64,000 bases of DNA from Cyanosarcina radialis HA8281-LM2 (lineage in GTDB: Bacteria > Cyanobacteriota > Cyanobacteriia > Cyanobacteriales > CCAP-1448), in contig JAHHHA010000004.1 of assembly GCA_019359615.1 (NCBI GenBank), forward strand, positions 1 through 64,000, in the 5' to 3' direction. Positions 1-64,000 of the stretch are shown in pieces. Below the pieces are notes generated by a model, which made no database searches, was not told where the DNA came from, and was given only the letters and a program-made list of their open reading frames with translations. The translations under genes were made by a program, and so were the position numbers. Within the stretch, counting starts at the first letter, position 1. Every line of letters starts with the position of its first letter.

Positions 1-109
1 TAACAATAAAATTAAATTGATTATTAGACAAAGCTATGGCTTTAATACCTTTGATTCTTTACGAGAGAAGCTATTAGCTTGCTTATTTAAATAAGATTTG
101 CTTATCACC

Positions 110-262
110 CTATGTACGGGAGAGCCCGCCGAACTTTACGAATCGGTTCGTGCGGCTAATCCTCAAGGGCGATGGGGACAACCTGAAGATGCCGCCCGTT
201 TAATCGCTTGGCTGGCTACAGATGATACCCAATGGGTGACTGGACAGGCGATCGATTCTACT
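110..262 (+). pseudogene. C-terminal remnant of a short-chain dehydrogenase (SDR)
   Basis: The plus frame reads RWGQPEDAARLIAWLATDD and then WVTGQAIDST, the typical last third of an SDR just before the C-terminal glycines. Nothing of the Rossmann N-terminus lies upstream. After about position 262 the frame runs into sequence that, on the other strand, belongs to the small gene at 258-536. Two broken genes therefore meet at one junction. It is a dead fragment with no start or ribosome-binding site of its own. Confidence 0.65.
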
Positions 263-536
263 CTTCTTGAAGCCACAATTCAAAATCTCGAAGCAATAAA
301 TAGCTTTGGGAAGCACGACTAATTCGATCGACTAAATCGCCTACTCCGTTACTAGCAGATATAACTCCGATCTCGCACTCTAGAAAAATGCTCAACGTTT
401 CTCTCAATTCCTCGATCGCTTTATCAAAATCTAGAGGAGATACGATAGCAGCCAACCAAATATTACCTTCAGGTTGTGCGCCAACTCGTTGCAATAACTC
501 ATCAATTGAAACTGATTTAATCTCAGCAGTTATCAT
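258..536 (-). CDS. Truncated 92-aa protein, partner of the upstream ATPase
   Basis: I do not recognise the family. The protein begins 19 bases after the stop of the P-loop ATPase gene on the same strand, so the two probably form one operon. Its last codons abut the SDR remnant and the stop codon (258-260) lies at the junction, so the original protein was probably longer and has been cut. The visible part is a mixed alpha/beta sequence with an acidic helix around residues 37-52 and no membrane segment. Function cannot be assigned. Confidence 0.5.
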   Translation of the reverse strand: MITAEIKSVSIDELLQRVGAQPEGNIWLAAIVSPLDFDKAIEELRETLSIFLECEIGVISASNGVGDLVDRISRASQSYLLLRDFELWLQEE

Positions 537-555
537 GAAAACTGTGCTGTAATTT

Positions 556-1788
556 CTAATTTTGCTGAACTAGTTGAAGTGCTGGTAACAGGGCAGGATG
601 AATGGCGTAACGTTTTTTGGGGTATCTGTACTCAAGAATATGTCCTGCTACCAGAAGTCTAATTTTCTCATCTGTTCTAGGGAGGAATGTATTTCCTTCG
701 AGCATATCTGCAAAAATCTCAAGTTCTTCATCTGAAAGTCCTAAAAGTTTTGCTTTGCCAAATGAGTCTGCTGAGGCTTCAACATCAGTTTTTTGCACGG
801 TGTCGCTATCTGCTAAGTATGCTTCTTCGATCGCAGCTTGCGTCAAGTTAATCAGATCGCGTAAAACTCCACCAGAATAATGAATCAGGCTTTGTATGGC
901 AGCTTTTTCTATGAAGCCTTCAGATGCACGAGTTTCTATAATTTTTTCAAAAAAAGTATAGGAATCTGAATCGTTTTTAACGTCGAAGCACGATCGATAA
1001 TCAAAGTAATTTACGGCTTGTTCTATGGTGTCGCGATACTCACCGTACAAAGCCCGCAGGGGGCCAACTAGAACAATTCCAACACCTAACGATAATAAAT
1101 CTTGTATATCGGTAGCGATAATTTGGGAAAAAGCTTGTATATTATTGAGACGATCTAACCCATCTAACAGAAGAACAATTTCTCCATATTGCGATCTGGC
1201 AACATTATAAAGTACAGCGACAGACGCTATTAACTCTTTTTTCTCTTTACTATATTTGGGGTTAAGAATACCTTCATGACGTTCGATAACTACACTAGTA
1301 GTTTCAAGAGGATTAGTTATTGCCCATACTTCTTCAATGCGATCGACTAGTTTCCTCTCAGAATACCCATAAGCCAGGTTTTTAACTAGCTCGATGCGAT
1401 TTTTCACAAGTGCAACTTTAGAGAGATCGTAGCCCCTAGCCACTACCAAATCACAAAGGACTACCCCAGCAACGGCTGTCAGGACTCCTGGAGAAATTTC
1501 TGAAATATTTGTGTATAAACTCACATCTACATAATGGGCATAAACATTGTCTACTTCCTGATTGATACGATCGCGGGTAACGAGAAGTTGAGTTGTTTTG
1601 CCAGAACCGATACCGCCGAGGATTAAATGAGTCGAGGATGGCCGAATTCCTATCCGGCGGGAAATCAACTCTGAAACCGATTTTCGAGGCTCAGGTATGT
1701 AATAACCGCCTGAAATTGCCCGTTGAGGATCTACTGCTCCCTCGAAGGCAGCCATCTGTTCTCTAAAAAACTTGAGCCGATTAGACAT
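556..1788 (-). CDS. P-loop (AAA/STAND-like) ATPase
   Basis: A 410-aa soluble protein with Walker A GGIGSGKTT at residues 58-66 and a Walker B strand IVLLLDGLD at about 204-212. The C-terminal third is helical and could be a winged-helix region (from about residue 340). The overall layout resembles Orc1/Cdc6-like or STAND ATPases that couple nucleotide state to a partner. The gene is followed at once by a truncated small gene, so the pair may be a damaged two-gene conflict or regulatory cassette. The substrate is unknown and no effector domain is visible. Confidence 0.7.
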   Translation of the reverse strand: MSNRLKFFREQMAAFEGAVDPQRAISGGYYIPEPRKSVSELISRRIGIRPSSTHLILGGIGSGKTTQLLVTRDRINQEVDNVYAHYVDVSLYTNISEISPGVLTAVAGVVLCDLVVARGYDLSKVALVKNRIELVKNLAYGYSERKLVDRIEEVWAITNPLETTSVVIERHEGILNPKYSKEKKELIASVAVLYNVARSQYGEIVLLLDGLDRLNNIQAFSQIIATDIQDLLSLGVGIVLVGPLRALYGEYRDTIEQAVNYFDYRSCFDVKNDSDSYTFFEKIIETRASEGFIEKAAIQSLIHYSGGVLRDLINLTQAAIEEAYLADSDTVQKTDVEASADSFGKAKLLGLSDEELEIFADMLEGNTFLPRTDEKIRLLVAGHILEYRYPKKRYAIHPALLPALQLVQQN

Positions 1789-2112
1789 CTTAGATACCTA
1801 TGGCAATTAAGACAGCGATCGATTGAGAGTAGCGTACAGAAAAACATTACCCCAGATTGTATTGCTATCTAGTTTATCCCAAAATCTCTAGGACTCTGGC
1901 TTTCGCGACTGCCTGCGGGTGCGGGAAAAAAGCAACAGCAGCAAAGTCTAATCGTCCTGCGATCGCTGTTTCCCGATCTCTCCTTTCTCTCCTCTCCCCA
2001 GTCCCGCTATATTGACGATTTTATCGATTTAATAGTACATTTGTCCTAATAAGCTTATAAAAGTTAAGGAATAGTCGATCGCATTTGGATAAATACCTGG
2101 TATATATCAATT

Positions 2113-2170
2113 GCCTGTAGGGACGCAAAGCTGTTCCTGAGCCTGCCGAAGGATTGCGCCTCTACCCAAG
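2113..2170. repeat. Dispersed GTAGGGACGCAAAG hairpin repeat in the recD2 leader
   Basis: The 1789-2170 spacer holds no gene. Its end carries a hairpin repeat of the kind whose arms read GTAGGGACGCAAAG and CGCCTCTACCC. Related copies lie near 36417, 36640 and 52348. It sits directly before the first possible recD2 ATG (2171), which argues that this ATG is not the native start. Confidence 0.6.
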
Positions 2171-2197
2171 ATGTTCTCGTGCTTCCTGCTGTCGCTT

Positions 2198-4444
2198 ATG
2201 TCTACCACAGCCGATAATTCCTACCAAGCAAATGCAGCCCTACCAGTCGAATCTTTTAGTGGTGTAGTCGAACGGATTACCTATCACTCGGACGAATCCG
2301 GCTATACGGTAGCGAGAGTCAAGATTCCGAGGGCGCACGAATTAGTGACGGTAGTGGGTAACTTTGCCAACATCCAAGCCGGACAGACGTTGCAATTGAC
2401 CGGAAATTGGCGCAATCATCCCCAGTATGGCGAACAATTTCAGACAGTCCGATATACCGAAACCAAACCCGCCACCATTACCGGAATCGAGAAGTATTTA
2501 GGCAGCGGCTTAATTAAAGGACTGGGGCCAGTCATGGCCAAACGAATCGTGGCTCGCTTTGGCACTCAAACGCTGGACATCATTGAAAACCAGATAGAAC
2601 GGCTAGTTGAAGTCAATGGCATCGGCAAGAAGCGCGTCAGCCAAATTGCCAAAGCCTGGGCAGAACAGAAAGTCATCAAAGAAGTAATGATATTCCTGCA
2701 AGGACATGGGGTATCTACTACTTATGCCGTCAAAATCTTCAAGCAGTATGGAGAAAAAGCGATCGCTGTTGTCACCGAAAATCCCTACCAACTAGCTACA
2801 GATATCTATGGCATCGGTTTTTTGACTGCCGACAAAATCGCCCAAAACCTGGGCGTATTGCCTTCGTCACCCGATCGCTATCTCTCAGGCATTTTGCACG
2901 TCTTGAGCCAAGCAGCAGAAGACGGACACTGCTTTTTGCCTCAGCCGGAACTAGTTAATGCCGCCGTCGAATTGCTAACTAATGTCGAACACCAAGCTCA
3001 ACCTGAAGGGGTGCTAGCCGTCATCGATCGAATGCGTTCGGAACAACAACTGATGGTAGAGATGGCGGGAACTATGCCCTTGTGCTACCAACCCAGTTTT
3101 TACTGGACGGAACAGAATTTGGCACAACTGATCTGGCAGCAAACCGCATCGGAAATAACTGTAGATCGCGAAAGAGTCCGCAATTGGATTGAAAGATTTA
3201 CCGCCAGTCGAGGGATTCAACTATCGGAACCGCAACGGCAAGCCGTGGAGTTAGCCGCCAGCGCTAAGGTGATGATTCTCACGGGCGGTCCAGGAACTGG
3301 GAAGACGTTTGCTCTCCATACGATCGTCGCCCTGTGGAAAGCCATGGGGAAAGAAATCGCTTTAGCGGCTCCCACCGGACGCGCGGCCCAACGGTTGGGG
3401 GAAATGACCGGAATTGAAGCCAAGACGATCCATCGGCTGTTGGAGTTCGATCCAAGCACCATGGGGTTCAAACGCCAAGGAGATAATCTGCTTTCCCAAA
3501 ATGCTTTTGTGGTCGATGAAGCCTCCATGCTGGATCTGTTTCTGGCTCACTCTTTGCTCAAAGCGATTCCGCCGCAAGCCCAATTGTTATTAGTCGGAGA
3601 TGTCGATCAACTGCCCAGCGTCGGGCCGGGAAACGTTCTCAAAGATGCGATCGACTCCCAACAGATTCCCGTGGTGCGGCTGACGCAAGTGTTTCGGCAA
3701 GCGCAATCGAGCGCGATTATCAGATCTGCCCACCAAATCAACCAAGGGCAGTATCCCCATCTAGAGCCGATTAGCAACGCTCCCAAATCTGACTGTTTGT
3801 GGCACAGCGGGGGCGAGACTCCAGAACATGGGGTGCAAGCAATTGGCGATGCGATCGCTAATTTGATTCCTCAGTTGGGTTTCGATCCGGCTAGCGACGT
3901 GCAAGTGTTATGTCCCATGACTAGGGGTGCAGTCGGGACGCGGAATTTAAATCAAGTTTTGCAGCAACTAATCAATCCTCCCAGTCCGGCTAAAGCAGAG
4001 ATAGCTAGGGGTGGGACGATTTTGCGGGTAGGCGATCGCATCATTCAACTCAAGAACGATTACGATCGCGAGGTGTTCAACGGCGACTTGGGAATAATAG
4101 CGGCGATCGACTCCGAGGAACAAGAAGTGATGGTGCGGTTCGACGATCGAGATGTGACTTACGATTATGCCGACTTAAATGAAATTGCTTTGGCGTGGGC
4201 GGTGACTACTCATAAAAGTCAAGGTTCGGAGTATCCAGTAGTAATTTTGCCGATGTATATGCAGCATTATTTGATGCTGTCGCGCAACTTGCTTTATACG
4301 GGTTTAACTCGCGCCAAGAAGTTAGCGATTATAGTTGGGAGTAAAAAGGCGATCGCTCTGGCTATTAAGCAACAACAGCAAACCCAGCGTTATACTCGAT
4401 TGTCCGAACGGCTGGCGATCGCTAATATCAATTTTCTAAAATAG
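2198..4444 (+). CDS. recD2: RecD2-type ATP-dependent DNA helicase
   Basis: Superfamily 1B 5'-3' DNA helicase of the RecD2 (RecD/TraA) family, which acts without RecBC in DNA repair. It has an N-terminal OB-like region (residues about 20-85), a helix-hairpin-helix region rich in GIGxK motifs (about 95-190), and the motor with Walker A GGPGTGKT near 362, the DEAS motif near 437 and the late motif VTTHKSQGSEYPVVILP near 665. Length (748 aa) fits the family. I chose ATG 2198 because the upstream ATG at 2171 abuts a dispersed repeat and would add ten untypical residues. It appears to be a single-gene unit. Confidence 0.93.
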   Translation: MSTTADNSYQANAALPVESFSGVVERITYHSDESGYTVARVKIPRAHELVTVVGNFANIQAGQTLQLTGNWRNHPQYGEQFQTVRYTETKPATITGIEKYLGSGLIKGLGPVMAKRIVARFGTQTLDIIENQIERLVEVNGIGKKRVSQIAKAWAEQKVIKEVMIFLQGHGVSTTYAVKIFKQYGEKAIAVVTENPYQLATDIYGIGFLTADKIAQNLGVLPSSPDRYLSGILHVLSQAAEDGHCFLPQPELVNAAVELLTNVEHQAQPEGVLAVIDRMRSEQQLMVEMAGTMPLCYQPSFYWTEQNLAQLIWQQTASEITVDRERVRNWIERFTASRGIQLSEPQRQAVELAASAKVMILTGGPGTGKTFALHTIVALWKAMGKEIALAAPTGRAAQRLGEMTGIEAKTIHRLLEFDPSTMGFKRQGDNLLSQNAFVVDEASMLDLFLAHSLLKAIPPQAQLLLVGDVDQLPSVGPGNVLKDAIDSQQIPVVRLTQVFRQAQSSAIIRSAHQINQGQYPHLEPISNAPKSDCLWHSGGETPEHGVQAIGDAIANLIPQLGFDPASDVQVLCPMTRGAVGTRNLNQVLQQLINPPSPAKAEIARGGTILRVGDRIIQLKNDYDREVFNGDLGIIAAIDSEEQEVMVRFDDRDVTYDYADLNEIALAWAVTTHKSQGSEYPVVILPMYMQHYLMLSRNLLYTGLTRAKKLAIIVGSKKAIALAIKQQQQTQRYTRLSERLAIANINFLK

Positions 4445-4877
4445 TGCAACTTTAAGGTAGTCTATTTTGTCATACGCCGTCTGCATCCGATCGCTAAACT
4501 TGAATGACATCAAAGCTATCTCAATCGCCAATCCGATAAAACAAAAAATCAGAATTGAGGGGTGGATTCTTCGAGGATGGGTTCGGGGAGTTGCTGCAAT
4601 TTGGTCTTGTGGCATTAGAAATTATTACTCAATATAATTACTCTAAAAAAGATCTAAAAACTTCTTTTTTCCTTTCTCCTTTGAACCTGTTTGTCTCGTT
4701 CTTCTGGCTCCAAATCGGGATCGTCAGATGCGCTCTTTTAGGTGCGATCGCTGCTAGCAATGTTAACTAGAGTAGCGATCGTAGCATCTAGGGGCGACGA
4801 GTAGTTAGACGCTATGTGCTGGATAAATGCTTTACTCTGATAATCTAATGACTATACTAAAATTGAGGAGTTAAAAC
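4445..4877. other. Intergenic region, no gene seen
   Basis: About 430 bases between recD2 and the DUF6888/6887 pair. A 71-codon open frame at 4555-4770 has no ribosome-binding site and repetitive hydrophobic content, and I consider it chance. No RNA gene or clear terminator was found. Confidence 0.5.
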
Positions 4878-5066
4878 TTGCCAACTAACGACCAAGCATA
4901 AGCCTGTCTTCGGGTTTGTCAAATGTTATCTAGCTATTTCAGAGACATTCAGCTTTTTCGCTTTGACGAGCAAACCAATATCATTTTTATATTTGCTGGA
5001 GAAGAACTCCAAATTATTGTCGATTCTCAAGGTAAATGGAGGTTTTTAAATGCAGCCGAACTTTGA
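4878..5066 (+). pseudogene. DUF6888-like protein with an in-frame TAA at codon 8
   Basis: A GAGGAG ribosome-binding site (4865-4870) precedes TTG 4878. The frame reads LPTNDQA, TAA (4899-4901), then ACLRVCQMLSSYFRDIQLFRF and ends GKWRFLNAAEL. This matches what I recall of the small cyanobacterial DUF6888 family along its whole length, so the TAA interrupts a recognisable gene. Translation could restart at ATG 4923 to give a 47-aa product lacking the N-terminus. Its end overlaps the next gene start by 17 bases, the usual coupling of this pair. Confidence 0.6.
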
Positions 5067-5262
5067 AACCATGTCTACTATCGAATTAAAAAGGTATGCT
5101 CTTACTCATCGCGGTGAGGTCGAACCACTCCGCGAACTTTACCGCCGAAGAACTCCTGATGATGAAGCCACTTGGTTTGAGTTACCAAAAGACAAAGAGG
5201 AAGAGCAGAAACAGTTCGAGCTATTTAAAAAGATGATTGATGAGACAGAAGCTAGAAACTAG
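5050..5262 (+). CDS. DUF6887-like small protein (70 aa)
   Basis: A short acidic protein, MQPNFETMSTIELKRYALTH at the start, with PDDEATWFELP in the middle. This fits the cyanobacterial DUF6887 family that is normally encoded directly after DUF6888. The start lies inside the end of the preceding gene, and the GGAGG at 5038-5042 is a good ribosome-binding site. The pair has the size and overlap of a toxin-antitoxin-like module, but I know of no established function. Confidence 0.65.
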   Translation: MQPNFETMSTIELKRYALTHRGEVEPLRELYRRRTPDDEATWFELPKDKEEEQKQFELFKKMIDETEARN

Positions 5263-5504
5263 AAGTGAAGGCAATAATTTAAAGAGATCTCGATCGCCAA
5301 AACGAGCGTTGCATCTGTGAATTGCATCGGTCGATCGCGTAACGTGCTGTAAGCATTCGCGGTATTGTTCCATCCGCACCAACAAACGGCTGCGATCGCT
5401 TTCTTAAATGTCGCGAACTACGAGCAGTTTGTTTAAAAGAAGGTGCATTAGAAATATCTTTTAGTTTTGTGCAGACTCATTCATTAGCATATCCTCGAAC
5501 TGTA

Positions 5505-5912
5505 TTAAAGGTTCTGAGATCCGGAAGGAGATCGGCTGTTGTCGTACAAAACTCGATTCTCTTCGATCTGATGCAGGTTTTCTTCTGCCCATAATTTGGC
5601 AGCTTTAACGATCGGCAACAGACTTTTGCCAACCTCGGTAAGTCGATATTCAGCTTTGATCGGTAGCGTATCTGTATAAAGGGTTCGCACCACCAGCCCA
5701 TCTCGCTCTAACTTCCGCAAAGTCTGCGTCAGCATTTTCTGCGATATCCCTTCGCAGACTCTTTTCAGTTCGCCGAAACGCATCACCTTACCCTCCAGTG
5801 CCCCGACGACCAACGAAACCCACTTTTCTCCGATCGATGCCAACACCTCTCTAGACGGACAGATGGCCGCATAAACATTGGGCTGGAGTTCTAAATTTCG
5901 ATCGCTCATCAT
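5505..5912 (-). CDS. HxlR-family winged-helix transcriptional regulator
   Basis: A 135-aa protein with the HxlR layout: an early Cys (CPSREVL), the helix KWVSLVVGALEGKVMRFGEL, then LTQTLRKLERDGLV recognition helix and wing ending YRLTEVGKSLLP. HxlR proteins respond to redox or electrophile signals and often control a divergent oxidoreductase gene. Here the divergent neighbour (from 6016) is an NADP-binding reductase, which fits, but that target is now broken by a stop codon. The intergenic 5913-6015 would hold both promoters. Confidence 0.85.
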   Translation of the reverse strand: MMSDRNLELQPNVYAAICPSREVLASIGEKWVSLVVGALEGKVMRFGELKRVCEGISQKMLTQTLRKLERDGLVVRTLYTDTLPIKAEYRLTEVGKSLLPIVKAAKLWAEENLHQIEENRVLYDNSRSPSGSQNL

Positions 5913-6015
5913 TGGTAGTTACCTGTAAGTACCTAGTTTACATTAGATACCGAGATGGTTATAGTTCCACTACACGACTCTCGGAGTAACTACATATTCT
6001 TTTGGAGACTAGGTT

Positions 6016-6618
6016 ATGAAAATCGCCATCTTAGGATTTGGTAATGTGGGCAAGCAGTTCGCCAACCTGTTTAGTAAAGCCGGACACGAGATCGTCATCG
6101 GTTTGCGATCGATTCCAAACCCAGAATTGCCCTAAGCTTCTGCAACTTTCAAAGAGGCTGCCGCAGTTGCAGATGTAGTCGCGATCGCTATTCCTTTTAC
6201 TGCTTGTGCCGATGTATTACCAGAACTAGCTGAAGTAACCACAGGGAAAACCGTTATCGACAGTACCAATCCCCTTAACGCCGACTGGTCGCCGAAGTTG
6301 CTCGGACAGGAAAACTCGGCATCTGAAGAAATCGACCGTCTGCTGCCAAGAGCCTACATCGTGAAAGCGTTCAACACCATCTTTGCCGATGCGATGAGTC
6401 AACCAATGAGAGGCGGACAAGCGATCGCTGCCTTTATTGCGGGAGACAATGAGGAAGCCAAACAAAAGGTTATTACGCTAGCCAGCGAGATCGGCTATGC
6501 ACCAGTCGATACCGGACCTCTTTACACGGCTCGCTATCTCGAAAGTATGGCACATCTCAATATCGAGATTGCCGTCGGTCGAGGTGGTGGCACGAATGCA
6601 GCCTTTATTTATCTCTAG
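6016..6618 (+). pseudogene. NADPH-dependent F420 reductase-like oxidoreductase with a nonsense codon
   Basis: Starts MKIAILGFGNVGKQFANLF, a GxGxxG dinucleotide site, and continues to residue 39 (NPELP) where TAA at 6133-6135 interrupts the frame. After the stop the same frame resumes as a clean protein (VADVVAIAIPF, TVIDSTNPL, KAFNTIFAD) to 6618. One base change (for example CAA to TAA) explains it, so this is a recent pseudogene or a sequencing error. It lies divergent to the HxlR regulator, a common pairing. Confidence 0.8.
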
Positions 6619-7347
6619 CAAAAGAGTGTTTGAAGATGGCTAACGTTGAAGTTGAGCCGCGAACGACGCTTAGGTCGCGTCGTCGGGCTAACGTCGTTCG
6701 TCGGCTCCAACGCAGTAGTTGTTGTGCCTGGCGCTTCTATAGTGTTCCCAGGCGCTAACATTTAACTCCAGGCAGAGCAACTATTGATTAGACTGAATTT
6801 TTCTGCCTAATATCCCTAAAAGGTGGATTAGCCCGACTAAGCTTGTCTGCCTAATCTGCTGAATTAACGTAAGCCATAATAAGCTCAATCGTAACTCTAC
6901 CATCAACACCGCCCTAAAATTCGATATTTTCTTAGATGATTAGACCGACAAATTCCGTCTAATATCCTCAATTAGAAGATTAGCCCGACAATCGACAGGG
7001 AGCAGCCACCCAAATTACTTGATGTTAGTTGTACCCTCAATCCAAGATCGAGTTCTGAGCTTTGCATATCCGCAAGATAATTGCCGCTTTTGCCTGACTA
7101 CTTATCCCAACTTTTAGGAAACTATAAAAGTTCTTTCAATCCCAACTTGCGGTAAATCCATAGCGTTGGGAGAACGGTTTTAAAATCCAGGGTACTGAAA
7201 ATAGGATCGGCGAAGCCAAAGGGCAACATCAATGAGATCGCCCCTCTAGCATATTCCAATACCCAAAGCGATCGCCAACAGATAGGCTAAATCCAACACT
7301 TTTGCTACTAAAGTCATAGAGATATTTACTCATAAGAGCGACCAAAA
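6619..7347. other. Gene-free spacer with degenerate ATTAGAC hairpin repeats
   Basis: About 730 bases without a plausible gene. At 6786-6860 and 6938-6990 the same motif recurs (GATTAGAC, then TAATATCC, then GATTAGCCCGAC) about 150 bases apart. The second copy contains a short stem, ATTAGAC with GTCTAAT. These look like decayed repeats. No RNA gene was recognised. Confidence 0.5.
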
Positions 7348-7454
7348 CTATATGCAGCATCGAACTTTTGTCGCTCTAAATTCATGACATTATTCAGATT
7401 CGGTTTTGGGGGCGATCGATTTACGATCGCAATTAATAACTAATCTGGAACTCG
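7348..7454 (+). promoter_or_regulatory. Leader A, duplicated before the Rieske cluster
   Basis: This stretch is closely similar to 10733-10836: both contain ATTATTCAGATTCGGTTT, then GGCGATCGATTTACGAT and AACTAATCTGGAA just before the start codon. A shared leader in front of two units of the same island suggests co-regulation or segmental duplication. No exact promoter boxes are claimed. Confidence 0.55.
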
Positions 7455-8105
7455 ATGATGGCAGTTTTTCTTTATCCTATTTATACAGCGATCGGCATAA
7501 CCTTAATGCTGTGGACGCTTTGCACCCTCCAACCAGGACGGATCGCTGAGACAGTTTTATTATTATTATTCGTTATCGCTGGAATTATCTACGACAATTC
7601 GATCGTCTCCTTGGGATGGCTGATCGGTGAAGGTCCCCTACTAAAATTTCTCAATCGCTTGCGATTTTTATTCCACAATTTACTCGTCCCTCTGTTAGTA
7701 GTAGTTGCAGTCAATCTGGCACGAGGTGCTGGAGTAGTTTGGGCAAATACTCAGTTAGCTGATTATAGCTCTTGGGCGATCGCCTTATTATTGATGGGAT
7801 TTGGTGTAGTCGCCCATCTCCTGCACGAAGAACTCATACCCATTAGCTTCGCTGGTACTGTGGTTTACAAACCTAAGAGTTGCATCCCGATTCCGGCAAT
7901 TTTGACGACATTATTGTTAGCGATCGCCGGGATATATATCTGGCAAGCAGATCGATGCTTCTGGGTATTTGCTGGAACGATGCTAGTTTTTTTCAGCGTT
8001 TCTCTTCCCAATCGGATTGCTAGCCATCTCCTCAGTTCTGTAGCTGAAATTGGATTGATGATGATGCTGTTAGCAACCGAGATCGGCATCCATGGTGAAT
8101 TATGA
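7455..8105 (+). CDS. Integral membrane protein of unknown function (216 aa)
   Basis: About six to seven hydrophobic segments span nearly the whole chain, with short polar loops and a few charged patches (LRFLFHN, LLHEELIP). I do not recognise a family. It starts ATGATG after leader A and is followed 82 bases later by the P450, so it probably belongs with the oxygenase genes as a membrane partner or transporter. That link rests on position only. Confidence 0.7.
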   Translation: MMAVFLYPIYTAIGITLMLWTLCTLQPGRIAETVLLLLFVIAGIIYDNSIVSLGWLIGEGPLLKFLNRLRFLFHNLLVPLLVVVAVNLARGAGVVWANTQLADYSSWAIALLLMGFGVVAHLLHEELIPISFAGTVVYKPKSCIPIPAILTTLLLAIAGIYIWQADRCFWVFAGTMLVFFSVSLPNRIASHLLSSVAEIGLMMMLLATEIGIHGEL

Positions 8106-8187
8106 ATTATGAATTATGAATTGTCAATTATGAAAATCTCGTAGATAAAATAACGAAAATGCAGATTTTGTAGTCATAAATATAGAA

Positions 8188-9816
8188 GTGATGATAGCGA
8201 TCTCATTATTTGTTGCTTGGGGACTGTTTTTGGTGTGGTTCTCGATGGACTCTTGGTACTTTCGACAGGTGGATCGATCGCGCCAAGAATTTCAGCACCC
8301 AGATGGCAAAACTATCCCAGGAGAGACTCCCAAACTGCTAGTGGGCAATTTGATGCAAGTCTATCGAGCTAAAAATCATCTTTCAGCTTATCTCTGGTTT
8401 CACGAACAATTCGGCGAAATCGTCCAAATCTTTTGGATGTGGCGACAACAAATCTCAATTACTAACTACCACGCGAGCCGCCACATTTTGGTTGACAATC
8501 AAAAGAACTACTCGAAGTTTCCCCCCAATTCTTTAATTCAGCGTCTTTACGGCCATAGCGTTCTTACCAACGACGGGGAAGACTGGAAGCGACATCGCTT
8601 GTTACTGAACGAGGTTTTTTCCAAGCAGCGGGTCGCAGATTTTCACGATATCTTAGTTGACTATACAGAACGACTGGCGACTAAATGGCAGCGATCGATT
8701 CAGGAGTCTGGAGGCAGCGCCCAACTTAACATCTATCCAGAACTGACAGCTTTGTTTCTCGATCTCATCGGCCAAATATCTATAGGTAAAGACTTTGCCG
8801 CCCTGGAAGGCGAGGCCGATGAGTTACTCGATCGTCTCAAGTACGTCTTGCATCAAAGTACCAGACCCGTACACCAGTTTGCTAAATGGTGGCAAAATCT
8901 TCCTCTACCGTCAAACCGCAAGCTCAGACAAGCTTTTGCCGCGATCGACGATTGGCTTTACGAATTAATCCGTCAGAGGAAAGAAATATCTGAGGCATCA
9001 ATTCCCCCTTCATCTAACGTCTTGGATTTACTACTGCAAGCCACAAATAGCGTCGAAGGTGAGGTGCAGCGGTTAACCGAGCGAGAGGTACGTGACAACT
9101 TGCTGGCCATTCTCCTCAACGGACACGAAACAGTAGCTACTAGTGTCTCTCTGACTTTGTATCTTTTAGCTCAAAATCCCGAAAAGTTAGCTCGCGCCCA
9201 GGCTGAGATCGATCGAATCGCAGCCAAGGATAACGGTAAATTCACCAAAGCTGGATTATCGGCCCTCGACTATCTCCACAGCGTTATCATCGAATCGCTG
9301 CGCTTGCGCCCTCCAGTAGCCGGAATGCAACGAATTAGTAGCGATCGCGATATTTTAGCAGGTTGGTCGATTCCCGCTCGACAAGCGGTAGGTATCACCT
9401 TAATGCCATTGCACCAAAACCCTGAATACTTTGGCGAACGACCGGAGCAATTTCATCCCGAACGCTACCTCGATCGCGATCTTACAGTTACTTCGGTCAA
9501 TGTTGAGAACGCCACCCCATCCCAAAGGCAATGTCCGTTTAAAAGACTTTTGACCTTAGAGCGCGAGGATAGCAACAGCAGAACTCAGACTGGTGTTTGC
9601 TTGCCGCTTACTTTCGGAGATGGTGCGAGAAGATGTTTGGGAGAGCATTTAGCCATGTATGAAATGAAGGTGGCGCTGGCCGTGCTGCTTTACCACTTTG
9701 ATTTTCAGATCGCACCTAATTTTGAAGCTGAATTGGAACTAGGAAAATTCGGACTATTTCTGACTAATTTCCCGAAAGGAGGTATTGAAATGGTTATCAA
9801 ATATCGCATTCATTAG
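8188..9816 (+). CDS. Cytochrome P450
   Basis: Haem-thiolate monooxygenase. The three signature regions are present: I-helix NGHETVA (oxygen activation), ESLRLRPP (ExxR of the K helix) and the haem loop FGDGARRCLG with the axial Cys at about residue 483. An N-terminal hydrophobic helix could anchor it to membrane. At 542 aa it is long for the family. About 40 extra residues lie between the PERYLDRD region and the haem loop, an unusual place. Neighbours (membrane proteins, three Rieske oxygenases) suggest oxidation of a lipid-like or isoprenoid substrate, but nothing identifies the substrate. Confidence 0.92.
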   Translation: MMIAISLFVAWGLFLVWFSMDSWYFRQVDRSRQEFQHPDGKTIPGETPKLLVGNLMQVYRAKNHLSAYLWFHEQFGEIVQIFWMWRQQISITNYHASRHILVDNQKNYSKFPPNSLIQRLYGHSVLTNDGEDWKRHRLLLNEVFSKQRVADFHDILVDYTERLATKWQRSIQESGGSAQLNIYPELTALFLDLIGQISIGKDFAALEGEADELLDRLKYVLHQSTRPVHQFAKWWQNLPLPSNRKLRQAFAAIDDWLYELIRQRKEISEASIPPSSNVLDLLLQATNSVEGEVQRLTEREVRDNLLAILLNGHETVATSVSLTLYLLAQNPEKLARAQAEIDRIAAKDNGKFTKAGLSALDYLHSVIIESLRLRPPVAGMQRISSDRDILAGWSIPARQAVGITLMPLHQNPEYFGERPEQFHPERYLDRDLTVTSVNVENATPSQRQCPFKRLLTLEREDSNSRTQTGVCLPLTFGDGARRCLGEHLAMYEMKVALAVLLYHFDFQIAPNFEAELELGKFGLFLTNFPKGGIEMVIKYRIH

Positions 9817-9973
9817 ACCTCTGGCATAAGTCGATAACTCATCTGCGTTCATCTGCTGTTAATCTGCGTTATAAATCTAACATTTAGATTTTTGCAAAAG
9901 GTCTATTAACTGCATATCCAGTTTCAAAAAACATGGATAACCGATAAAAAACTGAAATTGAGAGATTGAGATT

Positions 9974-10594
9974 ATGGCTATTGAAACAAGTATCTGGATT
10001 TATTGGCTATTTTGTGCGATCGCGATGCTGCTGGTAATCGGTAAGAGGGAGTTTGCTTACCCATTGCTTAGCCCGAATTTAAGTTCGCCCCAAAAAGATA
10101 AACACTACGCGATCGCTCTCATTCTAGGCTGGATTGCAACTTTCATCGCTGCCACTGCTTATGTTTTATTTACCCGCAAGTACGAAACTGGTAATTATAA
10201 AATTGTAGATTTACTGGTGTTCTCGTTTTCCAACGGGATTTTAGAACAATTTATGTTTATTTTCTGGCTGTTGCTAGGTTGCTATCTAGGCAAACTGTAT
10301 GCTCCTAGCAGTCCGAAGCTAATTTTTACTTTTGGCTATATTAGTTATGCTATTTTCTCTGGATTAATCCATGCTTTGTTTTGGGTGACTGTTCTTCCTC
10401 ACCACGAACCTGTTACTTTAATGCCTGTAGCACTGGCCGTCATGTCTCTACTTTGGATGTGGTTATTTTGGAGATATCAAGCACTACTACCGATAATTGC
10501 CATGCACGCGGTCATAGATTTATTTACGATCGGTCATCTCAATTTTACTTGGTTTGAATCTCTTCAATCTTCGGTCCAAAGTTTGTTGGGATAG
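9974..10594 (+). CDS. CPBP/CAAX-protease-like membrane protein
   Basis: A 206-aa polytopic membrane protein. Late motifs SGLIHALFW and AMHAVIDLF resemble motifs 2 and 3 of the CPBP (Abi) intramembrane metalloprotease fold. The position of motif 1 reads NGILEQFMF, so the usual second glutamate (EExxxR) is missing and proteolytic activity is doubtful. It lies between the P450 and the Rieske genes on the same strand. Substrate unknown, assignment tentative. Confidence 0.6.
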   Translation: MAIETSIWIYWLFCAIAMLLVIGKREFAYPLLSPNLSSPQKDKHYAIALILGWIATFIAATAYVLFTRKYETGNYKIVDLLVFSFSNGILEQFMFIFWLLLGCYLGKLYAPSSPKLIFTFGYISYAIFSGLIHALFWVTVLPHHEPVTLMPVALAVMSLLWMWLFWRYQALLPIIAMHAVIDLFTIGHLNFTWFESLQSSVQSLLG

Positions 10595-10601
10595 CAGTAG
10601 G

Positions 10602-10708
10602 TATAGCGAGTCTAAATCATTAGTGAACAATCTTGTGGGGTAGGCTTCCAGCCTGCCCACTGGGACAGCCGGGACGGCTATCCCACAAGTCATGAGAGAA
10701 AGGCTATA
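10602..10708. mobile_element. MITE-like hairpin element, left copy
   Basis: Begins TATAGCGAGTCTAAATCAT and ends GGCTATA. Inside is the hairpin family CTTGTGGG...CCCACAAG. The element at 14304-14384 is the same sequence in opposite orientation, so the two copies bracket the three Rieske genes. TATAGCG ends and TA borders resemble MITEs mobilised by IS630/Tc1-type transposases, but no transposase is in the window. Confidence 0.6.
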
Positions 10709-10732
10709 AAATCTTCTATGACTAAAGTTAGA

Positions 10733-10836
10733 CGCTGCATCAGACGTTTGTGACTCTCAACTCTAGAAATTATTCAGATTCGGTTTGAATGGCGATCGAT
10801 TTACGATTGCAGTTAACAACTAATCTGGAATTCAAG
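10733..10836 (+). promoter_or_regulatory. Leader B of the Rieske cluster
   Basis: Second copy of the leader seen at 7348-7454, ending GGAATTCAAG directly before ATG 10837. The similarity runs for about 100 bases with scattered changes. Confidence 0.5.
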
Positions 10837-11874
10837 ATGTTAAATAACTTCTGGTACGCCTGTGAATTCAGTCACGCTGTCACCCATCAACCGAAGCAAA
10901 TCGTGTTGTGGCAGCAAACCATCGTCTTGTACCGCAACACCACCGGACAAGTAGTTGCCCTGAAAGATCGCTGTCCCCATCGAGGTGCAGCCTTATCCTT
11001 GGGTAAGGTTGAAGGCGATTGTCTGCGCTGTCCCTATCATGGGTGGAAATTCCAAAGCGATGGCACTTGCAATGAAATTCCTGCCAATCCTCCTGGTGTA
11101 GCGATTCATCCCCAAGCTGGCGTTCAAAGTTACCCGGTTGAAGAAAAATATGGATTTATTTGGTTATTTTGGGGCGATTTGCCACCAGATGAACGTCCAT
11201 CAATACCATCTTTACCAGAATTTCCCGACTCATCTTACAGAGCCGTTACTGTTGAGTTAGAATTCCAAGCTCACTATAGCCGCGTGCTAGAGAGTCCAAT
11301 CGATACCGTTCATTCGACCTTCGTTCATGTTAATACCTTTGGTAGTGGAGATAGCAATAACCCCCAATTTTTAAATCAAGGCAAATTAGTTTGGAAAGAT
11401 TGGGGAGCGAGTTTGATTTCTATTCTTCAGGAAGCTCCTCCCAAAGGAATGTATTGGCGATATATAGGCAATAAAAAACGCTCGGAAATCAAGCTCGATT
11501 GCAGCTTCTATCTACCTAATTTAGTCTGGGATAAAGTTGAGTTTAAGTTTAAATCATTTTCATGTATTGCACACGTGCCGCTTAACGAACGTACTACCTT
11601 AGTTAAACTAATCTGTTTCCGCAACTTCTTGACTCATCCCTGGTTCGATCGCCTGTTTCACAAATTGAGTTTGCAGGTTCTACAAGAAGATAGATTAGTA
11701 GTTGAGAGTCAGCACCCTCAAGCAGTTCCTGACGATATTAATGCCGAATTGCACGCAGCCGGAGATGCTTTGTCGATCGCCTATCGTCAATTGCGCCAAA
11801 AATGTCTGGCTTTGGAGTATAAGTCAGAAGCGATCGCAACTCAAATTCCTGATGTGGCGGGCTACCGAAATTAG
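10837..11874 (+). CDS. Rieske non-haem iron oxygenase, copy 1
   Basis: Oxygenase subunit of the Rieske ring-hydroxylase/VanA-PAO type. The Rieske [2Fe-2S] ligands are Cys46-x-His48 and Cys65-x2-His68. The mononuclear iron motif DTVHSTFVH follows near residue 160. I chose ATG 10837 (MLNNFWYACEF) because the two sister genes start with the same residues, and the longer frame from 10789 reads through the duplicated leader. It is the first of three tandem paralogues. An electron-transfer partner is not encoded nearby. The substrate is unknown. Confidence 0.88.
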   Translation: MLNNFWYACEFSHAVTHQPKQIVLWQQTIVLYRNTTGQVVALKDRCPHRGAALSLGKVEGDCLRCPYHGWKFQSDGTCNEIPANPPGVAIHPQAGVQSYPVEEKYGFIWLFWGDLPPDERPSIPSLPEFPDSSYRAVTVELEFQAHYSRVLESPIDTVHSTFVHVNTFGSGDSNNPQFLNQGKLVWKDWGASLISILQEAPPKGMYWRYIGNKKRSEIKLDCSFYLPNLVWDKVEFKFKSFSCIAHVPLNERTTLVKLICFRNFLTHPWFDRLFHKLSLQVLQEDRLVVESQHPQAVPDDINAELHAAGDALSIAYRQLRQKCLALEYKSEAIATQIPDVAGYRN

Positions 11875-11956
11875 CCTACAGACAATCAGATAACTAAGTC
11901 AAAAGTCAAAATCATCCAACTGATTTAAGTTCATTTTACCTATCACTTATTGCTTT

Positions 11957-13063
11957 ATGTTAAACAACTTCTGGTACGCCTGCGAATTCAGTCACGCTGT
12001 CACCCATCAACCGAAGCAAATCGTGTTGTGGCAGCAAACCATCGTCTTGTACCGCAACACCACCGGACAAGTAGTTGCCCTGAAAGATCGCTGTCCCCAT
12101 CGAGGTGCAGCCTTATCCTTGGGTAAGGTTGAAGGCGATTGTCTGCGCTGTCCCTATCATGGGTGGAAATTCCAAAGCGATGGCACTTGCAATGAAATTC
12201 CTGCCAATCCTCCTGGCGTAGCGATTCATCCCCAAGCTGGCGTTCAAAGTTACCCAGTTGAAGAAAAATATGGATTTATTTGGTTATTTTGGGGCGATTT
12301 GCCATCAGATGAACGTCCATCAATACCATCTTTACCAGAATTTCCCGACTCATCTTACAGAGCCGTTACTGTTGAGTTAGAATTCCAGTCTCACTACAGT
12401 CGCTTGCTAGAAAATACAGCCGATCCCATCCATCCTTTTTTTGTTCATGGTAACACCTTTCTTCGTGGAGATAACAATAACCCCCAATTTCTTACTCAAG
12501 GTAAATTAATCTGGAAGGATTGGGGAGTAAGTTCGATCGCAACTATTCAGGAAGCTGCTCTCAGTCCAAAGAAATTAGTTTGTAAAAACGAGGAATCTAG
12601 TTCGTTCTCCACTATCCAAAAAACCAGTCTTAAAGAATGGTTTTGGCGATATATGGCTAGCAAAAAATCGTCCAAAACTAAGATGATTTGCGGCTTCTAT
12701 CTACCGAATTTGGCTTGGAGCAAAGTTGACTTTAAATTTGGCATATTTCTATATATTGCATACGTTCCGATTGACGAACGTACTACTAAAGTTAAACTAA
12801 TTTTTTTCCGCAACTTTGCGACTCATCCCTGGTTAGATCGCTGGTTTCGCAAATTCAATTTGCAGGTGATGCAAGAAGATAAGGTAATGGTTGAGAGTCA
12901 GCGCCCTCAAGTAGTTCCTGATGATATTAATGCCGAATTGCACGCAGCCGGGGATGCTATAGCGATCGCTTATCGACGGCTACGTCAAAAAGGTCTGGCT
13001 CTAGGATTTAAATCAAAGGCAACTACAACTGGAATTCCTGATGCCGCCAGCAACGGCAATTAA
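11957..13063 (+). CDS. Rieske non-haem iron oxygenase, copy 2
   Basis: The first about 430 bases are almost identical at DNA level to copy 1, including the Rieske cluster ligands, then the sequence diverges abruptly around 12386. The iron-site motif is ADPIHPFFVH. This copy carries roughly 25 extra residues in the catalytic half (around SPKKLVCKNEESSSF), absent from copies 1 and 3, making it 368 aa. Its short leader shares AGTCAAAAGTCAAAATC with the leader of copy 3, so the duplicated unit included the spacer. Substrate probably differs from its sisters. Confidence 0.88.
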   Translation: MLNNFWYACEFSHAVTHQPKQIVLWQQTIVLYRNTTGQVVALKDRCPHRGAALSLGKVEGDCLRCPYHGWKFQSDGTCNEIPANPPGVAIHPQAGVQSYPVEEKYGFIWLFWGDLPSDERPSIPSLPEFPDSSYRAVTVELEFQSHYSRLLENTADPIHPFFVHGNTFLRGDNNNPQFLTQGKLIWKDWGVSSIATIQEAALSPKKLVCKNEESSSFSTIQKTSLKEWFWRYMASKKSSKTKMICGFYLPNLAWSKVDFKFGIFLYIAYVPIDERTTKVKLIFFRNFATHPWLDRWFRKFNLQVMQEDKVMVESQRPQVVPDDINAELHAAGDAIAIAYRRLRQKGLALGFKSKATTTGIPDAASNGN

Positions 13064-13165
13064 ACTGCAAGCCACCGGGTCGATAAGTCAAAAGTCAAAA
13101 TCGTCAAATTGATTTATTGTGACATTGCTTGTCGATCGTTCGTTTTATCTATTACCTATTGGTTT

Positions 13166-14149
13166 ATGTTAAAGAACTTCTGGTACGCTTGCGAATTCAG
13201 TCAGGCGCTCACCAATCGATCGAAGCAAATCGTGTTATGGCAGCAAACCATCGTCTTGTATCGCGACTCTACCGGACAAGTAGTTGCCCTGAAAGATCGC
13301 TGTCCCCATCGAGGTGCAGCCTTATCTTTGGGTAAGGTTGAAGGCGATTGTCTGCGCTGTCCCTATCATGGGTGGAAATTCCAAAGCGATGGCACTTGCA
13401 ATGAAATTCCTGCCAATCCTCCTGGCGTAGCGATTCATCCCCAAGCTGGCGTTCAAAGTTACCCGGTTGAAGAAAAATATGGATTTATTTGGTTATTTTG
13501 GGGCGATTTACCACCAGATGAATGTCCGCCAATACCATCTTTACCAGAATTTCCCGACTCATCTTACAGAGCCGTTACTGTTGAGTTAGAATTCCAAGCT
13601 CACTATAGCCGCCTGCTAGAAAATCTATTCGATCCGGTTCACGCTACCTTCGTTCATGTTAATACCTTTGGTGGTGGAGATAGCAATAAACAACAATTTC
13701 TGACTCAAGGTAAATTAATTTTGAGAGATTGGGGAGCAAGTTCGATCGCGATTATCCAACAAGCTCCTCTCAAAGCTATATACTGGCAGGATATAGGTAA
13801 GAAAAAAAACTCCAAAGTCAAACTCGATTCCAGTTTTTACCTACCTAATCTGGTCTATCAAAAAATTGACTTTAAATCTGGATTATTATTCTGTATTGCT
13901 CTAGTGCCGATCGACGATCGTACCACCAAAGTTAAACTAATGTGTTTCCGCAATTTTTTGACTCATTCCTGGTTCGATCGCTGGTTTCGGAAATTGAATT
14001 TGCAAATCTTGCAAGAAGATAAACCAGTAGTTGAGAGTCAGCGCCCCTACGCAGTTCCCAACGATATTAACGCCGAACTGCACGTTGCTGGAGATGCGTT
14101 AGCGATCGCGTATCGCCAGCTACTTCAAAAATGTTTGAAAATGGAGTAA
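13166..14149 (+). CDS. Rieske non-haem iron oxygenase, copy 3
   Basis: Third tandem paralogue (327 aa from ATG 13166, MLKNFWYACEF, the start that matches its sisters). The first 100 bases already differ somewhat, positions 13265-13595 are almost identical to copies 1 and 2, and the catalytic half is again diverged with iron-site motif FDPVHATFVH. All cofactor ligands are intact, so it should be active. It is the last gene before the inverted hairpin element at 14304. Confidence 0.87.
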   Translation: MLKNFWYACEFSQALTNRSKQIVLWQQTIVLYRDSTGQVVALKDRCPHRGAALSLGKVEGDCLRCPYHGWKFQSDGTCNEIPANPPGVAIHPQAGVQSYPVEEKYGFIWLFWGDLPPDECPPIPSLPEFPDSSYRAVTVELEFQAHYSRLLENLFDPVHATFVHVNTFGGGDSNKQQFLTQGKLILRDWGASSIAIIQQAPLKAIYWQDIGKKKNSKVKLDSSFYLPNLVYQKIDFKSGLLFCIALVPIDDRTTKVKLMCFRNFLTHSWFDRWFRKLNLQILQEDKPVVESQRPYAVPNDINAELHVAGDALAIAYRQLLQKCLKME

Positions 14150-14303
14150 GTAGGTCAGCCTGAATATTTATCGTTCAGGCAAGTCAGAAGTCAGAAGTCA
14201 GAAGTGAAGAGGGTTTAGGACAACTTTACTTTTTGTTACATACTTAGTTCTTTTTGCACCTTTCTACTTATAAACAATCATAAATTTAGTCATGAAGAGT
14301 AAC

Positions 14304-14384
14304 TATAGCGTTTCTAAATGACTTGTGGGATAGCCGTCCCGGCTGTCCCACAAGATTGTTCACCAATGATTTAGACTCGCTATA
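14304..14384. mobile_element. MITE-like hairpin element, right copy (inverted)
   Basis: An 81-base element with imperfect terminal inverted repeats (TATAGCGTTTCTAAATGA and its partner TCATTTAGACTCGCTATA read outward) enclosing ACTTGTGGGATAGCC and its complement. It is the reverse complement of the core of the left copy at 10602-10708. Confidence 0.65.
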
Positions 14385-14393
14385 TTATGACTA

Positions 14394-15566
14394 TTAAAAT
14401 CGCAAGATTTCAGTGTCATAATTTTCTGGCAGCGGCTCGATTTCCCAAACCAATCCTTCTCCAGGCTCGATCGCGACTTCGATGAACAGTCTCTCTACCG
14501 CCTTGGTAGCTACATCTTCGTTGTTTTCAAAGGGTTGTAGATCTTCTGTCAGCAGTCTGAGTTTAAAGCCACCAGGAATGCGATCGCCCATTAATGCAGT
14601 TTGCAACTCAAACCGCCAAACTCCTGCGAGTTGTTCGTGGGGAATTACCCGCAACTCATAAGCTTTACCAGCGATCGTCAACTGTCGAGTTAAGATGGCT
14701 GAGGCGGTAGCTGATTCCGAGCCTTTAGCGCCTACAGCACTAGGTTGAAATTCCAGTTTGCCCCAGCCGAGTTGGACGGCAACTTCGGAAACCCCGGCTT
14801 GCAGCCATTGCCGGATCGACCAGAGATCGCTTTTCCCTAGTCGTAAGTTATACAAGTGCTGCCTCCAACCGCCATGCTCGAATAAAGCGCCCCACAAGGG
14901 AAAAGGAACCGCCAGCCGAGGATTGAGAACGGCAGGATTTCCCAGGCGTTGCAGTAGATTTTCGGCTCGATCGAGTGACAGAGTTGGCAAGGGATCGATC
15001 CCGGCTTTAGTTGGTTCTTCGGGGCAAAGTTGGCGCGATACCCACAGCACGTTAATGTCTTTAATGACATCGGTTTCATCCAAACAATAAGCGCGATCGC
15101 TCGGATCGTAACTCCCTCTACTCTTGAGTTGGAGGTGGGTGCAATATCCCCAAACTCTTACCCAACCTTCATCTGGTTCGACTTGCACGCCCAGATAGTA
15201 GTCTGGGGCTAATTTGGGTAGATCTACCCATTCTTGCGGAACCCGTAATTCGCTGAAATCGATCGCCTCGCTGGGAACCAACACCAATTTCATCCCGTCC
15301 ATAGTAACGACTGTACCGTTCGTCACTTCCCAACTGCTCCGCAGCCCCGCTGGAGTTTGTCCCGCAGCAGCTTGAGGATTGTAATCTTCTTGCAGCCAAG
15401 TCAAAACCGCGCTGAGGCCGAGTTGGTTGAGATAGGCTCTCCAGCGACTGCTGGGATGAGAAAAAGACTGGCTTTGCTGCCAAGCGCGATCGCGTTGTGC
15501 TGGCGAGATCTCTAAAACTAGGTCGGTAGCGCTAGCTAAATCTAAAAAAGTGGTGTCGGTAGTCAT
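14394..15566 (-). CDS. DUF1822 family protein
   Basis: A 390-aa soluble protein typical of the cyanobacterial DUF1822 family: an opening that lists AT/LA-rich residues then SSRWRAYLNQLGLSAVLTWL, a middle PDYYLGVQVEPDEGWVRVWG beta region and an acidic C-terminus WEIEPLPENYDTEILRF. It starts 31 bases after the stop of the sigma-factor-like gene on the same strand, an association common in cyanobacteria, so it may modulate that regulator. Function is not established. Confidence 0.85.
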   Translation of the reverse strand: MTTDTTFLDLASATDLVLEISPAQRDRAWQQSQSFSHPSSRWRAYLNQLGLSAVLTWLQEDYNPQAAAGQTPAGLRSSWEVTNGTVVTMDGMKLVLVPSEAIDFSELRVPQEWVDLPKLAPDYYLGVQVEPDEGWVRVWGYCTHLQLKSRGSYDPSDRAYCLDETDVIKDINVLWVSRQLCPEEPTKAGIDPLPTLSLDRAENLLQRLGNPAVLNPRLAVPFPLWGALFEHGGWRQHLYNLRLGKSDLWSIRQWLQAGVSEVAVQLGWGKLEFQPSAVGAKGSESATASAILTRQLTIAGKAYELRVIPHEQLAGVWRFELQTALMGDRIPGGFKLRLLTEDLQPFENNEDVATKAVERLFIEVAIEPGEGLVWEIEPLPENYDTEILRF

Positions 15567-15597
15567 GATGTCGATCCCTAGTGAAATGCATTATCCC

Positions 15598-16794
15598 TCA
15601 ATTTCGAGAAGGGCTGTAGTGAGTTTTCAGCCACTCCTCTAGCAATGTCGTGCTATCTTTTATTACCTGTGAATTCAAAGAAATATGCAGGGTATCTTTA
15701 CTCCATTGGGCTAGCGTTAGAAGCAAAGATTCTTTGGCTTTTGTCAGCCGTCGAGAAACGGTATATTGTTTGATTTGCAGTTCTACAGCGATTTCCTGCT
15801 GCGATCGCCCTTGGGCATAGTACATTTGCAACATTTCTTGGGCGGTTGGTTCCATTTTAGCGATCGCGGCCATTAACACCCCCTGGATCTGAAGTTGCTG
15901 AGATTGCCGTTTTTGTTCCTCTTCTAGCTCGATCGATTTGCTAAGTAATGAGACTTGTTCGGGATCGGCCAGATTATCTACCATTTCCCCTGTCTCTTGC
16001 CCTGGCATGGGGGCATTAATCGAAGTCTGAGCGGGGTAGAGGTACTTACGGACGGCTTTCTCGCACCCAAGAAGCCATTTTTCTACTATTTCGGGCTGAA
16101 TTTCGTTTCCTGGCGGGTTGAGTTGGCTGTAGCGTTCGGTATTGTAAAGAGAGGCGATCGCCTTCCATGCAGTCAAATCGGGGCTGTCGAGCTTGCGGGT
16201 TCCTGTCGGTGCAGTGGGAACGTAAACAGTTTTAAAACAATTCCACGCCAAGATGTAAGCTGCGATCGCGTTTGCAGATAGCCCCGCTGCCTTTAAAGAC
16301 TCTAGGAGCATTTTGTGGCTGATGCGGCGCAACAATGCCCAAGGAGTGCAAACGTCAACCACTCGCTGCTGGCGAAGGATTTCTCGCATCAGACTGCTGA
16401 AAATGACGCTAGCGTAGTTTTTTAATACCGAACCGCGATCGGGGATGAAGCCTTTGAGGACTTTATCGATTTGGGCGATCGCCAGTTGAAAGCAATCGGA
16501 GGTATTGTATTGGGAACTAGCAAAGCTAGCAGCAGTTTTGCTTGCTACCCAGTAGCAAGGTTCTTGCAAGTAAGCCATCAGATGCGCTCTGGCCGCAGAA
16601 TCAGGTTGAGATTGCCAAACTTTATACCAATAGATCGCCCAAAAATTCTCTGAAGTTTCAGGTTGGGGTTGGCTGTTTAAACGATTTTGCATACTGCGAC
16701 GCAACTTGGGATCTGTTATCCAACCGCTAAAGCGATCGGACTCAAATTGAAGGAAAGTCGAAAAAATTTCAATAATAGTTTGACGAGGACGCAT
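15598..16794 (-). CDS. Sigma-70 family RNA polymerase sigma factor (cyanobacterial group 3-like)
   Basis: A 398-aa protein whose C-terminus is a region-4 helix-turn-helix (MEPTAQEMLQMYYAQGRSQQ, then EIAVELQIKQYTVSRRLTKAK). The N-terminal two thirds is an atypical helical region found in a cyanobacterial sigma group that is followed by DUF1822, as here. Canonical region 2 is not obvious, so promoter recognition may be specialised. It forms a two-gene operon with the DUF1822 gene. Confidence 0.75.
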   Translation of the reverse strand: MRPRQTIIEIFSTFLQFESDRFSGWITDPKLRRSMQNRLNSQPQPETSENFWAIYWYKVWQSQPDSAARAHLMAYLQEPCYWVASKTAASFASSQYNTSDCFQLAIAQIDKVLKGFIPDRGSVLKNYASVIFSSLMREILRQQRVVDVCTPWALLRRISHKMLLESLKAAGLSANAIAAYILAWNCFKTVYVPTAPTGTRKLDSPDLTAWKAIASLYNTERYSQLNPPGNEIQPEIVEKWLLGCEKAVRKYLYPAQTSINAPMPGQETGEMVDNLADPEQVSLLSKSIELEEEQKRQSQQLQIQGVLMAAIAKMEPTAQEMLQMYYAQGRSQQEIAVELQIKQYTVSRRLTKAKESLLLTLAQWSKDTLHISLNSQVIKDSTTLLEEWLKTHYSPSRN

Positions 16795-17015
16795 GAATTA
16801 ACTGTTTTTGTATCTATCTCCTCAATGTTAGACCGCTTCAACCCGATGTAAACCTTAATTAAGTCGAACTATTGCCCTGCCGTAGGCTTTAGACGGACTA
16901 AAGTTTCGATCGGGCGAATTTGCTGACGATTGCTATAATTTGGGACAGTTAATCGCCCGCGACGCTTGCTCCAGGCGATGATGGCAGCGATCGCATTCTC
17001 AAGAGAAAACTCAAC

Positions 17016-17489
17016 ATGAATTCTGAGATCGAGATGAAACTGGCATCTTTGTACGAGACAGACTACCAACTTTGGCTCGATCGAACCCTGGCACAGTTGA
17101 GAGCGCAGGATTTCAGCAATATCGATCTAGAAAACTTGATTGAGGAAATAGAGAGTTTGGGAAAAAGCGATAAACGGGCTATTTCCAGTTACTTAATGCG
17201 GCTTTGCGAACATTTACTCAAATTAAAATATTGGAAGGAAGAGCGAGAAACGTGCTTGCGAGGGTGGAAGGTAGAAATCAGAAATTTTCGCTTGCAGGTT
17301 AAAGCCATCCTCAAAGATAGCCCCAGCCTGAGAAACTATCTCGATGAGAATTTTGTTCTTGCCTATCAGAATGGTCGGAATTTGTTTCTGGATGCAAGCA
17401 GCCTGAAGCCAGATCTCATTCCCGAAGAGCCTGATTTTACGCTAGAACAAGCTTTGGACGAAGACTGGCTGCCTTGGGAACCTGAATAA
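17016..17489 (+). CDS. DUF29 family protein
   Basis: A 157-aa helical protein with the family signature SLYETDYQLWLDRTLAQLR, then FSNIDLENLIEEIESLGKSD and LMRLCEHLLKLKYW. DUF29 proteins are abundant in cyanobacteria, often near toxin-antitoxin or mobile genes, with no settled role. ATG 17016 and ATG 17034 are both possible starts. It stands alone between divergent and convergent neighbours. Confidence 0.85.
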   Translation: MNSEIEMKLASLYETDYQLWLDRTLAQLRAQDFSNIDLENLIEEIESLGKSDKRAISSYLMRLCEHLLKLKYWKEERETCLRGWKVEIRNFRLQVKAILKDSPSLRNYLDENFVLAYQNGRNLFLDASSLKPDLIPEEPDFTLEQALDEDWLPWEPE

Positions 17490-17505
17490 CTCGATCGCAA
17501 TTGGC

Positions 17506-18084
17506 TCAACTATGAGGCGATAAGATAGCTGGCGGTGACAAAATACCAGCGGGGGTTTTGCTGCTAGCCCACTGGCTGTAGTCTGATAGCAGTTGATGGA
17601 TCAACCTTTGTTTGATAGTTAGCAAGACGCTCTTGAGCAAACTGTTGCCAGTCATCTCTAGTAGGGGTTTGGGAGTCAACCAAAAAGCTGGCGGTAAATC
17701 TACTTCTACTGTTAAATTAGCTACCCCCTGCAAACTCGTACTACCCCCCTCTTGTCGGGGAACTAGTTGACCTTTAAGATTGAGGGCAAAACGTCGATCG
17801 ATGTACTCCACCCCTCTAATTTCACAACCTACTGACTCTAGATGCACAGTTCCACTCGATGAAACCCACACTTTTAGGTCTACTATCGGTTGGATGCTCA
17901 ACGTCATAAAGCTCAAAGGTCGCATTTTCAGCCGAAAGCGATCGTCGCTAAGCTGTTCCATGCGAGTCGGATCGACTAGGGCATTTACCAGGCGGTGGGG
18001 CTGACGCAAATAGTGTTGAATCGGCACTGGCTGTGCTGGGACGGCCATCTGAACGGATTGAGCGGCGACAAATTGAATGTGCAT
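17506..18084 (-). CDS. DUF1997 family protein
   Basis: A 192-aa protein of the DUF1997 family conserved in cyanobacteria and plastids, visible as HYLRQPHRLVNALVDPTRME, a beta-rich middle (FRLKMRPLSFMTLSIQPIVD) and PPAFWLTPKPLLEMTGNSLL. The shape suggests a lipid- or pigment-binding START-like fold, which is inference. The last 15 residues repeat SPPAILSP and look like added low-complexity tail. Confidence 0.8.
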   Translation of the reverse strand: MHIQFVAAQSVQMAVPAQPVPIQHYLRQPHRLVNALVDPTRMEQLSDDRFRLKMRPLSFMTLSIQPIVDLKVWVSSSGTVHLESVGCEIRGVEYIDRRFALNLKGQLVPRQEGGSTSLQGVANLTVEVDLPPAFWLTPKPLLEMTGNSLLKSVLLTIKQRLIHQLLSDYSQWASSKTPAGILSPPAILSPHS

Positions 18085-18469
18085 GAGGAGTCAAGAGACA
18101 ATAGCAGGAGTTTAGGGGGTAGAGATGCAATATCTCGCCTCTCTACGGGAGTTTAGAAAAAGGAGTAACAATTGGTGAACCCCTATTTTCATTCTAATTT
18201 ACATTTCTTAATAATAAAGATCGACAGGACACTTTTGCGACCCAGCAGTTAATCTGGTGTCGATCGTCATTTCCCTCCTGTTGGTGATTATAAAGATTTA
18301 TGTGACAACAACTTCCTTTTATGAGAAATATCGAGAAACATTAAAAAATTCTTCAATCAGAAGAATACAGAAATATGCGCCGAGCGCAGGCTGCGCCAAC
18401 AGGAGTGCAGAAGTTCAGAATGCTTCTAAACTCCTACACTCCTACATTCTGAACTCCTTTTAATTGCTT
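18085..18469. repeat. Spacer with dispersed repeats upstream of pheA
   Basis: No gene. It holds a hairpin GCGCCGAGCGCAGGCTGCGCC (18378-18397) and, at 18405-18462, a heptamer/octamer-type run (CAGAAGTTCAGAA, CTCCTACACTCCTACA) ending just before the pheA start. Confidence 0.55.
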
Positions 18470-19306
18470 ATGACCTCTATTGCCTACTTGGGTCCTGCTG
18501 GTACGAATGCCGAAACGGTTGCCTTAGCTTACGCTAGCTGGCTGACTCAGATCGGGCAAGAAGCCCAATTATGCCCGTATCCCAGTATTGCCCAGGCGAT
18601 AAAAGCCACCGCCCAAAAAGAAACCGATCTAGCTGTAGTGCCAGTAGAAAACTCGATCGAAGGCAGTGTCGCCATGACCCTAGATACAATCTGGCAATTA
18701 GATGGACTGCAAATTCAGCAAGCTTTGGTTTTATCAATTTCTCACGCGCTGCTATCTCGCGCCGCCAGTTTAGGAGAAATTAAAACCGTTTCTTCACACC
18801 CCCAAGCTTTGGCGCAGTGTCAAGACTGGTTGCAGAAACATCTGCCAGCGGCACGGTTAATTCCTGCGAACTCGACTACCGAGGTACTCAAGCATCTAGA
18901 CGCAGATCGAACATTAGGATCGATCTCTTCTCCCAGAGCGGCTCAACTTTACAACTTACCGATTCTAGCCGACTCGATCGGCGACTATCCAGACAACTGC
19001 ACCCGCTTTTGGGTAGTCGGCTTACAACCCTCCCCTGGTGGGACTCATACCTCTTTAGCTTTCAGCGTTCCAGCCAATGCCCCAGGGGCGCTAGTGGAGC
19101 CACTGCAAGTCTTCGCCAGCCGAGGCATCAACCTCAGTCGGATCGAATCTCGCCCCACCAAGCGATCGCTAGGAGACTATCTGTTTTTCCTCGATTTAGA
19201 AGCCGATGCCAGACAAGAAGATATTCGTTTGGCGATCGAAGAATTAACCACCCATACCGAAACCATCAAGATTTTCGGCAGCTACGAAATTTTAAATATT
19301 CGATAG
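18470..19306 (+). CDS. pheA: Prephenate dehydratase
   Basis: Converts prephenate to phenylpyruvate in phenylalanine biosynthesis. The monofunctional form is seen: catalytic PDT domain (MTSIAYLGPAGTNAETVA at the start, the NCTRFWVV motif with the catalytic Thr-Arg-Phe), then an ACT regulatory domain with the ESRPTKRSLGDYLFF motif that binds phenylalanine. Length 278 aa is normal. ATG 18470 is preferred to the TTG six bases upstream. No operon partner. Confidence 0.95.
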   Translation: MTSIAYLGPAGTNAETVALAYASWLTQIGQEAQLCPYPSIAQAIKATAQKETDLAVVPVENSIEGSVAMTLDTIWQLDGLQIQQALVLSISHALLSRAASLGEIKTVSSHPQALAQCQDWLQKHLPAARLIPANSTTEVLKHLDADRTLGSISSPRAAQLYNLPILADSIGDYPDNCTRFWVVGLQPSPGGTHTSLAFSVPANAPGALVEPLQVFASRGINLSRIESRPTKRSLGDYLFFLDLEADARQEDIRLAIEELTTHTETIKIFGSYEILNIR

Positions 19307-19371
19307 ATTGTAGGTTGGGTATAGCTCTGCGAAACCCAACGAACCCAACCATAATCGCTGATTTTAACTAT

Positions 19372-19866
19372 CTAAATTATCGATTTAATTGATGTTCTCC
19401 TCACTAGCGCGATCGCTTTCTCTAAAGTTGGATCGTTTTCCTCCCGACTGCCCTCATAATGAGCCTCAAAATCATCCTCTCCAGTAAAACAAAGATAATT
19501 TATCCCCACTACCCAACAAGGGCGAATACCTAAAGCTTTTGCTAGTGCTTCGTGGCGATCGATGGAGCCAAAATCTTCTATCGGCTTGCTCAGTATCGCC
19601 TCTATTTGTGCGATCGCCTCTTCTTTTTCAAACGCCCTAGCTAATGTCCTAGCATCTCCACCCTTAATTTCTCTGCCTGCTGTCTCGCCGATCGTTCTTC
19701 CAGGTCGCCAGTGTTTATCGCCCGATGAGAAGACAAACAAACCATGGCTGTATTGTGTCCATCTCGATACTGGCGCAATAAAGAATCGATCGTAATTAAT
19801 GTAGGTACTATCCCTTGCGATAGCAAAACCCAACATTCCTGGGATGTTGGGTTTTACTCCGTTCAA
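19372..19866 (-). CDS. Hypothetical protein (164 aa) between inverted repeats
   Basis: I do not recognise it. The C-terminal half looks like genuine coding sequence (helical, DARTLARAFEKEEAIAQIEA, then IDRHEALAKALGIRPCWVVG). The 5' end runs through a dispersed hairpin whose arms read AAACCCAACAT and ATGTTGGGTTT (about 19828-19859), and a related GTTGGGT repeat lies after the stop (19309-19350). The true start may therefore be the internal ATG that begins MLGFAIARD. A shorter overlapping frame exists, so confidence is limited. Confidence 0.45.
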   Translation of the reverse strand: MNGVKPNIPGMLGFAIARDSTYINYDRFFIAPVSRWTQYSHGLFVFSSGDKHWRPGRTIGETAGREIKGGDARTLARAFEKEEAIAQIEAILSKPIEDFGSIDRHEALAKALGIRPCWVVGINYLCFTGEDDFEAHYEGSREENDPTLEKAIALVRRTSIKSII

Positions 19867-19968
19867 CCCAACCTACCATCAATCTGATTATGGGTATTTA
19901 ACCGGATTCGATATGAAGAGCGATCGCTTCTTTATATTCCTTCGTGGTTTGTTAAAAATTTAAGATCG

Positions 19969-20475
19969 CTACTCGCACATCAAAGTATCGCGAGTATTCC
20001 TACCAGTAGTCGGGTTAGTACCTTTAGCCAACTGACAGAGTTGTTCGCGAACGTCTTCGCGCAGCAGCACGTCAGTAAAATCTGCACCATCGACGATCGC
20101 TTTATCAAACTTAGCGTTAAAAGCAAAAGCTCCCTCTAAAATCGCATTGGTGAGATTGGCTTTAGCAAATTTAGCCGTATCTAAAGTAGCGTTGGTGAGA
20201 TTGGCTCCTTCTAAATTCGCCTCTTGGAAATTAGCACCAAACAAACTGACACCCCGTAAATCGGTGTGACTGAGGTTACTTTTCTTCAGATTAGTTTTGG
20301 TAAAGCTAGAGTCGGTAAGCACGCGACCGGAAAAATCGGCACCAGTCAGGTTTTCTTGGTTGTAATCTAAAGCCAAAACTGGATGAGCGATCGCCCCCAA
20401 AGTCACTAAACTGGCAACTAGAACAATAACCAGATTTCTAACCGCAGACCAGAGATGGTGAAGCCGATAATTCAT
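19969..20475 (-). CDS. Exported pentapeptide-repeat protein, probably thylakoid lumenal
   Basis: An N-terminal signal peptide (LVIVLVASLVTLGAIAHPVLA, cleavage near residue 36) precedes about 15 A(D/N)LxX pentapeptides (LTGADFSGR, ANLEGANLTNATL) that form a right-handed beta-helix. A C-terminal Cys pair (LCQLAK and LMCE) can make a disulfide. The layout matches small lumenal pentapeptide proteins of cyanobacteria and chloroplasts. Their role is structural and unclear. Confidence 0.85.
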   Translation of the reverse strand: MNYRLHHLWSAVRNLVIVLVASLVTLGAIAHPVLALDYNQENLTGADFSGRVLTDSSFTKTNLKKSNLSHTDLRGVSLFGANFQEANLEGANLTNATLDTAKFAKANLTNAILEGAFAFNAKFDKAIVDGADFTDVLLREDVREQLCQLAKGTNPTTGRNTRDTLMCE

Positions 20476-20524
20476 AAAAATCTTGCAAAACCTTACTATC
20501 TATATATTACCAGCCTACTGAAGC

Positions 20525-21043
20525 ATGAAATTACCCGACCCCAATTTAGGCGAACTGGGAGAAGAGCTAGTCGCTCGCTGGTTGCAGCAGCAAGGCTGGA
20601 AAATTTTGCATCGCCGCTGGCATTGCCCTTGGGGAGAGATAGATTTAGTCGCGATCGAGGGAGAGGGAGATGGGGAGATGGGGAGATGGGGAGATGGGGT
20701 GAGGGTAACTCCAAGTTCTTCATCGCCCCTGCTAGCTTTTGTGGAGGTAAAAACTCGCAGTCGCGGCAATTGGGATGCTGACGGATTGCTGGCAGTCGAT
20801 CGCGCCAAGCAAGCCAAACTTTGTCAAGCTGCCCAGCTATTTTTAGCTCGATATCCCGACTTGGCAGATGTTGCCTGTCGATTTGATGTAGCTCTCGTTA
20901 AAAAAATCTCTATAACAAAAAATGTCAGTCGCCAAGTAGAAAAAAACTTCCCCTCCCAGATTGAAATCGGGCAAATAGTATCTTTTAATAACTGTCAACT
21001 TATCCTACAAGACTATATTCCCTCGGCTTTCGATACTGCTTGA
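20525..21043 (+). CDS. yraN: YraN/UPF0102 family nuclease-like protein with an in-frame repeat insertion
   Basis: Restriction-endonuclease-like fold of the YraN family, with GELGEELVARWLQQQGW, catalytic GEIDLVA and then FVEVKTRS (the ExK pair). Between these two catalytic strands, where the family has a tight turn, sit about 20 extra residues encoded by GGGAGATG octamer repeats (20659-20705) that stay in frame. The C-terminus is also longer than usual. The insertion is in a loop, so the fold may survive. Confidence 0.85.
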   Translation: MKLPDPNLGELGEELVARWLQQQGWKILHRRWHCPWGEIDLVAIEGEGDGEMGRWGDGVRVTPSSSSPLLAFVEVKTRSRGNWDADGLLAVDRAKQAKLCQAAQLFLARYPDLADVACRFDVALVKKISITKNVSRQVEKNFPSQIEIGQIVSFNNCQLILQDYIPSAFDTA

Positions 21044-21185
21044 TAGCAGAAACACCTAGTCAAGAGAAAAAAGAAATCTGCTGCATCACGAAGTCAAAAT
21101 TCCGAACTCCGTAAGCGCCAAGCGCAGGCTACGCCTTAGCGCAGCGTCTCCGCAGGAGTTACTCCGAACTCCGAACTCATGAGGC

Positions 21186-21419
21186 TTACTGGCCGAATTC
21201 CTCGCGGGCTTTTTGTACTAACTCTAGCGTGACAGTCTCTTCTCCAAGTTGGCGGGCTAACTGTTCGATTTTTTGACGAGCCTGCGATCGAGCAAAAAAC
21301 GGAATTTTCTTCAACTCAATACTGGCTCCGGGAGTCCAATGTAGAACATCTGTCAGATCGGAATCGCGCATATGACCTTTAGCCGCTAGGAGGCAATTTA
21401 CTTTAATCATAAATGGCAA
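21186..21419 (-). CDS. PCP_red domain protein (77 aa)
   Basis: A single small domain with [20 protein letters not shown] then [12 protein letters not shown], the PF08369 motif found at the C-terminus of the light-independent protochlorophyllide reductase B subunit and as stand-alone proteins in cyanobacteria. Starts at 21419 or the internal Met that begins [13 protein letters not shown] (21371) are both possible. Stand-alone function is unknown. Confidence 0.75.
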
Positions 21420-21505
21420 CTAGATCGATCGGCTCTGATGCTCCAGAAAAATTATTTCCTGATATAACTTTAGAGGTCGCTATTAATCGCCAACTTACAA
21501 TTTCA

Positions 21506-22249
21506 ATGTCTCCTCAAACCAAGCTCTACGAAGGTAAAGCCAAAATTCTTTATACCACCGAAGATCCAGAAATTCTCTTAGCAGAATTCAAGGACGATGC
21601 CACTGCATTTAACGCTCAAAAACGAGGAGCGATCGCTGGTAAAGGCGAAATCAATTGCCGCATTTCTGCCTACTTGTTCGACCTGTTGGCAGCCCATGAC
21701 GTGAAAACTCACTTTATCGATTGTCCGGCCCCCGATCGAATGCGAGTGAAAAATGTAAAGATTTTGCCGATCGAGGTAGTAGTCAGGAACATTGCCGCTG
21801 GTAGTTTGTGTCAACAAACTGGGTTGCCAGTCGGCACCGTCTTACCGCAACCCTTGGTGGAATTTTTTTATAAAAACGACGCTCTCGGAGATCCTTTGTT
21901 GACGCTCGATCGCCTGCTATTATTAAACCTTGCCACTCCCGATCGAGTGGAGCAATTGCAAGTTATGGCCAAACGAATTAACCAAATCCTCTCGGATTTC
22001 TTCGATCGCTGCGGCATTACCCTGGTAGACTTCAAGCTAGAGTTTGGCCTCGATCGCCAGCAACAACTGCTGCTAGCAGACGAAATCAGCCCCGATACTT
22101 GCCGCCTCTGGGATCGAGCCGAAGTAGATCCAGACAAACGGGTGATGGATAAAGATCGTTTTCGCCGCGATTTAGGCAACATCGAAGATGCCTATCAACA
22201 AGTTCTCAAACGAGTTTTGGAAACTAAAATCCCAACGAAAAACGTCTAA
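21506..22249 (+). CDS. purC: Phosphoribosylaminoimidazole-succinocarboxamide synthase
   Basis: SAICAR synthetase of purine biosynthesis. It shows KLYEGKAKILY at the N-terminus (ATP site), VVVRNIAAGSLCQQTGLPVG and VDFKLEFG. ATG 21506 gives MSPQTKLYEGKAK and the usual length of 247 aa. The frame is open upstream to 21413, but that part is not family-like. It heads the conserved purC-bamA-lpx cluster. Confidence 0.95.
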   Translation: MSPQTKLYEGKAKILYTTEDPEILLAEFKDDATAFNAQKRGAIAGKGEINCRISAYLFDLLAAHDVKTHFIDCPAPDRMRVKNVKILPIEVVVRNIAAGSLCQQTGLPVGTVLPQPLVEFFYKNDALGDPLLTLDRLLLLNLATPDRVEQLQVMAKRINQILSDFFDRCGITLVDFKLEFGLDRQQQLLLADEISPDTCRLWDRAEVDPDKRVMDKDRFRRDLGNIEDAYQQVLKRVLETKIPTKNV

Positions 22250-22300
22250 AATTGTTTAATTGTCAGGTGTGTGGAAGTCTCAAATTACGGAGTGAAGAAC

Positions 22301-24457
22301 ATGCGCTTATCGCCCTTGCTCGTGGCAACTTTAGTTGCCGCAACCACGTTGAGTTTGCCAAATCCCGTTCGCGGACAAACGGTAAATTCTTCTACTCCCG
22401 CCTCAGCTTCAAAGCCAAAAGATGTCATCGTCCCTACCACTAATCGTCCGGTAGTGGTGGTATCGACACCAGTAGTCCAAAAACCGAAAACCCCAGTTTC
22501 GCAACAACCAAGCCCCGGCACGGAATCGACCCCCGGACAAGAAACCCCCGATACTCTGCGATTTGACGTTACCCCCGGAACTCCAGGACTGGAGATTAAC
22601 CCAACGCAGCCTGCCCCCACATCTCCCCCTAGTACCTCTGAGCCAACTCAAACTCAAGAACCTGAAGCTACGGTATTGGTAGGAGAAGTGCTCGTTAATG
22701 GGGCTGAAGGAGAACTGCAACAAAGGATCTACGATGCCATTCGCACTCGTCCGGGCAGCACTACCACCCGCAGCCAACTGCAAGAAGATGTCAACGCGAT
22801 TTATGGCCTCGGTTTTTTCTCTAAAGTAGAAGTGACTCCCGAAGATACCCCAGTGGGGGTGCGCATCACTTTTACCGTCCAGCCGAACCCCGTACTGCAA
22901 AAAGTTTCGGTTAATTCCGTTCCCACCAGCGAAGGCGGTGCGGCAGTGCCCGATAAGGTGATAGACGAGATCTTCTCGCCCCTGTACGGCCGCATTCTCA
23001 ACTTGAACGACCTGCAAGAAGGAATTAAAAAACTCAACCAGTGGTACAAAGATAACGGTTACGACCTCGCCCAGGTGGTGGAAGCCCCGAAGGTGGGAGA
23101 AGACGGTACGGTTAACTTGGTAATTGCTGAAGGGATAATTGAAGACGTGCAAGTCGGCTTCCTCAACAAAGAAGGCGAGGAAACAGACGAGGAAGGTAAA
23201 CCCGTTACAGGTCGCACCCGCGACTTTATCATCACTCGCGAGGTGGAGTTAAAGCCAGGAGATGTCTTCAACCGTCAGAAAGCCGAACGAGATTTACGAC
23301 GGGTGTTTGGCTTAGGGATTTTTGACGACGTGCGGCTGAGGTTCAAACCAGGCCAAGATCCCCGCAAAGTGGTGATGATCGTCAGTGTAATCGAGAAAAA
23401 TAGCGGCTCGATCGCGGCTGGTGCTGGTATTAGTTCCTCCAGTGGGTTATTCGGTACGGTCAGCTATCAAGAGCAAAACTTGGGTGGCAACAACCAAAAA
23501 CTGGGCGGAGAAATCCAATTGGGGCAGCGCGAGTTCCTGTTCGATGTCAACTTCACTGACCCTTGGATTGCTGGCGATCCGTATCGCACCTCTTACACGA
23601 TTAACGGTTTCCGCCGTCGATCGATCTCGTTGATTTTTGATGGCGGCGACAACGAAGTCAACTTACCCAATGGAGATACGCCCCGCGTCGTCCGCATTGG
23701 GGGTGGAATTACCTTCGGGCGACAACTCAGTCGAGATGTCTACAATCCTTCAGAGTGGAGAGTTTCAGCGGGCTTGCAATACCAAAGCATCTCCATTCGC
23801 GATAGCGATGGCGAACTCAGCCCTAGAGACGAATTGGGGAACGACCTGAGCTTTAGCGGCAGCGGTAGAGACGATCTAGTCACTCTCCAGTTAGGGGCAG
23901 TACGCGATCGTCGCAATAACGCCTTATCTCCCACCCAAGGTTCCCTGCTGCGCTTCGGTTTCGAGCAGTCCTTGCCCGTAGGTTCGGGAAATATCTTACT
24001 CAGTCGCGTCCGAGGAAGTTACAGCTACTATATGCCAGTGACGTTTACTAAGTTTACTAAAGGCCCCCAAGCCTTAGCCTTTAACGTGCAAGCTGGTACT
24101 GTTCTGGGCGATCTACCGCCTTACGAGGCTTTTATCTTAGGCGGCAGTAACTCGGTCAGAGGCTACGATGAGGGCGATGTCGGCAGCGGTCGCAGTTTTA
24201 TTCAAGCTACGGCTGAATATCGGTTTCCGATCTTCTCGGTAGTTGGTGGCGCTCTGTTTGTGGATGCAGCTACCGATCTGGGAACTAGCGGCGACGTGCT
24301 TGGCGATCCGTCTGGGGTACGCGGCAAACCGGGTAGCGGCTTTGGTTACGGTGCTGGGGTGCGGATTCAATCTCCTCTGGGGCCGATCCGGATCGATTAT
24401 GGTTTTAACGACCAAGGCGATAGCCGCCTCCACTTTGGTATTGGAGAACGCTTTTAA
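22301..24457 (+). CDS. bamA: Omp85/BamA-type outer membrane assembly protein
   Basis: A 718-aa outer-membrane protein: signal peptide (LLVATLVAATTLSLPNPVRGQ), a proline-rich periplasmic linker typical of cyanobacteria, three POTRA repeats (about residues 130-370, with EVLVNGAEG and GILNxx-like starts) and a C-terminal beta-barrel ending in aromatic F. The VRGYDEGDVG motif in the barrel is the conserved VRGY/F lid-loop motif. It inserts outer-membrane proteins and neighbours the lipid A genes. ATG 22301 gives the proper signal peptide. Confidence 0.92.
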   Translation: MRLSPLLVATLVAATTLSLPNPVRGQTVNSSTPASASKPKDVIVPTTNRPVVVVSTPVVQKPKTPVSQQPSPGTESTPGQETPDTLRFDVTPGTPGLEINPTQPAPTSPPSTSEPTQTQEPEATVLVGEVLVNGAEGELQQRIYDAIRTRPGSTTTRSQLQEDVNAIYGLGFFSKVEVTPEDTPVGVRITFTVQPNPVLQKVSVNSVPTSEGGAAVPDKVIDEIFSPLYGRILNLNDLQEGIKKLNQWYKDNGYDLAQVVEAPKVGEDGTVNLVIAEGIIEDVQVGFLNKEGEETDEEGKPVTGRTRDFIITREVELKPGDVFNRQKAERDLRRVFGLGIFDDVRLRFKPGQDPRKVVMIVSVIEKNSGSIAAGAGISSSSGLFGTVSYQEQNLGGNNQKLGGEIQLGQREFLFDVNFTDPWIAGDPYRTSYTINGFRRRSISLIFDGGDNEVNLPNGDTPRVVRIGGGITFGRQLSRDVYNPSEWRVSAGLQYQSISIRDSDGELSPRDELGNDLSFSGSGRDDLVTLQLGAVRDRRNNALSPTQGSLLRFGFEQSLPVGSGNILLSRVRGSYSYYMPVTFTKFTKGPQALAFNVQAGTVLGDLPPYEAFILGGSNSVRGYDEGDVGSGRSFIQATAEYRFPIFSVVGGALFVDAATDLGTSGDVLGDPSGVRGKPGSGFGYGAGVRIQSPLGPIRIDYGFNDQGDSRLHFGIGERF

Positions 24458-24546
24458 AGAAGTGTTGAGTGTTAAGTGTTGAGTGTAGAGCGATTGAGAG
24501 TAGTTGAAATGCGATCGAAAACTCAAAACCTGCAAACGCGATAGAT

Positions 24547-25482
24547 ATGCTGTCTCGATCGACTACAAATTCCGGTAGATGTACCTTGGGGGCATCTTTT
24601 GAGATGTCTGGCGTGGGACTTCACAGCGGCACAGTCACCCGCGTCAAAGTGATGCCAGCGGCAGCAGACGAGGGACGCTATTTCGTCCGCGTCGATCTGC
24701 CCGATCTGCCTCAAATTCCGGCGCGGGTAGAGGCGGTCGGACAAACTACCCTATCGACTCAATTAGCTGCGGGCAATGCCAGCGTGCGGACGGTAGAACA
24801 CTTGCTGGCCGCTTTGGCTGGTCTGGGTGTCGATGATGCCCGAATCGAGATTGATGGTGGCGAAGTCCCCTTACTAGATGGTTCGGCCCGAGAGTGGGTA
24901 GAAGCGATCGATCGAGTAGGAGTCGCCGTCCAAGCAAAAGAGCTAGGGAAAGATCCAAACAAAGAAACTCTCCCCATCTCCCCATCTCCCCATCTCCCCA
25001 TCTCTCTCACAGAGCCAATTTGGGCATATCAAGGCGATGCTTTTGTTGCTGCCCTACCATCGCCCGTGCTGCGATTTACTTATGGGATTGAGTTCGATCT
25101 ACCAGCAATCGGCAAGCAATGGCACAGCTTTAACCCGACATCAGAAGATTTTGCCGAAGCGATCGCCCCAGCGAGAACTTTTGGCTTAGCCGACCAAGTA
25201 GAATCTTTACGAGCCGCTGGTTTGATTAAAGGCGGTAGCTTAGAAAATGCCCTAGTTTGCGATCGCAATGGTTGGCTGAACCCACCCTTAAGATTTGTCA
25301 ACGAACCAGCACGCCATAAGCTGCTAGATTTAATCGGAGATCTAAGCTTGTTAGGGACTTTTCCTCAAGCTCATTTCCTGGCCTATAAAGCCAGCCATAG
25401 CCTACATATTCAACTGGCCGGGCAGCTAGCGGTGGTGAGGGAGCAGGGGAAGCAGGAGAAGCAGGGGCAAATTAACTACTGA
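24547..25482 (+). CDS. lpxC: UDP-3-O-acyl-N-acetylglucosamine deacetylase, with repeat-derived loop
   Basis: Zinc enzyme of the committed step of lipid A synthesis. Metal and catalytic motifs are [20 protein letters not shown] and the C-terminal HxxH-type region. Between the two sandwich domains lies an extra stretch (about residues 135-155) encoded by CCCCATCT octamers at 24968-25010, in frame. The C-terminus [11 protein letters not shown] is likewise repeat-derived. Core residues are intact, so activity is expected. Confidence 0.93.
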
Positions 25483-25674
25483 CAACTGACTTCTCAACTC
25501 CTAAACTTCTAAACTTCTGTATTCTCTCTCTCAAATAAGTTGAGGAAGGGTAGCATTTGTTAATAAAATCTAAACGTCGATCCATAAATTTCAGGTACCA
25601 ATGCTCTCTGGCAACTGCCTGAGATTTTGGATGCCAGCAGATAGGCCCTATCCTCTGACTCACTAAATTTGCTC

Positions 25675-26214
25675 ATGTCTATACCGATCGTTGTTAATCA
25701 AACCCATGCCGACAGCCACCTAAAAACCCAGCACAGCCAGCCGGTAGAAGCAGTTGTCTCAGAGCAGCAACCCTCAAACCGCTCGATTTTTACGCTGGAA
25801 GATATTCAGAAACTCTTGCCTCACCGCTACCCATTTGCCCTGGTAGACCGAATTATTGAGTACGTACCGGGTCAACGGGCGGTAGGAATTAAAAATGTCA
25901 CATTTAACGAACCTCACTTTCAAGGGCACTTTCCCGGCAGGCCGATGATGCCAGGAGTGCTGATCGTCGAAGCCATGGCTCAGGTAGGTGGGATTGTTTT
26001 GACTCAGCTACCAGATGTAGAGGGTAACTTGTTCGTATTTGCTGGGATTGACAAAGTTCGGTTCCGTCGGCCGGTAGTTCCAGGCGATCGCCTAGTGATG
26101 ACGTTGGAACTGCTATGCGTTAAAAGACGTCGTTTTGGGAAGATGCAAGGTCGGGCTGAAGTTGACGGCCAGTTAGTCACTGAAGGCGAACTAATGTTTT
26201 CTTTAGTGGACTAA
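25675..26214 (+). CDS. fabZ: 3-hydroxyacyl-ACP dehydratase
   Basis: Hot-dog-fold dehydratase of fatty acid elongation that also supplies lipid A acyl chains. [14 protein letters not shown] carries the catalytic His and [19 protein letters not shown] the catalytic Glu. A 35-residue N-terminal extension before [12 protein letters not shown] is poorly conserved. It is co-directional with lpxC and lpxA. Confidence 0.95.
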
Positions 26215-26472
26215 TAATCAGGAGTTCAGAAGTCCAGAAGTCCAGAAGTCCAGAAGTTCAGAAGTTTAGGAGTTTAGAAGTTTAGGAGTTTAGAAGTTAC
26301 AGATGCGAGCTCTCGCGTCTGTAGAGAAGAGAGAAGCGTGGAGTGTGGAGTCTGGAGTTAATAAATTCTCCTGAAGCTCCCCCTGCTCCCCCTGCTCCCC
26401 CTGCTCCCCCTGCTTCCCCTGCCCCCTGCTCCCCTCTCCCCCATCTCCCCCCTTCCCCTTGCCCTCCTGTCC
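26215..26472. repeat. Short tandem repeat tract between fabZ and lpxA
   Basis: Almost the whole spacer is made of short tandem arrays: CAGAAGTC/TTAGAAGT octamers (26221-26300) and CTCCCCCTG-type units (26375-26455). They resemble the STRR sequences known from cyanobacteria and are probably non-coding. Confidence 0.7.
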
Positions 26473-27282
26473 ATGACCGAATTAATTCATCCTACCGCTG
26501 TTATCCATCCTGATGCCCGACTGCATCCTACTGTGCGGGTTGGAGCTTATGCTGTCATTGGAGAGCAAGTCAAAGTAGGCCCTCAAACTACGATCGGCCC
26601 TCATGTAGTGCTGGAAGGAGAAACAGAGATTGGCGCTGACAATCAAATTTTTCCTGGAGCAGCCATCGGTTTGGAGCCTCAAGACCTGAAGTATGAAGGC
26701 GATCGCTCGGCGGTGAAAATTGGCGATCGCAATATCATTCGCGAATACGTGACGATCAACCGAGCTACGGGTGCAGGCGAAGCCACATCGCTCGGCAACG
26801 ATAATTTGCTGATGGCTTACTCTCATGTGGCTCATAACTGTACGATCGAAGACTCGGTAATTATTGCTAACGCCGTGTCTTTAGCAGGTCACATTCATAT
26901 CGAGTCTCAAGCCAGAATCAGCGGGGTTCTAGGCGTACATCAATTCGTCCGGATCGGCAGGCTAGCAATGGTAGCTGGCATGAGCCGGATCGATCGCGAC
27001 GTGCCGCCTTATATGTTAGTAGAGGGAAATCCAGCCAAGGTGCGATCGCTCAATCTAGTAGGACTAAAAAGAGCCGGATTTGATGCCGCAGAACTGGCAT
27101 ATCTCAAAAAAGCCTTCCGCCTGCTCTATCGGTCGGAACTAACTTTTACTCAGGCGATCGAACGGCTAGATTTTTTTCCAGAAAGCAAACATTTACAACA
27201 TTTACAGCAGTTTTTGCAACTATCTCAGCGCCCGGGCCGTCGCGGCTTGATTACAGGAAAAAGAGTAAAAGATGAAGAATAA
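26473..27282 (+). CDS. lpxA: UDP-N-acetylglucosamine acyltransferase
   Basis: First enzyme of lipid A synthesis. A left-handed beta-helix of hexapeptide repeats (IHPTAVIHPDARLHPTVRVG) is followed by the catalytic His region MAYSHVAHNCTIED and the helical C-terminal domain (KKAFRLLYRS). Length 269 aa is normal. The end overlaps the lpxB start by 11 bases, a sign of translational coupling. Confidence 0.96.
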   Translation: MTELIHPTAVIHPDARLHPTVRVGAYAVIGEQVKVGPQTTIGPHVVLEGETEIGADNQIFPGAAIGLEPQDLKYEGDRSAVKIGDRNIIREYVTINRATGAGEATSLGNDNLLMAYSHVAHNCTIEDSVIIANAVSLAGHIHIESQARISGVLGVHQFVRIGRLAMVAGMSRIDRDVPPYMLVEGNPAKVRSLNLVGLKRAGFDAAELAYLKKAFRLLYRSELTFTQAIERLDFFPESKHLQHLQQFLQLSQRPGRRGLITGKRVKDEE

Positions 27283-28534
27283 AGCCATAGCAGCAGAGGA
27301 GCAAAGGAGAATTCTTAACTCAACACTCAACACTCAACACTCAACACTATCCTCGCCTCGGCGGATATTTATCAGCACCGGAGAAGTTTCTGGCGATCTG
27401 CAAGGGGCGATGCTGATTCCCGCTTTGCAGCGCCAAGCTGCGGCTAGGGGATGGGAATTAGAAATCGGGGGCTTAGGAGGCGATCGCATGGTAGCAGCGG
27501 GGGCCAAAATCCTCGGTCATACTACCGCCATCGGCTCGATCGGGTTGCTCGAAGCGTTGCCCTATATCTTGCCTACTTTCCAAATCCAGCGTCAAGCGCG
27601 GCAATATTTGCGGCAATATCCACCAGATTTGGTAGTGCTGATCGACTATATGGGAGGAAATGTCAGAATCGGTAACTTTCTGCGCCGCCAGCTACCGCAA
27701 GTACCGATCGTCTATTACATTGCCCCCCAAGCTTGGGTGTGGTCGCCCGGTCCCAAAAGTGCCATGGAGATCGGCCACGTTACCGACCTGCTGTTGGCGA
27801 TTTTCCCCGAAGAAGCTCGTTACTTTGAAGCCCGCCAAACTAAGTCTATTTGGGTAGGGCATCCCCTGGTAGACCGGATGGTAGAATTTCCCAGCCGAGA
27901 ACAAGCGCGAACCAAGTTAGAAATCGAGCCAGAACAAATCGCTATTGCCCTGCTACCTGCTTCCAGACCGCAAGAGGTTAAATACCTCTTGCCAGTCATT
28001 TTTCAGGGGGCTAGAGCCATTCAGGAGCAAATGCCAGCCGCTCATTTTTGGATTCCCCTATCTCTAGAAAAATACCGTCAGCCGATCGAGGCGGCGATCG
28101 CCACTTATGGTTTGCGAGCCACCTTAGCGAGCGATCGCACCCCAGAGATCTTAGCCGCAGCCGATCTAGCGATCGGCAAATCTGGGACTGTCAACTTAGA
28201 ACTGGCGCTATTAGACGTACCCCAAGTGGCGATCTACCGCGTTCACCCCTTAACTTATTGGGTAGCCCGCACTTTTTTCAATTTTTCTATCCCCTTCATG
28301 TCTCCTGCCAACTTGGTATCGATGCAGCCGATCGTGCCCGAATTATTACAGGAACGAGCCACCCCAGAAAATATCGCCCGCGAAGCTTTAGAACTGCTGC
28401 AAAATCCAGAGAGGCGATCGCAAATCCTCGAACAGTACAAAGAAATGCGCTCTAGTTTGGGAGCAATTGGAGTATGCGATCGGGCCGCCCAAGAAATCCT
28501 CCAAATGCTCGGCGGTAATGCGATCGAGGCTTAG
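27272..28534 (+). CDS. lpxB: Lipid A disaccharide synthase, with repeat-encoded N-terminus
   Basis: Family 19 glycosyltransferase joining UDP-diacylglucosamine and lipid X. Clear motifs are IFISTGEVSGDLQGAML at the true domain start, YYIAPQAWVWSPGP and SGTVNLELAL. The first about 32 residues (LNSTLNTQHSTLSSPRR) come from CAACACT heptamers at 27315-27350, inserted between the start codon and the enzyme domain, in frame. No alternative ATG closer to the domain is visible. Confidence 0.93.
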   Translation: MKNKAIAAEEQRRILNSTLNTQHSTLSSPRRIFISTGEVSGDLQGAMLIPALQRQAAARGWELEIGGLGGDRMVAAGAKILGHTTAIGSIGLLEALPYILPTFQIQRQARQYLRQYPPDLVVLIDYMGGNVRIGNFLRRQLPQVPIVYYIAPQAWVWSPGPKSAMEIGHVTDLLLAIFPEEARYFEARQTKSIWVGHPLVDRMVEFPSREQARTKLEIEPEQIAIALLPASRPQEVKYLLPVIFQGARAIQEQMPAAHFWIPLSLEKYRQPIEAAIATYGLRATLASDRTPEILAAADLAIGKSGTVNLELALLDVPQVAIYRVHPLTYWVARTFFNFSIPFMSPANLVSMQPIVPELLQERATPENIAREALELLQNPERRSQILEQYKEMRSSLGAIGVCDRAAQEILQMLGGNAIEA

Positions 28535-28652
28535 TTTTAGCAACGTAAAAATATAGCAATCTTAAATCAGTTTAGAGAACTACGATTTTGCTAACAATCT
28601 CGAAAAAGATGGGAAATATACTCCTGACAACAAGCTGGAATTAAGACATCAA

Positions 28653-29180
28653 GTGAAGATATTGAAGCGTATTGCAATCCCAGCAGGGGTCATTACGATA
28701 ACCTTGTGGGGTGGCTATAAATACTTAATTTATAGCCACGAGCAGGAGTCAGTAAAACGTCTTCATAATGGGCTTACTTATCGCCGCCTCAAAGCTGAAT
28801 CAATTTCCTGCACATCAGATGAAGTGTTTGACATAAATGTAGATTGTACGTTCAAAATCGATCGAGAGCAATTTTTCAACTCTCTCAAGCAATTTGACTT
28901 AGAGTATATCAAGGTTAATGTATCTTCCGCAGATTTAGAAGAATTAGAGTTCAAAGATCTTAAAACAAATAAAGGGCAAAGCGGACGCGAACTTGGGTAT
29001 AGGATAAACTCCTCGCTAGGCAGCAACAAATTTTGCGAAGATCTACTAATTTCCAAAACTTCTTCAAAGATTGACCTGTATATTTTTATCGTCGATCGTC
29101 AATATGACTCAGAGATATATTACGTCAGTCAAACTGAAACTGGATGTGCGACCATAGTTTACCCTGTGTCTTTCGGCTGA
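28653..29180 (+). CDS. Membrane-anchored protein, paralogue 1 (175 aa)
   Basis: GTG start. One N-terminal hydrophobic segment (IAIPAGVITITLWGGYKYLI) and an extracytoplasmic domain with four spaced cysteines (ISCTS, VDCTF, KFCEDLL, ETGC). It is clearly homologous to the gene at 30282-30800 (shared blocks AGVIT, KAESISC/KAETISC, YYVSQTETGC). The two bracket a nucleotidyltransferase cassette. No known family recognised. Confidence 0.65.
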   Translation: MKILKRIAIPAGVITITLWGGYKYLIYSHEQESVKRLHNGLTYRRLKAESISCTSDEVFDINVDCTFKIDREQFFNSLKQFDLEYIKVNVSSADLEELEFKDLKTNKGQSGRELGYRINSSLGSNKFCEDLLISKTSSKIDLYIFIVDRQYDSEIYYVSQTETGCATIVYPVSFG

Positions 29181-29264
29181 TAAAACCTACTGAAATGACA
29201 ATACGCAATGAAATAATGATGATTTCGCCAGAAAAATAGCACCACGATACCTGAAACTTCTAAC

Positions 29265-29480
29265 ATGGAACCGACACCATACATCGAATGCGGCGGTACA
29301 GAAGAACTAGCCAAAGCTAAGATAGTAGCTAGGCAGAAGCTGCTGGCTATGGAACCGAAAGAAGCTCAAAAATTAGTAGATATGACGTTATATCCCCAAT
29401 ATTGGTCGTGCGATCCAGCAAGTTTTACCTGGTGTGGTTCTTTAGATGTAAGCGACTGCGATGACGAAACTGACTCCTGA
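29265..29480 (+). CDS. Small protein (71 aa) coupled to the nucleotidyltransferase
   Basis: An acidic protein of unknown family (MEPTPYIECGGTEELAKAKI at the start, ending DVSDCDDETDS). Its last 20 bases overlap the start of the nucleotidyltransferase gene, which points to coupled translation. Size and position would suit an antitoxin or regulatory partner, but that is inferred from arrangement only. Confidence 0.55.
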   Translation: MEPTPYIECGGTEELAKAKIVARQKLLAMEPKEAQKLVDMTLYPQYWSCDPASFTWCGSLDVSDCDDETDS

Positions 29481-30285
29481 AGACTTGCTAGACATTTGGC
29501 TGAAGCTTCAAGCCGTTAATTTGGATGTTGTTGTGGTAGGAGGACAAGCGGTAAATTTATGGGCAGTCAAATACAGCGATCGCTGCCCTCAATTGCTAGA
29601 TTTCTTGCCTTTTGCTAGCGAAGATCTGGATTTTTACGGAGGCAGAATAGAAGCCATTACTTGTCGAGACGCATTGGAAGGGGAGGTTAAGTTAAACCAA
29701 GATTTCGATCCCAGTCCAAATTCTGGGGTAGTTATCGCTAAAAGAGAAAACGGAACTTTACGAATTGACTTTCTGGCTTCTGTTTACGGATTAAATGACT
29801 TAGAGATTACCGATAGTGCTATCTCATTTACTGGAGAAAATCGACTAGCTGGAGTTAACATCAAAGTATTAAACCCGCTTCTGTGTTTAGAAGGGAAGCT
29901 CAAGTGTCTGAGAGGATTACCCCAAGGTGGAAGACAGGACTTAAAGCACGTCAAGATAGCAACTTTGTGTGTTAAAGAATTTCTGACGGATATTTGCATC
30001 AATCAAAAGCCTCGCACTGGACTCAAACTAGTCGAACGGGTGCTGGAAAATGCCGTTCGAGAAGATGGATTGAGCGCCTGGTATCGCTACCAGATAGAAG
30101 TAGAATCAGCAATTCCTTTAAAGACTATAGCTAAGCTAATTGACGAAAAATGGGCGAGATTTGCTGAAACTAGACTACCTCAAATTGAAGAACAAATTAG
30201 GCTAAAGCGACAAAAGTATCTAGGTTTAATGCAGCAAATCGAAATCAATCGTCAAAGAAGCGAAAAACCAGGAATGGAAAGGTGA
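29461..30285 (+). CDS. AbiEii/MNT-like nucleotidyltransferase
   Basis: A 274-aa protein with a nucleotidyltransferase fold: VVVVGGQAVNLW (GG loop), SEDLDFYGG (two metal-binding Asp) and the third Asp in LRIDFLASVYG. The C-terminal half is helical and ends in a charged coiled-coil-like region. Proteins of this class include AbiEii/MenT-type toxins that modify tRNA or other targets. It overlaps the small gene upstream by 20 bases and the GTG of the next gene by 4, so four genes form one unit. Confidence 0.7.
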   Translation: MTKLTPEDLLDIWLKLQAVNLDVVVVGGQAVNLWAVKYSDRCPQLLDFLPFASEDLDFYGGRIEAITCRDALEGEVKLNQDFDPSPNSGVVIAKRENGTLRIDFLASVYGLNDLEITDSAISFTGENRLAGVNIKVLNPLLCLEGKLKCLRGLPQGGRQDLKHVKIATLCVKEFLTDICINQKPRTGLKLVERVLENAVREDGLSAWYRYQIEVESAIPLKTIAKLIDEKWARFAETRLPQIEEQIRLKRQKYLGLMQQIEINRQRSEKPGMER

Positions 30286-30800
30286 AAGTACCCAAGTTCA
30301 TTAAGTCTATCGCGATCGCAGCAGGGGTCATTACCGTAACCTTCTGGGGTGGCAGCGAGTTCTTCAGTTATATGAACGAACGGGAGTCAGTCGAACGGGT
30401 TAATTATATATTCGCTCGTTACCAGGTAAAGGCCGAAACAATTTCCTGTAAATCAAATTCTGCGATTGATTCAGAAGTAGATTGTACGTTCAAGATGAAT
30501 CGAGAGCAGTTTTTCAATTTACTTAAGGCAAAGAAGCTTAACCGAGATTATATCAAGATAAATATATCTGCCGAAAATGTAGAAGAATTAAAGTCAAAAA
30601 CTTTTAAGACAGATGACGGAGGTGAATTATATTATAGATTTGGCAACTCATCAAACAACAAATTTTGTGAAGACCTACTAACTCCCAAAACTTCCTCAAA
30701 AGTTGACTTGTACGTTCTTTTTCGAGGTCATTCAGATCTTTATTACGTTAGTCAAACTGAGACAGGATGCATTGCCATCATTCACTTCTTCAAAGATTGA
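30282..30800 (+). CDS. Membrane-anchored protein, paralogue 2 (172 aa)
   Basis: GTG start overlapping the nucleotidyltransferase stop. Same plan as the protein at 28653: one N-terminal membrane helix (AIAAGVITVTFWGGSEFF) and a domain with conserved cysteines (ETISCKS, VDCTFKM, KFCEDLL, ETGC). Duplication of an ancestral gene followed by acquisition of the cassette between the copies would explain the arrangement. Confidence 0.65.
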   Translation: MKVPKFIKSIAIAAGVITVTFWGGSEFFSYMNERESVERVNYIFARYQVKAETISCKSNSAIDSEVDCTFKMNREQFFNLLKAKKLNRDYIKINISAENVEELKSKTFKTDDGGELYYRFGNSSNNKFCEDLLTPKTSSKVDLYVLFRGHSDLYYVSQTETGCIAIIHFFKD

Positions 30801-30879
30801 ATAATTGTTGGCAGGGCGATCGCCCATCATGCTTAAGGTTGGGGCAACCTGGATGAGAGCGATCGTAAATTTATGTATA

Positions 30880-31911
30880 TCAATCTTCAGCAAAGATATA
30901 ACGATGTAACTCGCTCGGATCTGGTTCGGGACTGGTTTCGGCAAATCGAACGGCTTCGTCAATTTCGGCTTGGATTTTTCGATCGATCGCTTTGAGTTCG
31001 TCTTTGTCGGCTAGCTTCTGCTCTACTAGATAAGCGGCAAACTTGGTAATCGGATCGCGGGCTAACCAAAATTCTTTTTCTGATTTAGACCGCAGTTCGT
31101 CTGGATCGGCTAGAGAGTGACCCCGGAAGCGGTAAGTCAGGGCTTCAATTAAAGTGGGACCTTCTCCGGCACGGGCGCGGGCGATCGCTTCTTTGGCTAC
31201 CGTATAAACAGCCATCACGTCCATGCCATCGACCTCGACCCCGTGCAGGCCGAACGCGGCAGCTTTTTGGTAAATTTCGGGAACCGATGTGGCTCGCTCG
31301 TGCGCCATCCCGATCGCCCATTTGTTGTTTTCTACCACGTAGAGGATCGGCAGTTTCCACAATGCTGCCATGTTCAAGCATTCGTAAAACTGACCGTTAT
31401 TGCAAGCGCCATCGCCGAAAAAGCAAGCCGTCACCTGGTCGGCACTTTCGTCTTTTAAAGCTTCGCGGCGATACTTAGATTGAAAAGCTGCCCCAGTAGC
31501 TACCGGGATGCCTTCAGCGACAAAAGCATAGCCCCCCAACAGCTTGTGGGCGGCAGAAAACATATGCATCGAACCGCCTCGACCTTGACTGCAACCAGTA
31601 GCTTTACCGAACAACTCTGCCATCACTTCTTTAGCGGGTACGCCCGCACTGAGGGCGTGAACGTGGTCGCGATAGGTGCTGCAAACGTAATCTTCATCCG
31701 GTCGCATGGCTTTGATGACACCGCTCGACACCGCTTCCTGACCGTTGTACAAGTGGACGAAACCGAACATTTTGCCTCGGTAATACATTTCCGCGCACTT
31801 GTCCTCGAACAAGCGTCCCAAAACCATGTCTTCGTAAAGTTTCAACCCTTCGGCTGGGGAAATCGAGGCGTAATTGGGCTGAAATACAGGTAAAGTTCTC
31901 TCTTGCACCAT
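30880..31911 (-). CDS. pdhA: Pyruvate dehydrogenase E1 component, alpha subunit
   Basis: Thiamine-diphosphate-dependent subunit of the pyruvate dehydrogenase complex. The TPP motif is [20 protein letters not shown] and continues [27 protein letters not shown] and the phosphorylation-loop-like [13 protein letters not shown] are also typical. Length 343 aa is usual for cyanobacterial and plastid forms. pdhB is not adjacent. Confidence 0.95.
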
Positions 31912-32170
31912 GGTTTTGTCTGATTCCTTGCATTAACTACCTAACGATCGTCTTGCTCTCTTTTGTTCCCCGTAAGTAAATATTCCTGAAGAACATGGTT
32001 AGCTTCCGGAGAAACAGGCGAGAAATTGCTAAAATTATTACCACTTTATAGGCTACTTTATTTATTAACCTATGCTAAGGCTCCATTTATACTGTTAGGG
32101 CAACAGCCATCAATGGCAGCACTTGTAAACAGATTATTGTCTAATTACTTGGGGTGTAGCAAGGAAAGTC

Positions 32171-34363
32171 GTGCGGGTTGCGCTAGATTACTATCGAATT
32201 TTAGGATTACCAATTCAGGCTCCTGCCGACCAGGTGCCACAGGCTTATAGCGATCGCTTGCAGCAGTTGCCTCACCCAGAATATTCTGAGGTGGCGGTGG
32301 CGGCGAGAAAACAACTGCTCGACGAAGCCTACACCGTGCTATCGGACCCAGAGCAGCGATCGATCTATGACATTGGCTTTCTCAAACCTAGCGATATCTC
32401 CCCGCTCGAAGCAGGGGCAGAACCTACCGCTACCGAACCTCCAGCGGCAGAAACCAACGTTGAGGCATATAACTCTAGCCTGGAAATTCCCCCGCAACAA
32501 TTCGTCGGCGCTCTGCTAGTCCTGTACGAATTAGGAGAATACGTCCAGGTACTGGAGTTGTGCCAACCTTATCTGACGAGCGATCGCCTCAATGTTGCCT
32601 CAGACAGGGCCGATATTATTTTGACGATCTGCTTGTCTAACCTAGAACTGGGACGAGAACAATGGCAGCAACGTCAATATGAAAATGCTGCTGCTGCCCT
32701 AGAATTAGGTCAAAAGTTATTGCTCAAGGAAGGCTTATTCCCCGACATAGAAGCGGAAATCGCCGCCGATATCGCCAAACTTCGCCCTTATCGAATCTTA
32801 GAATTAATTGCCCTCCCCGAAGAGAACGTGACAGAACGCTTGGCGGGATTGCAACTGCTCAAAGGTATGCTGCAAGATCGTGGCGGCATCGACGGTAAGC
32901 AAAACGATCGCTCTGGGTTGAGTACCGACGATTTTATCCGCTTTATCCAACAATTGCGAGGTTATCTGACCGCTGCCGAGCAGCAAATTTTATTTGAAGC
33001 TGAAGCCAAGCGCCCCTCAGCCGTAGCCGCATTTTTAGCAGTTTATGCCCTAATCGCCCAAGGTTTCAGCCAGCGGCAGACGGGCCTCATCTTGCGGGCC
33101 AAGCAAATTCTTACCCGTTTGGGCAAGCATCAGGACGTTCATCTGGAAAGGGCTGTATGTGCTTTGTTACTAGGTCAAACCGAAGAAGCGATTTCGGCTT
33201 TAGAACTGAGCCAAGATCGGCAAGCAGTCGCTTTCGTCCGCGATCGATCTCAAGGTGCCCCCGACTTATTACCGGGATTGTGCAAGTACAGCGAACAGTG
33301 GTTGCAAACCGAAGTGTTTCCTCACTTCCGAGATTTAGCTAATGAGAAAGTCTCATTGAAAAGCTACTTTGCTGACGAGGGAGTGCAGGCAGAACTAGAA
33401 ACTTTGTCAGCGGCAGAACTCCCAGCTTGGGAACGAGAATTATTAGAACAACATCGGCTGGTATACGCGCCCCCAGCTAGCTCCGAAGACACCAGCGTTG
33501 AGGATGAGAGTTGGGCTATTGAAAGCGGCGATCGATCTTCAGACAAAAATGCCAGATCGGCAGCAGAGAGAGTGCTCCCAGACAGAGAAATAGCAGCAGG
33601 CAGGGTTTCAACTCTAACTCCCACACCTTCGTTTTCGACTCGAACCGCAGAGGAGCGCTCTTTAGGTACGCCCATCCAGCGGCGACGGCGGCGGCGATCG
33701 CGGCAACGGCATCAGCAAGATGGACAAGCATCAAACGGCCGCACTCCATCTTTACTGACTAAGTTCAACAGCCTCCCCAAAACTGGGCGTTGGCTGATTC
33801 TTGGACTGGCTAGCTTAGTAATTGTCCTGCCAGCGATCGGGATTTACTATTGGTGGCACAAAACTCCCAATGGTGTCGCTACTCCCGCTTTAGAAGGAGA
33901 ACAACTAGACATCAGTTTAGATAAGCCTCTATTTCCAACTCCTACCGCCCAAACTCCCAGTCCACCTCCCGAAGATTCATTCGGGGAAGCAACCGCCCAA
34001 GAAGCAATCGAGCAATGGTTGGCAGCCAAAGCTAAAGCTATGGGCAAAGAGCATCAAATCGACGCACTGGAGGCAATTTTAGCCGATCCAGTTCTATCTA
34101 AATGGCAGCAGCGGTCTGAAACGGCAAAGAAAAATAACTCCTACTGGCAGTACAAACACAACGTGAAAATTAAATCGGTGAAGGCAAGCCAAGCTAACCC
34201 CGATCGAGCTACCGTGGAAGCTAGCGTCAATGAAGTTGCAGAGTTATATAAAGGCGATCGAGTCGATCGCAACTCTTCGTATAACGAGCAATTGCTGGTT
34301 AAATACGAACTGGTACGCCAGGATGGAAATTGGCGCATCAGCCAAATTGAGGTAGTCAAATGA
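32171..34363 (+). CDS. zipN: ZipN/Ftn2/ARC6-type cell division protein
   Basis: Cyanobacterial divisome organiser that tethers FtsZ to the membrane. It starts at GTG 32171 with a J-like domain (LDYYRILGLPIQAPADQVPQ, LSDPEQRSIYD), continues with a long helical cytoplasmic region, a basic patch RRRRRRSRQRH, one transmembrane helix (WLILGLASLVIVLPAIGIYY, near residue 545) and a C-terminal periplasmic IMS domain (AQEAIEQWLAAKAKAMG). Length 730 aa matches ARC6 homologues. Confidence 0.93.
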   Translation: MRVALDYYRILGLPIQAPADQVPQAYSDRLQQLPHPEYSEVAVAARKQLLDEAYTVLSDPEQRSIYDIGFLKPSDISPLEAGAEPTATEPPAAETNVEAYNSSLEIPPQQFVGALLVLYELGEYVQVLELCQPYLTSDRLNVASDRADIILTICLSNLELGREQWQQRQYENAAAALELGQKLLLKEGLFPDIEAEIAADIAKLRPYRILELIALPEENVTERLAGLQLLKGMLQDRGGIDGKQNDRSGLSTDDFIRFIQQLRGYLTAAEQQILFEAEAKRPSAVAAFLAVYALIAQGFSQRQTGLILRAKQILTRLGKHQDVHLERAVCALLLGQTEEAISALELSQDRQAVAFVRDRSQGAPDLLPGLCKYSEQWLQTEVFPHFRDLANEKVSLKSYFADEGVQAELETLSAAELPAWERELLEQHRLVYAPPASSEDTSVEDESWAIESGDRSSDKNARSAAERVLPDREIAAGRVSTLTPTPSFSTRTAEERSLGTPIQRRRRRRSRQRHQQDGQASNGRTPSLLTKFNSLPKTGRWLILGLASLVIVLPAIGIYYWWHKTPNGVATPALEGEQLDISLDKPLFPTPTAQTPSPPPEDSFGEATAQEAIEQWLAAKAKAMGKEHQIDALEAILADPVLSKWQQRSETAKKNNSYWQYKHNVKIKSVKASQANPDRATVEASVNEVAELYKGDRVDRNSSYNEQLLVKYELVRQDGNWRISQIEVVK

Positions 34364-34638
34364 ATAGGAGTTTAGAAGTTTAGAAGTTTAGAAGTTTAGG
34401 AGTTTAGAACGTAGAGACGCGATTCCCTTGTCTTTACAGAAGTGCAGTTGTAGGGGCGGGGTTTTGCCATTAGTCTTAGCTACATACCATTAATATTCGT
34501 TCAAACCCGCCCTGCCACACCATCAACCTCAATGGGGTTCTTCGGAAAGTGAGAAGTGTTGAGTGTTGAGTGTTGAGTACATAATGCTCTCCCTCTCTCC
34601 TTCTTTTACCCCTCTCCCCTTTTCTTCTTTCTACTGCG
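34364..34638. repeat. Tandem TTTAGAAG and GTTGAGT repeats
   Basis: The zipN stop is followed by TTTAGAAG/TTTAGGAG octamers (34370-34410), a hairpin repeat near 34450, and GTTGAGT heptamers at 34552-34580. No gene is visible before the M48 start. Confidence 0.65.
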
Positions 34639-36267
34639 ATGAAAATTGCTTGTAATTCACTAGTTTTGACTTTGAGCCTGCTATCTACCTCGACGACAGT
34701 AGCTTTAGCAGCAGAACGCTACTCTTTTAGTCCAAATCGCTCTGAAGAAATTGCCCAAATCGATCGCCCGAAAACCCCAACCTCTCAACCGCCTAGATCG
34801 ACTCCTAAGCCTGCCCCAACTAGCGCCCCCAAACCAACCCCAGCGGATAGTCCAGCAGCTATTCCGGCACAAACTTCAGAACCCGCTCCCGAAGAACTAG
34901 CACGCCAGCAAAAGCTGATCGAAGCAGACAGGCTGTATTTAGGAGGGCAGTTTGCTGCGGCTGAGAAATTATATCGAGAAGCTAAACCTCCTTTTCCTAA
35001 TACCAAATCGACAGTCGATCGACTGCGCCAACCAGTTTATGATGTCGCCCAACTGCCAATTCCAGGGCGAGTATATTGGCGGATCGCCCAACAAGGTTTG
35101 GCTCAGAAATTAGAAACTAAGACCTTGATTCCGTTGAAGATGCTGGTCGAAAAATATCCAGAATTTATTCCTGGAAGTTTGCAATACATTCAATCTTTAA
35201 AAGATTACAAACGCCAGCCAGAAGCGATCGAGGTTTTGGAGCGAGTGACGACGATCGTTCCTGGAGAAGCCGAATTAGCCAAAGTGAGAATTGCCACTTT
35301 GAGAGAATCGGAAAAATGGTTAGACGCATCTCTCGCGGCCCGTCAATTTGCTTTAATTAATCCCAACCATCCAGAGGCAGCAGAATTTACCAAAATTGCC
35401 GACCAAAATATGGAGCGATATCAATTGCATCTGCGGGCTAAAATGCGAGAAAATACCGCTGCTAATTTGTTAACTGGTGTTTTTAATTATGCCGTTACTG
35501 GTAATTTTCTCGGTCTGCTAACGGGAATAGATTCAACTGCATTACTATTGCAAGGAGAATCAGCCGTAGGCGAAAAGGTATCCGAGCGACTCCTAACCCG
35601 GCTCCAATTGGTAGAAGACGAACAAGTGCTAAATTACGTGCGAGAAATCGGCAATAAATTGGCAGCAGTAGCAGGGCGTAAAGATTTTAAATACGAATTT
35701 TATGTAGTCAAAGATGAAAACCTCAATGCCTTTGCTTTGCCTGGAGGGAAAGTATATATCAATGCTGGGGCAATTCTTTACACCAATTCCGAGGCCGAAT
35801 TAGCTGGTTTGCTAGCTCACGAGTTAGCCCATGCAGTGTTGTCTCACGGATTTCAATTGGCGACTCAAGGCAATTTAACCTCTAACTTGGCGCAATTTAT
35901 TCCTTATGGAGGTACGGTTGCCGATCTGATCGTACTCAAATACAGCCGCGACATGGAGCGTCAGGCAGATATTTTAGGAACGAGGCTATTGGCTACTACT
36001 GGTTATGCGGCTGATGGAATGTGGAATCTGACCGTAACCCTGGAAAAACAAGAACGCGAACGCCCTGGTTTTGTTTGGCTATCATCTCACCCTGTTACTG
36101 ACGAGCGGGTGGAATACATTCAAAATTTAATCGAGCGTAACGGCTACAACCGTTATGCCTATGAAGGGGTAGAACGACACCAACAAATTAAAGCGAGGTT
36201 AAAGCAATTGCTAGAGCAAGAAAAACTCCGCCAGGAAAGGCAAGAGCAGGAGGAAAGGCAAAAGTAG
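34639..36267 (+). CDS. Secreted M48-family zinc metalloprotease
   Basis: A signal peptide (NSLVLTLSLLSTSTTVALAA) is followed by a Pro/Ser/Thr-rich linker (about residues 40-85), a helical TPR-like middle and a peptidase domain with HELAH (zinc ligands and catalytic Glu) near residue 395 and MERQADILGTRLLA supplying the third ligand. The end is a Glu/Arg/Gln coiled coil. It probably acts in the periplasm on misfolded or outer-membrane proteins, similar to BepA/LoiP. Confidence 0.9.
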   Translation: MKIACNSLVLTLSLLSTSTTVALAAERYSFSPNRSEEIAQIDRPKTPTSQPPRSTPKPAPTSAPKPTPADSPAAIPAQTSEPAPEELARQQKLIEADRLYLGGQFAAAEKLYREAKPPFPNTKSTVDRLRQPVYDVAQLPIPGRVYWRIAQQGLAQKLETKTLIPLKMLVEKYPEFIPGSLQYIQSLKDYKRQPEAIEVLERVTTIVPGEAELAKVRIATLRESEKWLDASLAARQFALINPNHPEAAEFTKIADQNMERYQLHLRAKMRENTAANLLTGVFNYAVTGNFLGLLTGIDSTALLLQGESAVGEKVSERLLTRLQLVEDEQVLNYVREIGNKLAAVAGRKDFKYEFYVVKDENLNAFALPGGKVYINAGAILYTNSEAELAGLLAHELAHAVLSHGFQLATQGNLTSNLAQFIPYGGTVADLIVLKYSRDMERQADILGTRLLATTGYAADGMWNLTVTLEKQERERPGFVWLSSHPVTDERVEYIQNLIERNGYNRYAYEGVERHQQIKARLKQLLEQEKLRQERQEQEERQK

Positions 36268-36297
36268 AGATAAAAGGTATAGCAATTATCGGTTTAA

Positions 36298-36668
36298 AGA
36301 TTGACATTGTAGATCCCCCTAAATCCCCCTTAAAAAGGGGGACTTTGAGTTTCCCCCCCCCTTCAAAAGGGTGTTATACCATTTTGCTAAATATCTGCCA
36401 CGCATAAATTCCTCGTAGGGGCGCAAAGCATTCATTGGTGTCAACTTAAGGCTAGAGCCATTGCTGGTCCTCGATCTTCAGCGCCAACCGCCAAGGGTTC
36501 AAAACCCTTGGCTAATAGCACAAGTCCACTTCAGTGGACTAAATTTACCAGTATTCAGTCCTCTTTAGAGGACTTTACCTGTGAGGCAGGGGTTTTCAAC
36601 CCCTGACGGGTAAAGCTTTTGACCGTTAAGTTGACGCACATGCAAAGCATTGCGTCCCTACCCAGGAT
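36298..36668. repeat. Cluster of hairpin repeats downstream of the protease
   Basis: Gene-free. It contains a GATCCCCCTAAATCCCCCTT / AAGGGGG hairpin (36310-36350, relative of one at 53652-53730), CCAAGGGTTCAAAACCCTTGG (36490-36510), AGTCCACTTCAGTGGACT, AGTCCTCTTTAGAGGACT, and halves of the GGGGCGCAAAGCATT repeat at both ends. Confidence 0.7.
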
Positions 36669-37620
36669 GTGTCGCTTGCTCGAATAGTCTTCGCAACAGT
36701 TTTAGAGCGGGGTGATGGGGATCGAAAGTAATTTTTCGATCCCCATAGATCGCCTCGCGAATCGGCACCACTTGGACGACGCTATTAGTGTAAGCGATCG
36801 CTGACAATCCGCTGACAAAATCTTCATCCCAAGGCACTTGTCCTACTTCTCGATTTTGAGTTTGCAGCCAATCCAAAAGATGCGATCGCACCACTCCTGG
36901 CAAAATACCTGCTTCTAAAGGCGGTGTCCACCACCTTCCCTCTCGCCACCCCCACAGGTTGCCCGTACTGGTTTCTAGCCAATTTCCTCCCTCATCGACC
37001 AAAATAGCTTCTTTAGCCCCATATTGCTGTGCTTGAGTTAATGCCAGCCACGCCGACAAGTAGTTACCTGTCTTATGCCCTGGCAAACAACGCCGCCAAA
37101 AGTGTGGAGTGTGGAGTGTTGAGTGTTGAGTGTTGTAGGAAGTGTGGAGTGTTGAGTGTTGAGTGTTGAGTGAAGAACGCTCCCCTGCTCCCCTGCTCCC
37201 CTGCTCCCTCTCTCCTGCTCTCCCCATCTCCCCATCTCCCCATCTCCCCGCCGCTACCCAAGCTACCACCCCTCGTTCTTGACGTTCTGCCAGATCGGTA
37301 GGTAAAAATCTCCCTGTTACTAGCTCCCGCCCGTCAGGGAATAATGTAACTCGGAGGACAGGAAAAAATGGGAGTAAAGCTTCTGCCCCTTGCCGCAATC
37401 TTTGCCAGTTGGGTTCCTGCCAGCCAAACGCGCAAATACTCTTTTGGAGGCGATCGCAATGTCTGTGCCAATTAGTTAATTGACTATCTAAAGATTGACT
37501 GTAGACTCGTAAAGTCGTAAAAACTGTAGCACCATACAGCAACCCTGGATCGTCAATTGCTAGGGTGATGGTATTATCTGTTACGAGTTTGCCACTATAC
37601 CAATATTGGGGATTTCGCAC
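36658..37620 (-). CDS. pabC: Class IV aminotransferase / 4-amino-4-deoxychorismate lyase, with a large repeat insertion
   Basis: Fold-type IV PLP enzyme. GTG start; DDPGLLYGATVFTTLRVY at the N-terminus, KTGNYLSAWLALTQAQQYGA with the catalytic Lys, and LETSTGNLWGW then GILPGVVRSHLL. This pattern fits PabC (folate pathway) better than BCAT. Between WVAAGRW and FWRRCLPG about 48 residues are encoded by octamer and heptamer repeats (37101-37250), all in frame. They precede the catalytic Lys and would form a surface loop if the protein folds. Confidence 0.85.
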   Translation of the reverse strand: MRNPQYWYSGKLVTDNTITLAIDDPGLLYGATVFTTLRVYSQSLDSQLTNWHRHCDRLQKSICAFGWQEPNWQRLRQGAEALLPFFPVLRVTLFPDGRELVTGRFLPTDLAERQERGVVAWVAAGRWGDGEMGRAGEREQGSRGAGERSSLNTQHSTLHTSYNTQHSTLHTPHFWRRCLPGHKTGNYLSAWLALTQAQQYGAKEAILVDEGGNWLETSTGNLWGWREGRWWTPPLEAGILPGVVRSHLLDWLQTQNREVGQVPWDEDFVSGLSAIAYTNSVVQVVPIREAIYGDRKITFDPHHPALKLLRRLFEQATHPG

Positions 37621-37905
37621 TAATATAGTAAATTTACGGACTTTTATCGCTCTAAACCCTTATTTTAGCCTGACGATCGTAAATTTACTGTTGCCTTATC
37701 AGATTAGTTGTCACAATATATAGCTAGAATGTGGAGAGCATTCGCGGAACGTTTCCGCAGGAAATTCATGCGGTATGCGTGCTGCCAGTGTGGCTTTTCA
37801 TTGATTGCCGAACGGTTAGATGCCTTTTAGCTTTACTCATAAAAATAATTTTTTACCCTAACACTCCTACTCCCTTGACGCAATTAAGGACGGTAGCTAA
37901 ATTTT

Positions 37906-40434
37906 ATGCCTCTTGTTAGTCATTCACCTAATCCTCGCGATCGCCAACCCACCCGCACGGTATTGGTGATCGAAGATCCTCAAGGTAAGCGAATTATCAA
38001 TCTCGATAAAAACATTTACTCTTTAGGTCGCGACTCTAAAAACTCTATCGTCCTGCGCTCTCCTCACGTTTCTCGCTATCATGCCACTTTGTTAAGGGTA
38101 TATAATGCCGAGAACGACAGTTATTTATTTCAAATTATTGATGGCGATCTCCAAGGAAATCGCAGCACTAATGGTTTAAAAATAAACGGCAAAAAGAACT
38201 TTTCTAAATCGTTGCAAAATCACGATATGATTCAATTTGCCGAACAAGTTAAAGCTTATTATATTGTTACTAACCCTGAAGTTGAAGATTCAGTAATTTA
38301 TGAAACCTACCAAAACGGGGAACCAAAAAGAAGCGAACCCGCTGCCAAAAGAGCGGCGATCGATCCTTTTGAAACTGTAGCTTCAGATGATACCGATGGT
38401 GAAGCTTTAAGCGATGTTGCCCTGTTCCGGTTAGCTTCTTTTCCAGAACTTTTACCCAGTCCAATCATCGAAATCGACCTCAGCGGCAAACTGACTTACC
38501 TCAATCCGGCGGCGCTAATTAAAATTCCCGACCTGCCCCAATTACAGATCCAGCATCCGGTTTTGCAAGGGTTAACTGATGCCGTGCAAAACGAAGGCAA
38601 ACAATTTTTTATGCGGGAAGTTGCTGTTGGTAATAGCGTATTCGAGCAAACAGTTCACTACATTTCTGAAAGTCGTTTAATTAGAAGCTACTTAGCTGAT
38701 ATTACCAAACGCCAGCAGATGGAGTTGGCCTTGCGAGAAAGTGAGGAACGATACGCTCTCGCAGCGCGGGCGGCTAACGATGGTTTGTGGGATTGGAAGA
38801 TTAAAACCAATGAGATTTATTACTCTCCTCGCTGGAAGTCAATGCTGGGATTGGAAGATCGAGGGATCGGTAATAGTTTGGATGAATGGTTCAATCGAGT
38901 CCATCCCGAAGACCTCCAGCGGGTGCAAGCGGAACTAGCTGCCCATGTAGAAGGAACTACTTCTCACTTTAAAAGCGAATATCGGATGCTGCACAAAGAT
39001 GGCAGATACCGTTGGATGCTCAGTCAAGGAATTGCCGTCCAAGACGAGGACGGGCAAGTTTACCGGATGGCTGGCTCTCAAACCGATATTAGCGATCGCA
39101 AGCAAGCCGAAGCCCAATTGCTGCACGATGCTTTGCACGATGCGCTTACCGGGTTGCCCAATCGAGTTTTGTTGATGGATCGGTTGGGACACGCCTTAGA
39201 GATGTCCAAACGGCGGCAAGATTATTTATTTGCCGTGCTGTTTTTAGACCTCGATCGCTTTAAAATCGTCAACGATAGTCTCGGCCACCAAAGCGGCGAC
39301 CAACTGTTGATGGCTTTGGTGAAAAGACTAGAACATTGCATTCGATCCGCCGATACTCTAGCTCGTTTGGGGGGCGATGAGTTTTCCATCTTGTTGCAGG
39401 ATATCAGATCGATTAACGATGCCAAATACGTTGCCGAGCGGCTGCAAAAGCAACTGGCATTACCTTTTAACATCAACGGCCAAGAAATCTTCACCAGTGC
39501 CAGTATTGGAATTGCTTTGAGTACCAAAGCTTACAACACCGCCGAAGAAGTCATTCGCGATGCCGACATTGCCATGTATCGGGCGAAAGCGCAGGGCAAA
39601 GCTTGCTACGAGATTTTCGATCCCACCATGCACAATAAGGCGCTGACGCTGTTGCAGTTAGAAAACGACCTGCGCCGCGCTACCGAACGGCAAGATTTGA
39701 TGCTTCACTATCAGCCGATCGTGGGCATGACAACGGGTAAAATTACTGGATTTGAAGCCCTATTGCGCTGGCAGCATCCAGAAAGGGGCTGGGTATCGCC
39801 TACCGAATTAATTCCCGTGGCCGAAGATACCGGATTGATTATTCCCATCGGTTATTGGGTGCTGCGGGAAGCTTGTCGTCAATTGCGGATCTGGCAGCAG
39901 TTGTTCCCGGTTTCTCCGCCGCTGTCGGTTAGCGTCAACCTCTCTGGCAAGCAGTTTAGAGAAGGGAATTTATTGCAACAAATTCAAAAAATCTTGGTAG
40001 ATACTGGCGTGCCACCTTCAACTTTAAGGTTGGAGATTACCGAAAGCGTCATCGTCGAAAATGCCGAAACCGCAGCTAAAACCCTTTCTCAACTGAGGGA
40101 AATGGGCGTACAAATTTACGTCGATGACTTTGGTACGGGTTATTCCTCCTTAAGCTATCTCCACCAGTTCCCGTTAGATGCTTTAAAGATCGATCGCTCT
40201 TTCATCAACCGAATGTCTAACGACAGTGAAAGTATCGAGATCGTGCAAACCATTATCAATTTGGCTCAAAACCTCAAGATCTACACGATCGCAGAAGGGG
40301 TAGAAACTAAAGAACAATGGGATATGCTCAAACAAATAGTAACTACTGGCGGTCACTGCCAAGGATACTACTTCTCCAGACCGATCGATATTGCTGCTGT
40401 CGAAGAATTGATGGCTAAATCCCCGCAATGGTAA
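37906..40434 (+). CDS. FHA-PAS-GGDEF-EAL cyclic-di-GMP turnover protein
   Basis: An 842-aa signalling protein. The N-terminal FHA domain (YSLGRDSKNSIVLRSPHVSR) binds phosphothreonine. Two PAS regions follow (about residues 165-275 and 280-400), then GGDEF with intact LGGDEF and an RSAD inhibitory site just before it, and EAL with EALLRWQHP, LEITES, DDFGTGYSS and EGVETKEQW. Both synthesis and hydrolysis of c-di-GMP are therefore possible. Single gene, no membrane segment. Confidence 0.93.
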   Translation: MPLVSHSPNPRDRQPTRTVLVIEDPQGKRIINLDKNIYSLGRDSKNSIVLRSPHVSRYHATLLRVYNAENDSYLFQIIDGDLQGNRSTNGLKINGKKNFSKSLQNHDMIQFAEQVKAYYIVTNPEVEDSVIYETYQNGEPKRSEPAAKRAAIDPFETVASDDTDGEALSDVALFRLASFPELLPSPIIEIDLSGKLTYLNPAALIKIPDLPQLQIQHPVLQGLTDAVQNEGKQFFMREVAVGNSVFEQTVHYISESRLIRSYLADITKRQQMELALRESEERYALAARAANDGLWDWKIKTNEIYYSPRWKSMLGLEDRGIGNSLDEWFNRVHPEDLQRVQAELAAHVEGTTSHFKSEYRMLHKDGRYRWMLSQGIAVQDEDGQVYRMAGSQTDISDRKQAEAQLLHDALHDALTGLPNRVLLMDRLGHALEMSKRRQDYLFAVLFLDLDRFKIVNDSLGHQSGDQLLMALVKRLEHCIRSADTLARLGGDEFSILLQDIRSINDAKYVAERLQKQLALPFNINGQEIFTSASIGIALSTKAYNTAEEVIRDADIAMYRAKAQGKACYEIFDPTMHNKALTLLQLENDLRRATERQDLMLHYQPIVGMTTGKITGFEALLRWQHPERGWVSPTELIPVAEDTGLIIPIGYWVLREACRQLRIWQQLFPVSPPLSVSVNLSGKQFREGNLLQQIQKILVDTGVPPSTLRLEITESVIVENAETAAKTLSQLREMGVQIYVDDFGTGYSSLSYLHQFPLDALKIDRSFINRMSNDSESIEIVQTIINLAQNLKIYTIAEGVETKEQWDMLKQIVTTGGHCQGYYFSRPIDIAAVEELMAKSPQW

Positions 40435-40802
40435 ATGGGAGTTCGGAATTCGGAGTTGGCCCTCACCCCCAACCCCTCTCCCACGGGAGAGGGGTGCCGG
40501 AGGCTCCTTTGAGGGCGCTTATCGCCAAGGAAGTCCACTTGGGGCAAATCTCCCACGGGAGAGGGGTGCCGGAGGCTCCTTTGAGGGCTGGATTCATGGG
40601 GTAAGAGAATAAGTTTACTGTTAAATAGCGATCGATTAAAGTCGAATAAACTTGCTTTAAATCGCTGATTGTATAAATGCGATCGCCACTTCTGGATTTA
40701 TAGCAAATTCAGTTTTAAAATATTGTTTATTCTTCAGTCCGCGCAGGCGGACGCAAGTTTGTATAGCTGCGGTTTCAACCGCCAGGTAAATTAAATAATG
40801 TT
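40435..40802. repeat. CCCTCACCCC... hairpin repeats and an AGTCCGCGCAGG repeat
   Basis: Gene-free. Two copies of the CTCTCCCACGGGAGAGGGG hairpin (40470-40500, 40549-40570) and at 40735-40785 the CCGCGCAGGCGGAC...GCGGTTTCAACCGCC repeat. Relatives of the latter lie at 43263, 45521 (inverted) and 52698. Confidence 0.7.
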
Positions 40803-41522
40803 ATGGCTCTAACCATAGAAGAAGTCATCAAAAAAGAAAAGGCTTTGTCGGGCTTCATTCCTTTTGTCGAAATTGCGATCGCCCTAGAACAATTATCATT
40901 TAACCATCAAATAGCTTTCTTTTGCTCTTGCGGCGAAAGGATCTTGCCAACATATATGCTACTCGATGGTGACGATCGTTGGGGCGATATATCAATCCTC
41001 AGATCTGTACTAGATGAGTTGTGGCAAATAGCAGGTGGAATGTTACTGAGTGAGGACGAAATTGAAGCTCTAAATCATAGAGTATATGAAGTATTTATCG
41101 AAGATGAAGAAGAAGGTGAGAGCGATCATTGTATTCGCGGTAGCTTATATGACTATTGGGGTGAAATAGTTCCCCAGTATATGAGTTTAGTTTTGAATTA
41201 CATTGGCAGCCATCAAGTTGAGGTTTATTGTTCTATTTTTACAAAAATAGTATATATTGTGTATGAATATTATGATATGTACTTGCCTGATATAGATCCC
41301 GAATGGGAGTTTAAGAGATACGCAGAACAAGCCTCAATAGTAATGAATACTATTTTGCTGCAAACCGAGCTATCGAAGGAATTAGCCGATTTACAATTCC
41401 TGAAAAATACACCTGAACTCAGTCGTGAAATACTATCTACTTTTAGAGCTAATGCCTGTCCCAATGGTGTAGGAATTTTAGGTTCTCTGGACGAGATTAG
41501 AGCTACCCTAGATTGGGGTTAG
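40803..41522 (+). CDS. DUF416-like protein (239 aa)
   Basis: An acidic, mostly helical soluble protein. LEQLSFNHQIAFFCSCGERI, then LPTYMLL, WGDISILRSVLDELWQ and EFKRYAEQASI match the order of the DUF416 (YjaG-like) family. The family has no firm function. It stands alone and lies convergent to the Uma2 gene. The preceding repeat leaves only a few bases for a ribosome-binding site. Confidence 0.65.
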   Translation: MALTIEEVIKKEKALSGFIPFVEIAIALEQLSFNHQIAFFCSCGERILPTYMLLDGDDRWGDISILRSVLDELWQIAGGMLLSEDEIEALNHRVYEVFIEDEEEGESDHCIRGSLYDYWGEIVPQYMSLVLNYIGSHQVEVYCSIFTKIVYIVYEYYDMYLPDIDPEWEFKRYAEQASIVMNTILLQTELSKELADLQFLKNTPELSREILSTFRANACPNGVGILGSLDEIRATLDWG

Positions 41523-41548
41523 GTTTAATAGCTCGATCGGCTTATTAC

Positions 41549-42169
41549 TTATTTGCCAGCATTAAACACTTGTTCTGCCGTCAACCCTAACTCAGGAAAA
41601 GTAGGAGATACAATTCGTTCGCTGCCCCGAAACCGATCGACTTGGTATTCTTCATCAATTAGCTGATAGACCGAAATTGTAGGTTGTTTGGGATCGCCAA
41701 TAAACTTCCTCGCTCCCAATGCTGCATAGTCAACAATCCAGTATTCGGGAATACCCATCTGTTCGTAATCTGCAAGTTTCAAATAATAATCATCGCGCCA
41801 ATTGGTACTTACAACCTCGATCGCTAAAGGAATCGATTTACCATAACTAACCGTAGAATATTTTTCCCAAAGAGGTTCATCAGCCAAGGCCGCGTCATTT
41901 AGTATTAATACATCTGGTAAATAACCTGATTCTCTTTCAGGTGGTTTTACTATTGCTTGAGTGGGGATAAAGTAGGGGAGATTTAATCGTCTAAACTCTA
42001 AAGTTAATTCAGCTGCCGAAAATCCTTTTACTCTCTCATGCTTCCCCGCAGGCTGCGACATTTCGACAACTTCTCCATTATGCAGTTCGTAGCGGCTCCC
42101 AAAGTTTTCGGGATACCAAGCAATAAATTCGTCAAAGGTAACTATTTTGGCTAAGGCTTGCGTCATCAC
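41549..42169 (-). CDS. Uma2 family (DUF820) PD-(D/E)xK-like protein
   Basis: A 206-aa member of the Uma2 family that is hugely expanded in cyanobacteria. The restriction-endonuclease-like core is visible: YLPDVLILND (Asp), PLAIEVVSTNWRDDYYLKLA (ExxS/T...K) and GIPEYWIVDYA. Often associated with mobile regions; biological role unknown. Single gene. Confidence 0.88.
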   Translation of the reverse strand: MMTQALAKIVTFDEFIAWYPENFGSRYELHNGEVVEMSQPAGKHERVKGFSAAELTLEFRRLNLPYFIPTQAIVKPPERESGYLPDVLILNDAALADEPLWEKYSTVSYGKSIPLAIEVVSTNWRDDYYLKLADYEQMGIPEYWIVDYAALGARKFIGDPKQPTISVYQLIDEEYQVDRFRGSERIVSPTFPELGLTAEQVFNAGK

Positions 42170-42201
42170 CGCTTATTTAATATGGGTTTGTTTTTATTCT
42201 A

Positions 42202-43131
42202 ATGGCTAGATCCCTCTTCTACCCCGCCCCCTTGTTTCACAAAGATTTAAGCTCTTTCGCGATCGCATTAGGAGCATTACTATTTTCTCCTAGTTGTTCT
42301 GCACCACCCTCTGAGTCAACTCGATCTGCACCTACCAGCTTGCCCACCCCAAGTGCGCCCGTCCGCTATCGTTCCTACACCTTGCCCCACAGCGTCGTGC
42401 ATATCGTGTCGATTCCGGTGAGAGATGGGTTAGCTGTTGCCCCAGCTATAGCGACCGAGTTAGACACGATAGAAGGGTTGGCGCGGAAGTATCGAGTCAG
42501 TGCGGTTTTAAACGGCGGATTTTTCGATCCTAGCAACCAAAAAACGACATCTTATGTCATCCGACGAGGAAAATTGGTGGCAGATCCGCGTCAGAACGAT
42601 CGACTGATGAAAAATCCCAAATTAGCGCCTTACTTGCCCCAAATTCTCGATCGAACGGAATTCCGGTGCTATCTGTGCGGGCAAACTTTTCGTTACGATA
42701 TCGTTTTACATAGCGATCGCGTCCCAGTAAATTGTCAGTTAGTCGATGCTTTAAGCGGCGGCCCGCAATTGTTACCGCAGATGACTTTGGCGGCAGAAGG
42801 CTTTTTAGATATCGATCGCGGTAAAGTTATCCGAGATGCGTTAGGGAGCAGCCAACGAAATGCTAGAAGTGCGATCGGGATTACCCGCGATGGCAGTATC
42901 GTCTGGGTCATGGTAGCCCAAAAGCCAAGTCTTCCAGCTAATTCTGGGATGTCGCTGTCAGAATTAGCTAAGTTTATGAAAACTTTAGGAGTCGAAAAAG
43001 CGATGAATTTAGATGGCGGTAGTTCGTCAGCGCTCTACTACCAGGGACAGATTTTTTATGGCAAGTTCGATCGGCAGGGAAATCGGGTAAAACGGCCGAT
43101 CAAGTCAGTTTTATTGGTTTTAGAGCGATAA
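42202..43131 (+). CDS. Phosphodiester glycosidase (NAGPA-domain) lipoprotein
   Basis: A 309-aa exported protein. The N-terminus is hydrophobic with a possible lipobox just before SCSAPPSES. The domain shows VLNGGFFDPSNQKTTSYVIR and, near the end, MNLDGGSSSALYYQG, hallmark motifs of the NAGPA (phosphodiester alpha-GlcNAcase-like) fold. CYLCG may bind metal or form a disulfide. It probably acts on cell-surface glycans. Confidence 0.85.
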   Translation: MARSLFYPAPLFHKDLSSFAIALGALLFSPSCSAPPSESTRSAPTSLPTPSAPVRYRSYTLPHSVVHIVSIPVRDGLAVAPAIATELDTIEGLARKYRVSAVLNGGFFDPSNQKTTSYVIRRGKLVADPRQNDRLMKNPKLAPYLPQILDRTEFRCYLCGQTFRYDIVLHSDRVPVNCQLVDALSGGPQLLPQMTLAAEGFLDIDRGKVIRDALGSSQRNARSAIGITRDGSIVWVMVAQKPSLPANSGMSLSELAKFMKTLGVEKAMNLDGGSSSALYYQGQIFYGKFDRQGNRVKRPIKSVLLVLER

Positions 43132-43262
43132 ACTAGGCCCGGTCGCCAACCTAGTTTATAAAGATTTAAGCTCGCAGACAGTTGTTTCTCAGTGAAAACT
43201 CATTAAGCTGAGTTTAAATAGACTCTCAGACCAAATCCGGTTCGATTACCCCTTTTCTCTTG

Positions 43263-43312
43263 AAGTCCGCGCAGGCGGACTTTGCTTGCCAAGGCTGCGG
43301 TTTTAACCGCCA
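43263..43312. repeat. CCGCGCAGGCGGAC repeat copy
   Basis: AGTCCGCGCAGGCGGACTTT then CTGCGGTTTTAACCGCC. It lies in the arsM leader and explains why a longer open frame from 43260 is not believable as the start. Confidence 0.65.
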
Positions 43313-43394
43313 GCGCCAAAAAGAGGTGAGATCGATGCGGATTTGTTATCGGATTGAATCACCTGCGGAAGAAAACAGCAAAAGAAGGATACTT

Positions 43395-44363
43395 GTGACT
43401 TATCTTGAAACAGCAGCGCAATTCTATAGCGAAGTCGCTCAAACCCCAGAAGTTGGTCTTTGTTGCGTTCAAACTGGTTCCCTGCAACTGCCAGGGCTAA
43501 AAATTCCTCTTCCCATGCAGGAAATGAACTACGGCTGTGGAACAACCGTTCATCCTGCCGAATTAGTTAACTCCCCTACGGTGTTGTATGTCGGCGTGGG
43601 TGGTGGTTTAGAAGCATTGCAATTTGCTTACTTCTCCCGCCAGGTTGCAGGTGTCATAGCTGTCGAACCTGTGGCAGCGATGCGTCAGGCTGCGGCACGA
43701 AATTTAGCCCTGGCGGCCGAAGAAAATCCTTGGTTCGACCCTAGTTTTGTGGATATCCGCGAAGGCGATGCTTTTGCTTTACCAGTGCCAGATGCTTCGG
43801 TTGACGTAGTGGCTCAAAATTGCCTGTTTAACATCTTTAAGCCAGAAGACCTCAAAAAAGCACTCCAAGAAGCATTCCGCGTTTTGAAACCCAGCGGGCG
43901 CTTGCTGATGAGCGATCCTATTGCTACTCGTCCGATTCCCCATAAGTTGCGCCAAGACGAACGCTTGCGGGCGATGTGTCTCTCTGGTGCTTTAACTTAC
44001 GACGAGTACGTCGGGCATCTAGTCGATGCGGGCTTCGGCCAAGTGGAAATTCGCGCCCGCCGTCCCTACCGTCTGTTGGACGCTGAAAGTTACGGTTTGG
44101 AGTCGAATTTGCTGCTAGAAAGTCTCGATTCGGTGGCTTTTAAAGTGGCAATGCCTGAAGATGGGGCGTGTATTTTTACCGGAAAAACGGCTATTTATGC
44201 GGGTTCGCAGCCGTTGTTTGATGATGGTAATGGCCATCTGTTGCAAAAGGGCATCCCAGCAGCGGTATGCGATAAAACCGCTGGCAATTTGGCGAAGTTG
44301 ATGCCGGATGAGATTATTGTGACCGATTCTACTTGGCATTATGTTGGTGGCGGGTGTTGTTGA
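43395..44363 (+). CDS. arsM: Arsenosugar-type arsenite methyltransferase
   Basis: SAM-dependent methyltransferase paired with ArsS for arsenosugar synthesis. The SAM site is VLYVGVGGGLEALQFAY; conserved cysteines include GLCCVQ, NYGCGTT and the C-terminal GGGCC. I chose GTG 43395, seven bases after AGAAGG, because it gives MTYLETAAQFYSEVAQTPE, the usual family start. Upstream codons lie in a dispersed repeat. It is followed 120 bases later by arsS on the same strand. Confidence 0.9.
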   Translation: MTYLETAAQFYSEVAQTPEVGLCCVQTGSLQLPGLKIPLPMQEMNYGCGTTVHPAELVNSPTVLYVGVGGGLEALQFAYFSRQVAGVIAVEPVAAMRQAAARNLALAAEENPWFDPSFVDIREGDAFALPVPDASVDVVAQNCLFNIFKPEDLKKALQEAFRVLKPSGRLLMSDPIATRPIPHKLRQDERLRAMCLSGALTYDEYVGHLVDAGFGQVEIRARRPYRLLDAESYGLESNLLLESLDSVAFKVAMPEDGACIFTGKTAIYAGSQPLFDDGNGHLLQKGIPAAVCDKTAGNLAKLMPDEIIVTDSTWHYVGGGCC

Positions 44364-44483
44364 AGAAGTGAAAAGTGTGGAGTTGTCAGTTGTCAGTTGT
44401 CAGGGGTTAATAATTTTCCCCATCTCTCCATTTTCTCCTCCTCTCGATCGATCCCTCAATCTATCAACTAATTAAAGGAAAAA

Positions 44484-45497
44484 ATGCTACAAATTGAAGT
44501 TGCTGACTATTCTTCTGGTGTATCGGTAACGCCATTTAGACAAAAATTGGGTTCGCCGTTAACTAAAAAACAGATTAGCGTTTTACAAATTAATTTGGGT
44601 AAGCGATGCAACCTGACGTGCAATCATTGCCATGTCGAAGCCGGACCTAAACGCACTGAAGAGATGACCGAGGAAGTTTGCGAGCAACTAATTGAGTTAA
44701 TCTATAAATTTCCTCAAATTAAAATTGTCGATCTCACGGGTGGCGCACCAGAAATGAATTATGGCTTCAAGCCACTAGCAGAAGCTGCCAGAAATACAGG
44801 CAAACAAGTCATTGTCAGATCTAATCTAACTATTTATTTTGAGATAGGATTTGAAGATTTGCCGGAATACTGCGCCAAAAATCAACTGGCGATCGTCGCT
44901 TCCTTACCCTGCTACCTGCCAGATAATGTCGATCGAATGCGAGGCAAGGGAGTCTATGACGGCTCGATCGAGGCTTTACAAAGGTTAAACCAACTGGGTT
45001 ACGGTAGAGATCGAAAGCTAGCTCTCGATTTAGTCTATAATCCACCAGTTCCTAACTCAGATAAATTTAATTTAACTCCAGATCAAAGTAAGTTAGAAAA
45101 AGATTATAAGGCTTACTTAAGCGAACATTTTAATATCGTATTCGATCGGCTACTGACTATTACTAACTTACCAATCGGTCGCACCAAGTTTCATCTAAAA
45201 CATCGAGATTTATATCTACCTTATCTCCAGTTTCTAGAAACGAATTACAATCCTGACACTCTAGGACATTTAATGTGTCGAAACGAACTGTCGATCGATT
45301 ATCTCGGTAATGTCTATGACTGCGACTTCAACCAGATGGAAAATCTACCAGCTAAAACTCGCGACGGTAAAACCCTAACAGTCGATCGACTTTTGGCAGC
45401 AGGAACATTAGATTTAATCGATGAGGTGCAGACAGCTTTATTTTGTTACGGTTGTACGGCTGGCTGCGGTTCGAGTTGTGGTGGCGCTTTGATTTAA
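44484..45497 (+). CDS. arsS: Arsenosugar biosynthesis radical SAM protein
   Basis: Radical SAM enzyme proposed to add the adenosyl group to methylated arsenic. The cluster motif CNLTCNHC (CxxxCxxC) follows LQINLGKR, then LTGGAPEMNYGFKPL. The C-terminal DUF3641 part has RNELSIDYLGNVYDCDFNQM and ends CYGCTAGCGSSCGGAL. Length 337 aa is normal. AAAGGAAAAA precedes the ATG. Forms an operon with arsM for arsenic detoxification. Confidence 0.93.
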   Translation: MLQIEVADYSSGVSVTPFRQKLGSPLTKKQISVLQINLGKRCNLTCNHCHVEAGPKRTEEMTEEVCEQLIELIYKFPQIKIVDLTGGAPEMNYGFKPLAEAARNTGKQVIVRSNLTIYFEIGFEDLPEYCAKNQLAIVASLPCYLPDNVDRMRGKGVYDGSIEALQRLNQLGYGRDRKLALDLVYNPPVPNSDKFNLTPDQSKLEKDYKAYLSEHFNIVFDRLLTITNLPIGRTKFHLKHRDLYLPYLQFLETNYNPDTLGHLMCRNELSIDYLGNVYDCDFNQMENLPAKTRDGKTLTVDRLLAAGTLDLIDEVQTALFCYGCTAGCGSSCGGALI

Positions 45498-45744
45498 ATT
45501 AGATGCGAATGAGCATTTATCTGGCGGTTAAAATGGCGGTTGAAACCGCAGCTATACAAACTTGCGTCCGCCTACACGGAGTAAATAATAAACAGGATTT
45601 TTACAACCAGTTTGGGATCGTGTCAAACCCGTTTAATACTAAATTCGGTTTGCAAAACCATCCTTCCCTCAAGCTCCCCTCTCCCTTGGGAGAGGGGTTG
45701 GGGGTGAGGGCTAGATTCGGGGTTTTAAAAACCGGAATCGCTCT
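45498..45744. repeat. Repeats between arsS and the SLH protein
   Basis: Inverted copy of the CCGCGCAGG repeat (45521-45581) and a CTCTCCCTTGGGAGAGGGG hairpin (45675-45715) of the CCCTCACCC family. No gene. Confidence 0.65.
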
Positions 45745-47703
45745 TTAAGTAATTGGTTTCCAACCCGCTAAAATATTAGGTCTGGCTAGCGGTTTAGAGA
45801 ATAATTGCTTCAAACCAGACTGGCGATCGCTTACTGGTTCTTTAGCTAAATTCCACAAGGTTTCATAGAAAAAGAAAGACACGCCAGCAAAATCTTTTTG
45901 CCGCACGGCTTCTACTTGTTCTTGAATCCGAGACATCGGTACCGGGCGGGGTTTCAATCCAGATAAAAGACCAATTCCTACAGGGATGTGACGGCGGGCG
46001 GCTTCAACTTCTGGGCGTTCCATTTCGCCAATCAATTTACTCAGGTCCTCGCGATACAACTGAATTACCAATTCCTCAATTAAACCCTGTCGTTCCCAAG
46101 ATCTCCAATCTTGCAGAAAAGTAGTATAAGCAAATTCCCACGGATTGGGAGATACAGCAAAGAGAACTTGAGGACGGCGCGATTTAACTGCCTTGAATAG
46201 CTGTTGGACGACTTTAGTAATTTTGTCAGCCCGCCAGCGTACCCACTCAGGATCTTTAGCATCTTCAGGCGGAGATTTACCGCCGTGTTCTTGTTGGTAA
46301 AGCTTGACAGTAAAGTCATCGTAGCCAAACTCAACCGGAAAGCCCAAATGATCGTCAAATTGAATCCCATCAGCATCATAAGTGCTGACTATTTCTGCCA
46401 CTAAATCGGTAAAGAAATCTTGCACGTCTGGACGCAAGGGATTAAACCAAACGCGATCGTGCGGCCCTTCTTTCCAAATCGTCGAACCGTCGCGCCGCTT
46501 CAGCAGCCAATCGGGATGGCGTTTGGCTAACTCGGAAGTCGGATCGCATTGCGGTGCGCCAGAATCGGCTGTACCCATAAACCCAAACTCAAACCAAGGA
46601 ATTACCGCCATACCTCGATCGTGTCCCTCAGCGATGGTTTCTGCAAGCAGATCTCGCCCTGTCAGGCCCGGTTCTGGATAAAGCTCGCGCCCGATAACTT
46701 TCTTAGCTGTCCGACTGGGATAGAGGGTGTAACCGCAGTTCCAAACGGTGGGATAGAGAGTATTAAAGTTGAGTTCGTGCAGTTTGGCGATCGCATTTTT
46801 CAGACGATCTTTATCGAACAACACGTTGCTATCGATATTTGTCAGCCATACGCCTCGAATTTCTGTAGCTGGCGCGTTACCTCCCGATGTGGGTAGCATG
46901 GCCGTACCGCCAAATTTAGGCACGTATTTAGCTGATATCGTCTCCGAATTGCCCGCGATTTGGCACAAAAAAGCTGCCACTTCCGCCCTGGTTGCTGCCC
47001 GATTGGGGTTGAGGGTGCGGGCATCTGGGTAATTGACCACTATCTGTTTTTCTGTAGCCGAGGCGATCGCCTTGCGGGCATAATTGGGGATCTGGGCCGC
47101 ATCGCTGTAGACAGAAGCCAAATCTCTTCCTAAAGCAGCCGGGGGATATTTCAACCCGCTGGCCAGCGACACCAACACTTGCACTCGCGGAATCCGCTCG
47201 TTGGGAGCGAACGTCCGATTGGGATATCCAGACATAAATCCGGTTCTATTGGCTCGGTTAATGGCATCTTTAGCCCAGTAATTGGCTGCCACATCTTGAA
47301 ATTCGCTGCCAGTTCGTACTGGAGTCGCATTCGGAAAAGCTTTGCCCACCATGACGGCAAATTCAGCCCTCGTTACTGGGTTATTGGGTTTAAAAGTGCC
47401 ATCGGGATAGCCAGTAATAATCTGCTGCTGGGCTAGATTTTCGATACAAGATTGCGCCCACAGCCCTCGAACATCTTTAAATTTACTTGCCGGGATCTGA
47501 GAGTAAGCGCCAAAGGGCAAAATCGTCGTTAAAGTAAAGCTCGAGGCAACTAGAAAAGCCAACCATACTCGATGCTTAAAGTTACGACTAAAAGCAACTA
47601 GCCAGCCTGCAATAGCAGTAAAAATACGTTTGACCATAGTTTCGCGATCGGTCTTAAGTGTTGCCCTTTTTGGGGCGGCTTTGATGAATTTCTGCAATGC
47701 CAT
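45745..47703 (-). CDS. SLH-domain glycoside hydrolase-like (GHL10) envelope protein
   Basis: A 652-aa exported protein. A signal segment (VWLAFLVASSFTLTTILPFG) precedes three SLH motifs (residues about 75-265, for example ITGYPDGTFKPNNPVTRAEF), which anchor proteins to cell-wall polysaccharide. The rest is a TIM-barrel GHL10/DUF187-type domain (EIRGVWLTNIDSNVLF, IPWFEFGFM, VWFNPLRPDVQDFF, YDADGIQFDDHLG). It probably trims wall glycan. Start could also be Met24 (47634). Divergent from fur. Confidence 0.88.
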   Translation of the reverse strand: MALQKFIKAAPKRATLKTDRETMVKRIFTAIAGWLVAFSRNFKHRVWLAFLVASSFTLTTILPFGAYSQIPASKFKDVRGLWAQSCIENLAQQQIITGYPDGTFKPNNPVTRAEFAVMVGKAFPNATPVRTGSEFQDVAANYWAKDAINRANRTGFMSGYPNRTFAPNERIPRVQVLVSLASGLKYPPAALGRDLASVYSDAAQIPNYARKAIASATEKQIVVNYPDARTLNPNRAATRAEVAAFLCQIAGNSETISAKYVPKFGGTAMLPTSGGNAPATEIRGVWLTNIDSNVLFDKDRLKNAIAKLHELNFNTLYPTVWNCGYTLYPSRTAKKVIGRELYPEPGLTGRDLLAETIAEGHDRGMAVIPWFEFGFMGTADSGAPQCDPTSELAKRHPDWLLKRRDGSTIWKEGPHDRVWFNPLRPDVQDFFTDLVAEIVSTYDADGIQFDDHLGFPVEFGYDDFTVKLYQQEHGGKSPPEDAKDPEWVRWRADKITKVVQQLFKAVKSRRPQVLFAVSPNPWEFAYTTFLQDWRSWERQGLIEELVIQLYREDLSKLIGEMERPEVEAARRHIPVGIGLLSGLKPRPVPMSRIQEQVEAVRQKDFAGVSFFFYETLWNLAKEPVSDRQSGLKQLFSKPLARPNILAGWKPIT

Positions 47704-47841
47704 ATAATATCAGCGATCGTGCGAATAGTTGCTTGCTTCTGCACTCAGTATCAATTTTAGAGAAGGAGCGATCGAGCGACTAGACACTGGAAATGCCGAT
47801 GCTGTCTAACATAAGTAGTATTGCTCGTCGATCGTTATTAA

Positions 47842-47896
47842 ATATTATTCGCAATAATACAGCTTTCTTGACAATAGCCGCACTGATTCGTTATCC
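47842..47896 (+). promoter_or_regulatory. Probable fur promoter and AT-rich palindrome
   Basis: TTGACA at 47868-47873 and TTATCC at 47891-47896 are 17 bases apart, a good sigma-70-type promoter reading into fur. Just upstream lies the palindrome TATTATT-CGC-AATAATA (about 47843-47859), AT-rich like Fur boxes, so autoregulation is plausible. The site also faces the divergent SLH gene. Confidence 0.5.
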
Positions 47897-47935
47897 TGGT
47901 CAATAATTGACAAAGTATTTTATCAAAGGCTGCCT

Positions 47936-48391
47936 ATGTCTCTCTACACAGCAGCTTCTCTAAAGGCTGAATTAAACGATCGAGGGTGGCGTTTAACCCC
48001 TCAAAGACAAACAATATTGCAGGTATTTCAAAATCTGGCTAGAGGTAAACATCTCAGTGCCGAAGAACTGCACGATCTGTTGCAAGGTGAAGGCGAGCAA
48101 ATTAGCCTCTCCACGATTTATCGAACGCTGAAATTAATGGCTCGCATGGGTCTGTTGCGAGAATTAGAGCTAGCCGAAGGGCACAAGCATTACGAGATCA
48201 ATCAACCTTATCCCTATCACCACCACCATCTGCTGTGCGTGAGGTGTAATAAGACGATCGAATTCAAGAACGATACAATTCTCAAAATTGGCAGCAAGCA
48301 AGCGAAAAAAGATGGTTTTCATCTCCTCGATTGTCAACTGACGATTCATGCTATTTGCCCTTCTTGTCAAAGGGCATTACTGCCAGTTTGA
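47936..48391 (+). CDS. fur: Ferric uptake regulator, FurA type
   Basis: Iron-responsive repressor (151 aa). Winged helix with LNDRGWRLTPQRQTILQVF and ISLSTIYRTLKLMARMGLL; metal-binding HKHYEINQPYPYHHHHLLCV and two CxxC pairs (CVRC, CPSC). The opening TAASLKAELNDRGWRL is the form I know from cyanobacterial FurA rather than Zur or PerR. It should control siderophore, iron-transport and isiAB-type genes. Confidence 0.92.
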   Translation: MSLYTAASLKAELNDRGWRLTPQRQTILQVFQNLARGKHLSAEELHDLLQGEGEQISLSTIYRTLKLMARMGLLRELELAEGHKHYEINQPYPYHHHHLLCVRCNKTIEFKNDTILKIGSKQAKKDGFHLLDCQLTIHAICPSCQRALLPV

Positions 48392-48557
48392 TCGAGTCTC
48401 GAAGAAGCTAGAAATTATCGTTCTAGCGTCTAAAACGGTGCTCCTGCGACGGATTGATAAATTTAAATCAGAGTAAAGGCGATCGCCGTCTAACGTACCC
48501 TACGGAAATGATTGTAGGGTGCGTTACGCTGCGATAACGCACCTGAATCCGATCGAA

Positions 48558-48914
48558 TTACAACCCCAATTTTTCTTTAATTACCTCTTCCTTAGCCCTG
48601 AAACCGACTAGCACGGCTACCCCATCTTTGACAAACAGGGGACGTTTGAGCAGCATCGGATCTTTAGCAAAGGCATCGATCCACCGATCGTCTGTCCAAC
48701 TATCTTTTTGCTCGCCCAGAGCGCGGTAAGATTGCCCGGAGGTGTTACGCATCGGTTTTACACCTAAAGACTTTACCCAATTAGCGATCGCTTCGTGGGT
48801 AGGGGGATTTTCCTTAGTGTTAATAAATTCATAGCTGACACCTCTATTTACCAACCACTGAAAAGCTTTCTTGCAGGTGCCGCAATTTGGAATGCCGTAA
48901 ACTTGAATAGACAT
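48558..48914 (-). CDS. Spx/MgsR (ArsC-like) family protein
   Basis: A 118-aa thioredoxin-fold protein with GIPNCGTCKKAFQWL carrying the CxxC redox pair and LLKRPLFVKDG near the end. In cyanobacteria this family is annotated arsenate reductase-like or Spx-like; the CGTC pair favours the Spx/MgsR group. The nearby ars genes (3 kb away) are not in the same operon. Confidence 0.85.
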   Translation of the reverse strand: MSIQVYGIPNCGTCKKAFQWLVNRGVSYEFINTKENPPTHEAIANWVKSLGVKPMRNTSGQSYRALGEQKDSWTDDRWIDAFAKDPMLLKRPLFVKDGVAVLVGFRAKEEVIKEKLGL

Positions 48915-48997
48915 GGCGATCGATAAGCAATATTAACTCTGCCGATGAGACTCAAAGGCAGGCAAGATGCCTACCTTACAAAAATTATTGTAGAGGT

Positions 48998-49960
48998 CTA
49001 GGAGCTAGTTTTAGTTCGCCATTGGCGGACTGCGATTTGCGATCGCTCCAATAACCAGGAATCGTATTGGGGATAAACTGGCAAGCGAGGAACTAATTGC
49101 CAACCTGCGGTTTCTAAAATTTCTTGCAGCCTGCGGGCGGAAGAATGGGGATAATCGGGATTGACTTCATCTTTAGGGCTGATGCCGCCTAAATCTCTGG
49201 CACCAGCGTCTAAACAAGCCAGCAACCAGCCAGCATCTTCTACCAGGTTAGGGGGAATTTGAATGGTAATATCGGGGGGCAGAATTTGACGAGCGATCGC
49301 GACTACTTCTGGCAACCGATGGGGATGAAAAGTCGGTGCGTCCCAGGTTTGAGTAGTACCGAAGCTATAGGGTTGCAAAATGACTTCTTGAATGTGACGG
49401 TATTGACGATGGATATCTGCGATCGCTGCTAAACTTTCTTGCCAATCTCGATCGTCTTCGCCGATTCCCAAAAGCAACCCGGTAGTAAACGGAATTTGCA
49501 ATTTCCCCGCCCATTCTAGTTGCTCTAACCGCACTTGTGGAATTTTACTCGGAGCCTGTTGGTGAACTGTCGATCGCAGTTTTGGCGTTAGCTGCTCTAA
49601 CATTAACCCCATAGAAACATTTACCTGCTTTAACTGCTCCATTTCTGGATAACTCAAAGGCCCGGCGTTGGTGTGGGGCAAAAATCCTAGCGATAGGGAT
49701 AATTCGCACAAATCGTAAATCCGCTGGAACCAAGCGGAACGCCTGGCCGAATTGGGATGCACTTCACCGCTCAGAATGAGGATTTCGCAGATCCCTTGAG
49801 GTTGCAGCGGTTCTAGTAAGCCAGCGGCGGCTGTTAGCGTCATCCAAGGACTAGTACCCGGATCGCTGCGAAAATTGCAGTAGCTACAGCGATTGAAGCA
49901 CTCGTAAGTAGGAACTAAGGTATAAGCCGGACTGTAGGTAACTGTGCGAGCGATCGACAT
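48998..49960 (-). CDS. cofG: 7,8-didemethyl-8-hydroxy-5-deazariboflavin synthase, CofG subunit
   Basis: Radical SAM half of F0 synthase, which makes the deazaflavin antenna used by cyanobacterial photolyases. YECFNRCSYCNFRSDPG holds the CxxxCxxC cluster motif; SGEVHPNSARRSAW and LGGISPKDEVNPDYP are family motifs. ATG 49960 (MSIARTVTYSPAYTL) is preferred to the GTG five codons upstream. cofH is not adjacent. Confidence 0.93.
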   Translation of the reverse strand: MSIARTVTYSPAYTLVPTYECFNRCSYCNFRSDPGTSPWMTLTAAAGLLEPLQPQGICEILILSGEVHPNSARRSAWFQRIYDLCELSLSLGFLPHTNAGPLSYPEMEQLKQVNVSMGLMLEQLTPKLRSTVHQQAPSKIPQVRLEQLEWAGKLQIPFTTGLLLGIGEDDRDWQESLAAIADIHRQYRHIQEVILQPYSFGTTQTWDAPTFHPHRLPEVVAIARQILPPDITIQIPPNLVEDAGWLLACLDAGARDLGGISPKDEVNPDYPHSSARRLQEILETAGWQLVPRLPVYPQYDSWLLERSQIAVRQWRTKTSS

Positions 49961-50090
49961 TATGAATTTTGTCACTTACTTGGCAATCGTAAACCCTCTA
50001 CTTGTGGAGTAGTCTTTAATTTCCTTCTTCCCTCAGAGGAAAGGGGCAAGGGGGTATCAAAAGCTGATTTTTCATTTGTCGATCGCACGC

Positions 50091-50489
50091 TTAAGGAGAG
50101 TCATTATTTTTCCTAAAGTGTAAAAATGCTTGAATTCTTGCCAGCAGATTATCAAATTCGATCGGTTTGCGAATGAAATCATTAGCACCGAGTGCTAATC
50201 CCTGAATGTCGCTGGCATACTGATGGGCTGTCACCAGCAAAATCGGCATGAAGGGAATTTGCTGATTTTGACGGATTTGCCGAACTACCTCGTACCCATT
50301 CATATCGGGCATCATCACATCCAGCAAAATCAAATCGGGCGGGCAAGATTCCACCTTAGCTAGAGCCGAACTCCCGCTATCTGCTGTTTCAACCTCATAT
50401 CCTTCTGCTTCCAAAACGGTTTGCAGCAAGAATAAGTTATCGCTGATATCATCTACTACTAAGATCCGAAAGGTTGGGGAAGCACACAC
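50091..50489 (-). CDS. Single-domain response regulator (CheY-like)
   Basis: A 132-aa receiver domain without output domain. Acidic pocket ILVVDDISDN, phospho-acceptor in DLILLDVMMPDMNGYEVV, LLVTAH (Thr) and IRKPIEFDNLL (Lys). No sensor kinase is adjacent. Probably acts by protein-protein contact. Confidence 0.9.
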   Translation of the reverse strand: MCASPTFRILVVDDISDNLFLLQTVLEAEGYEVETADSGSSALAKVESCPPDLILLDVMMPDMNGYEVVRQIRQNQQIPFMPILLVTAHQYASDIQGLALGANDFIRKPIEFDNLLARIQAFLHFRKNNDSP

Positions 50490-50694
50490 GGGAAGATATT
50501 TACAAGACGATCTTTTATTTATTCTTCCCCATCGAGCAGGATGTTAACCTCATTCTGGAGAAAGAATTTGACGATCTGGGGTGCGATCGAAATAATAGCG
50601 CAGCTTCACCGCGATCGCTTAATGCCACAAGACGTTAAAAGCTAAACGCTCTGAGATTTTACCAAACGTTCTCCCTTTTAAACCCTATTGCCAT

Positions 50695-50731
50695 AAAAAA
50701 ATCCCCAAGTCGATTGCGTCGGCTTGGGGAT
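50695..50731 (-). terminator. Intrinsic terminator after tuf
   Basis: In the leftward transcript, ATCCCCAAG and CTTGGGGAT pair around a 13-base loop and are followed by seven U residues. It closes the tRNA-array/tuf unit about 90 bases after the tuf stop codon. Confidence 0.88.
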
Positions 50732-50818
50732 GGTAAAGAAAGAGAAGGTCTACATCGATCGCAGTTGGCATTTGGATAGTCTTGTAGGATAGCCCTCTGG
50801 GCTGTCCCTGTCCCGCTG

Positions 50819-52048
50819 CTAAGCCAAAATCTGGGAAACCATGCCAGCACCGACGGTCTGGCCGCCTTCGCGAATAGCAAAGTGCATTCCCTGCTCGATC
50901 GCGATCGATGCTTGCAGTTCGACTGTCATCTGGACGCGATCTCCAGGCATTACCATATCTACAGGGCGATCGTTATCGGCGGTGAAGGAACTGAGGGTTC
51001 CAGTCACGTCGGTCGTTCGCACGAAGAACTGAGGTCGATAACCTGGGAAGAAGGGCTTGCGCCGTCCGCCTTCTTCTTTCTTGAGAACGTAGACTTCAGC
51101 CGTAAATCGCGTATGGGGAGTAATCGAACCGGGCATAGCAACGACCATACCCCGTTCGATTTCGTGCCTTTGCACTCCCCGCAGCAGCAGGCCGACATTA
51201 TAGCCAGCTATCCCTTCTGGCAGGGATCTCTGGAACATTTCGATATCGGTGACAGTGGTTTCGCGAGTTGCTTGCAGCCCGATAATTTGGACTTTATCGT
51301 TGGGCTTAATGCGACCGCGATCGATCTTACCCGTAGCAACAGTACCGCGTCCGCCGATCGAGAATACGTCTTCAACTGGCATCAGAAATGGCTTTTCCAG
51401 ATCGCGATCGGGTGTAGGAATATAGATATCGGCGGCATCCATCAGGGCGTAGATCCCATCTACCCACTCGTTCTCGCCTCGTCGCAGGTTGGGGTTAGCG
51501 GTCATCGCTTCTAGTGCCTTGAGGGCAGAACCAGAGACGATCGGAATTTCATCTCCAGGGAAGCCGAATTTACCGAGCAGTTCGCGGACTTCGAGTTCTA
51601 CCAACTCCACCAGTTCTGGATCTGCTGCCAGGTCTTTTTTGTTCATAAAGACCACCAGATGAGGTACGCCAATCTGTTTGGCTAACAAGATGTGTTCGCG
51701 GGTTTGGGGCATAGCACCGTCGAGGGCAGAAACCACTAAAATTGCACCATCCATTTGGGCCGCACCTGTAATCATGTTCTTGATATAGTCGGCATGACCG
51801 GGACAGTCTACATGAGCGTAGTGACGCGATGCAGTTTCAAACTCGACGTGAGCGGTATTGATGGTAATTCCCCGCTGCTTCTCTTCGGGAGCGGCATCGA
51901 TCTCTTCGTAGTGCTTGGCCTCTGCCTGACCCAATGCTGCTAATGTCAGGGTGATGGCAGAGGTGAGAGTAGTTTTGCCGTGGTCAACGTGACCGATCGT
52001 ACCGATATTGATGTGAGGTTTAGTGAGTTCAAACTGCGTGCGTTTCAT
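50819..52048 (-). CDS. tuf: Elongation factor Tu, diverged copy linked to the tRNA array
   Basis: GTPase that delivers aminoacyl-tRNA to the ribosome (409 aa). G1 GHVDHGKT at 19-26, switch region [13 protein letters not shown]3 DCPGH at 81-85, G4 NKKD at 136-139. All functional motifs are intact. Compared with the cyanobacterial EF-Tu I remember it differs at many usually fixed places ([14 protein letters not shown] start, [19 protein letters not shown] where a D is usual, ending VSQILA). It is not in an rpsL-rpsG-fusA str operon but downstream of tRNA genes, like E. coli tufB. Most likely an accessory second tuf. Confidence 0.93.
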
Positions 52049-52216
52049 AGTTCGTGTTTCCTATTTGCCGACGTGCATATTTCAGGTGTTCTCCATTGGG
52101 CGAACGTTGGTATTTGCTTTCGCTTTTACAGCCAAAGCAATCCACCAGGCAGGTACTGCCCCTGCTATAGCCGCGTTATCGGCACGGTGCTTCACTTTTC
52201 AGCCTCTGGTGGTGAC

Positions 52217-52301
52217 GGAAGGCGGAGGAATCGAACCCCTACGTTTATCAGACGTACCACGGTTTTCAAGACCGCTTGCCCACCATTTAGCAGCGCCTTC
52301 C
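52217..52301 (-). tRNA. tRNA-Ser(UGA)
   Basis: Last tRNA before tuf. Acceptor GGAAGGC/GCCTTCC is fully paired; anticodon loop CTTGAAA; long variable arm. Position 8 is G, not U, and the D stem has three pairs. No encoded CCA. Confidence 0.92.
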
Positions 52302-52344
52302 ATAATCGATAAAACTTATGCAAATCCTGGTCTAATGCACCATT

Positions 52345-52375
52345 GGTAGGGGCGCAATGCATTGCGCCCCTACTA
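52345..52375. repeat. GGGGCGCAATGCATTGCGCCCC hairpin repeat
   Basis: A perfect palindrome GTAGGGGCGCAATG/CATTGCGCCCCTAC between two Ser tRNAs, of the same family as 2113 and 36417. Confidence 0.7.
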
Positions 52376-52411
52376 TATGTCCTGTTTCTGCGGTAAGCTC
52401 TATTTGATAGC

Positions 52412-52496
52412 GGAAACTGGAGGAATCGAACCTCTACAGCGGGTGAACTGCACGCCTGTTTTCGAGACAGGTTATCGCCCATCGATCGCAACTTCC
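52412..52496 (-). tRNA. tRNA-Ser(CGA)
   Basis: Anticodon stem CCTGT/ACAGG, loop CTCGAAA; long variable arm. The acceptor has two wobble pairs. G at position 8, and the D region is CGATCGATGGGCGAT, a HIP1-like sequence that does not form a normal D arm with GG18-19. Confidence 0.85.
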
Positions 52497-52502
52497 ATTT
52501 AA

Positions 52503-52576
52503 GGTGACTGGCGAGAGTCGAACTCGCTAATACTGGTGTCACAGACCAGCCCCTCCACCACTTTGGGTTCAGTCAC
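52503..52576 (-). tRNA. tRNA-His(GUG)
   Basis: Acceptor GTGACTG/CAGTCAC with C73; anticodon loop CTGTGAC. The base before position 1 is U, so the G-1 normal for tRNA-His is not encoded. Position 8 is A instead of U. Confidence 0.88.
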
Positions 52577-52578
52577 AG

Positions 52579-52652
52579 TGGAGCCAAGGGGAATCGAACC
52601 CCTAACCTCCTGCTTGCAAGGCAGGCGCTCTAGCCAATTGAGCTATGGTCCC
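52579..52652 (-). tRNA. tRNA-Ala(UGC), copy 1
   Basis: Standard cloverleaf with T8, GG18-19 and TTCGAAT. G3-U70 (the alanine identity pair) is present. One A-C mismatch at 4-69. No CCA. Confidence 0.93.
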
Positions 52653-52697
52653 AAGTTTGTTGAAATAAAATCTGGTTTTCAAAACCTCTTTTTTTCC

Positions 52698-52746
52698 CAG
52701 TCCGCGCAGGCGGACTTCGATTGTATAGCTGCGGTTTCAACCGCCA
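52698..52746. repeat. CCGCGCAGGCGGAC repeat, overlapping the NADAR gene end
   Basis: Copy of the repeat at 40735/43263/45521. Its GGCGGTTGAAACC half supplies the last codons and stop of the NADAR gene. Confidence 0.65.
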
Positions 52747-53192
52747 AACTTATTGCGTAAAATCTCCCGTACTATTACCAAAATTTCTCCCAACTTGTTC
52801 TTACCGCTACCATCTGCACCGCAACCCCAGTAATAATCAATAGGGGAATTTTCCACTAATAATTCATCTCCCGTATCCAGAAGAATTTCGCGAATATCGG
52901 CATGAGTGGAGAACTTTTGTAAAACGGCTTTCTGCATGATTTCGTCTTTTACTTTTTCCCAATCTTGACGCAGAGGATAACGGCGTTCGCGTCCCATTTT
53001 GGCTGCATCATTAGGACGTTTGACTTCGCGAATTTTGTCAAACCAAGGGCGATGTGTATCAACAAACTTCTGTGCTTGGAAATAATGTTCGCTAGTCGGC
53101 CACCAATAGCCATCTAGCTCGAAACCGTGGCTCGAAAAGTTAGAAAAACAGCCGTATGGTTGCTCTCGATCGCTGTAAAAATAGATCGCCAT
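52737..53192 (-). CDS. NADAR-family protein (ADP-ribose-related N-glycosidase)
   Basis: A complete NADAR domain (151 aa): YGCFSNFSSHGFELDGYWW, then PTSEHYFQAQKF, AAKMGRERRYPLRQDWE and ENSPIDYYWGCGADGSGKN with LGEILVIVRE. NADAR proteins cleave N-glycosidic bonds; known members remove ADP-ribose from guanosine in DarT2-type systems or act on riboflavin intermediates. GAGGAG lies 8 bases before the ATG. The gene is co-directional with and inside the tRNA array, between two Ala tRNAs. The stop codon comes from a dispersed repeat, so the original end may have been replaced. Confidence 0.9.
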   Translation of the reverse strand: MAIYFYSDREQPYGCFSNFSSHGFELDGYWWPTSEHYFQAQKFVDTHRPWFDKIREVKRPNDAAKMGRERRYPLRQDWEKVKDEIMQKAVLQKFSTHADIREILLDTGDELLVENSPIDYYWGCGADGSGKNKLGEILVIVREILRNKFGG

Positions 53193-53237
53193 TAGTTTCG
53201 CTCCTCACTACAGGCTAAATCTAGCCTATGCCAAACT

Positions 53238-53314
53238 TGGTGGATACTGGTCAGAATCGAACTGACATCTTTCTACTTGCAAGGTAGACGCTTTTCCAAT
53301 TAAGCTACAGACCC
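53238..53314 (-). tRNA. tRNA-Ala(UGC), copy 2, bulged acceptor, encoded CCA
   Basis: Anticodon loop CTTGCAA, T8 and GG18-19 normal. The 3' acceptor strand CAGTATCC pairs with GGGTCTG only if one U is bulged out; G3-U70 is then kept. A73 and CCA are encoded. Not similar in acceptor stem to copy 1. Confidence 0.8.
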
Positions 53315-53319
53315 ATCAG

Positions 53320-53392
53320 CGCCTCCACCAGGACTTGAACCTGGGGCTATCACTTTAGAAGAGTGCTGCTCTGTCCGCTGAGCTATGGAGGC
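53320..53392 (-). tRNA. tRNA-Arg(UCU)
   Basis: Acceptor GCCTCCA/TGGAGGC, loop CTTCTAA, G73, no CCA. D, T and variable loops are normal. Confidence 0.93.
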
Positions 53393-53437
53393 AATTTATA
53401 GGGCTTTTCAAATGGATGAGGCAAGGTGTCTTTTTCT

Positions 53438-53492
53438 TGTGGGGTGAGCATCCTGCCCGCCCCATGGGACAGGCTGGAAGCCTATCCCACAA
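53438..53492. repeat. CTTGTGGG...CCCACAAG hairpin repeat
   Basis: Hairpin of the same family as the cores of the elements at 10602 and 14304, in the spacer between two Arg tRNAs. Confidence 0.6.
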
Positions 53493-53527
53493 GATATTTA
53501 CTGCACTCAATTAAGACCTATTATTAG

Positions 53528-53600
53528 CGAGAGTGGTAGGACTCGAACCCACAACATCCGCGTCCGAAGCGCGGCGCTCTGTCCTTTGAGCTACACTCCC
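53528..53600 (-). tRNA. tRNA-Arg(UCG)
   Basis: Acceptor GGGAGTG/CACTCTC, stem CCGCG/CGCGG, loop CTTCGGA, G73. Reads CGN by a U34 rather than the A34/inosine (ACG) form usual in bacteria. Confidence 0.92.
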
Positions 53601-53651
53601 ACCAGGCGACTACCGTATATCCAGATTTGTCGTTTTGATGCTGAATACCTT

Positions 53652-53730
53652 GTAGATCCCCCCTAGCCCCCCTTAAAAGGGGGAAAGTCTCAAAGTCCCC
53701 TTTTTTAAGGGGGATTTAGGGGGATCGAAT
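53652..53730. repeat. GATCCCCC...GGGGGATC long hairpin
   Basis: Opposed arms TAGATCCCCCCTAGCCCCCC and GGGGGATTTAGGGGGATC flank AAAGGGGGA and TCCCCTTTT. Relative of 36310. Confidence 0.65.
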
Positions 53731-53773
53731 CGATAACGCCCAACTTCAACCCAAAAACTACGGTAGCAACGAG

Positions 53774-53847
53774 CGGAAGCGGTAGGACTCGAACCCACAC
53801 AAAACGAAGTTAGGAACTTCGCGCTCTATCCATTGAGCTACACTTCC
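53774..53847 (-). tRNA. tRNA-Arg(CCU)
   Basis: Acceptor GGAAGTG/CGCTTCC, stem CGAAG/CTTCG, loop TTCCTAA, G73, standard D and T arms. Confidence 0.93.
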
Positions 53848-53853
53848 ACATTT

Positions 53854-53928
53854 TGGTAGTCCCGACAGGATTTGAACCTGCAACCGCTTGTGTGTAAGAC
53901 AAATGCTCTACCGTTGAGCTACAGGACT
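53854..53928 (-). tRNA. tRNA-Val(UAC), encoded CCA
   Basis: Acceptor AGTCCTG/CGGGACT, A73 plus CCA, loop CTTACAC. Six bases from the next tRNA. The 5' acceptor strand is the same as in the Glu(CUC) gene at 58491. Confidence 0.92.
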
Positions 53929-53933
53929 ACGAA

Positions 53934-54005
53934 AGCGAGTGGCGAGACTCGAACTCGCGAATTGAGTGTGGCGCACTCAGATGTTGCCAACTACATCACA
54001 CCCGC
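53934..54005 (-). tRNA. tRNA-Gly(GCC)
   Basis: Acceptor GCGGGTG/CACTCGC, U73, anticodon loop GCGCCAC, D stem ATGT/ACAT. Confidence 0.92.
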
Positions 54006-54037
54006 AAATTTTCGGGGGCATCCCGAAATTACTTTCT

Positions 54038-54145
54038 CGCCCTCACCCCAGCCCTCTCCCGCAGGAGAGGGAGCAAGAGAGAGAAGTGGTTCTGGAGTCA
54101 AAGCCCCTCTCCCCGTGGGAGAGGGATTTAGGGTGAGGGCTTTTT
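54038..54145. repeat. Two CCCTCACCC...GGGAGAGGG hairpins
   Basis: CTCTCCCGCAGGAGAGGG and CTCTCCCCGTGGGAGAGGG hairpins. Other copies of the family lie near 40470, 45690, 56650, 58040 and 59815. Confidence 0.65.
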
Positions 54146-54147
54146 CA

Positions 54148-54218
54148 AGCGGATAACGAGGATCGAACTCGTGCCAAGAGTTTGGAAGACTCGGATGCTA
54201 CCGCTACACCATATCCGC
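54148..54218 (-). tRNA. tRNA-Gly(UCC)
   Basis: Acceptor GCGGATA/TATCCGC, U73, anticodon loop CTTCCAA, D stem GTGT/GCAT. Only 71 nt. Confidence 0.92.
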
Positions 54219-54251
54219 ACGTTGAAAATTTAAAGAAGAGAATACAGAAGT

Positions 54252-55169
54252 TCAGGAGTTCAAGCTTCGGCTACGCTCAGCTTGAAGGAGTTCAGAATTT
54301 TCTGAACTTTTAGACGAACTTAAATTCGTCTTAGTAGAAAACCGATCGCTAAACTCTGCAAATGTACTTTTGGCTTTAGTCGAATCTAAAACCGAAAATA
54401 GTACGCTTTTAAATCTGCCGCTAAATTGACTTCTATCTAACAAGAGATCGGCAAACATTTGGGCAACCATCGATGGCTGATTTCTAAATACTCCACATCC
54501 CCAAGCACCTAAAATCAAAGCGTCGCACTTATAGAAAGCAGCTAAGCTCAAAACTTTAGAACCGCGATCGTACAAAACTTGAGGAATTTTTTGACTGTCT
54601 TCAGGTTGGTTTCTCCAAATTTCCCCAGCATTAGGCGCTGGACTGGTGATGAAATCCACCAAATAAGGTTGTTCTAACAACGCGCCATCATCCGTGCGAA
54701 AAACCGGACAGCTAGGAGAATAGATAATGCGATCGGAGTATAAAAGCGAGCCATGAGAGCGATGAAAATCGTAATATTCAGGACATTTCAACAAGCTAGA
54801 GTAAAGTCCAGAACTGCGAGCTAAACTTTCTTCTTGGGCTTGAGCGCCTTTAAGAAATCCACCGCCAGGATTTTTCGCTGAAGCAAAATTGAGAACGCCA
54901 ATTTTTTCAAATTGTTGCGATTTTGCTAGTCGTGCTGCTCCCCTTAAAGTTGTCTCGTTCCTGACTTCAAATTCTGTATCAGAGAAAGGCACGGTGTTAG
55001 AGATAATCTCTTGTTTTATTTGGGAGAGAGTATCTGGTTGGTAGCATTTCGTGCTATCTACACAAGCTGCCAATTCTCCAGCAATATTGACTCGCCGACC
55101 TGTAAGAGATTCATAATAGCCAGCTTTGATAACTTTGACCGTATCTTCGGCGATCGCAATTCGTTTCAT
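54252..55169 (-). CDS. Bacterial-type poly(ADP-ribose) glycohydrolase / macrodomain protein
   Basis: A TIGR02452/DUF2263-like macrodomain with the PARG signature NPGGGFLKGAQAQEESLARS (GGG, 7 residues, QEE; the two Glu are catalytic). Further typical parts are VLNFASAKN, VDFITSPAPN and LILGAWGCGVFRN. It removes ADP-ribose chains or terminal ADP-ribose from modified targets. I chose ATG 55169 (MKRIAIAEDTVKV) because a full-strength AGGAGGTGAT lies 5 bases upstream. The last about 20 residues (LLQAERSRSLNS) are encoded by a dispersed repeat. It lies between Gly and Thr tRNAs, same strand. Confidence 0.9.
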   Translation of the reverse strand: MKRIAIAEDTVKVIKAGYYESLTGRRVNIAGELAACVDSTKCYQPDTLSQIKQEIISNTVPFSDTEFEVRNETTLRGAARLAKSQQFEKIGVLNFASAKNPGGGFLKGAQAQEESLARSSGLYSSLLKCPEYYDFHRSHGSLLYSDRIIYSPSCPVFRTDDGALLEQPYLVDFITSPAPNAGEIWRNQPEDSQKIPQVLYDRGSKVLSLAAFYKCDALILGAWGCGVFRNQPSMVAQMFADLLLDRSQFSGRFKSVLFSVLDSTKAKSTFAEFSDRFSTKTNLSSSKSSENSELLQAERSRSLNS

Positions 55170-55208
55170 AATTATCACCTCCTCTAACACTGCAATATTT
55201 TTTTCCGA

Positions 55209-55281
55209 AGCTGGTGATAGGAATTGAACCTACAACCCACTGATTACAAGTCAGTTGCTCTGCCAGTTGAGCCACACCAGC
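55209..55281 (-). tRNA. tRNA-Thr(UGU)
   Basis: Acceptor GCTGGTG/CACCAGC, stem ACTGA/TCAGT, loop CTTGTAA, U73. Standard cloverleaf. Confidence 0.94.
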
Positions 55282-55289
55282 ACTGAATT

Positions 55290-55367
55290 TGGTGGCAGGG
55301 GTAGGAATTGAACCTATCTGATATCCAGGTTATGAGCCTGATGAGCCACCTTTGCTCCATCCCTGCG
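55290..55367 (-). tRNA. Initiator-like tRNA-Met(CAU), encoded CCA
   Basis: Body resembles bacterial tRNA-fMet: TGGAGCA D arm, loop CTCATAA, and an unpaired first position, here C1 opposite C72 (C-A in the usual initiator). GG/CC pairs at 30-31/39-40 are kept but the outer GC of the three is A-U. One extra A lies between acceptor and D arm and the T stem has a mismatch. A73-CCA is encoded. Confidence 0.8.
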
Positions 55368-55376
55368 CGTCACCAA

Positions 55377-55451
55377 TACCCCCGACTGGACTCGAACCAG
55401 CAACCTCTTCGTTCTAAGCGAAGCGCCTGCTTCCAATTGGGCTACAGGGGC
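55377..55451 (-). tRNA. tRNA-Leu(UAG) on a short-variable-loop body
   Basis: Stem CTTCG/CGAAG, loop CTTAGAA. Variable loop is five bases (AGGTT), whereas bacterial tRNA-Leu normally has a long variable arm. Acceptor GCCCCTG/CGGGGGT with G1-U72, A73. T8 and GG18-19 are present. Confidence 0.85.
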
Positions 55452-55507
55452 AAATTTTATTCAATTCGCAATTGTCAATTCGCAATTCGCAGATGTTTTG
55501 GGCAGAT

Positions 55508-55789
55508 TTAGCGGTTTACTCTTACCCGCTTACCAGGGTCTTGTTTCTTTACCCAAGATAGAAATTTCTGCATTCGCGGCTCGTTTTTGAGCTTTTCTGC
55601 CGTGTTGAGTTCTTTTGCCAGAACTTTGTTGTCGAACAAAACGTGAATCTGTTGATGGCAAGCCGAACAGATATCGATCGTCTGACTTGGCTCTTCTTTC
55701 CGGCGTTTGGTGCTTTGTCGCGGAACCAAATGGTGCGCGGTTAAACTCTCCATTTCTCGATCGCACAATTCACACTGCATAATTCCCAT
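55508..55789 (-). CDS. HNH endonuclease-like protein (93 aa)
   Basis: A compact HNH domain: CELCDREMESLTAHHLVPRQ then ICSACHQQIHVLFDN, giving two CxxC zinc pairs and the catalytic His. The C-terminus is basic (KKQDPGKRVRVNR). It sits between Leu(UAG) and Lys(CUU), same strand as the tRNAs. Such genes could be homing-type nucleases that entered the array or part of a defence function; the sequence does not decide. Confidence 0.85.
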   Translation of the reverse strand: MGIMQCELCDREMESLTAHHLVPRQSTKRRKEEPSQTIDICSACHQQIHVLFDNKVLAKELNTAEKLKNEPRMQKFLSWVKKQDPGKRVRVNR

Positions 55790-55831
55790 TCGTCCGCTTT
55801 ACTTCCTCCTTCTCATTATGAGTAAATACCA

Positions 55832-55903
55832 TGGGCGCTACAGGATTCGAACCCGTATCGGCCTGATTAAGAGTCAGGAGCATAACCGTTCTGCCAAACG
55901 CCC
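55832..55903 (-). tRNA. tRNA-Lys(CUU)
   Basis: Acceptor GGGCGTT/AGCGCCC, stem CCTGA/TCAGG, loop CTCTTAA, A73, D stem GCA/TGC. Confidence 0.92.
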
Positions 55904-55916
55904 GTATTGTGTTAGG

Positions 55917-55989
55917 TGGGGTATACAGGAGTCGAACCTGTCTGAGTCGGATTAAAAGTCCGATGCACCAGCCGCTATGCCAATACCCC
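55917..55989 (-). tRNA. tRNA-Lys(UUU)
   Basis: Acceptor GGGGTAT/ATACCCC, stem TCGGA/TCCGA, loop CTTTTAA, A73, no CCA. Confidence 0.93.
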
Positions 55990-56032
55990 ATATACAAGGC
56001 AGTCGCATATTTGCTTTGCCAACGACTCAAAT

Positions 56033-56109
56033 TGGTACTCCCGACAGGATTTGCACCTGCAAAAAACTAGATTCTCGATCTAGCGCGTCTGCTGTTTCGC
56101 CACGGGAGC
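56033..56109 (-). tRNA. tRNA-Leu(GAG), short body, degenerate loops, encoded CCA
   Basis: Stem CTAGA/TCTAG, loop TCGAGAA, so position 33 is C, not U. Variable region is six U. T loop is TGCAAAT (G where U55 is invariant) and the D loop lacks GG18-19. Acceptor GCTCCCG/CGGGAGT has G1-U72 like the Leu(UAG), Leu(CAG) and Leu(CAA) genes. Confidence 0.75.
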
Positions 56110-56113
56110 TTAG

Positions 56114-56187
56114 TACCCCTGACAGGACTCGAACCTGCAAAACACTCGACCTGAAGGAGCGACGGTTTCCAATTACGTCACAGGGGC
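56114..56187 (-). tRNA. tRNA-Leu(CAG), short body
   Basis: Loop TTCAGGT between GCTCC and CGAGT, with a C31-C39 mismatch, gives anticodon CAG. Variable loop GTTTT. Acceptor GCCCCTG/CAGGGGT with G1-U72, A73, then CTA in place of CCA. If the mismatch is left open the loop has nine bases. Confidence 0.75.
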
Positions 56188-56190
56188 ATA

Positions 56191-56263
56191 TCGGGATGGC
56201 AGGATTTGAACCTGCGACTCCATGCTCCCAAAGCATGGCTTCTGGCCGCTGAATTACATCCCG
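56191..56263 (-). tRNA. tRNA-Pro(UGG)
   Basis: Acceptor CGGGATG/CATCCCG, stem CATGC/GCATG, loop TTTGGGA, A73. Standard. Confidence 0.93.
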
Positions 56264-56267
56264 TTGA

Positions 56268-56343
56268 TGCTCCTGGAGGGAGTCGAACCCACAAATAAGA
56301 CAGGTTTTAAGGCTGCTGCGTCTTCCAGTTCCGCCACAGGAGC
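56268..56343 (-). tRNA. tRNA-Leu(UAA), short body, no intron
   Basis: Loop CTTAAAA between GCAGC and CCTGT (C31-C39 mismatch as in Leu(CAG)). Acceptor GCTCCTG/CAGGAGC, A73. The T stem has a U-U mismatch, and the variable region is about seven bases. The group I intron of the usual cyanobacterial tRNA-Leu(UAA) is absent. Confidence 0.78.
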
Positions 56344-56349
56344 AAGTTT

Positions 56350-56427
56350 TGGTACTCCTGGTGAGATTTGAACTCACAACCTGTCGTTTTTGAGACGACC
56401 GCCTTCTTCCAGTTGGGCTACAGGAGC
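56350..56427 (-). tRNA. tRNA-Leu(CAA), short body, encoded CCA
   Basis: Stem GTCGT/ACGAC, loop CTCAAAA, variable loop AGGTT, perfect T arm GTGAG/CTCAC. Acceptor GCTCCTG/CAGGAGT with G1-U72, A73-CCA. This is the best-formed member of the Leu set. Confidence 0.87.
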
Positions 56428-56433
56428 ATAAAG

Positions 56434-56507
56434 CTGGGAAGGAGGGCTTTGAACCCCCAAACTTCGCATTCAAAGTGCGACGGCTTTGCCAATTTGCCTA
56501 CTTCCCA
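56434..56507 (-). tRNA. tRNA-Gln(UUG)
   Basis: Acceptor TGGGAAG/CTTCCCA with U1-A72 and G73, the usual Gln identity features; loop CTTTGAA. Confidence 0.93.
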
Positions 56508-56512
56508 ATCAT

Positions 56513-56588
56513 TGGATGCCGAGGCAGGGGTCGAACCTGCAACCTCATCGTTCAGAGCGATGCGACTTTGCCTTTCGTCCACTCGGCA
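56513..56588 (-). tRNA. tRNA-Gln(CUG), encoded CCA
   Basis: Acceptor TGCCGAG/CTCGGCA, stem CATCG/CGATG, loop CTCTGAA. Discriminator is U73 rather than the G73 expected for Gln, followed by CCA. Confidence 0.88.
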
Positions 56589-56639
56589 ATGAGTAATACC
56601 AAATCCGATTGCCAAAACACCTTTTCCTTCTAAGAAGCC

Positions 56640-56690
56640 TCCGGCTCCCCTCTCCTTGCAGGAGAGGGGCTGGGGGTGAGGTCTGGATGG
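56640..56690. repeat. CTCTCCTTGCAGGAGAGGGG hairpin repeat
   Basis: Member of the CCCTCACCC family in the spacer between Gln and Asn tRNAs. Confidence 0.6.
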
Positions 56691-56718
56691 AGGTAGGCGA
56701 ACTAGATTCGATATAAAA

Positions 56719-56794
56719 TGGCTGCCCTGGTAGGGATTGAACCTACGACCTTTCGCTTAACAGGCGATCGCTACTACCACTGAGCTACAGGGCA
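56719..56794 (-). tRNA. tRNA-Asn(GUU), encoded CCA
   Basis: Acceptor TGCCCTG/CAGGGCA, G73-CCA, loop CTGTTAA. The core AGCGATCGCCTGT and GCGAAAGGTCG is shared with tRNA-Asp at 58574, differing at the anticodon. Confidence 0.9.
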
Positions 56795-56834
56795 TCAAGA
56801 ACTAAATAATTTCAAGCTTTTTAGATGAAAGTAA

Positions 56835-56907
56835 TGGGAAGAGAGGGAATTGAACCCACGTCTCTTGCTTTTCAGGCAAACGCTAGAACCGACTCAGCTA
56901 TCTCCCC
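56835..56907 (-). tRNA. tRNA-Phe(GAA)
   Basis: Acceptor GGGGAGA/TCTTCCC, loop CTGAAAA, A73. Its first 14 bases also encode the end of the upstream HNH gene, so the two overlap. Confidence 0.92.
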
Positions 56908-57457
56908 TTAGAAAATTAAACAGGCGACCTTTGTACTGACTCGCCTCTTGTTTGACTAGATCGTTGTGGTCGCTATGTTCAATGCGGTGACAGTTAGCAC
57001 AAAGAAGTTCGCATTTATCTAGTTCTTTTACAATCAGTTCCCACTTGCGATGAGAGACATTGCCAATCGTAAACTTTTTGCGACTTGGATCGATGTGATG
57101 AAATTCATATGCTGGCAAGGAACCTGACCATCCACATCTTTGACATTTGCCCCCCAAGTATTTAACGGCTGCTTGCTTAGCTAGATAACGTCTTACCTTG
57201 GTAGAACAAGAGCGGCAAACTCTTCCTCGTCTAGTGTGAAGACGCTGACAAACATTGCAAATGCGTTGCCGATCGGAACTGTTGTTAGTTTGTTTTTCCC
57301 TTACTAGAGTTCGGTTTTTAGGTACTAACTGTTTTGTGTTGTGCTGACCGTAGGGAGAGCAATGCAAACAGTACTTTCTTCTTTGCAAATTTCGTTTTTT
57401 TCCATCGATTACTACCTTTGTTAGGAACTTTCGACCGCACTTAAAACATAGCTTCAT
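56894..57457 (-). CDS. HNH endonuclease with N-terminal zinc-ribbon cysteines (187 aa)
   Basis: Several CxxC pairs (CFKCGRKF, CLHCSP, CNVCQRL, CRSC) precede a GIY-less HNH domain: CQRCGWSGSLPAYEFHHIDP, then WELIVKELDKCELLCANCHR. The protein is strongly basic. Its last residues LRGDS and stop are encoded by the 5' part of tRNA-Phe (overlap of 14 bases), so gene and tRNA share DNA. Lower GC than neighbours suggests transfer into the array. Probably a homing-type nuclease. Confidence 0.88.
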   Translation of the reverse strand: MKLCFKCGRKFLTKVVIDGKKRNLQRRKYCLHCSPYGQHNTKQLVPKNRTLVREKQTNNSSDRQRICNVCQRLHTRRGRVCRSCSTKVRRYLAKQAAVKYLGGKCQRCGWSGSLPAYEFHHIDPSRKKFTIGNVSHRKWELIVKELDKCELLCANCHRIEHSDHNDLVKQEASQYKGRLFNFLRGDS

Positions 57458-57535
57458 TTTTATATGCCAGTTTAGTTGTTAACTAAATTATTATGTCATA
57501 ATTTGAGCTACCAATAAACTATTCGTGCAGTCTGA

Positions 57536-57627
57536 AGGAGAGAGAGGGAATCGAACCCTCGTCGGATTTTTTTAGAACCCGATCGATCTTTCCAAGATCG
57601 CGCTATCGGCCTCTCAGCCATCTCTCC
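57536..57627 (-). tRNA. tRNA-Ser(GGA)
   Basis: Acceptor GGAGAGA/TCTCTCC, T8, stem CGATC/GATCG, loop TTGGAAA, long variable arm. Discriminator U instead of the usual G. 92 nt. Confidence 0.92.
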
Positions 57628-57635
57628 AAATAAAA

Positions 57636-57737
57636 CGAGAGTGGAGGGACTTGTAGACGCGAAGCGGCTTCCCGAAGGGTACCCCCAAATCTTCAGCATC
57701 GCAGACTGAGATGTTATTCCACTTACACCACACTCTC
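57636..57737 (-). tRNA. tRNA-Arg(GCG)-like gene with about 26 bases inserted in the T loop
   Basis: Acceptor GAGAGTG/CACTCTC, G73, D stem GTGT/ACAT, anticodon stem TCAGT/GCTGA, loop CTGCGAT. The T stem GGGGG/CCCTC encloses 33 bases in place of 7. The extra bases (about 57653-57680) are GTAGACGCGAAGCGGCTTCC followed by CGAAGGGT, a small palindromic repeat. Without it a normal T loop is restored. Probably non-functional unless the insert is tolerated. Confidence 0.65.
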
Positions 57738-57742
57738 AAAGG

Positions 57743-57823
57743 CGGAGAGCAGTGGACTCGAACCACAACTGTTAGTCCATCTGTTTAGCAAACAGCGCCG
57801 ATCGCCCGATCGGTTTACTCTCC
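57743..57823 (-). tRNA. tRNA-Ser(GCU)
   Basis: Acceptor GGAGAGT/GCTCTCC, G73, loop TTGCTAA, medium-long variable arm. Position 8 is A, and the D arm is the palindrome CCGATCGGGCGATCGG with no normal D loop. Confidence 0.82.
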
Positions 57824-57828
57824 ACAAA

Positions 57829-57910
57829 TGGGCCGGGCAGGATTCGCACCTGCAAAGCGATCGCGGCTCTTTTACAGAGAGTTGCCCACTCTAAATAGGC
57901 GAGCCGACCC
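57829..57910 (-). tRNA. tRNA-Tyr(GUA)
   Basis: Acceptor GGGTCGG/CCGGCCC, A73, loop CTGTAAA. The variable arm contains GCGATCGC. Position 8 is C, T loop TGCGAAT has G at 55, and the D loop lacks GG. Confidence 0.82.
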
Positions 57911-57918
57911 ATAAAAAT

Positions 57919-57995
57919 TGGTAATGCCGACGGGATTTGAACCCGCATTTACTTGTTTGAAGGACAAGGCGCTTAGCCAATTAGCGGACGACACT
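57919..57995 (-). tRNA. tRNA-Glu(UUC), encoded CCA
   Basis: Stem CTTGT/ACAAG, loop CCTTCAA with C at position 33. Acceptor AGTGTCG/CGGCATT with two wobbles, A73-CCA (Glu usually G73). Identity by anticodon only. Confidence 0.75.
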
Positions 57996-58034
57996 ATGTA
58001 ATATAAAATCCGGTTTTTAAAAGTAGGAATCCAA

Positions 58035-58085
58035 CCCTCACCCCCTCCCCTCTCCCAAGGGAGAGGGGAGGGGGTGAGGGCAAAC
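58035..58085. repeat. CCCTCACCCC...GGGGTGAGGG hairpin
   Basis: Long hairpin of the CCCTCACCC family between Glu(UUC) and the tRNA-like locus. Confidence 0.65.
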
Positions 58086-58116
58086 CAGACTTTGCTAACC
58101 GGATCTGGTGTAAATA

Positions 58117-58249
58117 TCTACTCCGTACAAGTTTGAGAAGCTTTTTTTAGCCTCCATGATTTGGCGGAGGCTGTAGGAATCGAACCTACTTCGATCGGTA
58201 AAATCGAGTAACCAGTTTGTAGGCTTCGCGTGTTGGGGTACGGAGTAGA
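58117..58249 (-). pseudogene. tRNA-like locus with the acceptor 5' strand on the wrong side
   Basis: In transcript order: TCTACTCCGTAC (58249-58238), a D-arm-like and an anticodon-arm-like stem (TCGAT/ATCGA, loop TTTACCG), a perfect T arm GTAGG-TTCGATT-CCTAC, acceptor strand AGCCTCC, G73-CCA, then AATCAT, then GGAGGCT, the exact complement of the acceptor strand, and finally GTACGGAGTAGA (58128-58117), the exact complement of the first 12 bases. No matching 5' acceptor strand exists upstream. It is either a decayed tRNA or a circularly permuted one. Anticodon (UAC?) uncertain. Confidence 0.5.
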
Positions 58250-58250
58250 A

Positions 58251-58324
58251 CGCAGAGACTAGGACTCGAACCTAGAGCCTTCGATTTTGGAGATCGAGAT
58301 GCTAGCCGATTACACCATCCCTGC
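58251..58324 (-). tRNA. tRNA-Trp(CCA)
   Basis: Acceptor GCAGGGA/TCTCTGC, G73, stem TCGAT/ATCGA, loop CTCCAAA. Standard D and T arms. Confidence 0.93.
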
Positions 58325-58328
58325 ATTT

Positions 58329-58404
58329 TGGTCGCAGCGGTGGGAGTCGAACCCACATCTCCTCGGTTATGAGCCGAGTACCTTAGCCGTTAGGTTACAC
58401 TGCA
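58329..58404 (-). tRNA. tRNA-Met(CAU) elongator or tRNA-Ile2, encoded CCA
   Basis: Stem CTCGG/CCGAG, loop CTCATAA, D stem ACCT/AGGT, T stem GTGGG/CCCAC. Acceptor TGCAGTG/CGCTGCG with U1-G72, A73-CCA. Could decode AUA if C34 is changed to lysidine; sequence alone does not decide. Confidence 0.85.
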
Positions 58405-58409
58405 ATGTT

Positions 58410-58485
58410 TGGAGTTCGGGATGGGATTTGAACCCACGATGTCGGTTTTGCAGACCAATGCCTTAAGCCTCTAGGCGACCCGAAC
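58410..58485 (-). tRNA. tRNA-Cys(GCA), encoded CCA
   Basis: Acceptor GTTCGGG/CCCGAAC, U73 (Cys identity) and CCA; loop CTGCAAA. Confidence 0.93.
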
Positions 58486-58490
58486 GCATT

Positions 58491-58567
58491 TGGTAGTCCT
58501 GACGAGAGTTGCACTCGCTTCTCCATGACTGAGAATCACGGCGACTTATCTGTTCGCCCACAGGACT
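58491..58567 (-). tRNA. tRNA-Glu(CUC), encoded CCA
   Basis: Acceptor AGTCCTG/CAGGACT, A73-CCA; stem CGTGA/TCATG, loop TTCTCAG. T loop TGCAACT has G at 55, and the D loop lacks GG. Confidence 0.78.
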
Positions 58568-58573
58568 ATACAG

Positions 58574-58648
58574 CGGGGATGACGGGACTCGAACCCGCGA
58601 CCTTTCGCTCGACAGGCGATCGCTCTACACCAACTGAGCTACACCCCC
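58574..58648 (-). tRNA. tRNA-Asp(GUC), first of the array
   Basis: Acceptor GGGGGTG/CATCCCC, G73, loop CTGTCGA; core shared with tRNA-Asn at 56719. Standard T8 and TTCGAGT. Confidence 0.93.
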
Positions 58649-58659
58649 ACAAATTCAAC

Positions 58660-58751
58660 TTTGGACGTTTTGGCGGATTACTCAGAGGGTTTAACTCAAG
58701 GGAGCTATTCCCAGTTAGGGAGTAAAATCCGCCGTTTGTCCAAAAATTAGT
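58660..58751 (-). promoter_or_regulatory. Long hairpin in the array leader
   Basis: In the leftward transcript TTTGGAC and GGCGGATTTTACTC pair with GAGTAATCCGCC and GTCCAAA, enclosing about 35 bases with a smaller GGGA/TCCC stem. It lies between boxA and the first tRNA and could be an RNase processing site or a regulatory leader. Confidence 0.55.
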
Positions 58752-58771
58752 GACATGGCTTATTACTTATT

Positions 58772-58786
58772 CAGTTTTCAAGGTTC
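58772..58786 (-). promoter_or_regulatory. boxA-type antitermination sequence
   Basis: The leader reads GAACCTTGAAAACTG. As I recall it, the first 12 bases are the boxA antiterminator found in cyanobacterial 16S-23S spacers. In rRNA operons it recruits NusB/NusE so that long untranslated RNA escapes Rho. Its presence before a long tRNA array is functionally sensible. Confidence 0.65.
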
Positions 58787-58838
58787 AAATCGCACCGGAG
58801 TTTAGCTTTGAGCCGTTCGCCTTTTGTGCTACATTTAT

Positions 58839-58867
58839 ATACTACAAAAATACTACAAAGGTGTCAA
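58839..58867 (-). promoter_or_regulatory. Promoter of the tRNA array
   Basis: Leftward TTGACA (58867-58862), 17-base spacer, TAGTAT (58844-58839): close to consensus. The spacer and -10 carry the direct repeat TTTGTAGTAT spaced by 11 bases, a possible operator. It is divergent from the deacetylase gene at 58914. Confidence 0.75.
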
Positions 58868-58913
58868 GGGGTTTGAGAAAATTTTTTTGCAGATGGTGTT
58901 GCCTGAGTAATTA

Positions 58914-59786
58914 ATGATGCCGAAAACCCTTACGATTAAAGGAGTTAGCCGAAGAGAGGACGAAGTAAAAGTGGCAGGACGCAACTCTTTAGGTTCGTAC
59001 TACAGGCAATTGAGTGTAGTACCCATGGCGATCGCCGCAGTTATCGCTATCCCCTCACCTCTCCAACAGACGCAGGTACAGAAACAGGAAAGATTAGCGA
59101 TCGCACCTTCCCAGCAGTTCGATCGACCGCCAGCGCCAAAAGCCTTTTCCGTCCCCTCAAAGTTTCAAAACCAGATCGTTTATGAGGTGAAACTCAAAGA
59201 GAAGGTCATCGCCCTGACGTTGGATGACGGTCCCTGGCCGGAAACCACATTGCAAATGCTAGGAATTCTCAAGCAGAACGACGTTAAAGCAACTTTCTTT
59301 TGGACGGGACAAGCCGTAAAGCAGCATCCCCAACTCGCCCAGAGAGTAGTAGCAGACGGTCACGCGATCGGCAATCACACCATGCACCACTGGTATCACC
59401 ACATGGGTAGAAATATTGCAGCGCGAGAAATTGACGATACGGCGGCGCTGATTTACCAAACTACCGGAGTAAAAACATCTCTGTTTCGTCCTCCTGGCGG
59501 CTTCTTGAAAAACGGCTTAGCAGGTTACGCCAAACAACAAAAATACGCTGTTGTCATGTGGTCTGTTTCCTCTGCCGATACCGATCGCAATGCCCAACCG
59601 CAAGCTTATGTCAATAACGTGCTGAAGGGTGCAAAACCCGGCGCGATCGTCTTGATGCACGATGGCGGAGGCGATCGCTCCAAGTCTGTCAAAGCCTTAC
59701 CGCTGATTATTGCTGGTCTAAAGCAACAAGGCTACCGCTTTGTCACCGTTCCTGAATTGCTGGAAATGCAACAGCCGCAAAAGTGA
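58914..59786 (+). CDS. Polysaccharide deacetylase (NodB domain), membrane-anchored
   Basis: A 290-aa carbohydrate esterase family 4 protein. A hydrophobic segment near residues 38-50 (VVPMAIAAVIAIP) could be a signal or anchor. NodB motifs: VIALTLDDGPWPE, DGHAIGNHTMHHW (metal His pair), SLFRPPGGFLKNG, MWSVSSADTD and IVLMHDGGGDRS. Probably de-N-acetylates peptidoglycan or an exopolysaccharide. Divergent from the tRNA array. Confidence 0.9.
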   Translation: MMPKTLTIKGVSRREDEVKVAGRNSLGSYYRQLSVVPMAIAAVIAIPSPLQQTQVQKQERLAIAPSQQFDRPPAPKAFSVPSKFQNQIVYEVKLKEKVIALTLDDGPWPETTLQMLGILKQNDVKATFFWTGQAVKQHPQLAQRVVADGHAIGNHTMHHWYHHMGRNIAAREIDDTAALIYQTTGVKTSLFRPPGGFLKNGLAGYAKQQKYAVVMWSVSSADTDRNAQPQAYVNNVLKGAKPGAIVLMHDGGGDRSKSVKALPLIIAGLKQQGYRFVTVPELLEMQQPQK

Positions 59787-59883
59787 CTTGCAGAAAATCC
59801 AGCCCTCATCCCCCGGCCCCTTCTCCCGCAGGAGAAGGGGAGTCTCCCCTCTCCTTGCAGGAGAGGGGCTGAGGTGAGGTCAG

Positions 59884-60279
59884 CTACTCTCTAGCCGCAG
59901 CCGAGGGGCTGCCCCTTTGAGACTGAAACCAGAGTTGAAACAACAGAGATTCAATTCGATCGCCCAAAGCGGCCACGAATACGCCTTCTTCAGCGTCCGG
60001 ATCGCCAGAGAGCCAAGAACCGCTAATGCTAACTTCGACGGACTCAGCATCGCACCGAGACAGATCGAACGCATCTATTCCTTCTCGTTCGATCGCCACT
60101 TCCAAATCGGAGAGTTCTGGCAAATCGGCAGCCAAAAGAAACGAAGCCGTGCTGGGTTCGACGCATATGCTATTGCCCACTCGCATAGCCAAAATGACTC
60201 GCCCTGCTACCCAATCTTCGACAGATTGAGTCAGAAACTCCAAGTGGAAGAAAGTATCGGTGTAAGTGAGTTTCAACAT
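59884..60279 (-). CDS. Conserved-looking hypothetical protein (131 aa)
   Basis: Beta-rich N-terminus (KLTYTDTFFHLEFLTQSVED, WVAGRVILAMRVGNSICVEP) and acidic middle. No family recognised; a GSWLSGDPDAEEGVFVAALG block near the end. It starts three bases after the stop of the HNH gene, so the two are one operon. The C-terminus abuts a CCCTCACCC hairpin repeat (59805-59880). Confidence 0.7.
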   Translation of the reverse strand: MLKLTYTDTFFHLEFLTQSVEDWVAGRVILAMRVGNSICVEPSTASFLLAADLPELSDLEVAIEREGIDAFDLSRCDAESVEVSISGSWLSGDPDAEEGVFVAALGDRIESLLFQLWFQSQRGSPSAAARE

Positions 60280-60282
60280 AAG

Positions 60283-60840
60283 CTAGGTATCTCCCCCGAC
60301 AACAGATAAACTTGACTCCTCGGCGGCGTTCAGCGTAAACTGCTCTTTCCAAAACTGCTCGGCGAACGCTACGGCTGGGTGTGCTGGTGCTTTTGGTAAG
60401 GTGCGGAGCGACATCCCTGCCTGATGGGGCGTGCGATCGCTCTTGCGGCTGTTACAGCCTTCGCAAGCAGTGACGACGTTATCCCAAGTATGTTTTCCCC
60501 CTTTCGACCTCGGAATTACGTGGTCGAGCGTCAGGTGCTTGGTGCTACCGCAGTATTGACAGGCGTGGCGATCGCGTCTGAGAACCTCTCGGCGATTCAC
60601 TGGCGGTAATTTCCACACGCGCTCGTTGCCATTAATAGTTAGGCGAATATGAGCGGGAATATGCAATATCTGTGAAGGCGATCGCACCATCGTTCCAGCG
60701 CCGCTGGTGAAGTCCAGAGGTTCGGCTTTGCCGGTGACGAGCAAAACGATCGCCCGCTTGATATTGACGCGACTGATTGGTAGGTAGTTCTTAGAGAACA
60801 CCACCACCGAATGCCCTAAAACGTCAGTTGCGCTGGTCAC
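60283..60840 (-). CDS. HNH endonuclease family protein (185 aa)
   Basis: A conserved N-terminal part (VVVFSKNYLPISRVNIKRAI, VLLVTGKAEPLDF) precedes an HNH domain CQYCGSTKHLTLDHVIPRSK, then GGKHTWDNVVTACEGCNSRK with two CxxC pairs. This full-length form is widespread as a chromosomal gene in cyanobacteria, unlike the two short HNH genes in the array. Role unknown, possibly repair. Confidence 0.9.
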   Translation of the reverse strand: MTSATDVLGHSVVVFSKNYLPISRVNIKRAIVLLVTGKAEPLDFTSGAGTMVRSPSQILHIPAHIRLTINGNERVWKLPPVNRREVLRRDRHACQYCGSTKHLTLDHVIPRSKGGKHTWDNVVTACEGCNSRKSDRTPHQAGMSLRTLPKAPAHPAVAFAEQFWKEQFTLNAAEESSLSVVGGDT

Positions 60841-61244
60841 GATTTTGCCTCCTCATACGACAAACCCCCACTTCTTCTGAAAGAAGCGGGGGTAGAAAAA
60901 ACGCTCGGACTTGTCTTTTCGTTTTATATCGGTACAGGAACTTTGCGCCTGTACCTCCCGCTTCGCTGCTTTAATCTTGGATCTGCTCCTAGCAGATTGC
61001 CATAACATTCCCAATGACTGCTAATTTGTTTGACTTGCGAGAGCAAGCTATACCCGCCTATAAACAAAAACTCCACGCCCATAGCCGCTAATTCCCGATC
61101 GCGTCGGCGATTGGCGGCAGAATTTGAGGTGGAGGTGGTGGGTATGTATGTCACAGGAATGCTTTTACAAAAGATTTACTTAAAGCTTATTTTTAATACT
61201 ACACTTGTATTACGAGTCTGTCCAGTATTTGGAGGAAAAATTTT
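60841..61244. other. Spacer with hairpins, no convincing gene
   Basis: CCCCCACTTCTT/AAGAAGCGGGGG hairpin at 60867-60891, and GTACAGG...CCTGTACC near 60930-60955. A 76-codon minus-strand frame (60924-61154) is basic and lacks a family match; it may be a remnant of an IS-type gene. I see no RNA gene. Confidence 0.45.
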
Positions 61245-61583
61245 ATGTATACGCTCGCCAAGACCGCAACCACCGACATGGACGTTACTAGCATTCGCTT
61301 AGAGAGACAACTGAAAGATAAACTCAAAGAGCTAGCTGGCAGCCAAGGATATCAAGCTTTGATTCGAGATATCTTGTGGAGCTACGTCCAGCAAAAGTCA
61401 GGAGATTATCGACCGCAGTTTTCCAGCCATGATATTAGGGCCAGCATTACTGCTACCGCTCAAAATGAAGAACGTTGCGTACTCACTGGCAAATCCATTC
61501 GACCTCAAGAACCGATGTTATTAGGACTTACAGCCCATGGAGATTTAGTACCCCTCAGCGTCGAAAGTTTGTCTTCTCCATAA
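61245..61583 (+). CDS. Small protein with ribbon-helix-helix-like N-terminus (112 aa)
   Basis: TDMDVTSIRLERQLKDKLKE resembles the strand-helix start of RHH regulators, followed by LAGSQGYQALIRDILWSYVQ. The C-terminal half (CVLTGKSIRPQEPMLLGLTA) is different and might be a small beta domain. GGAGG lies 10 bases before the ATG. Possibly a DNA-binding regulator conserved in cyanobacteria. Confidence 0.7.
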   Translation: MYTLAKTATTDMDVTSIRLERQLKDKLKELAGSQGYQALIRDILWSYVQQKSGDYRPQFSSHDIRASITATAQNEERCVLTGKSIRPQEPMLLGLTAHGDLVPLSVESLSSP

Positions 61584-61589
61584 AAACAG

Positions 61590-61694
61590 TTGTGGAGACG
61601 TAGCAGTGCTACGTCTCCACAAAGGCGATCGTCGAGAGAAGAGGGGGAAGGGGAAATTCTTAACTCCACACTTCACACTCCACACTTCACACTT
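61590..61694. repeat. GGAGACGTAGCA hairpin and CACACTTC heptamer-like tract
   Basis: TGTGGAGACGTAGCA/TGCTACGTCTCCACA (61591-61621) is a perfect inverted repeat and could terminate transcription from either side. CTCCACACTTCACA repeats run at 61660-61694 up to the apcF stop. Confidence 0.6.
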
Positions 61695-61695
61695 C

Positions 61696-62205
61696 CTAAA
61701 CGTCTTGTTCGCTGAATTCGCGGCTCATATGATCGAACGGCCCGTCAACAACAGCAGCATTTTCCACCCCAGCGGCGGCTACTAATTCTTTCACGACATC
61801 CTTCATAATCTGAATGCCGCGAACGGTCGGACCGACTGGCACGCCCAAAGAATTATAGGTTTCCCGCAGGCCTTGCAGCACTCTTTCATCTAGTACGTTG
61901 TTATCGCCTGCTACTAGGGCATAGCTAGCATAGCGCAGGTAATAATCCATATCCCGCAAGCAAGCGGCATAGCGACGGGTTGTATAGGCATAGCCTCCTG
62001 GACGGAGCAGTTCTGGTACTTCTTCAAATAGCTGCGAACCAGCTTGCTTGACAATACTTGCGGCATTGCCGTTAATTACCCCCGCTGCCGCAACTCTAGC
62101 CGCACCGCTAGCAAAGTAGGATTTCAGCGTATCCATGGCGTTGCGATCGAAGTAACGACCTGTTTGGTCGTAATTCCTAATCAGGTTTGTGACTGCGTCA
62201 CGCAT
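61696..62205 (-). CDS. apcF: Allophycocyanin beta-18 subunit
   Basis: Phycobilisome core subunit (169 aa) that helps anchor the core linker ApcE and transfer energy to photosystems. MRDAVTNLIRNYDQTGRYFD start, chromophore Cys in RRYAACLRDMDYYLRYA (bilin attachment), and ETYNSLGVPVGPTVRGIQIM. The differences from ApcB (AGVENAAVVDGPFDH near the end) fit ApcF. ATG 62205 gives the exact family length. The upstream 62206-62619 spacer holds its promoter and no other gene I can see. Confidence 0.93.
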   Translation of the reverse strand: MRDAVTNLIRNYDQTGRYFDRNAMDTLKSYFASGAARVAAAGVINGNAASIVKQAGSQLFEEVPELLRPGGYAYTTRRYAACLRDMDYYLRYASYALVAGDNNVLDERVLQGLRETYNSLGVPVGPTVRGIQIMKDVVKELVAAAGVENAAVVDGPFDHMSREFSEQDV

Positions 62206-62619
62206 GAAACTTATCTCCCAACAACAATTTTTATCTACTGACAATAAGCTTTGGATGTCTATCTACTAATAATCCCACAGCATTGACAGCGAAAGCATAC
62301 TAGTCTGGGAAATTCGATTTTTGGGTAGCGAAGACTTCGATAAAAGTCGCCGACATCAAGCCACCACGGGTTTACAGAAATCCTCTTGGGGTAGGATGCC
62401 GCTGTTTGAGAGATGTCGATTTTAGCTAAAACCAGTTGTTAATTAATTTACAAAAATTTACATTTCGCGAGTCAAATCTAAGTTTCTAGGATCTAAAAGG
62501 GGGCTAGGGAGTTAAGTTGGTTGTTTGCTGGACGAGCAGGATCGATCGCGATTAAGATCGGCTCATCAGGCCTCCATCCTGCGATCGATCGAGAGCGGAG
62601 TTTCAGACCCAAATTTTCG

Positions 62620-63354
62620 ATGAAGCCAGAAAACGTCAACCAGCTAGCTAATTGGCTGAGAGCCAACCCCAACTATTCTTTAGAACAGCTTCGACAACTT
62701 GCCTTACAGAATGGATACTCCGAAGCAGAATTCAATGCGGCGATAAATCTAATTAATCCTGGCGGAGTAAATCCAGTTCCAGCTACACCCCCAAATTACG
62801 GACAAACTCCAAATTACGGACAAACCCCAAATTACGGAGCGCAACCATCGCCACAGGGCTACTACAATCCATCAACCGCTCAACTTGAATACAAGGGCAA
62901 TGGTATTAGATTTTGGGCTTGGCTGGTCGATACTATTGTGTTTGCGATCGCCTTATGGGTTTTTTCGATGTTATTCGGAGGATCGCAAGCTGGCGAGTGC
63001 AATGCTGAGGCTCAGATTGGCATAACCATAACTAACAATAATGATGTTAGATATTACGGTTTGTGCGGTTTTCCGGCACTCTTATACTTTTCGAGCGTTT
63101 TTACTTACTACGTATTCTTGGAGTGGACTCTGGGTGGAACGCTCGGCAAACTAGTAACTGGGATAAAAGTTGTTAAAGTCACGGGGGAACCGTTAGATTT
63201 TCTCGGATCGATAATTCGCAATCTAGTCCGAATTATTGATAGTATTCCCATTTTTTTGCCTTATGTAGTAGGCGCGATTTTAGTTTGCACGTCGAGCAAA
63301 CGGCAAAGACTTGGCGATCGCTTAGCAAAAACAGTTGTTGTCAGCCGAAGATAG
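62620..63354 (+). CDS. RDD family membrane protein
   Basis: A 244-aa protein: a soluble N-terminal helical region (NVNQLANWLRANPNYSLEQL, NGYSEAEFNAAI), a linker with three PNYGQT repeats (residues about 66-82) and an RDD domain with three membrane segments (IRFWAWLVDTIVFAIALWVF, the RDD-like start; LLYFSSVFTYYVFLEWTLGG; IPIFLPYVVGAILVC). ATG 62620 is chosen because earlier codons look like spacer. Probably a small transporter. Confidence 0.85.
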   Translation: MKPENVNQLANWLRANPNYSLEQLRQLALQNGYSEAEFNAAINLINPGGVNPVPATPPNYGQTPNYGQTPNYGAQPSPQGYYNPSTAQLEYKGNGIRFWAWLVDTIVFAIALWVFSMLFGGSQAGECNAEAQIGITITNNNDVRYYGLCGFPALLYFSSVFTYYVFLEWTLGGTLGKLVTGIKVVKVTGEPLDFLGSIIRNLVRIIDSIPIFLPYVVGAILVCTSSKRQRLGDRLAKTVVVSRR

Positions 63355-63376
63355 AATCATCCCAAGTAGGGGTTTT

Positions 63377-64000
63377 ATGAGTAATCGAGATCGCACCATA
63401 GCTCGAACAGATTCTGCAACCAAATCCCAGTTTCATCCAAAACGCAGCTTTTTCTGGGAGGCTCGAACTCGGATTCTAGTTTGGTATGCACTGTTGATGA
63501 CAGGTTGTATCGGGCTATCGATTCCCATCTTTTCGCAGCTAGTGTTTAATGACGTAGATCGACGAGTGCAAGCAGATATAGTCAATGACATCCAGGATTT
63601 CCAGGAATTCATGGCAGAAAAAACCTCAAGCGGTGAGAAACTCGATAAAGACAAGCTAGATGACCTGTTTCAAAACTTTTTGCGTCGCAAGATTCCTGAA
63701 GACGATTCGTATTTGATGGCTTTTCTCGACGGTGAATTCGAGCGATCGAGTCCTAGAGCCAGACCCAAACAGCTAGACGAGAATTCCAAACTGATGAAGT
63801 CTTGGGCAACACTGACTCAACCGCAGGAAGGAGAATTGGAAACGACCGATCCTGAGGTAGGCAGAATTATTTATATGGCCGAACCAGTCATCAGCGAAGG
63901 GAAAGTCCTGGGCGTATTTGTGACTGCCCATGCCTCTGCTGGCGAACGTCAAGAAGCCTACGATGCCGTCTTCCTTGCTGTTCAGGTACTTTTAATCGCT
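63377..64000 (+). CDS. N-terminal part of a membrane sensor histidine kinase (cut by window end)
   Basis: The frame from ATG 63377 stays open to the last base (208 codons). After a basic N-terminus comes FFWEARTRILVWYALLMTGC, a membrane helix typical of a cyanobacterial sensor kinase class, then a sensor region (FNDVDRRVQADIVNDIQDFQ) and the start of a second helix FLAVQVLLIA. HAMP and kinase domains would lie beyond the window. It begins 22 bases after the RDD gene, probably the same operon. Confidence 0.75.
   Translation, partial: MSNRDRTIARTDSATKSQFHPKRSFFWEARTRILVWYALLMTGCIGLSIPIFSQLVFNDVDRRVQADIVNDIQDFQEFMAEKTSSGEKLDKDKLDDLFQNFLRRKIPEDDSYLMAFLDGEFERSSPRARPKQLDENSKLMKSWATLTQPQEGELETTDPEVGRIIYMAEPVISEGKVLGVFVTAHASAGERQEAYDAVFLAVQVLLIA

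Follow-up and report, generated by a model that had tools for sequence, protein, structure and literature searches.

A tRNA array with short-loop leucine tRNAs

The window, a 64,000-nucleotide stretch of the genome of Cyanosarcina radialis HA8281-LM2, carries on its minus strand a tRNA array of 33 genes called by ARAGORN, with one further tRNA recognized by the Rfam model at 52503-52576. All five leucine anticodons of the array sit on tRNAs with variable loops of 5 to 7 nt, as the initial annotation had claimed and as ARAGORN and loop measurement confirm. These genes are given below with their scores under R1, a covariance model built from 39 short leucine genes, together with the whole array and a serine tRNA that stands in contrast to them.

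52216-58648, minus strand: whole tRNA array
55377-55451, minus strand: tRNA-Leu(UAG), variable loop AGGUU, 5 nt; ARAGORN; R1 84.2 bits
56036-56109, minus strand: tRNA-Leu(GAG), short U-run loop, 5-6 nt depending on where the stem end is set; A18 instead of G18G19; G55; ARAGORN; R1 71.2 bits
56114-56187, minus strand: tRNA-Leu(CAG), loop GUUUU, 5 nt; ARAGORN; R1 75.7 bits
56268-56343, minus strand: tRNA-Leu(UAA), loop CUUAUUU, 7 nt; G1-C72; ARAGORN; R1 76.1 bits
56353-56427, minus strand: tRNA-Leu(CAA), loop AGGUU, 5 nt; ARAGORN; R1 84.0 bits
57536-57627, minus strand: tRNA-Ser(GGA), long variable arm; ARAGORN and loop measurement

Type II tRNAs are marked by a stem-forming arm of at least about 10 nt, which none of the five leucine genes has. 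All five exceed the gathering score of the Rfam tRNA model, 29 bits (UAG 56.5, GAG 47.1, CAG 37.6, UAA 46.4, and CAA 60.7 bits), all five carry A73, and every one except UAA carries G1-U72, again as first described. The G1-U72 pair is frequent in the short leucine class and not private to the window, occurring in 74/133 array genes and 70/149 viral genes of a motif scan. The four array serine tRNAs called by ARAGORN do keep the long arm attributed to them, with loops of 12 to 22 nt, and the array tRNA-Tyr has a loop of 12 nt.

A search of the same genome, in which 150 of 385 tRNA candidates were scored, found ordinary tRNA-Leu genes for CAA, CAG, GAG, UAA, and UAG outside the array in the stretches retrieved, with loops of 12 to 17 nt. 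As all five anticodons are also present on these ordinary tRNAs, the array set is supernumerary. The genome search also recovered a single full-length LeuRS (contig C8:58986-61577); seven further matches are partial and below the cut-off, and no second LeuRS was found.

The array appears to have its own promoter, and several protein genes accompany it.

50819-52048, minus strand: second, divergent EF-Tu of 409 aa, 72% identical to the other copy (Pfam), directly downstream of the array on the same strand
52737-53192, minus strand: NADAR-domain protein (Pfam PF08719, 3.6e-42)
54252-55190, minus strand: microbial-type PARG with a NPGGGFLKGAQAQEE stretch (Pfam PF10021, 5.8e-51)
55508-55789, minus strand: HNH-domain open reading frame inside the array (Pfam 6.9e-05, just over the cut-off)
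56894-57457, minus strand: HNH-domain open reading frame inside the array (Pfam 0.0002, just over the cut-off)
58839-58867, minus strand: putative promoter of the array, TTGACA-17-TAGTAT, carrying two TGTAGTAT motifs that match the published TrcR-type operator motif (PMC10272220)

According to that paper, TGTAGTAT lies over the -10 box of the trn operon of Anabaena, where it is bound by the repressor TrcR, and repression is relieved under translational stress (PMC10272220). The window array thus has, by motif, a TrcR-type operator over its -10 box, and it is a long cluster of supernumerary tRNAs whose leucine set is duplicated elsewhere in the genome; both are features of L-arrays. Among the 23 arrays whose first tRNA-Asp falls in the retrieved stretch, exact TGTAGTAT occurs within 400 nt upstream in 18, whereas of 5000 segments of 400 nt drawn at random from these loci 172 contain it, and the promoter pattern is present in 19; L011, L014, L016, and L017 have neither motif nor pattern.

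Within the PARG, the stretch GGGFLKGAQAQEE fits the GGG-x6-8-QEE motif. Searching genome contigs with this PARG-like open reading frame yielded 20 loci (L009-L028), of which 16 contain tRNA arrays and four (L012, L021, L024, and L027) show none in the stretch retrieved. EF-Tu relatives occur in 8 of these 16 array loci, including L010, where the match is truncated by the contig end, and L025, where it spans just 51 residues, and L127 and L128 likewise have one next to their arrays. Across 292 genomes of the phylum, with up to six candidates scored in each, 271 have an EF-Tu match at E ≤1e-100, and at least five have two among the candidates scored (the C. radialis genome itself, or G000, and G035, G099, G185, and G283), both being full length in G000, G099, and G185. 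In an EF-Tu tree the copies linked to arrays fall into more than one group, and the long branch of the window copy makes its placement unsure. NADAR relatives were found in only 2 of 27 loci, L010, which has an array, and L027, so that NADAR is not a core part of the arrays. EF-Tu, PARG, and NADAR are all absent from seven plasmid array loci within the retrieved flanks, and a search of viral contigs found no PARG relatives.

One study shows that RNA ADP-ribosylation on guanosine is reversed by NADARs, and the toxin-made 2'-OH type by bacterial PARGs (PMC11833690); to judge from their name, these PARGs would belong to PF10021. The array-linked EF-Tu, PARG, and NADAR genes suggest that some arrays are more than a store of spare tRNAs. 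Elsewhere in the window, Pfam identifies a phycobilisome gene at 61696-62244, in keeping with a cyanobacterial origin, as are the relatives found by the searches.

Short leucine loops in related arrays and in phages

To address how widespread the short loops are, we compared the window with the 20 PARG-relative loci and with the seven plasmid arrays (L082-L088), which are 7 of 980 matching records. This sample was picked by neither loop length nor a leucine model. Counting all genes, leucine loops measure 4 to 8 nt in 65/71 and 11 nt in 6/71, and serine loops 12 to 22 nt in 54/54. Counting distinct sequences, with a slightly different loop measurement, 50/55 leucine loops are at most 8 nt, two are 9 to 11 nt, and three are at least 12 nt, the last being the length class of all 48 serine and all 9 tyrosine sequences. 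The short leucine loops of the arrays are not due to chance. Adding L127, L128, and L131-L160 gives 133/150 short leucine, 85/86 long serine, and 23/24 long tyrosine genes, counts that are biased by the 30 loci L131-L160, which were fetched with the short leucine model; the 50/55 figure is free of this bias.

The exceptions are largely of one type. In other arrays some leucine genes, most of them UAA, carry U-rich loops of 9 to 13 nt, and in the enlarged sample all 10 leucine genes at 12 nt or more and 4 of the 7 at 9 to 11 nt are UAA genes with U-rich loops. For one of the longer loops, UUUUUUAAAAAGU, folding into a weak stem is conceivable.

The R1 model separates the window leucine genes (71 to 84 bits) from all other tRNAs in the sources compared (best 59.5). 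Of the 243 genomes sampled from the order, at least 80 have a match at E ≤1e-14, with best-match E values leaving a gap between 1.5e-15 and 4.8e-14; as only 20 candidates were scored per genome, this count may miss genomes. All 30 genomes whose best R1 locus was retrieved have at least one leucine tRNA with a loop of at most 8 nt among at least three tRNAs, and the other 50 positive genomes rest on model score.

Evidence of short tRNA-Leu in phages comes from two scans and from individual genomes. The D-arm motif of the CAA and UAG type, CTGTAGCCCAAYTGGNAG, is present in 118 viral stretches. Among the 80 of these listed, it falls within 74 ARAGORN tRNAs, every one with a leucine anticodon, and in the remaining loci outside any ARAGORN tRNA. 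A loop-neutral scan (L279-L398) looked for the UAA anticodon loop and the T loop with a gap of 11 to 28; because the letters of the two loops were fixed and the counts cover listed matches, the result, from which five matches with poor stems were rejected, is a sample. It comprises at least 116 tRNA-like Leu(UAA) genes, at least 75 with loops of 5 to 7 nt and at least 41 with loops of 12 to 18 nt, and none of those listed has a loop between 7 and 12 nt. The short viral leucine tRNAs are not all of one sequence type, since the D-arm core TAGCCCAA is found in just 31 of the 97 in the listed loop-neutral loci. Serine and tyrosine loops in these loci reach 12 nt in 26/27 and 8/10 genes, respectively, and the claim that arm loss is specific to leucine, which stands for the arrays, is therefore less strict in phages.

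Eight phages, all with short leucine loops of 5 to 6 nt, were picked from BLAST matches to a short tRNA-Leu and accordingly show presence, not frequency:

E. coli K-12 phage DaisyDussoix: short Leu UAA
E. coli phage PHB11: short Leu UAG, where its record annotates no tRNA
Pseudomonas phage ZC03: short Leu UAA, beside a 13-nt UAG
Streptomyces phage Genie2: short Leu UAA
M. smegmatis phage BeanWater: short Leu CAG, GAG, and CAA
Lactobacillus phage Iacchus: short Leu UAG
Bacillus phage vB_BcoS-136: short Leu UAG
Vibrio phage phiKT1024: short Leu UAA

Long-arm forms also occur in phages, as in the Leu(UAG) of T5, with a 13-nt loop, and the Leu(CAA) of phage Gaia, a tRNA that lysogens are predicted to require (PMC10865867).

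When anticodon and loop are excluded from the comparison, the window CAA gene is equally close to viral short leucine and array leucine genes (0.88 each), UAG is closest to array leucine (0.92) with viral short leucine next (0.80), and CAG, GAG, and UAA are closest to array genes, UAA also to the longer-loop UAA genes. On a tree of 485 leucine genes the short or long label switches 27 times, compared with a shuffled mean of 102; the tree is weakly supported, being drawn from 64 positions, and arm loss may have involved more than one event.

Probable leucine identity and function of the short tRNAs

Whether the short genes are leucine tRNAs in function can be approached through the marks that LeuRS is known to read. 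As set out in a review (PMC9976931), leucine identity in E. coli consists of A73, A15-U48, G18G19, and A20a, and the sequence and folding of the arm play no role, variants of tRNA-Leu without the arm still being charged; U8-A14 matters for the Aquifex LeuRS, and C2-G71 is an antideterminant against SerRS. Four of the five window genes have A73, A15-U48, U8-A14, G18G19, and A20a. The exception, GAG, departs at position 18 and also lacks U55.

On loci not selected for these features, we scored the set A73, A15-U48, U8-A14, G18, and A20a. In the loop-neutral arrays it is present in 47/50 short leucine genes compared with 18/380 non-leucine genes, and together with a 13x22 mismatch in 43 and 1, respectively. 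In the listed loop-neutral viral loci the set is found in 67/97 short leucine genes compared with 25/464 non-leucine genes, and in 41/53 long-loop leucine genes; with the 13x22 mismatch the numbers are 67 short leucine and 3 non-leucine. The 30 short viral genes that miss the set do so mostly at 15-48. A73 by itself is present in 49/50 short array and 97/97 short viral genes, and C2-G71 in 50/50 and 58/97, the viral figures again applying to the listed loop-neutral loci. A15-U48 is weak evidence when taken alone because many non-leucine tRNAs of the arrays carry it too (214/380). Counts over all loci, 126/133 for arrays and 208/246 for viruses, are partly circular, as L131-L160 were fetched by the short leucine model and the D-arm motif used to retrieve L161-L278 already includes U8, A14, A15, G18, G19, and A20a; the viral share falls from 85% in the all-loci count to 69% in the listed loci not so chosen. 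A nearest-neighbor isotype assignment against one set of tRNAs from the same genome proved too weak to serve as proof, since it also failed to return the right isotype for several array tRNAs outside the leucine group.

The stems of these genes are preserved. In 65 distinct array leucine genes 1289/1300 stem pairs are intact, and in alignment A1 99.2% of 760 cells are paired, 18/20 pairs have changes at both positions, and double changes number 208. No shuffle among 500 reached A1 in pairing, both-side changes, or double changes; in control (a) the number of further pair types was ordinary, being reached in 227 of 500 shuffles. To judge from sequence, the array leucine genes are under selection as tRNAs.

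Two readings deny these genes a leucine function. One has another synthetase charge them, so that under induction leucine codons would be read as a different amino acid, a proposal of the initial annotation for which we find no support and which we consider extremely improbable. The bodies are of type I form, several other isotypes in the arrays also carry A73, and the long-arm leucine tRNAs of the same genome do not stand out as the closest to the whole bodies of UAG, CAG, and CAA, which resemble its Val, Pro, or Asn tRNAs about as well. Against this, the core is of the leucine type, the genome search recovered just the one full-length LeuRS, each of the five has its closest relatives among other array leucine genes (CAA equally among viral short ones), and the viral D-arm motif is confined to leucine anticodons in the ARAGORN tRNAs listed. 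Codon reassignment is judged here from genome content.

The other reading, in which a mobile array is losing these genes to decay as pseudo-tRNAs, could draw on the odd or incomplete tRNAs in related arrays, on A18 and G55 in the window GAG gene, and on the low Rfam score of CAG. It is hard to reconcile with stems that are intact and covary, with the conserved predicted promoter, and with the near-universal A73, and we regard it as very unlikely; the earlier suggestion that the tRNAs might go uncharged is disfavored by the stems and the promoter.

The explanation that we prefer, at a probability of about 77%, is that the five genes are real leucine tRNAs of type I form that keep the core LeuRS reads, are charged by the host LeuRS, decode the six leucine codons, and form part of a supernumerary, inducible L-array under a TrcR-type promoter. 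Since most of the marks by which LeuRS is known to recognize its tRNAs are retained, they are probably functional leucine tRNAs with a reduced body. Translational stress would open the array promoter, the array RNA would be processed into tRNAs, LeuRS would charge the short leucine tRNAs through A73 and the core, and the five together would decode all six codons. The earlier suggestion that LeuRS reads them without the arm gains indirect support from the E. coli determinants, with GAG standing apart in the window. Points that count against the preferred explanation are the 30 short viral genes in which the set is incomplete, the departures of GAG, and the long arms of the T5 and Gaia tRNAs.

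Loss of the long arm and comparison with known systems

Why the arm is missing is a separate question. Leucine could have shed it, and serine not, because LeuRS does not need the arm and SerRS does, the long arm being important for SerRS binding according to another study (PMC11541572). The loss may have been tolerated because LeuRS ignores the arm and perhaps, more speculatively, was favored by removal of a target for arm-directed nucleases and toxins and by keeping SerRS off the tRNAs in new hosts. That small mobile elements simply dropped an arm unneeded by LeuRS is quite possible, if somewhat short of probable: leucylation in E. coli is arm independent (PMC9976931), array UAA genes have graded loops of 5 to 13 nt, and the short and long labels change repeatedly on the weak leucine tree. 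However, the other leucine tRNAs of the genome retain their arms although the same LeuRS should tolerate the loss, and no listed viral UAA gene has a loop of 8 to 11 nt.

Selection could instead have removed the arm to protect these tRNAs from long-arm-binding or -cutting nucleases and toxins, with PARG, NADAR, and EF-Tu completing a kit that restores translation after attack. We rate this adaptive origin rather unlikely. We know of no bacterial effector directed against the leucine arm, and the literature examined contains no nuclease against it. There are published precedents: MenT3 acts on tRNA-Ser only where the long loop is present (PMC11541572), the variable loop of tRNA-Tyr is a cleavage site of Septu and retron-Eco7, and the tRNA-Tyr of T5 escapes by means of its own variable loop (PMC13096335). 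RNA ADP-ribosylation is reversible by PARGs and NADARs (PMC11833690). The window array has both enzymes, and 16/20 PARG relatives lie in tRNA arrays. Yet MenT3 has no preference for leucine in the same study (PMC11541572), serine and tyrosine mostly retain their arms, and the accessory genes are patchy, with NADAR relatives at two loci, EF-Tu in half of the array loci, and none of the three in the plasmid flanks retrieved. A broader version, in which phages and mobile bacterial arrays share a parallel decoding kit, we consider unlikely. It would combine a broad tRNA set with armless leucine tRNAs and, in some arrays, their own EF-Tu and RNA de-ADP-ribosylating enzymes, translation would continue through attacks on housekeeping tRNAs or EF-Tu, and lack of the leucine arm would serve to evade arm-directed effectors yet to be found.

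Whatever its origin, the short body breaks the long-arm rule for leucine, as R1 matches in one cyanobacterial order and the 75/116 listed viral Leu(UAA) genes indicate. The short array and phage tRNAs offer natural material for determining which features LeuRS actually recognizes, those of laboratory phages are ready test systems, and the short class as a whole is a lead to arm-directed defence.

The kind of array is itself already known. The Anabaena array is reportedly the subject of Santamaria-Gomez et al. (2021, NAR), where short leucine loops may have been noticed earlier. The words "leucine," "tRNALeu," and "variable" are absent from the text of the TrcR paper (PMC10272220). The L-array, or trn operon, of Anabaena sp. 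PCC 7120 shares with the window a long supernumerary tRNA cluster, the TGTAGTAT operator over the -10 box, and a cyanobacterial host (PMC10272220), whereas the window array also has EF-Tu, PARG, and NADAR. Phage-encoded tRNA-Leu has the same short loops, and seven of the eight named records already annotate tRNA-Leu, PHB11 being the exception; a literature search, mostly of titles and abstract openings but including passages of PMC10865867, PMC8450103, and PMC6409571, indicated no armless tRNA-Leu in phages or bacterial arrays and no remark on the missing arm. The tRNAscan-SE 2.0 paper describes one armless human Leu-CAA gene, which is tRNA-Met-like (PMC8450103).

According to the review, leucine and serine tRNAs carry the long arm everywhere except in animal mitochondria (PMC9976931). 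Animal mitochondrial tRNA-Leu likewise lacks the arm and is charged by LeuRS through A73 and A14 (PMC9976931), but the tRNAs described here occur in bacteria and phages, and in C. radialis they lie in a bacterial genome with a bacterial-type LeuRS, beside normal long-arm leucine tRNAs of the same cell. The minimalist tRNA-Leu constructs of E. coli, which in the same review also lack the arm and are charged in vitro (PMC9976931), were made in the laboratory, whereas the tRNAs of these arrays are natural.

Protein genes and leader of the array

The tRNA array encloses a PARG and a NADAR gene, and the genome's second EF-Tu copy is linked to it:

50819-52048, minus strand, array-linked EF-Tu
52737-53192, minus strand, NADAR gene, within the array
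54252-55190, minus strand, PARG gene, within the array

This EF-Tu forms a long branch in the EF-Tu tree, and at least two lineages have relatives sitting next to further arrays. Of 20 PARG relatives, 16 are situated in tRNA arrays. The array leader contains GAACCTTGAAAACTGA (58771-58786, minus strand), which we take to resemble the spacer ahead of 23S rRNA in cyanobacterial rRNA operons.

Missing and degenerate tRNA genes

Despite the presence of all five tRNA-Leu genes, ARAGORN lists no tRNA-Ile(GAU) in the window's array (52216-58648, minus strand); this tRNA is found in three other arrays (L088, L127 and L152). Reading by eye picked out two degenerate stretches:

57638-57740, minus strand, tRNA-like relic, at the position of tRNA-Arg in related arrays
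58168-58250, minus strand, second stretch resembling a tRNA, flanked by the genes for tRNA-Glu and tRNA-Trp

The relic is apparently split by an insert, and a weak match to R1, the covariance model built from 39 short array tRNA-Leu genes, lies inside it (57673-57732).

The 18-55 contact and variable arms in other tRNAs

In the window's tRNA-Leu(GAG) (56036-56109, minus strand), A18 is combined with G55. Because the identical pair recurs in the GAG gene of another array locus, L013, the two sequences suggest that the 18-55 contact has co-changed in these tRNAs.

The mirror image of the arm-less array tRNA-Leu is found in the same genome, outside the window:

Contig C39, 9766-9850 (L039, L408), tRNA with CAU anticodon and long variable arm, 85 nt, 4-bp arm stem

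Long-arm versions with arms of 3 to 4 bp occur in five further genomes (L409-L413). Out of 100 genomes from the order, 85 gave any match at all, and many of the full-length matches measure just 73 to 75 nt. Among phages, the tRNA-Tyr(GUA) of Escherichia coli phage DaisyDussoix (L400, 2449-2528) has a short variable loop of 7 nt, as measured by our script, compared to 15 nt in T5; arm shortening in phages is thus not strictly limited to Leu.
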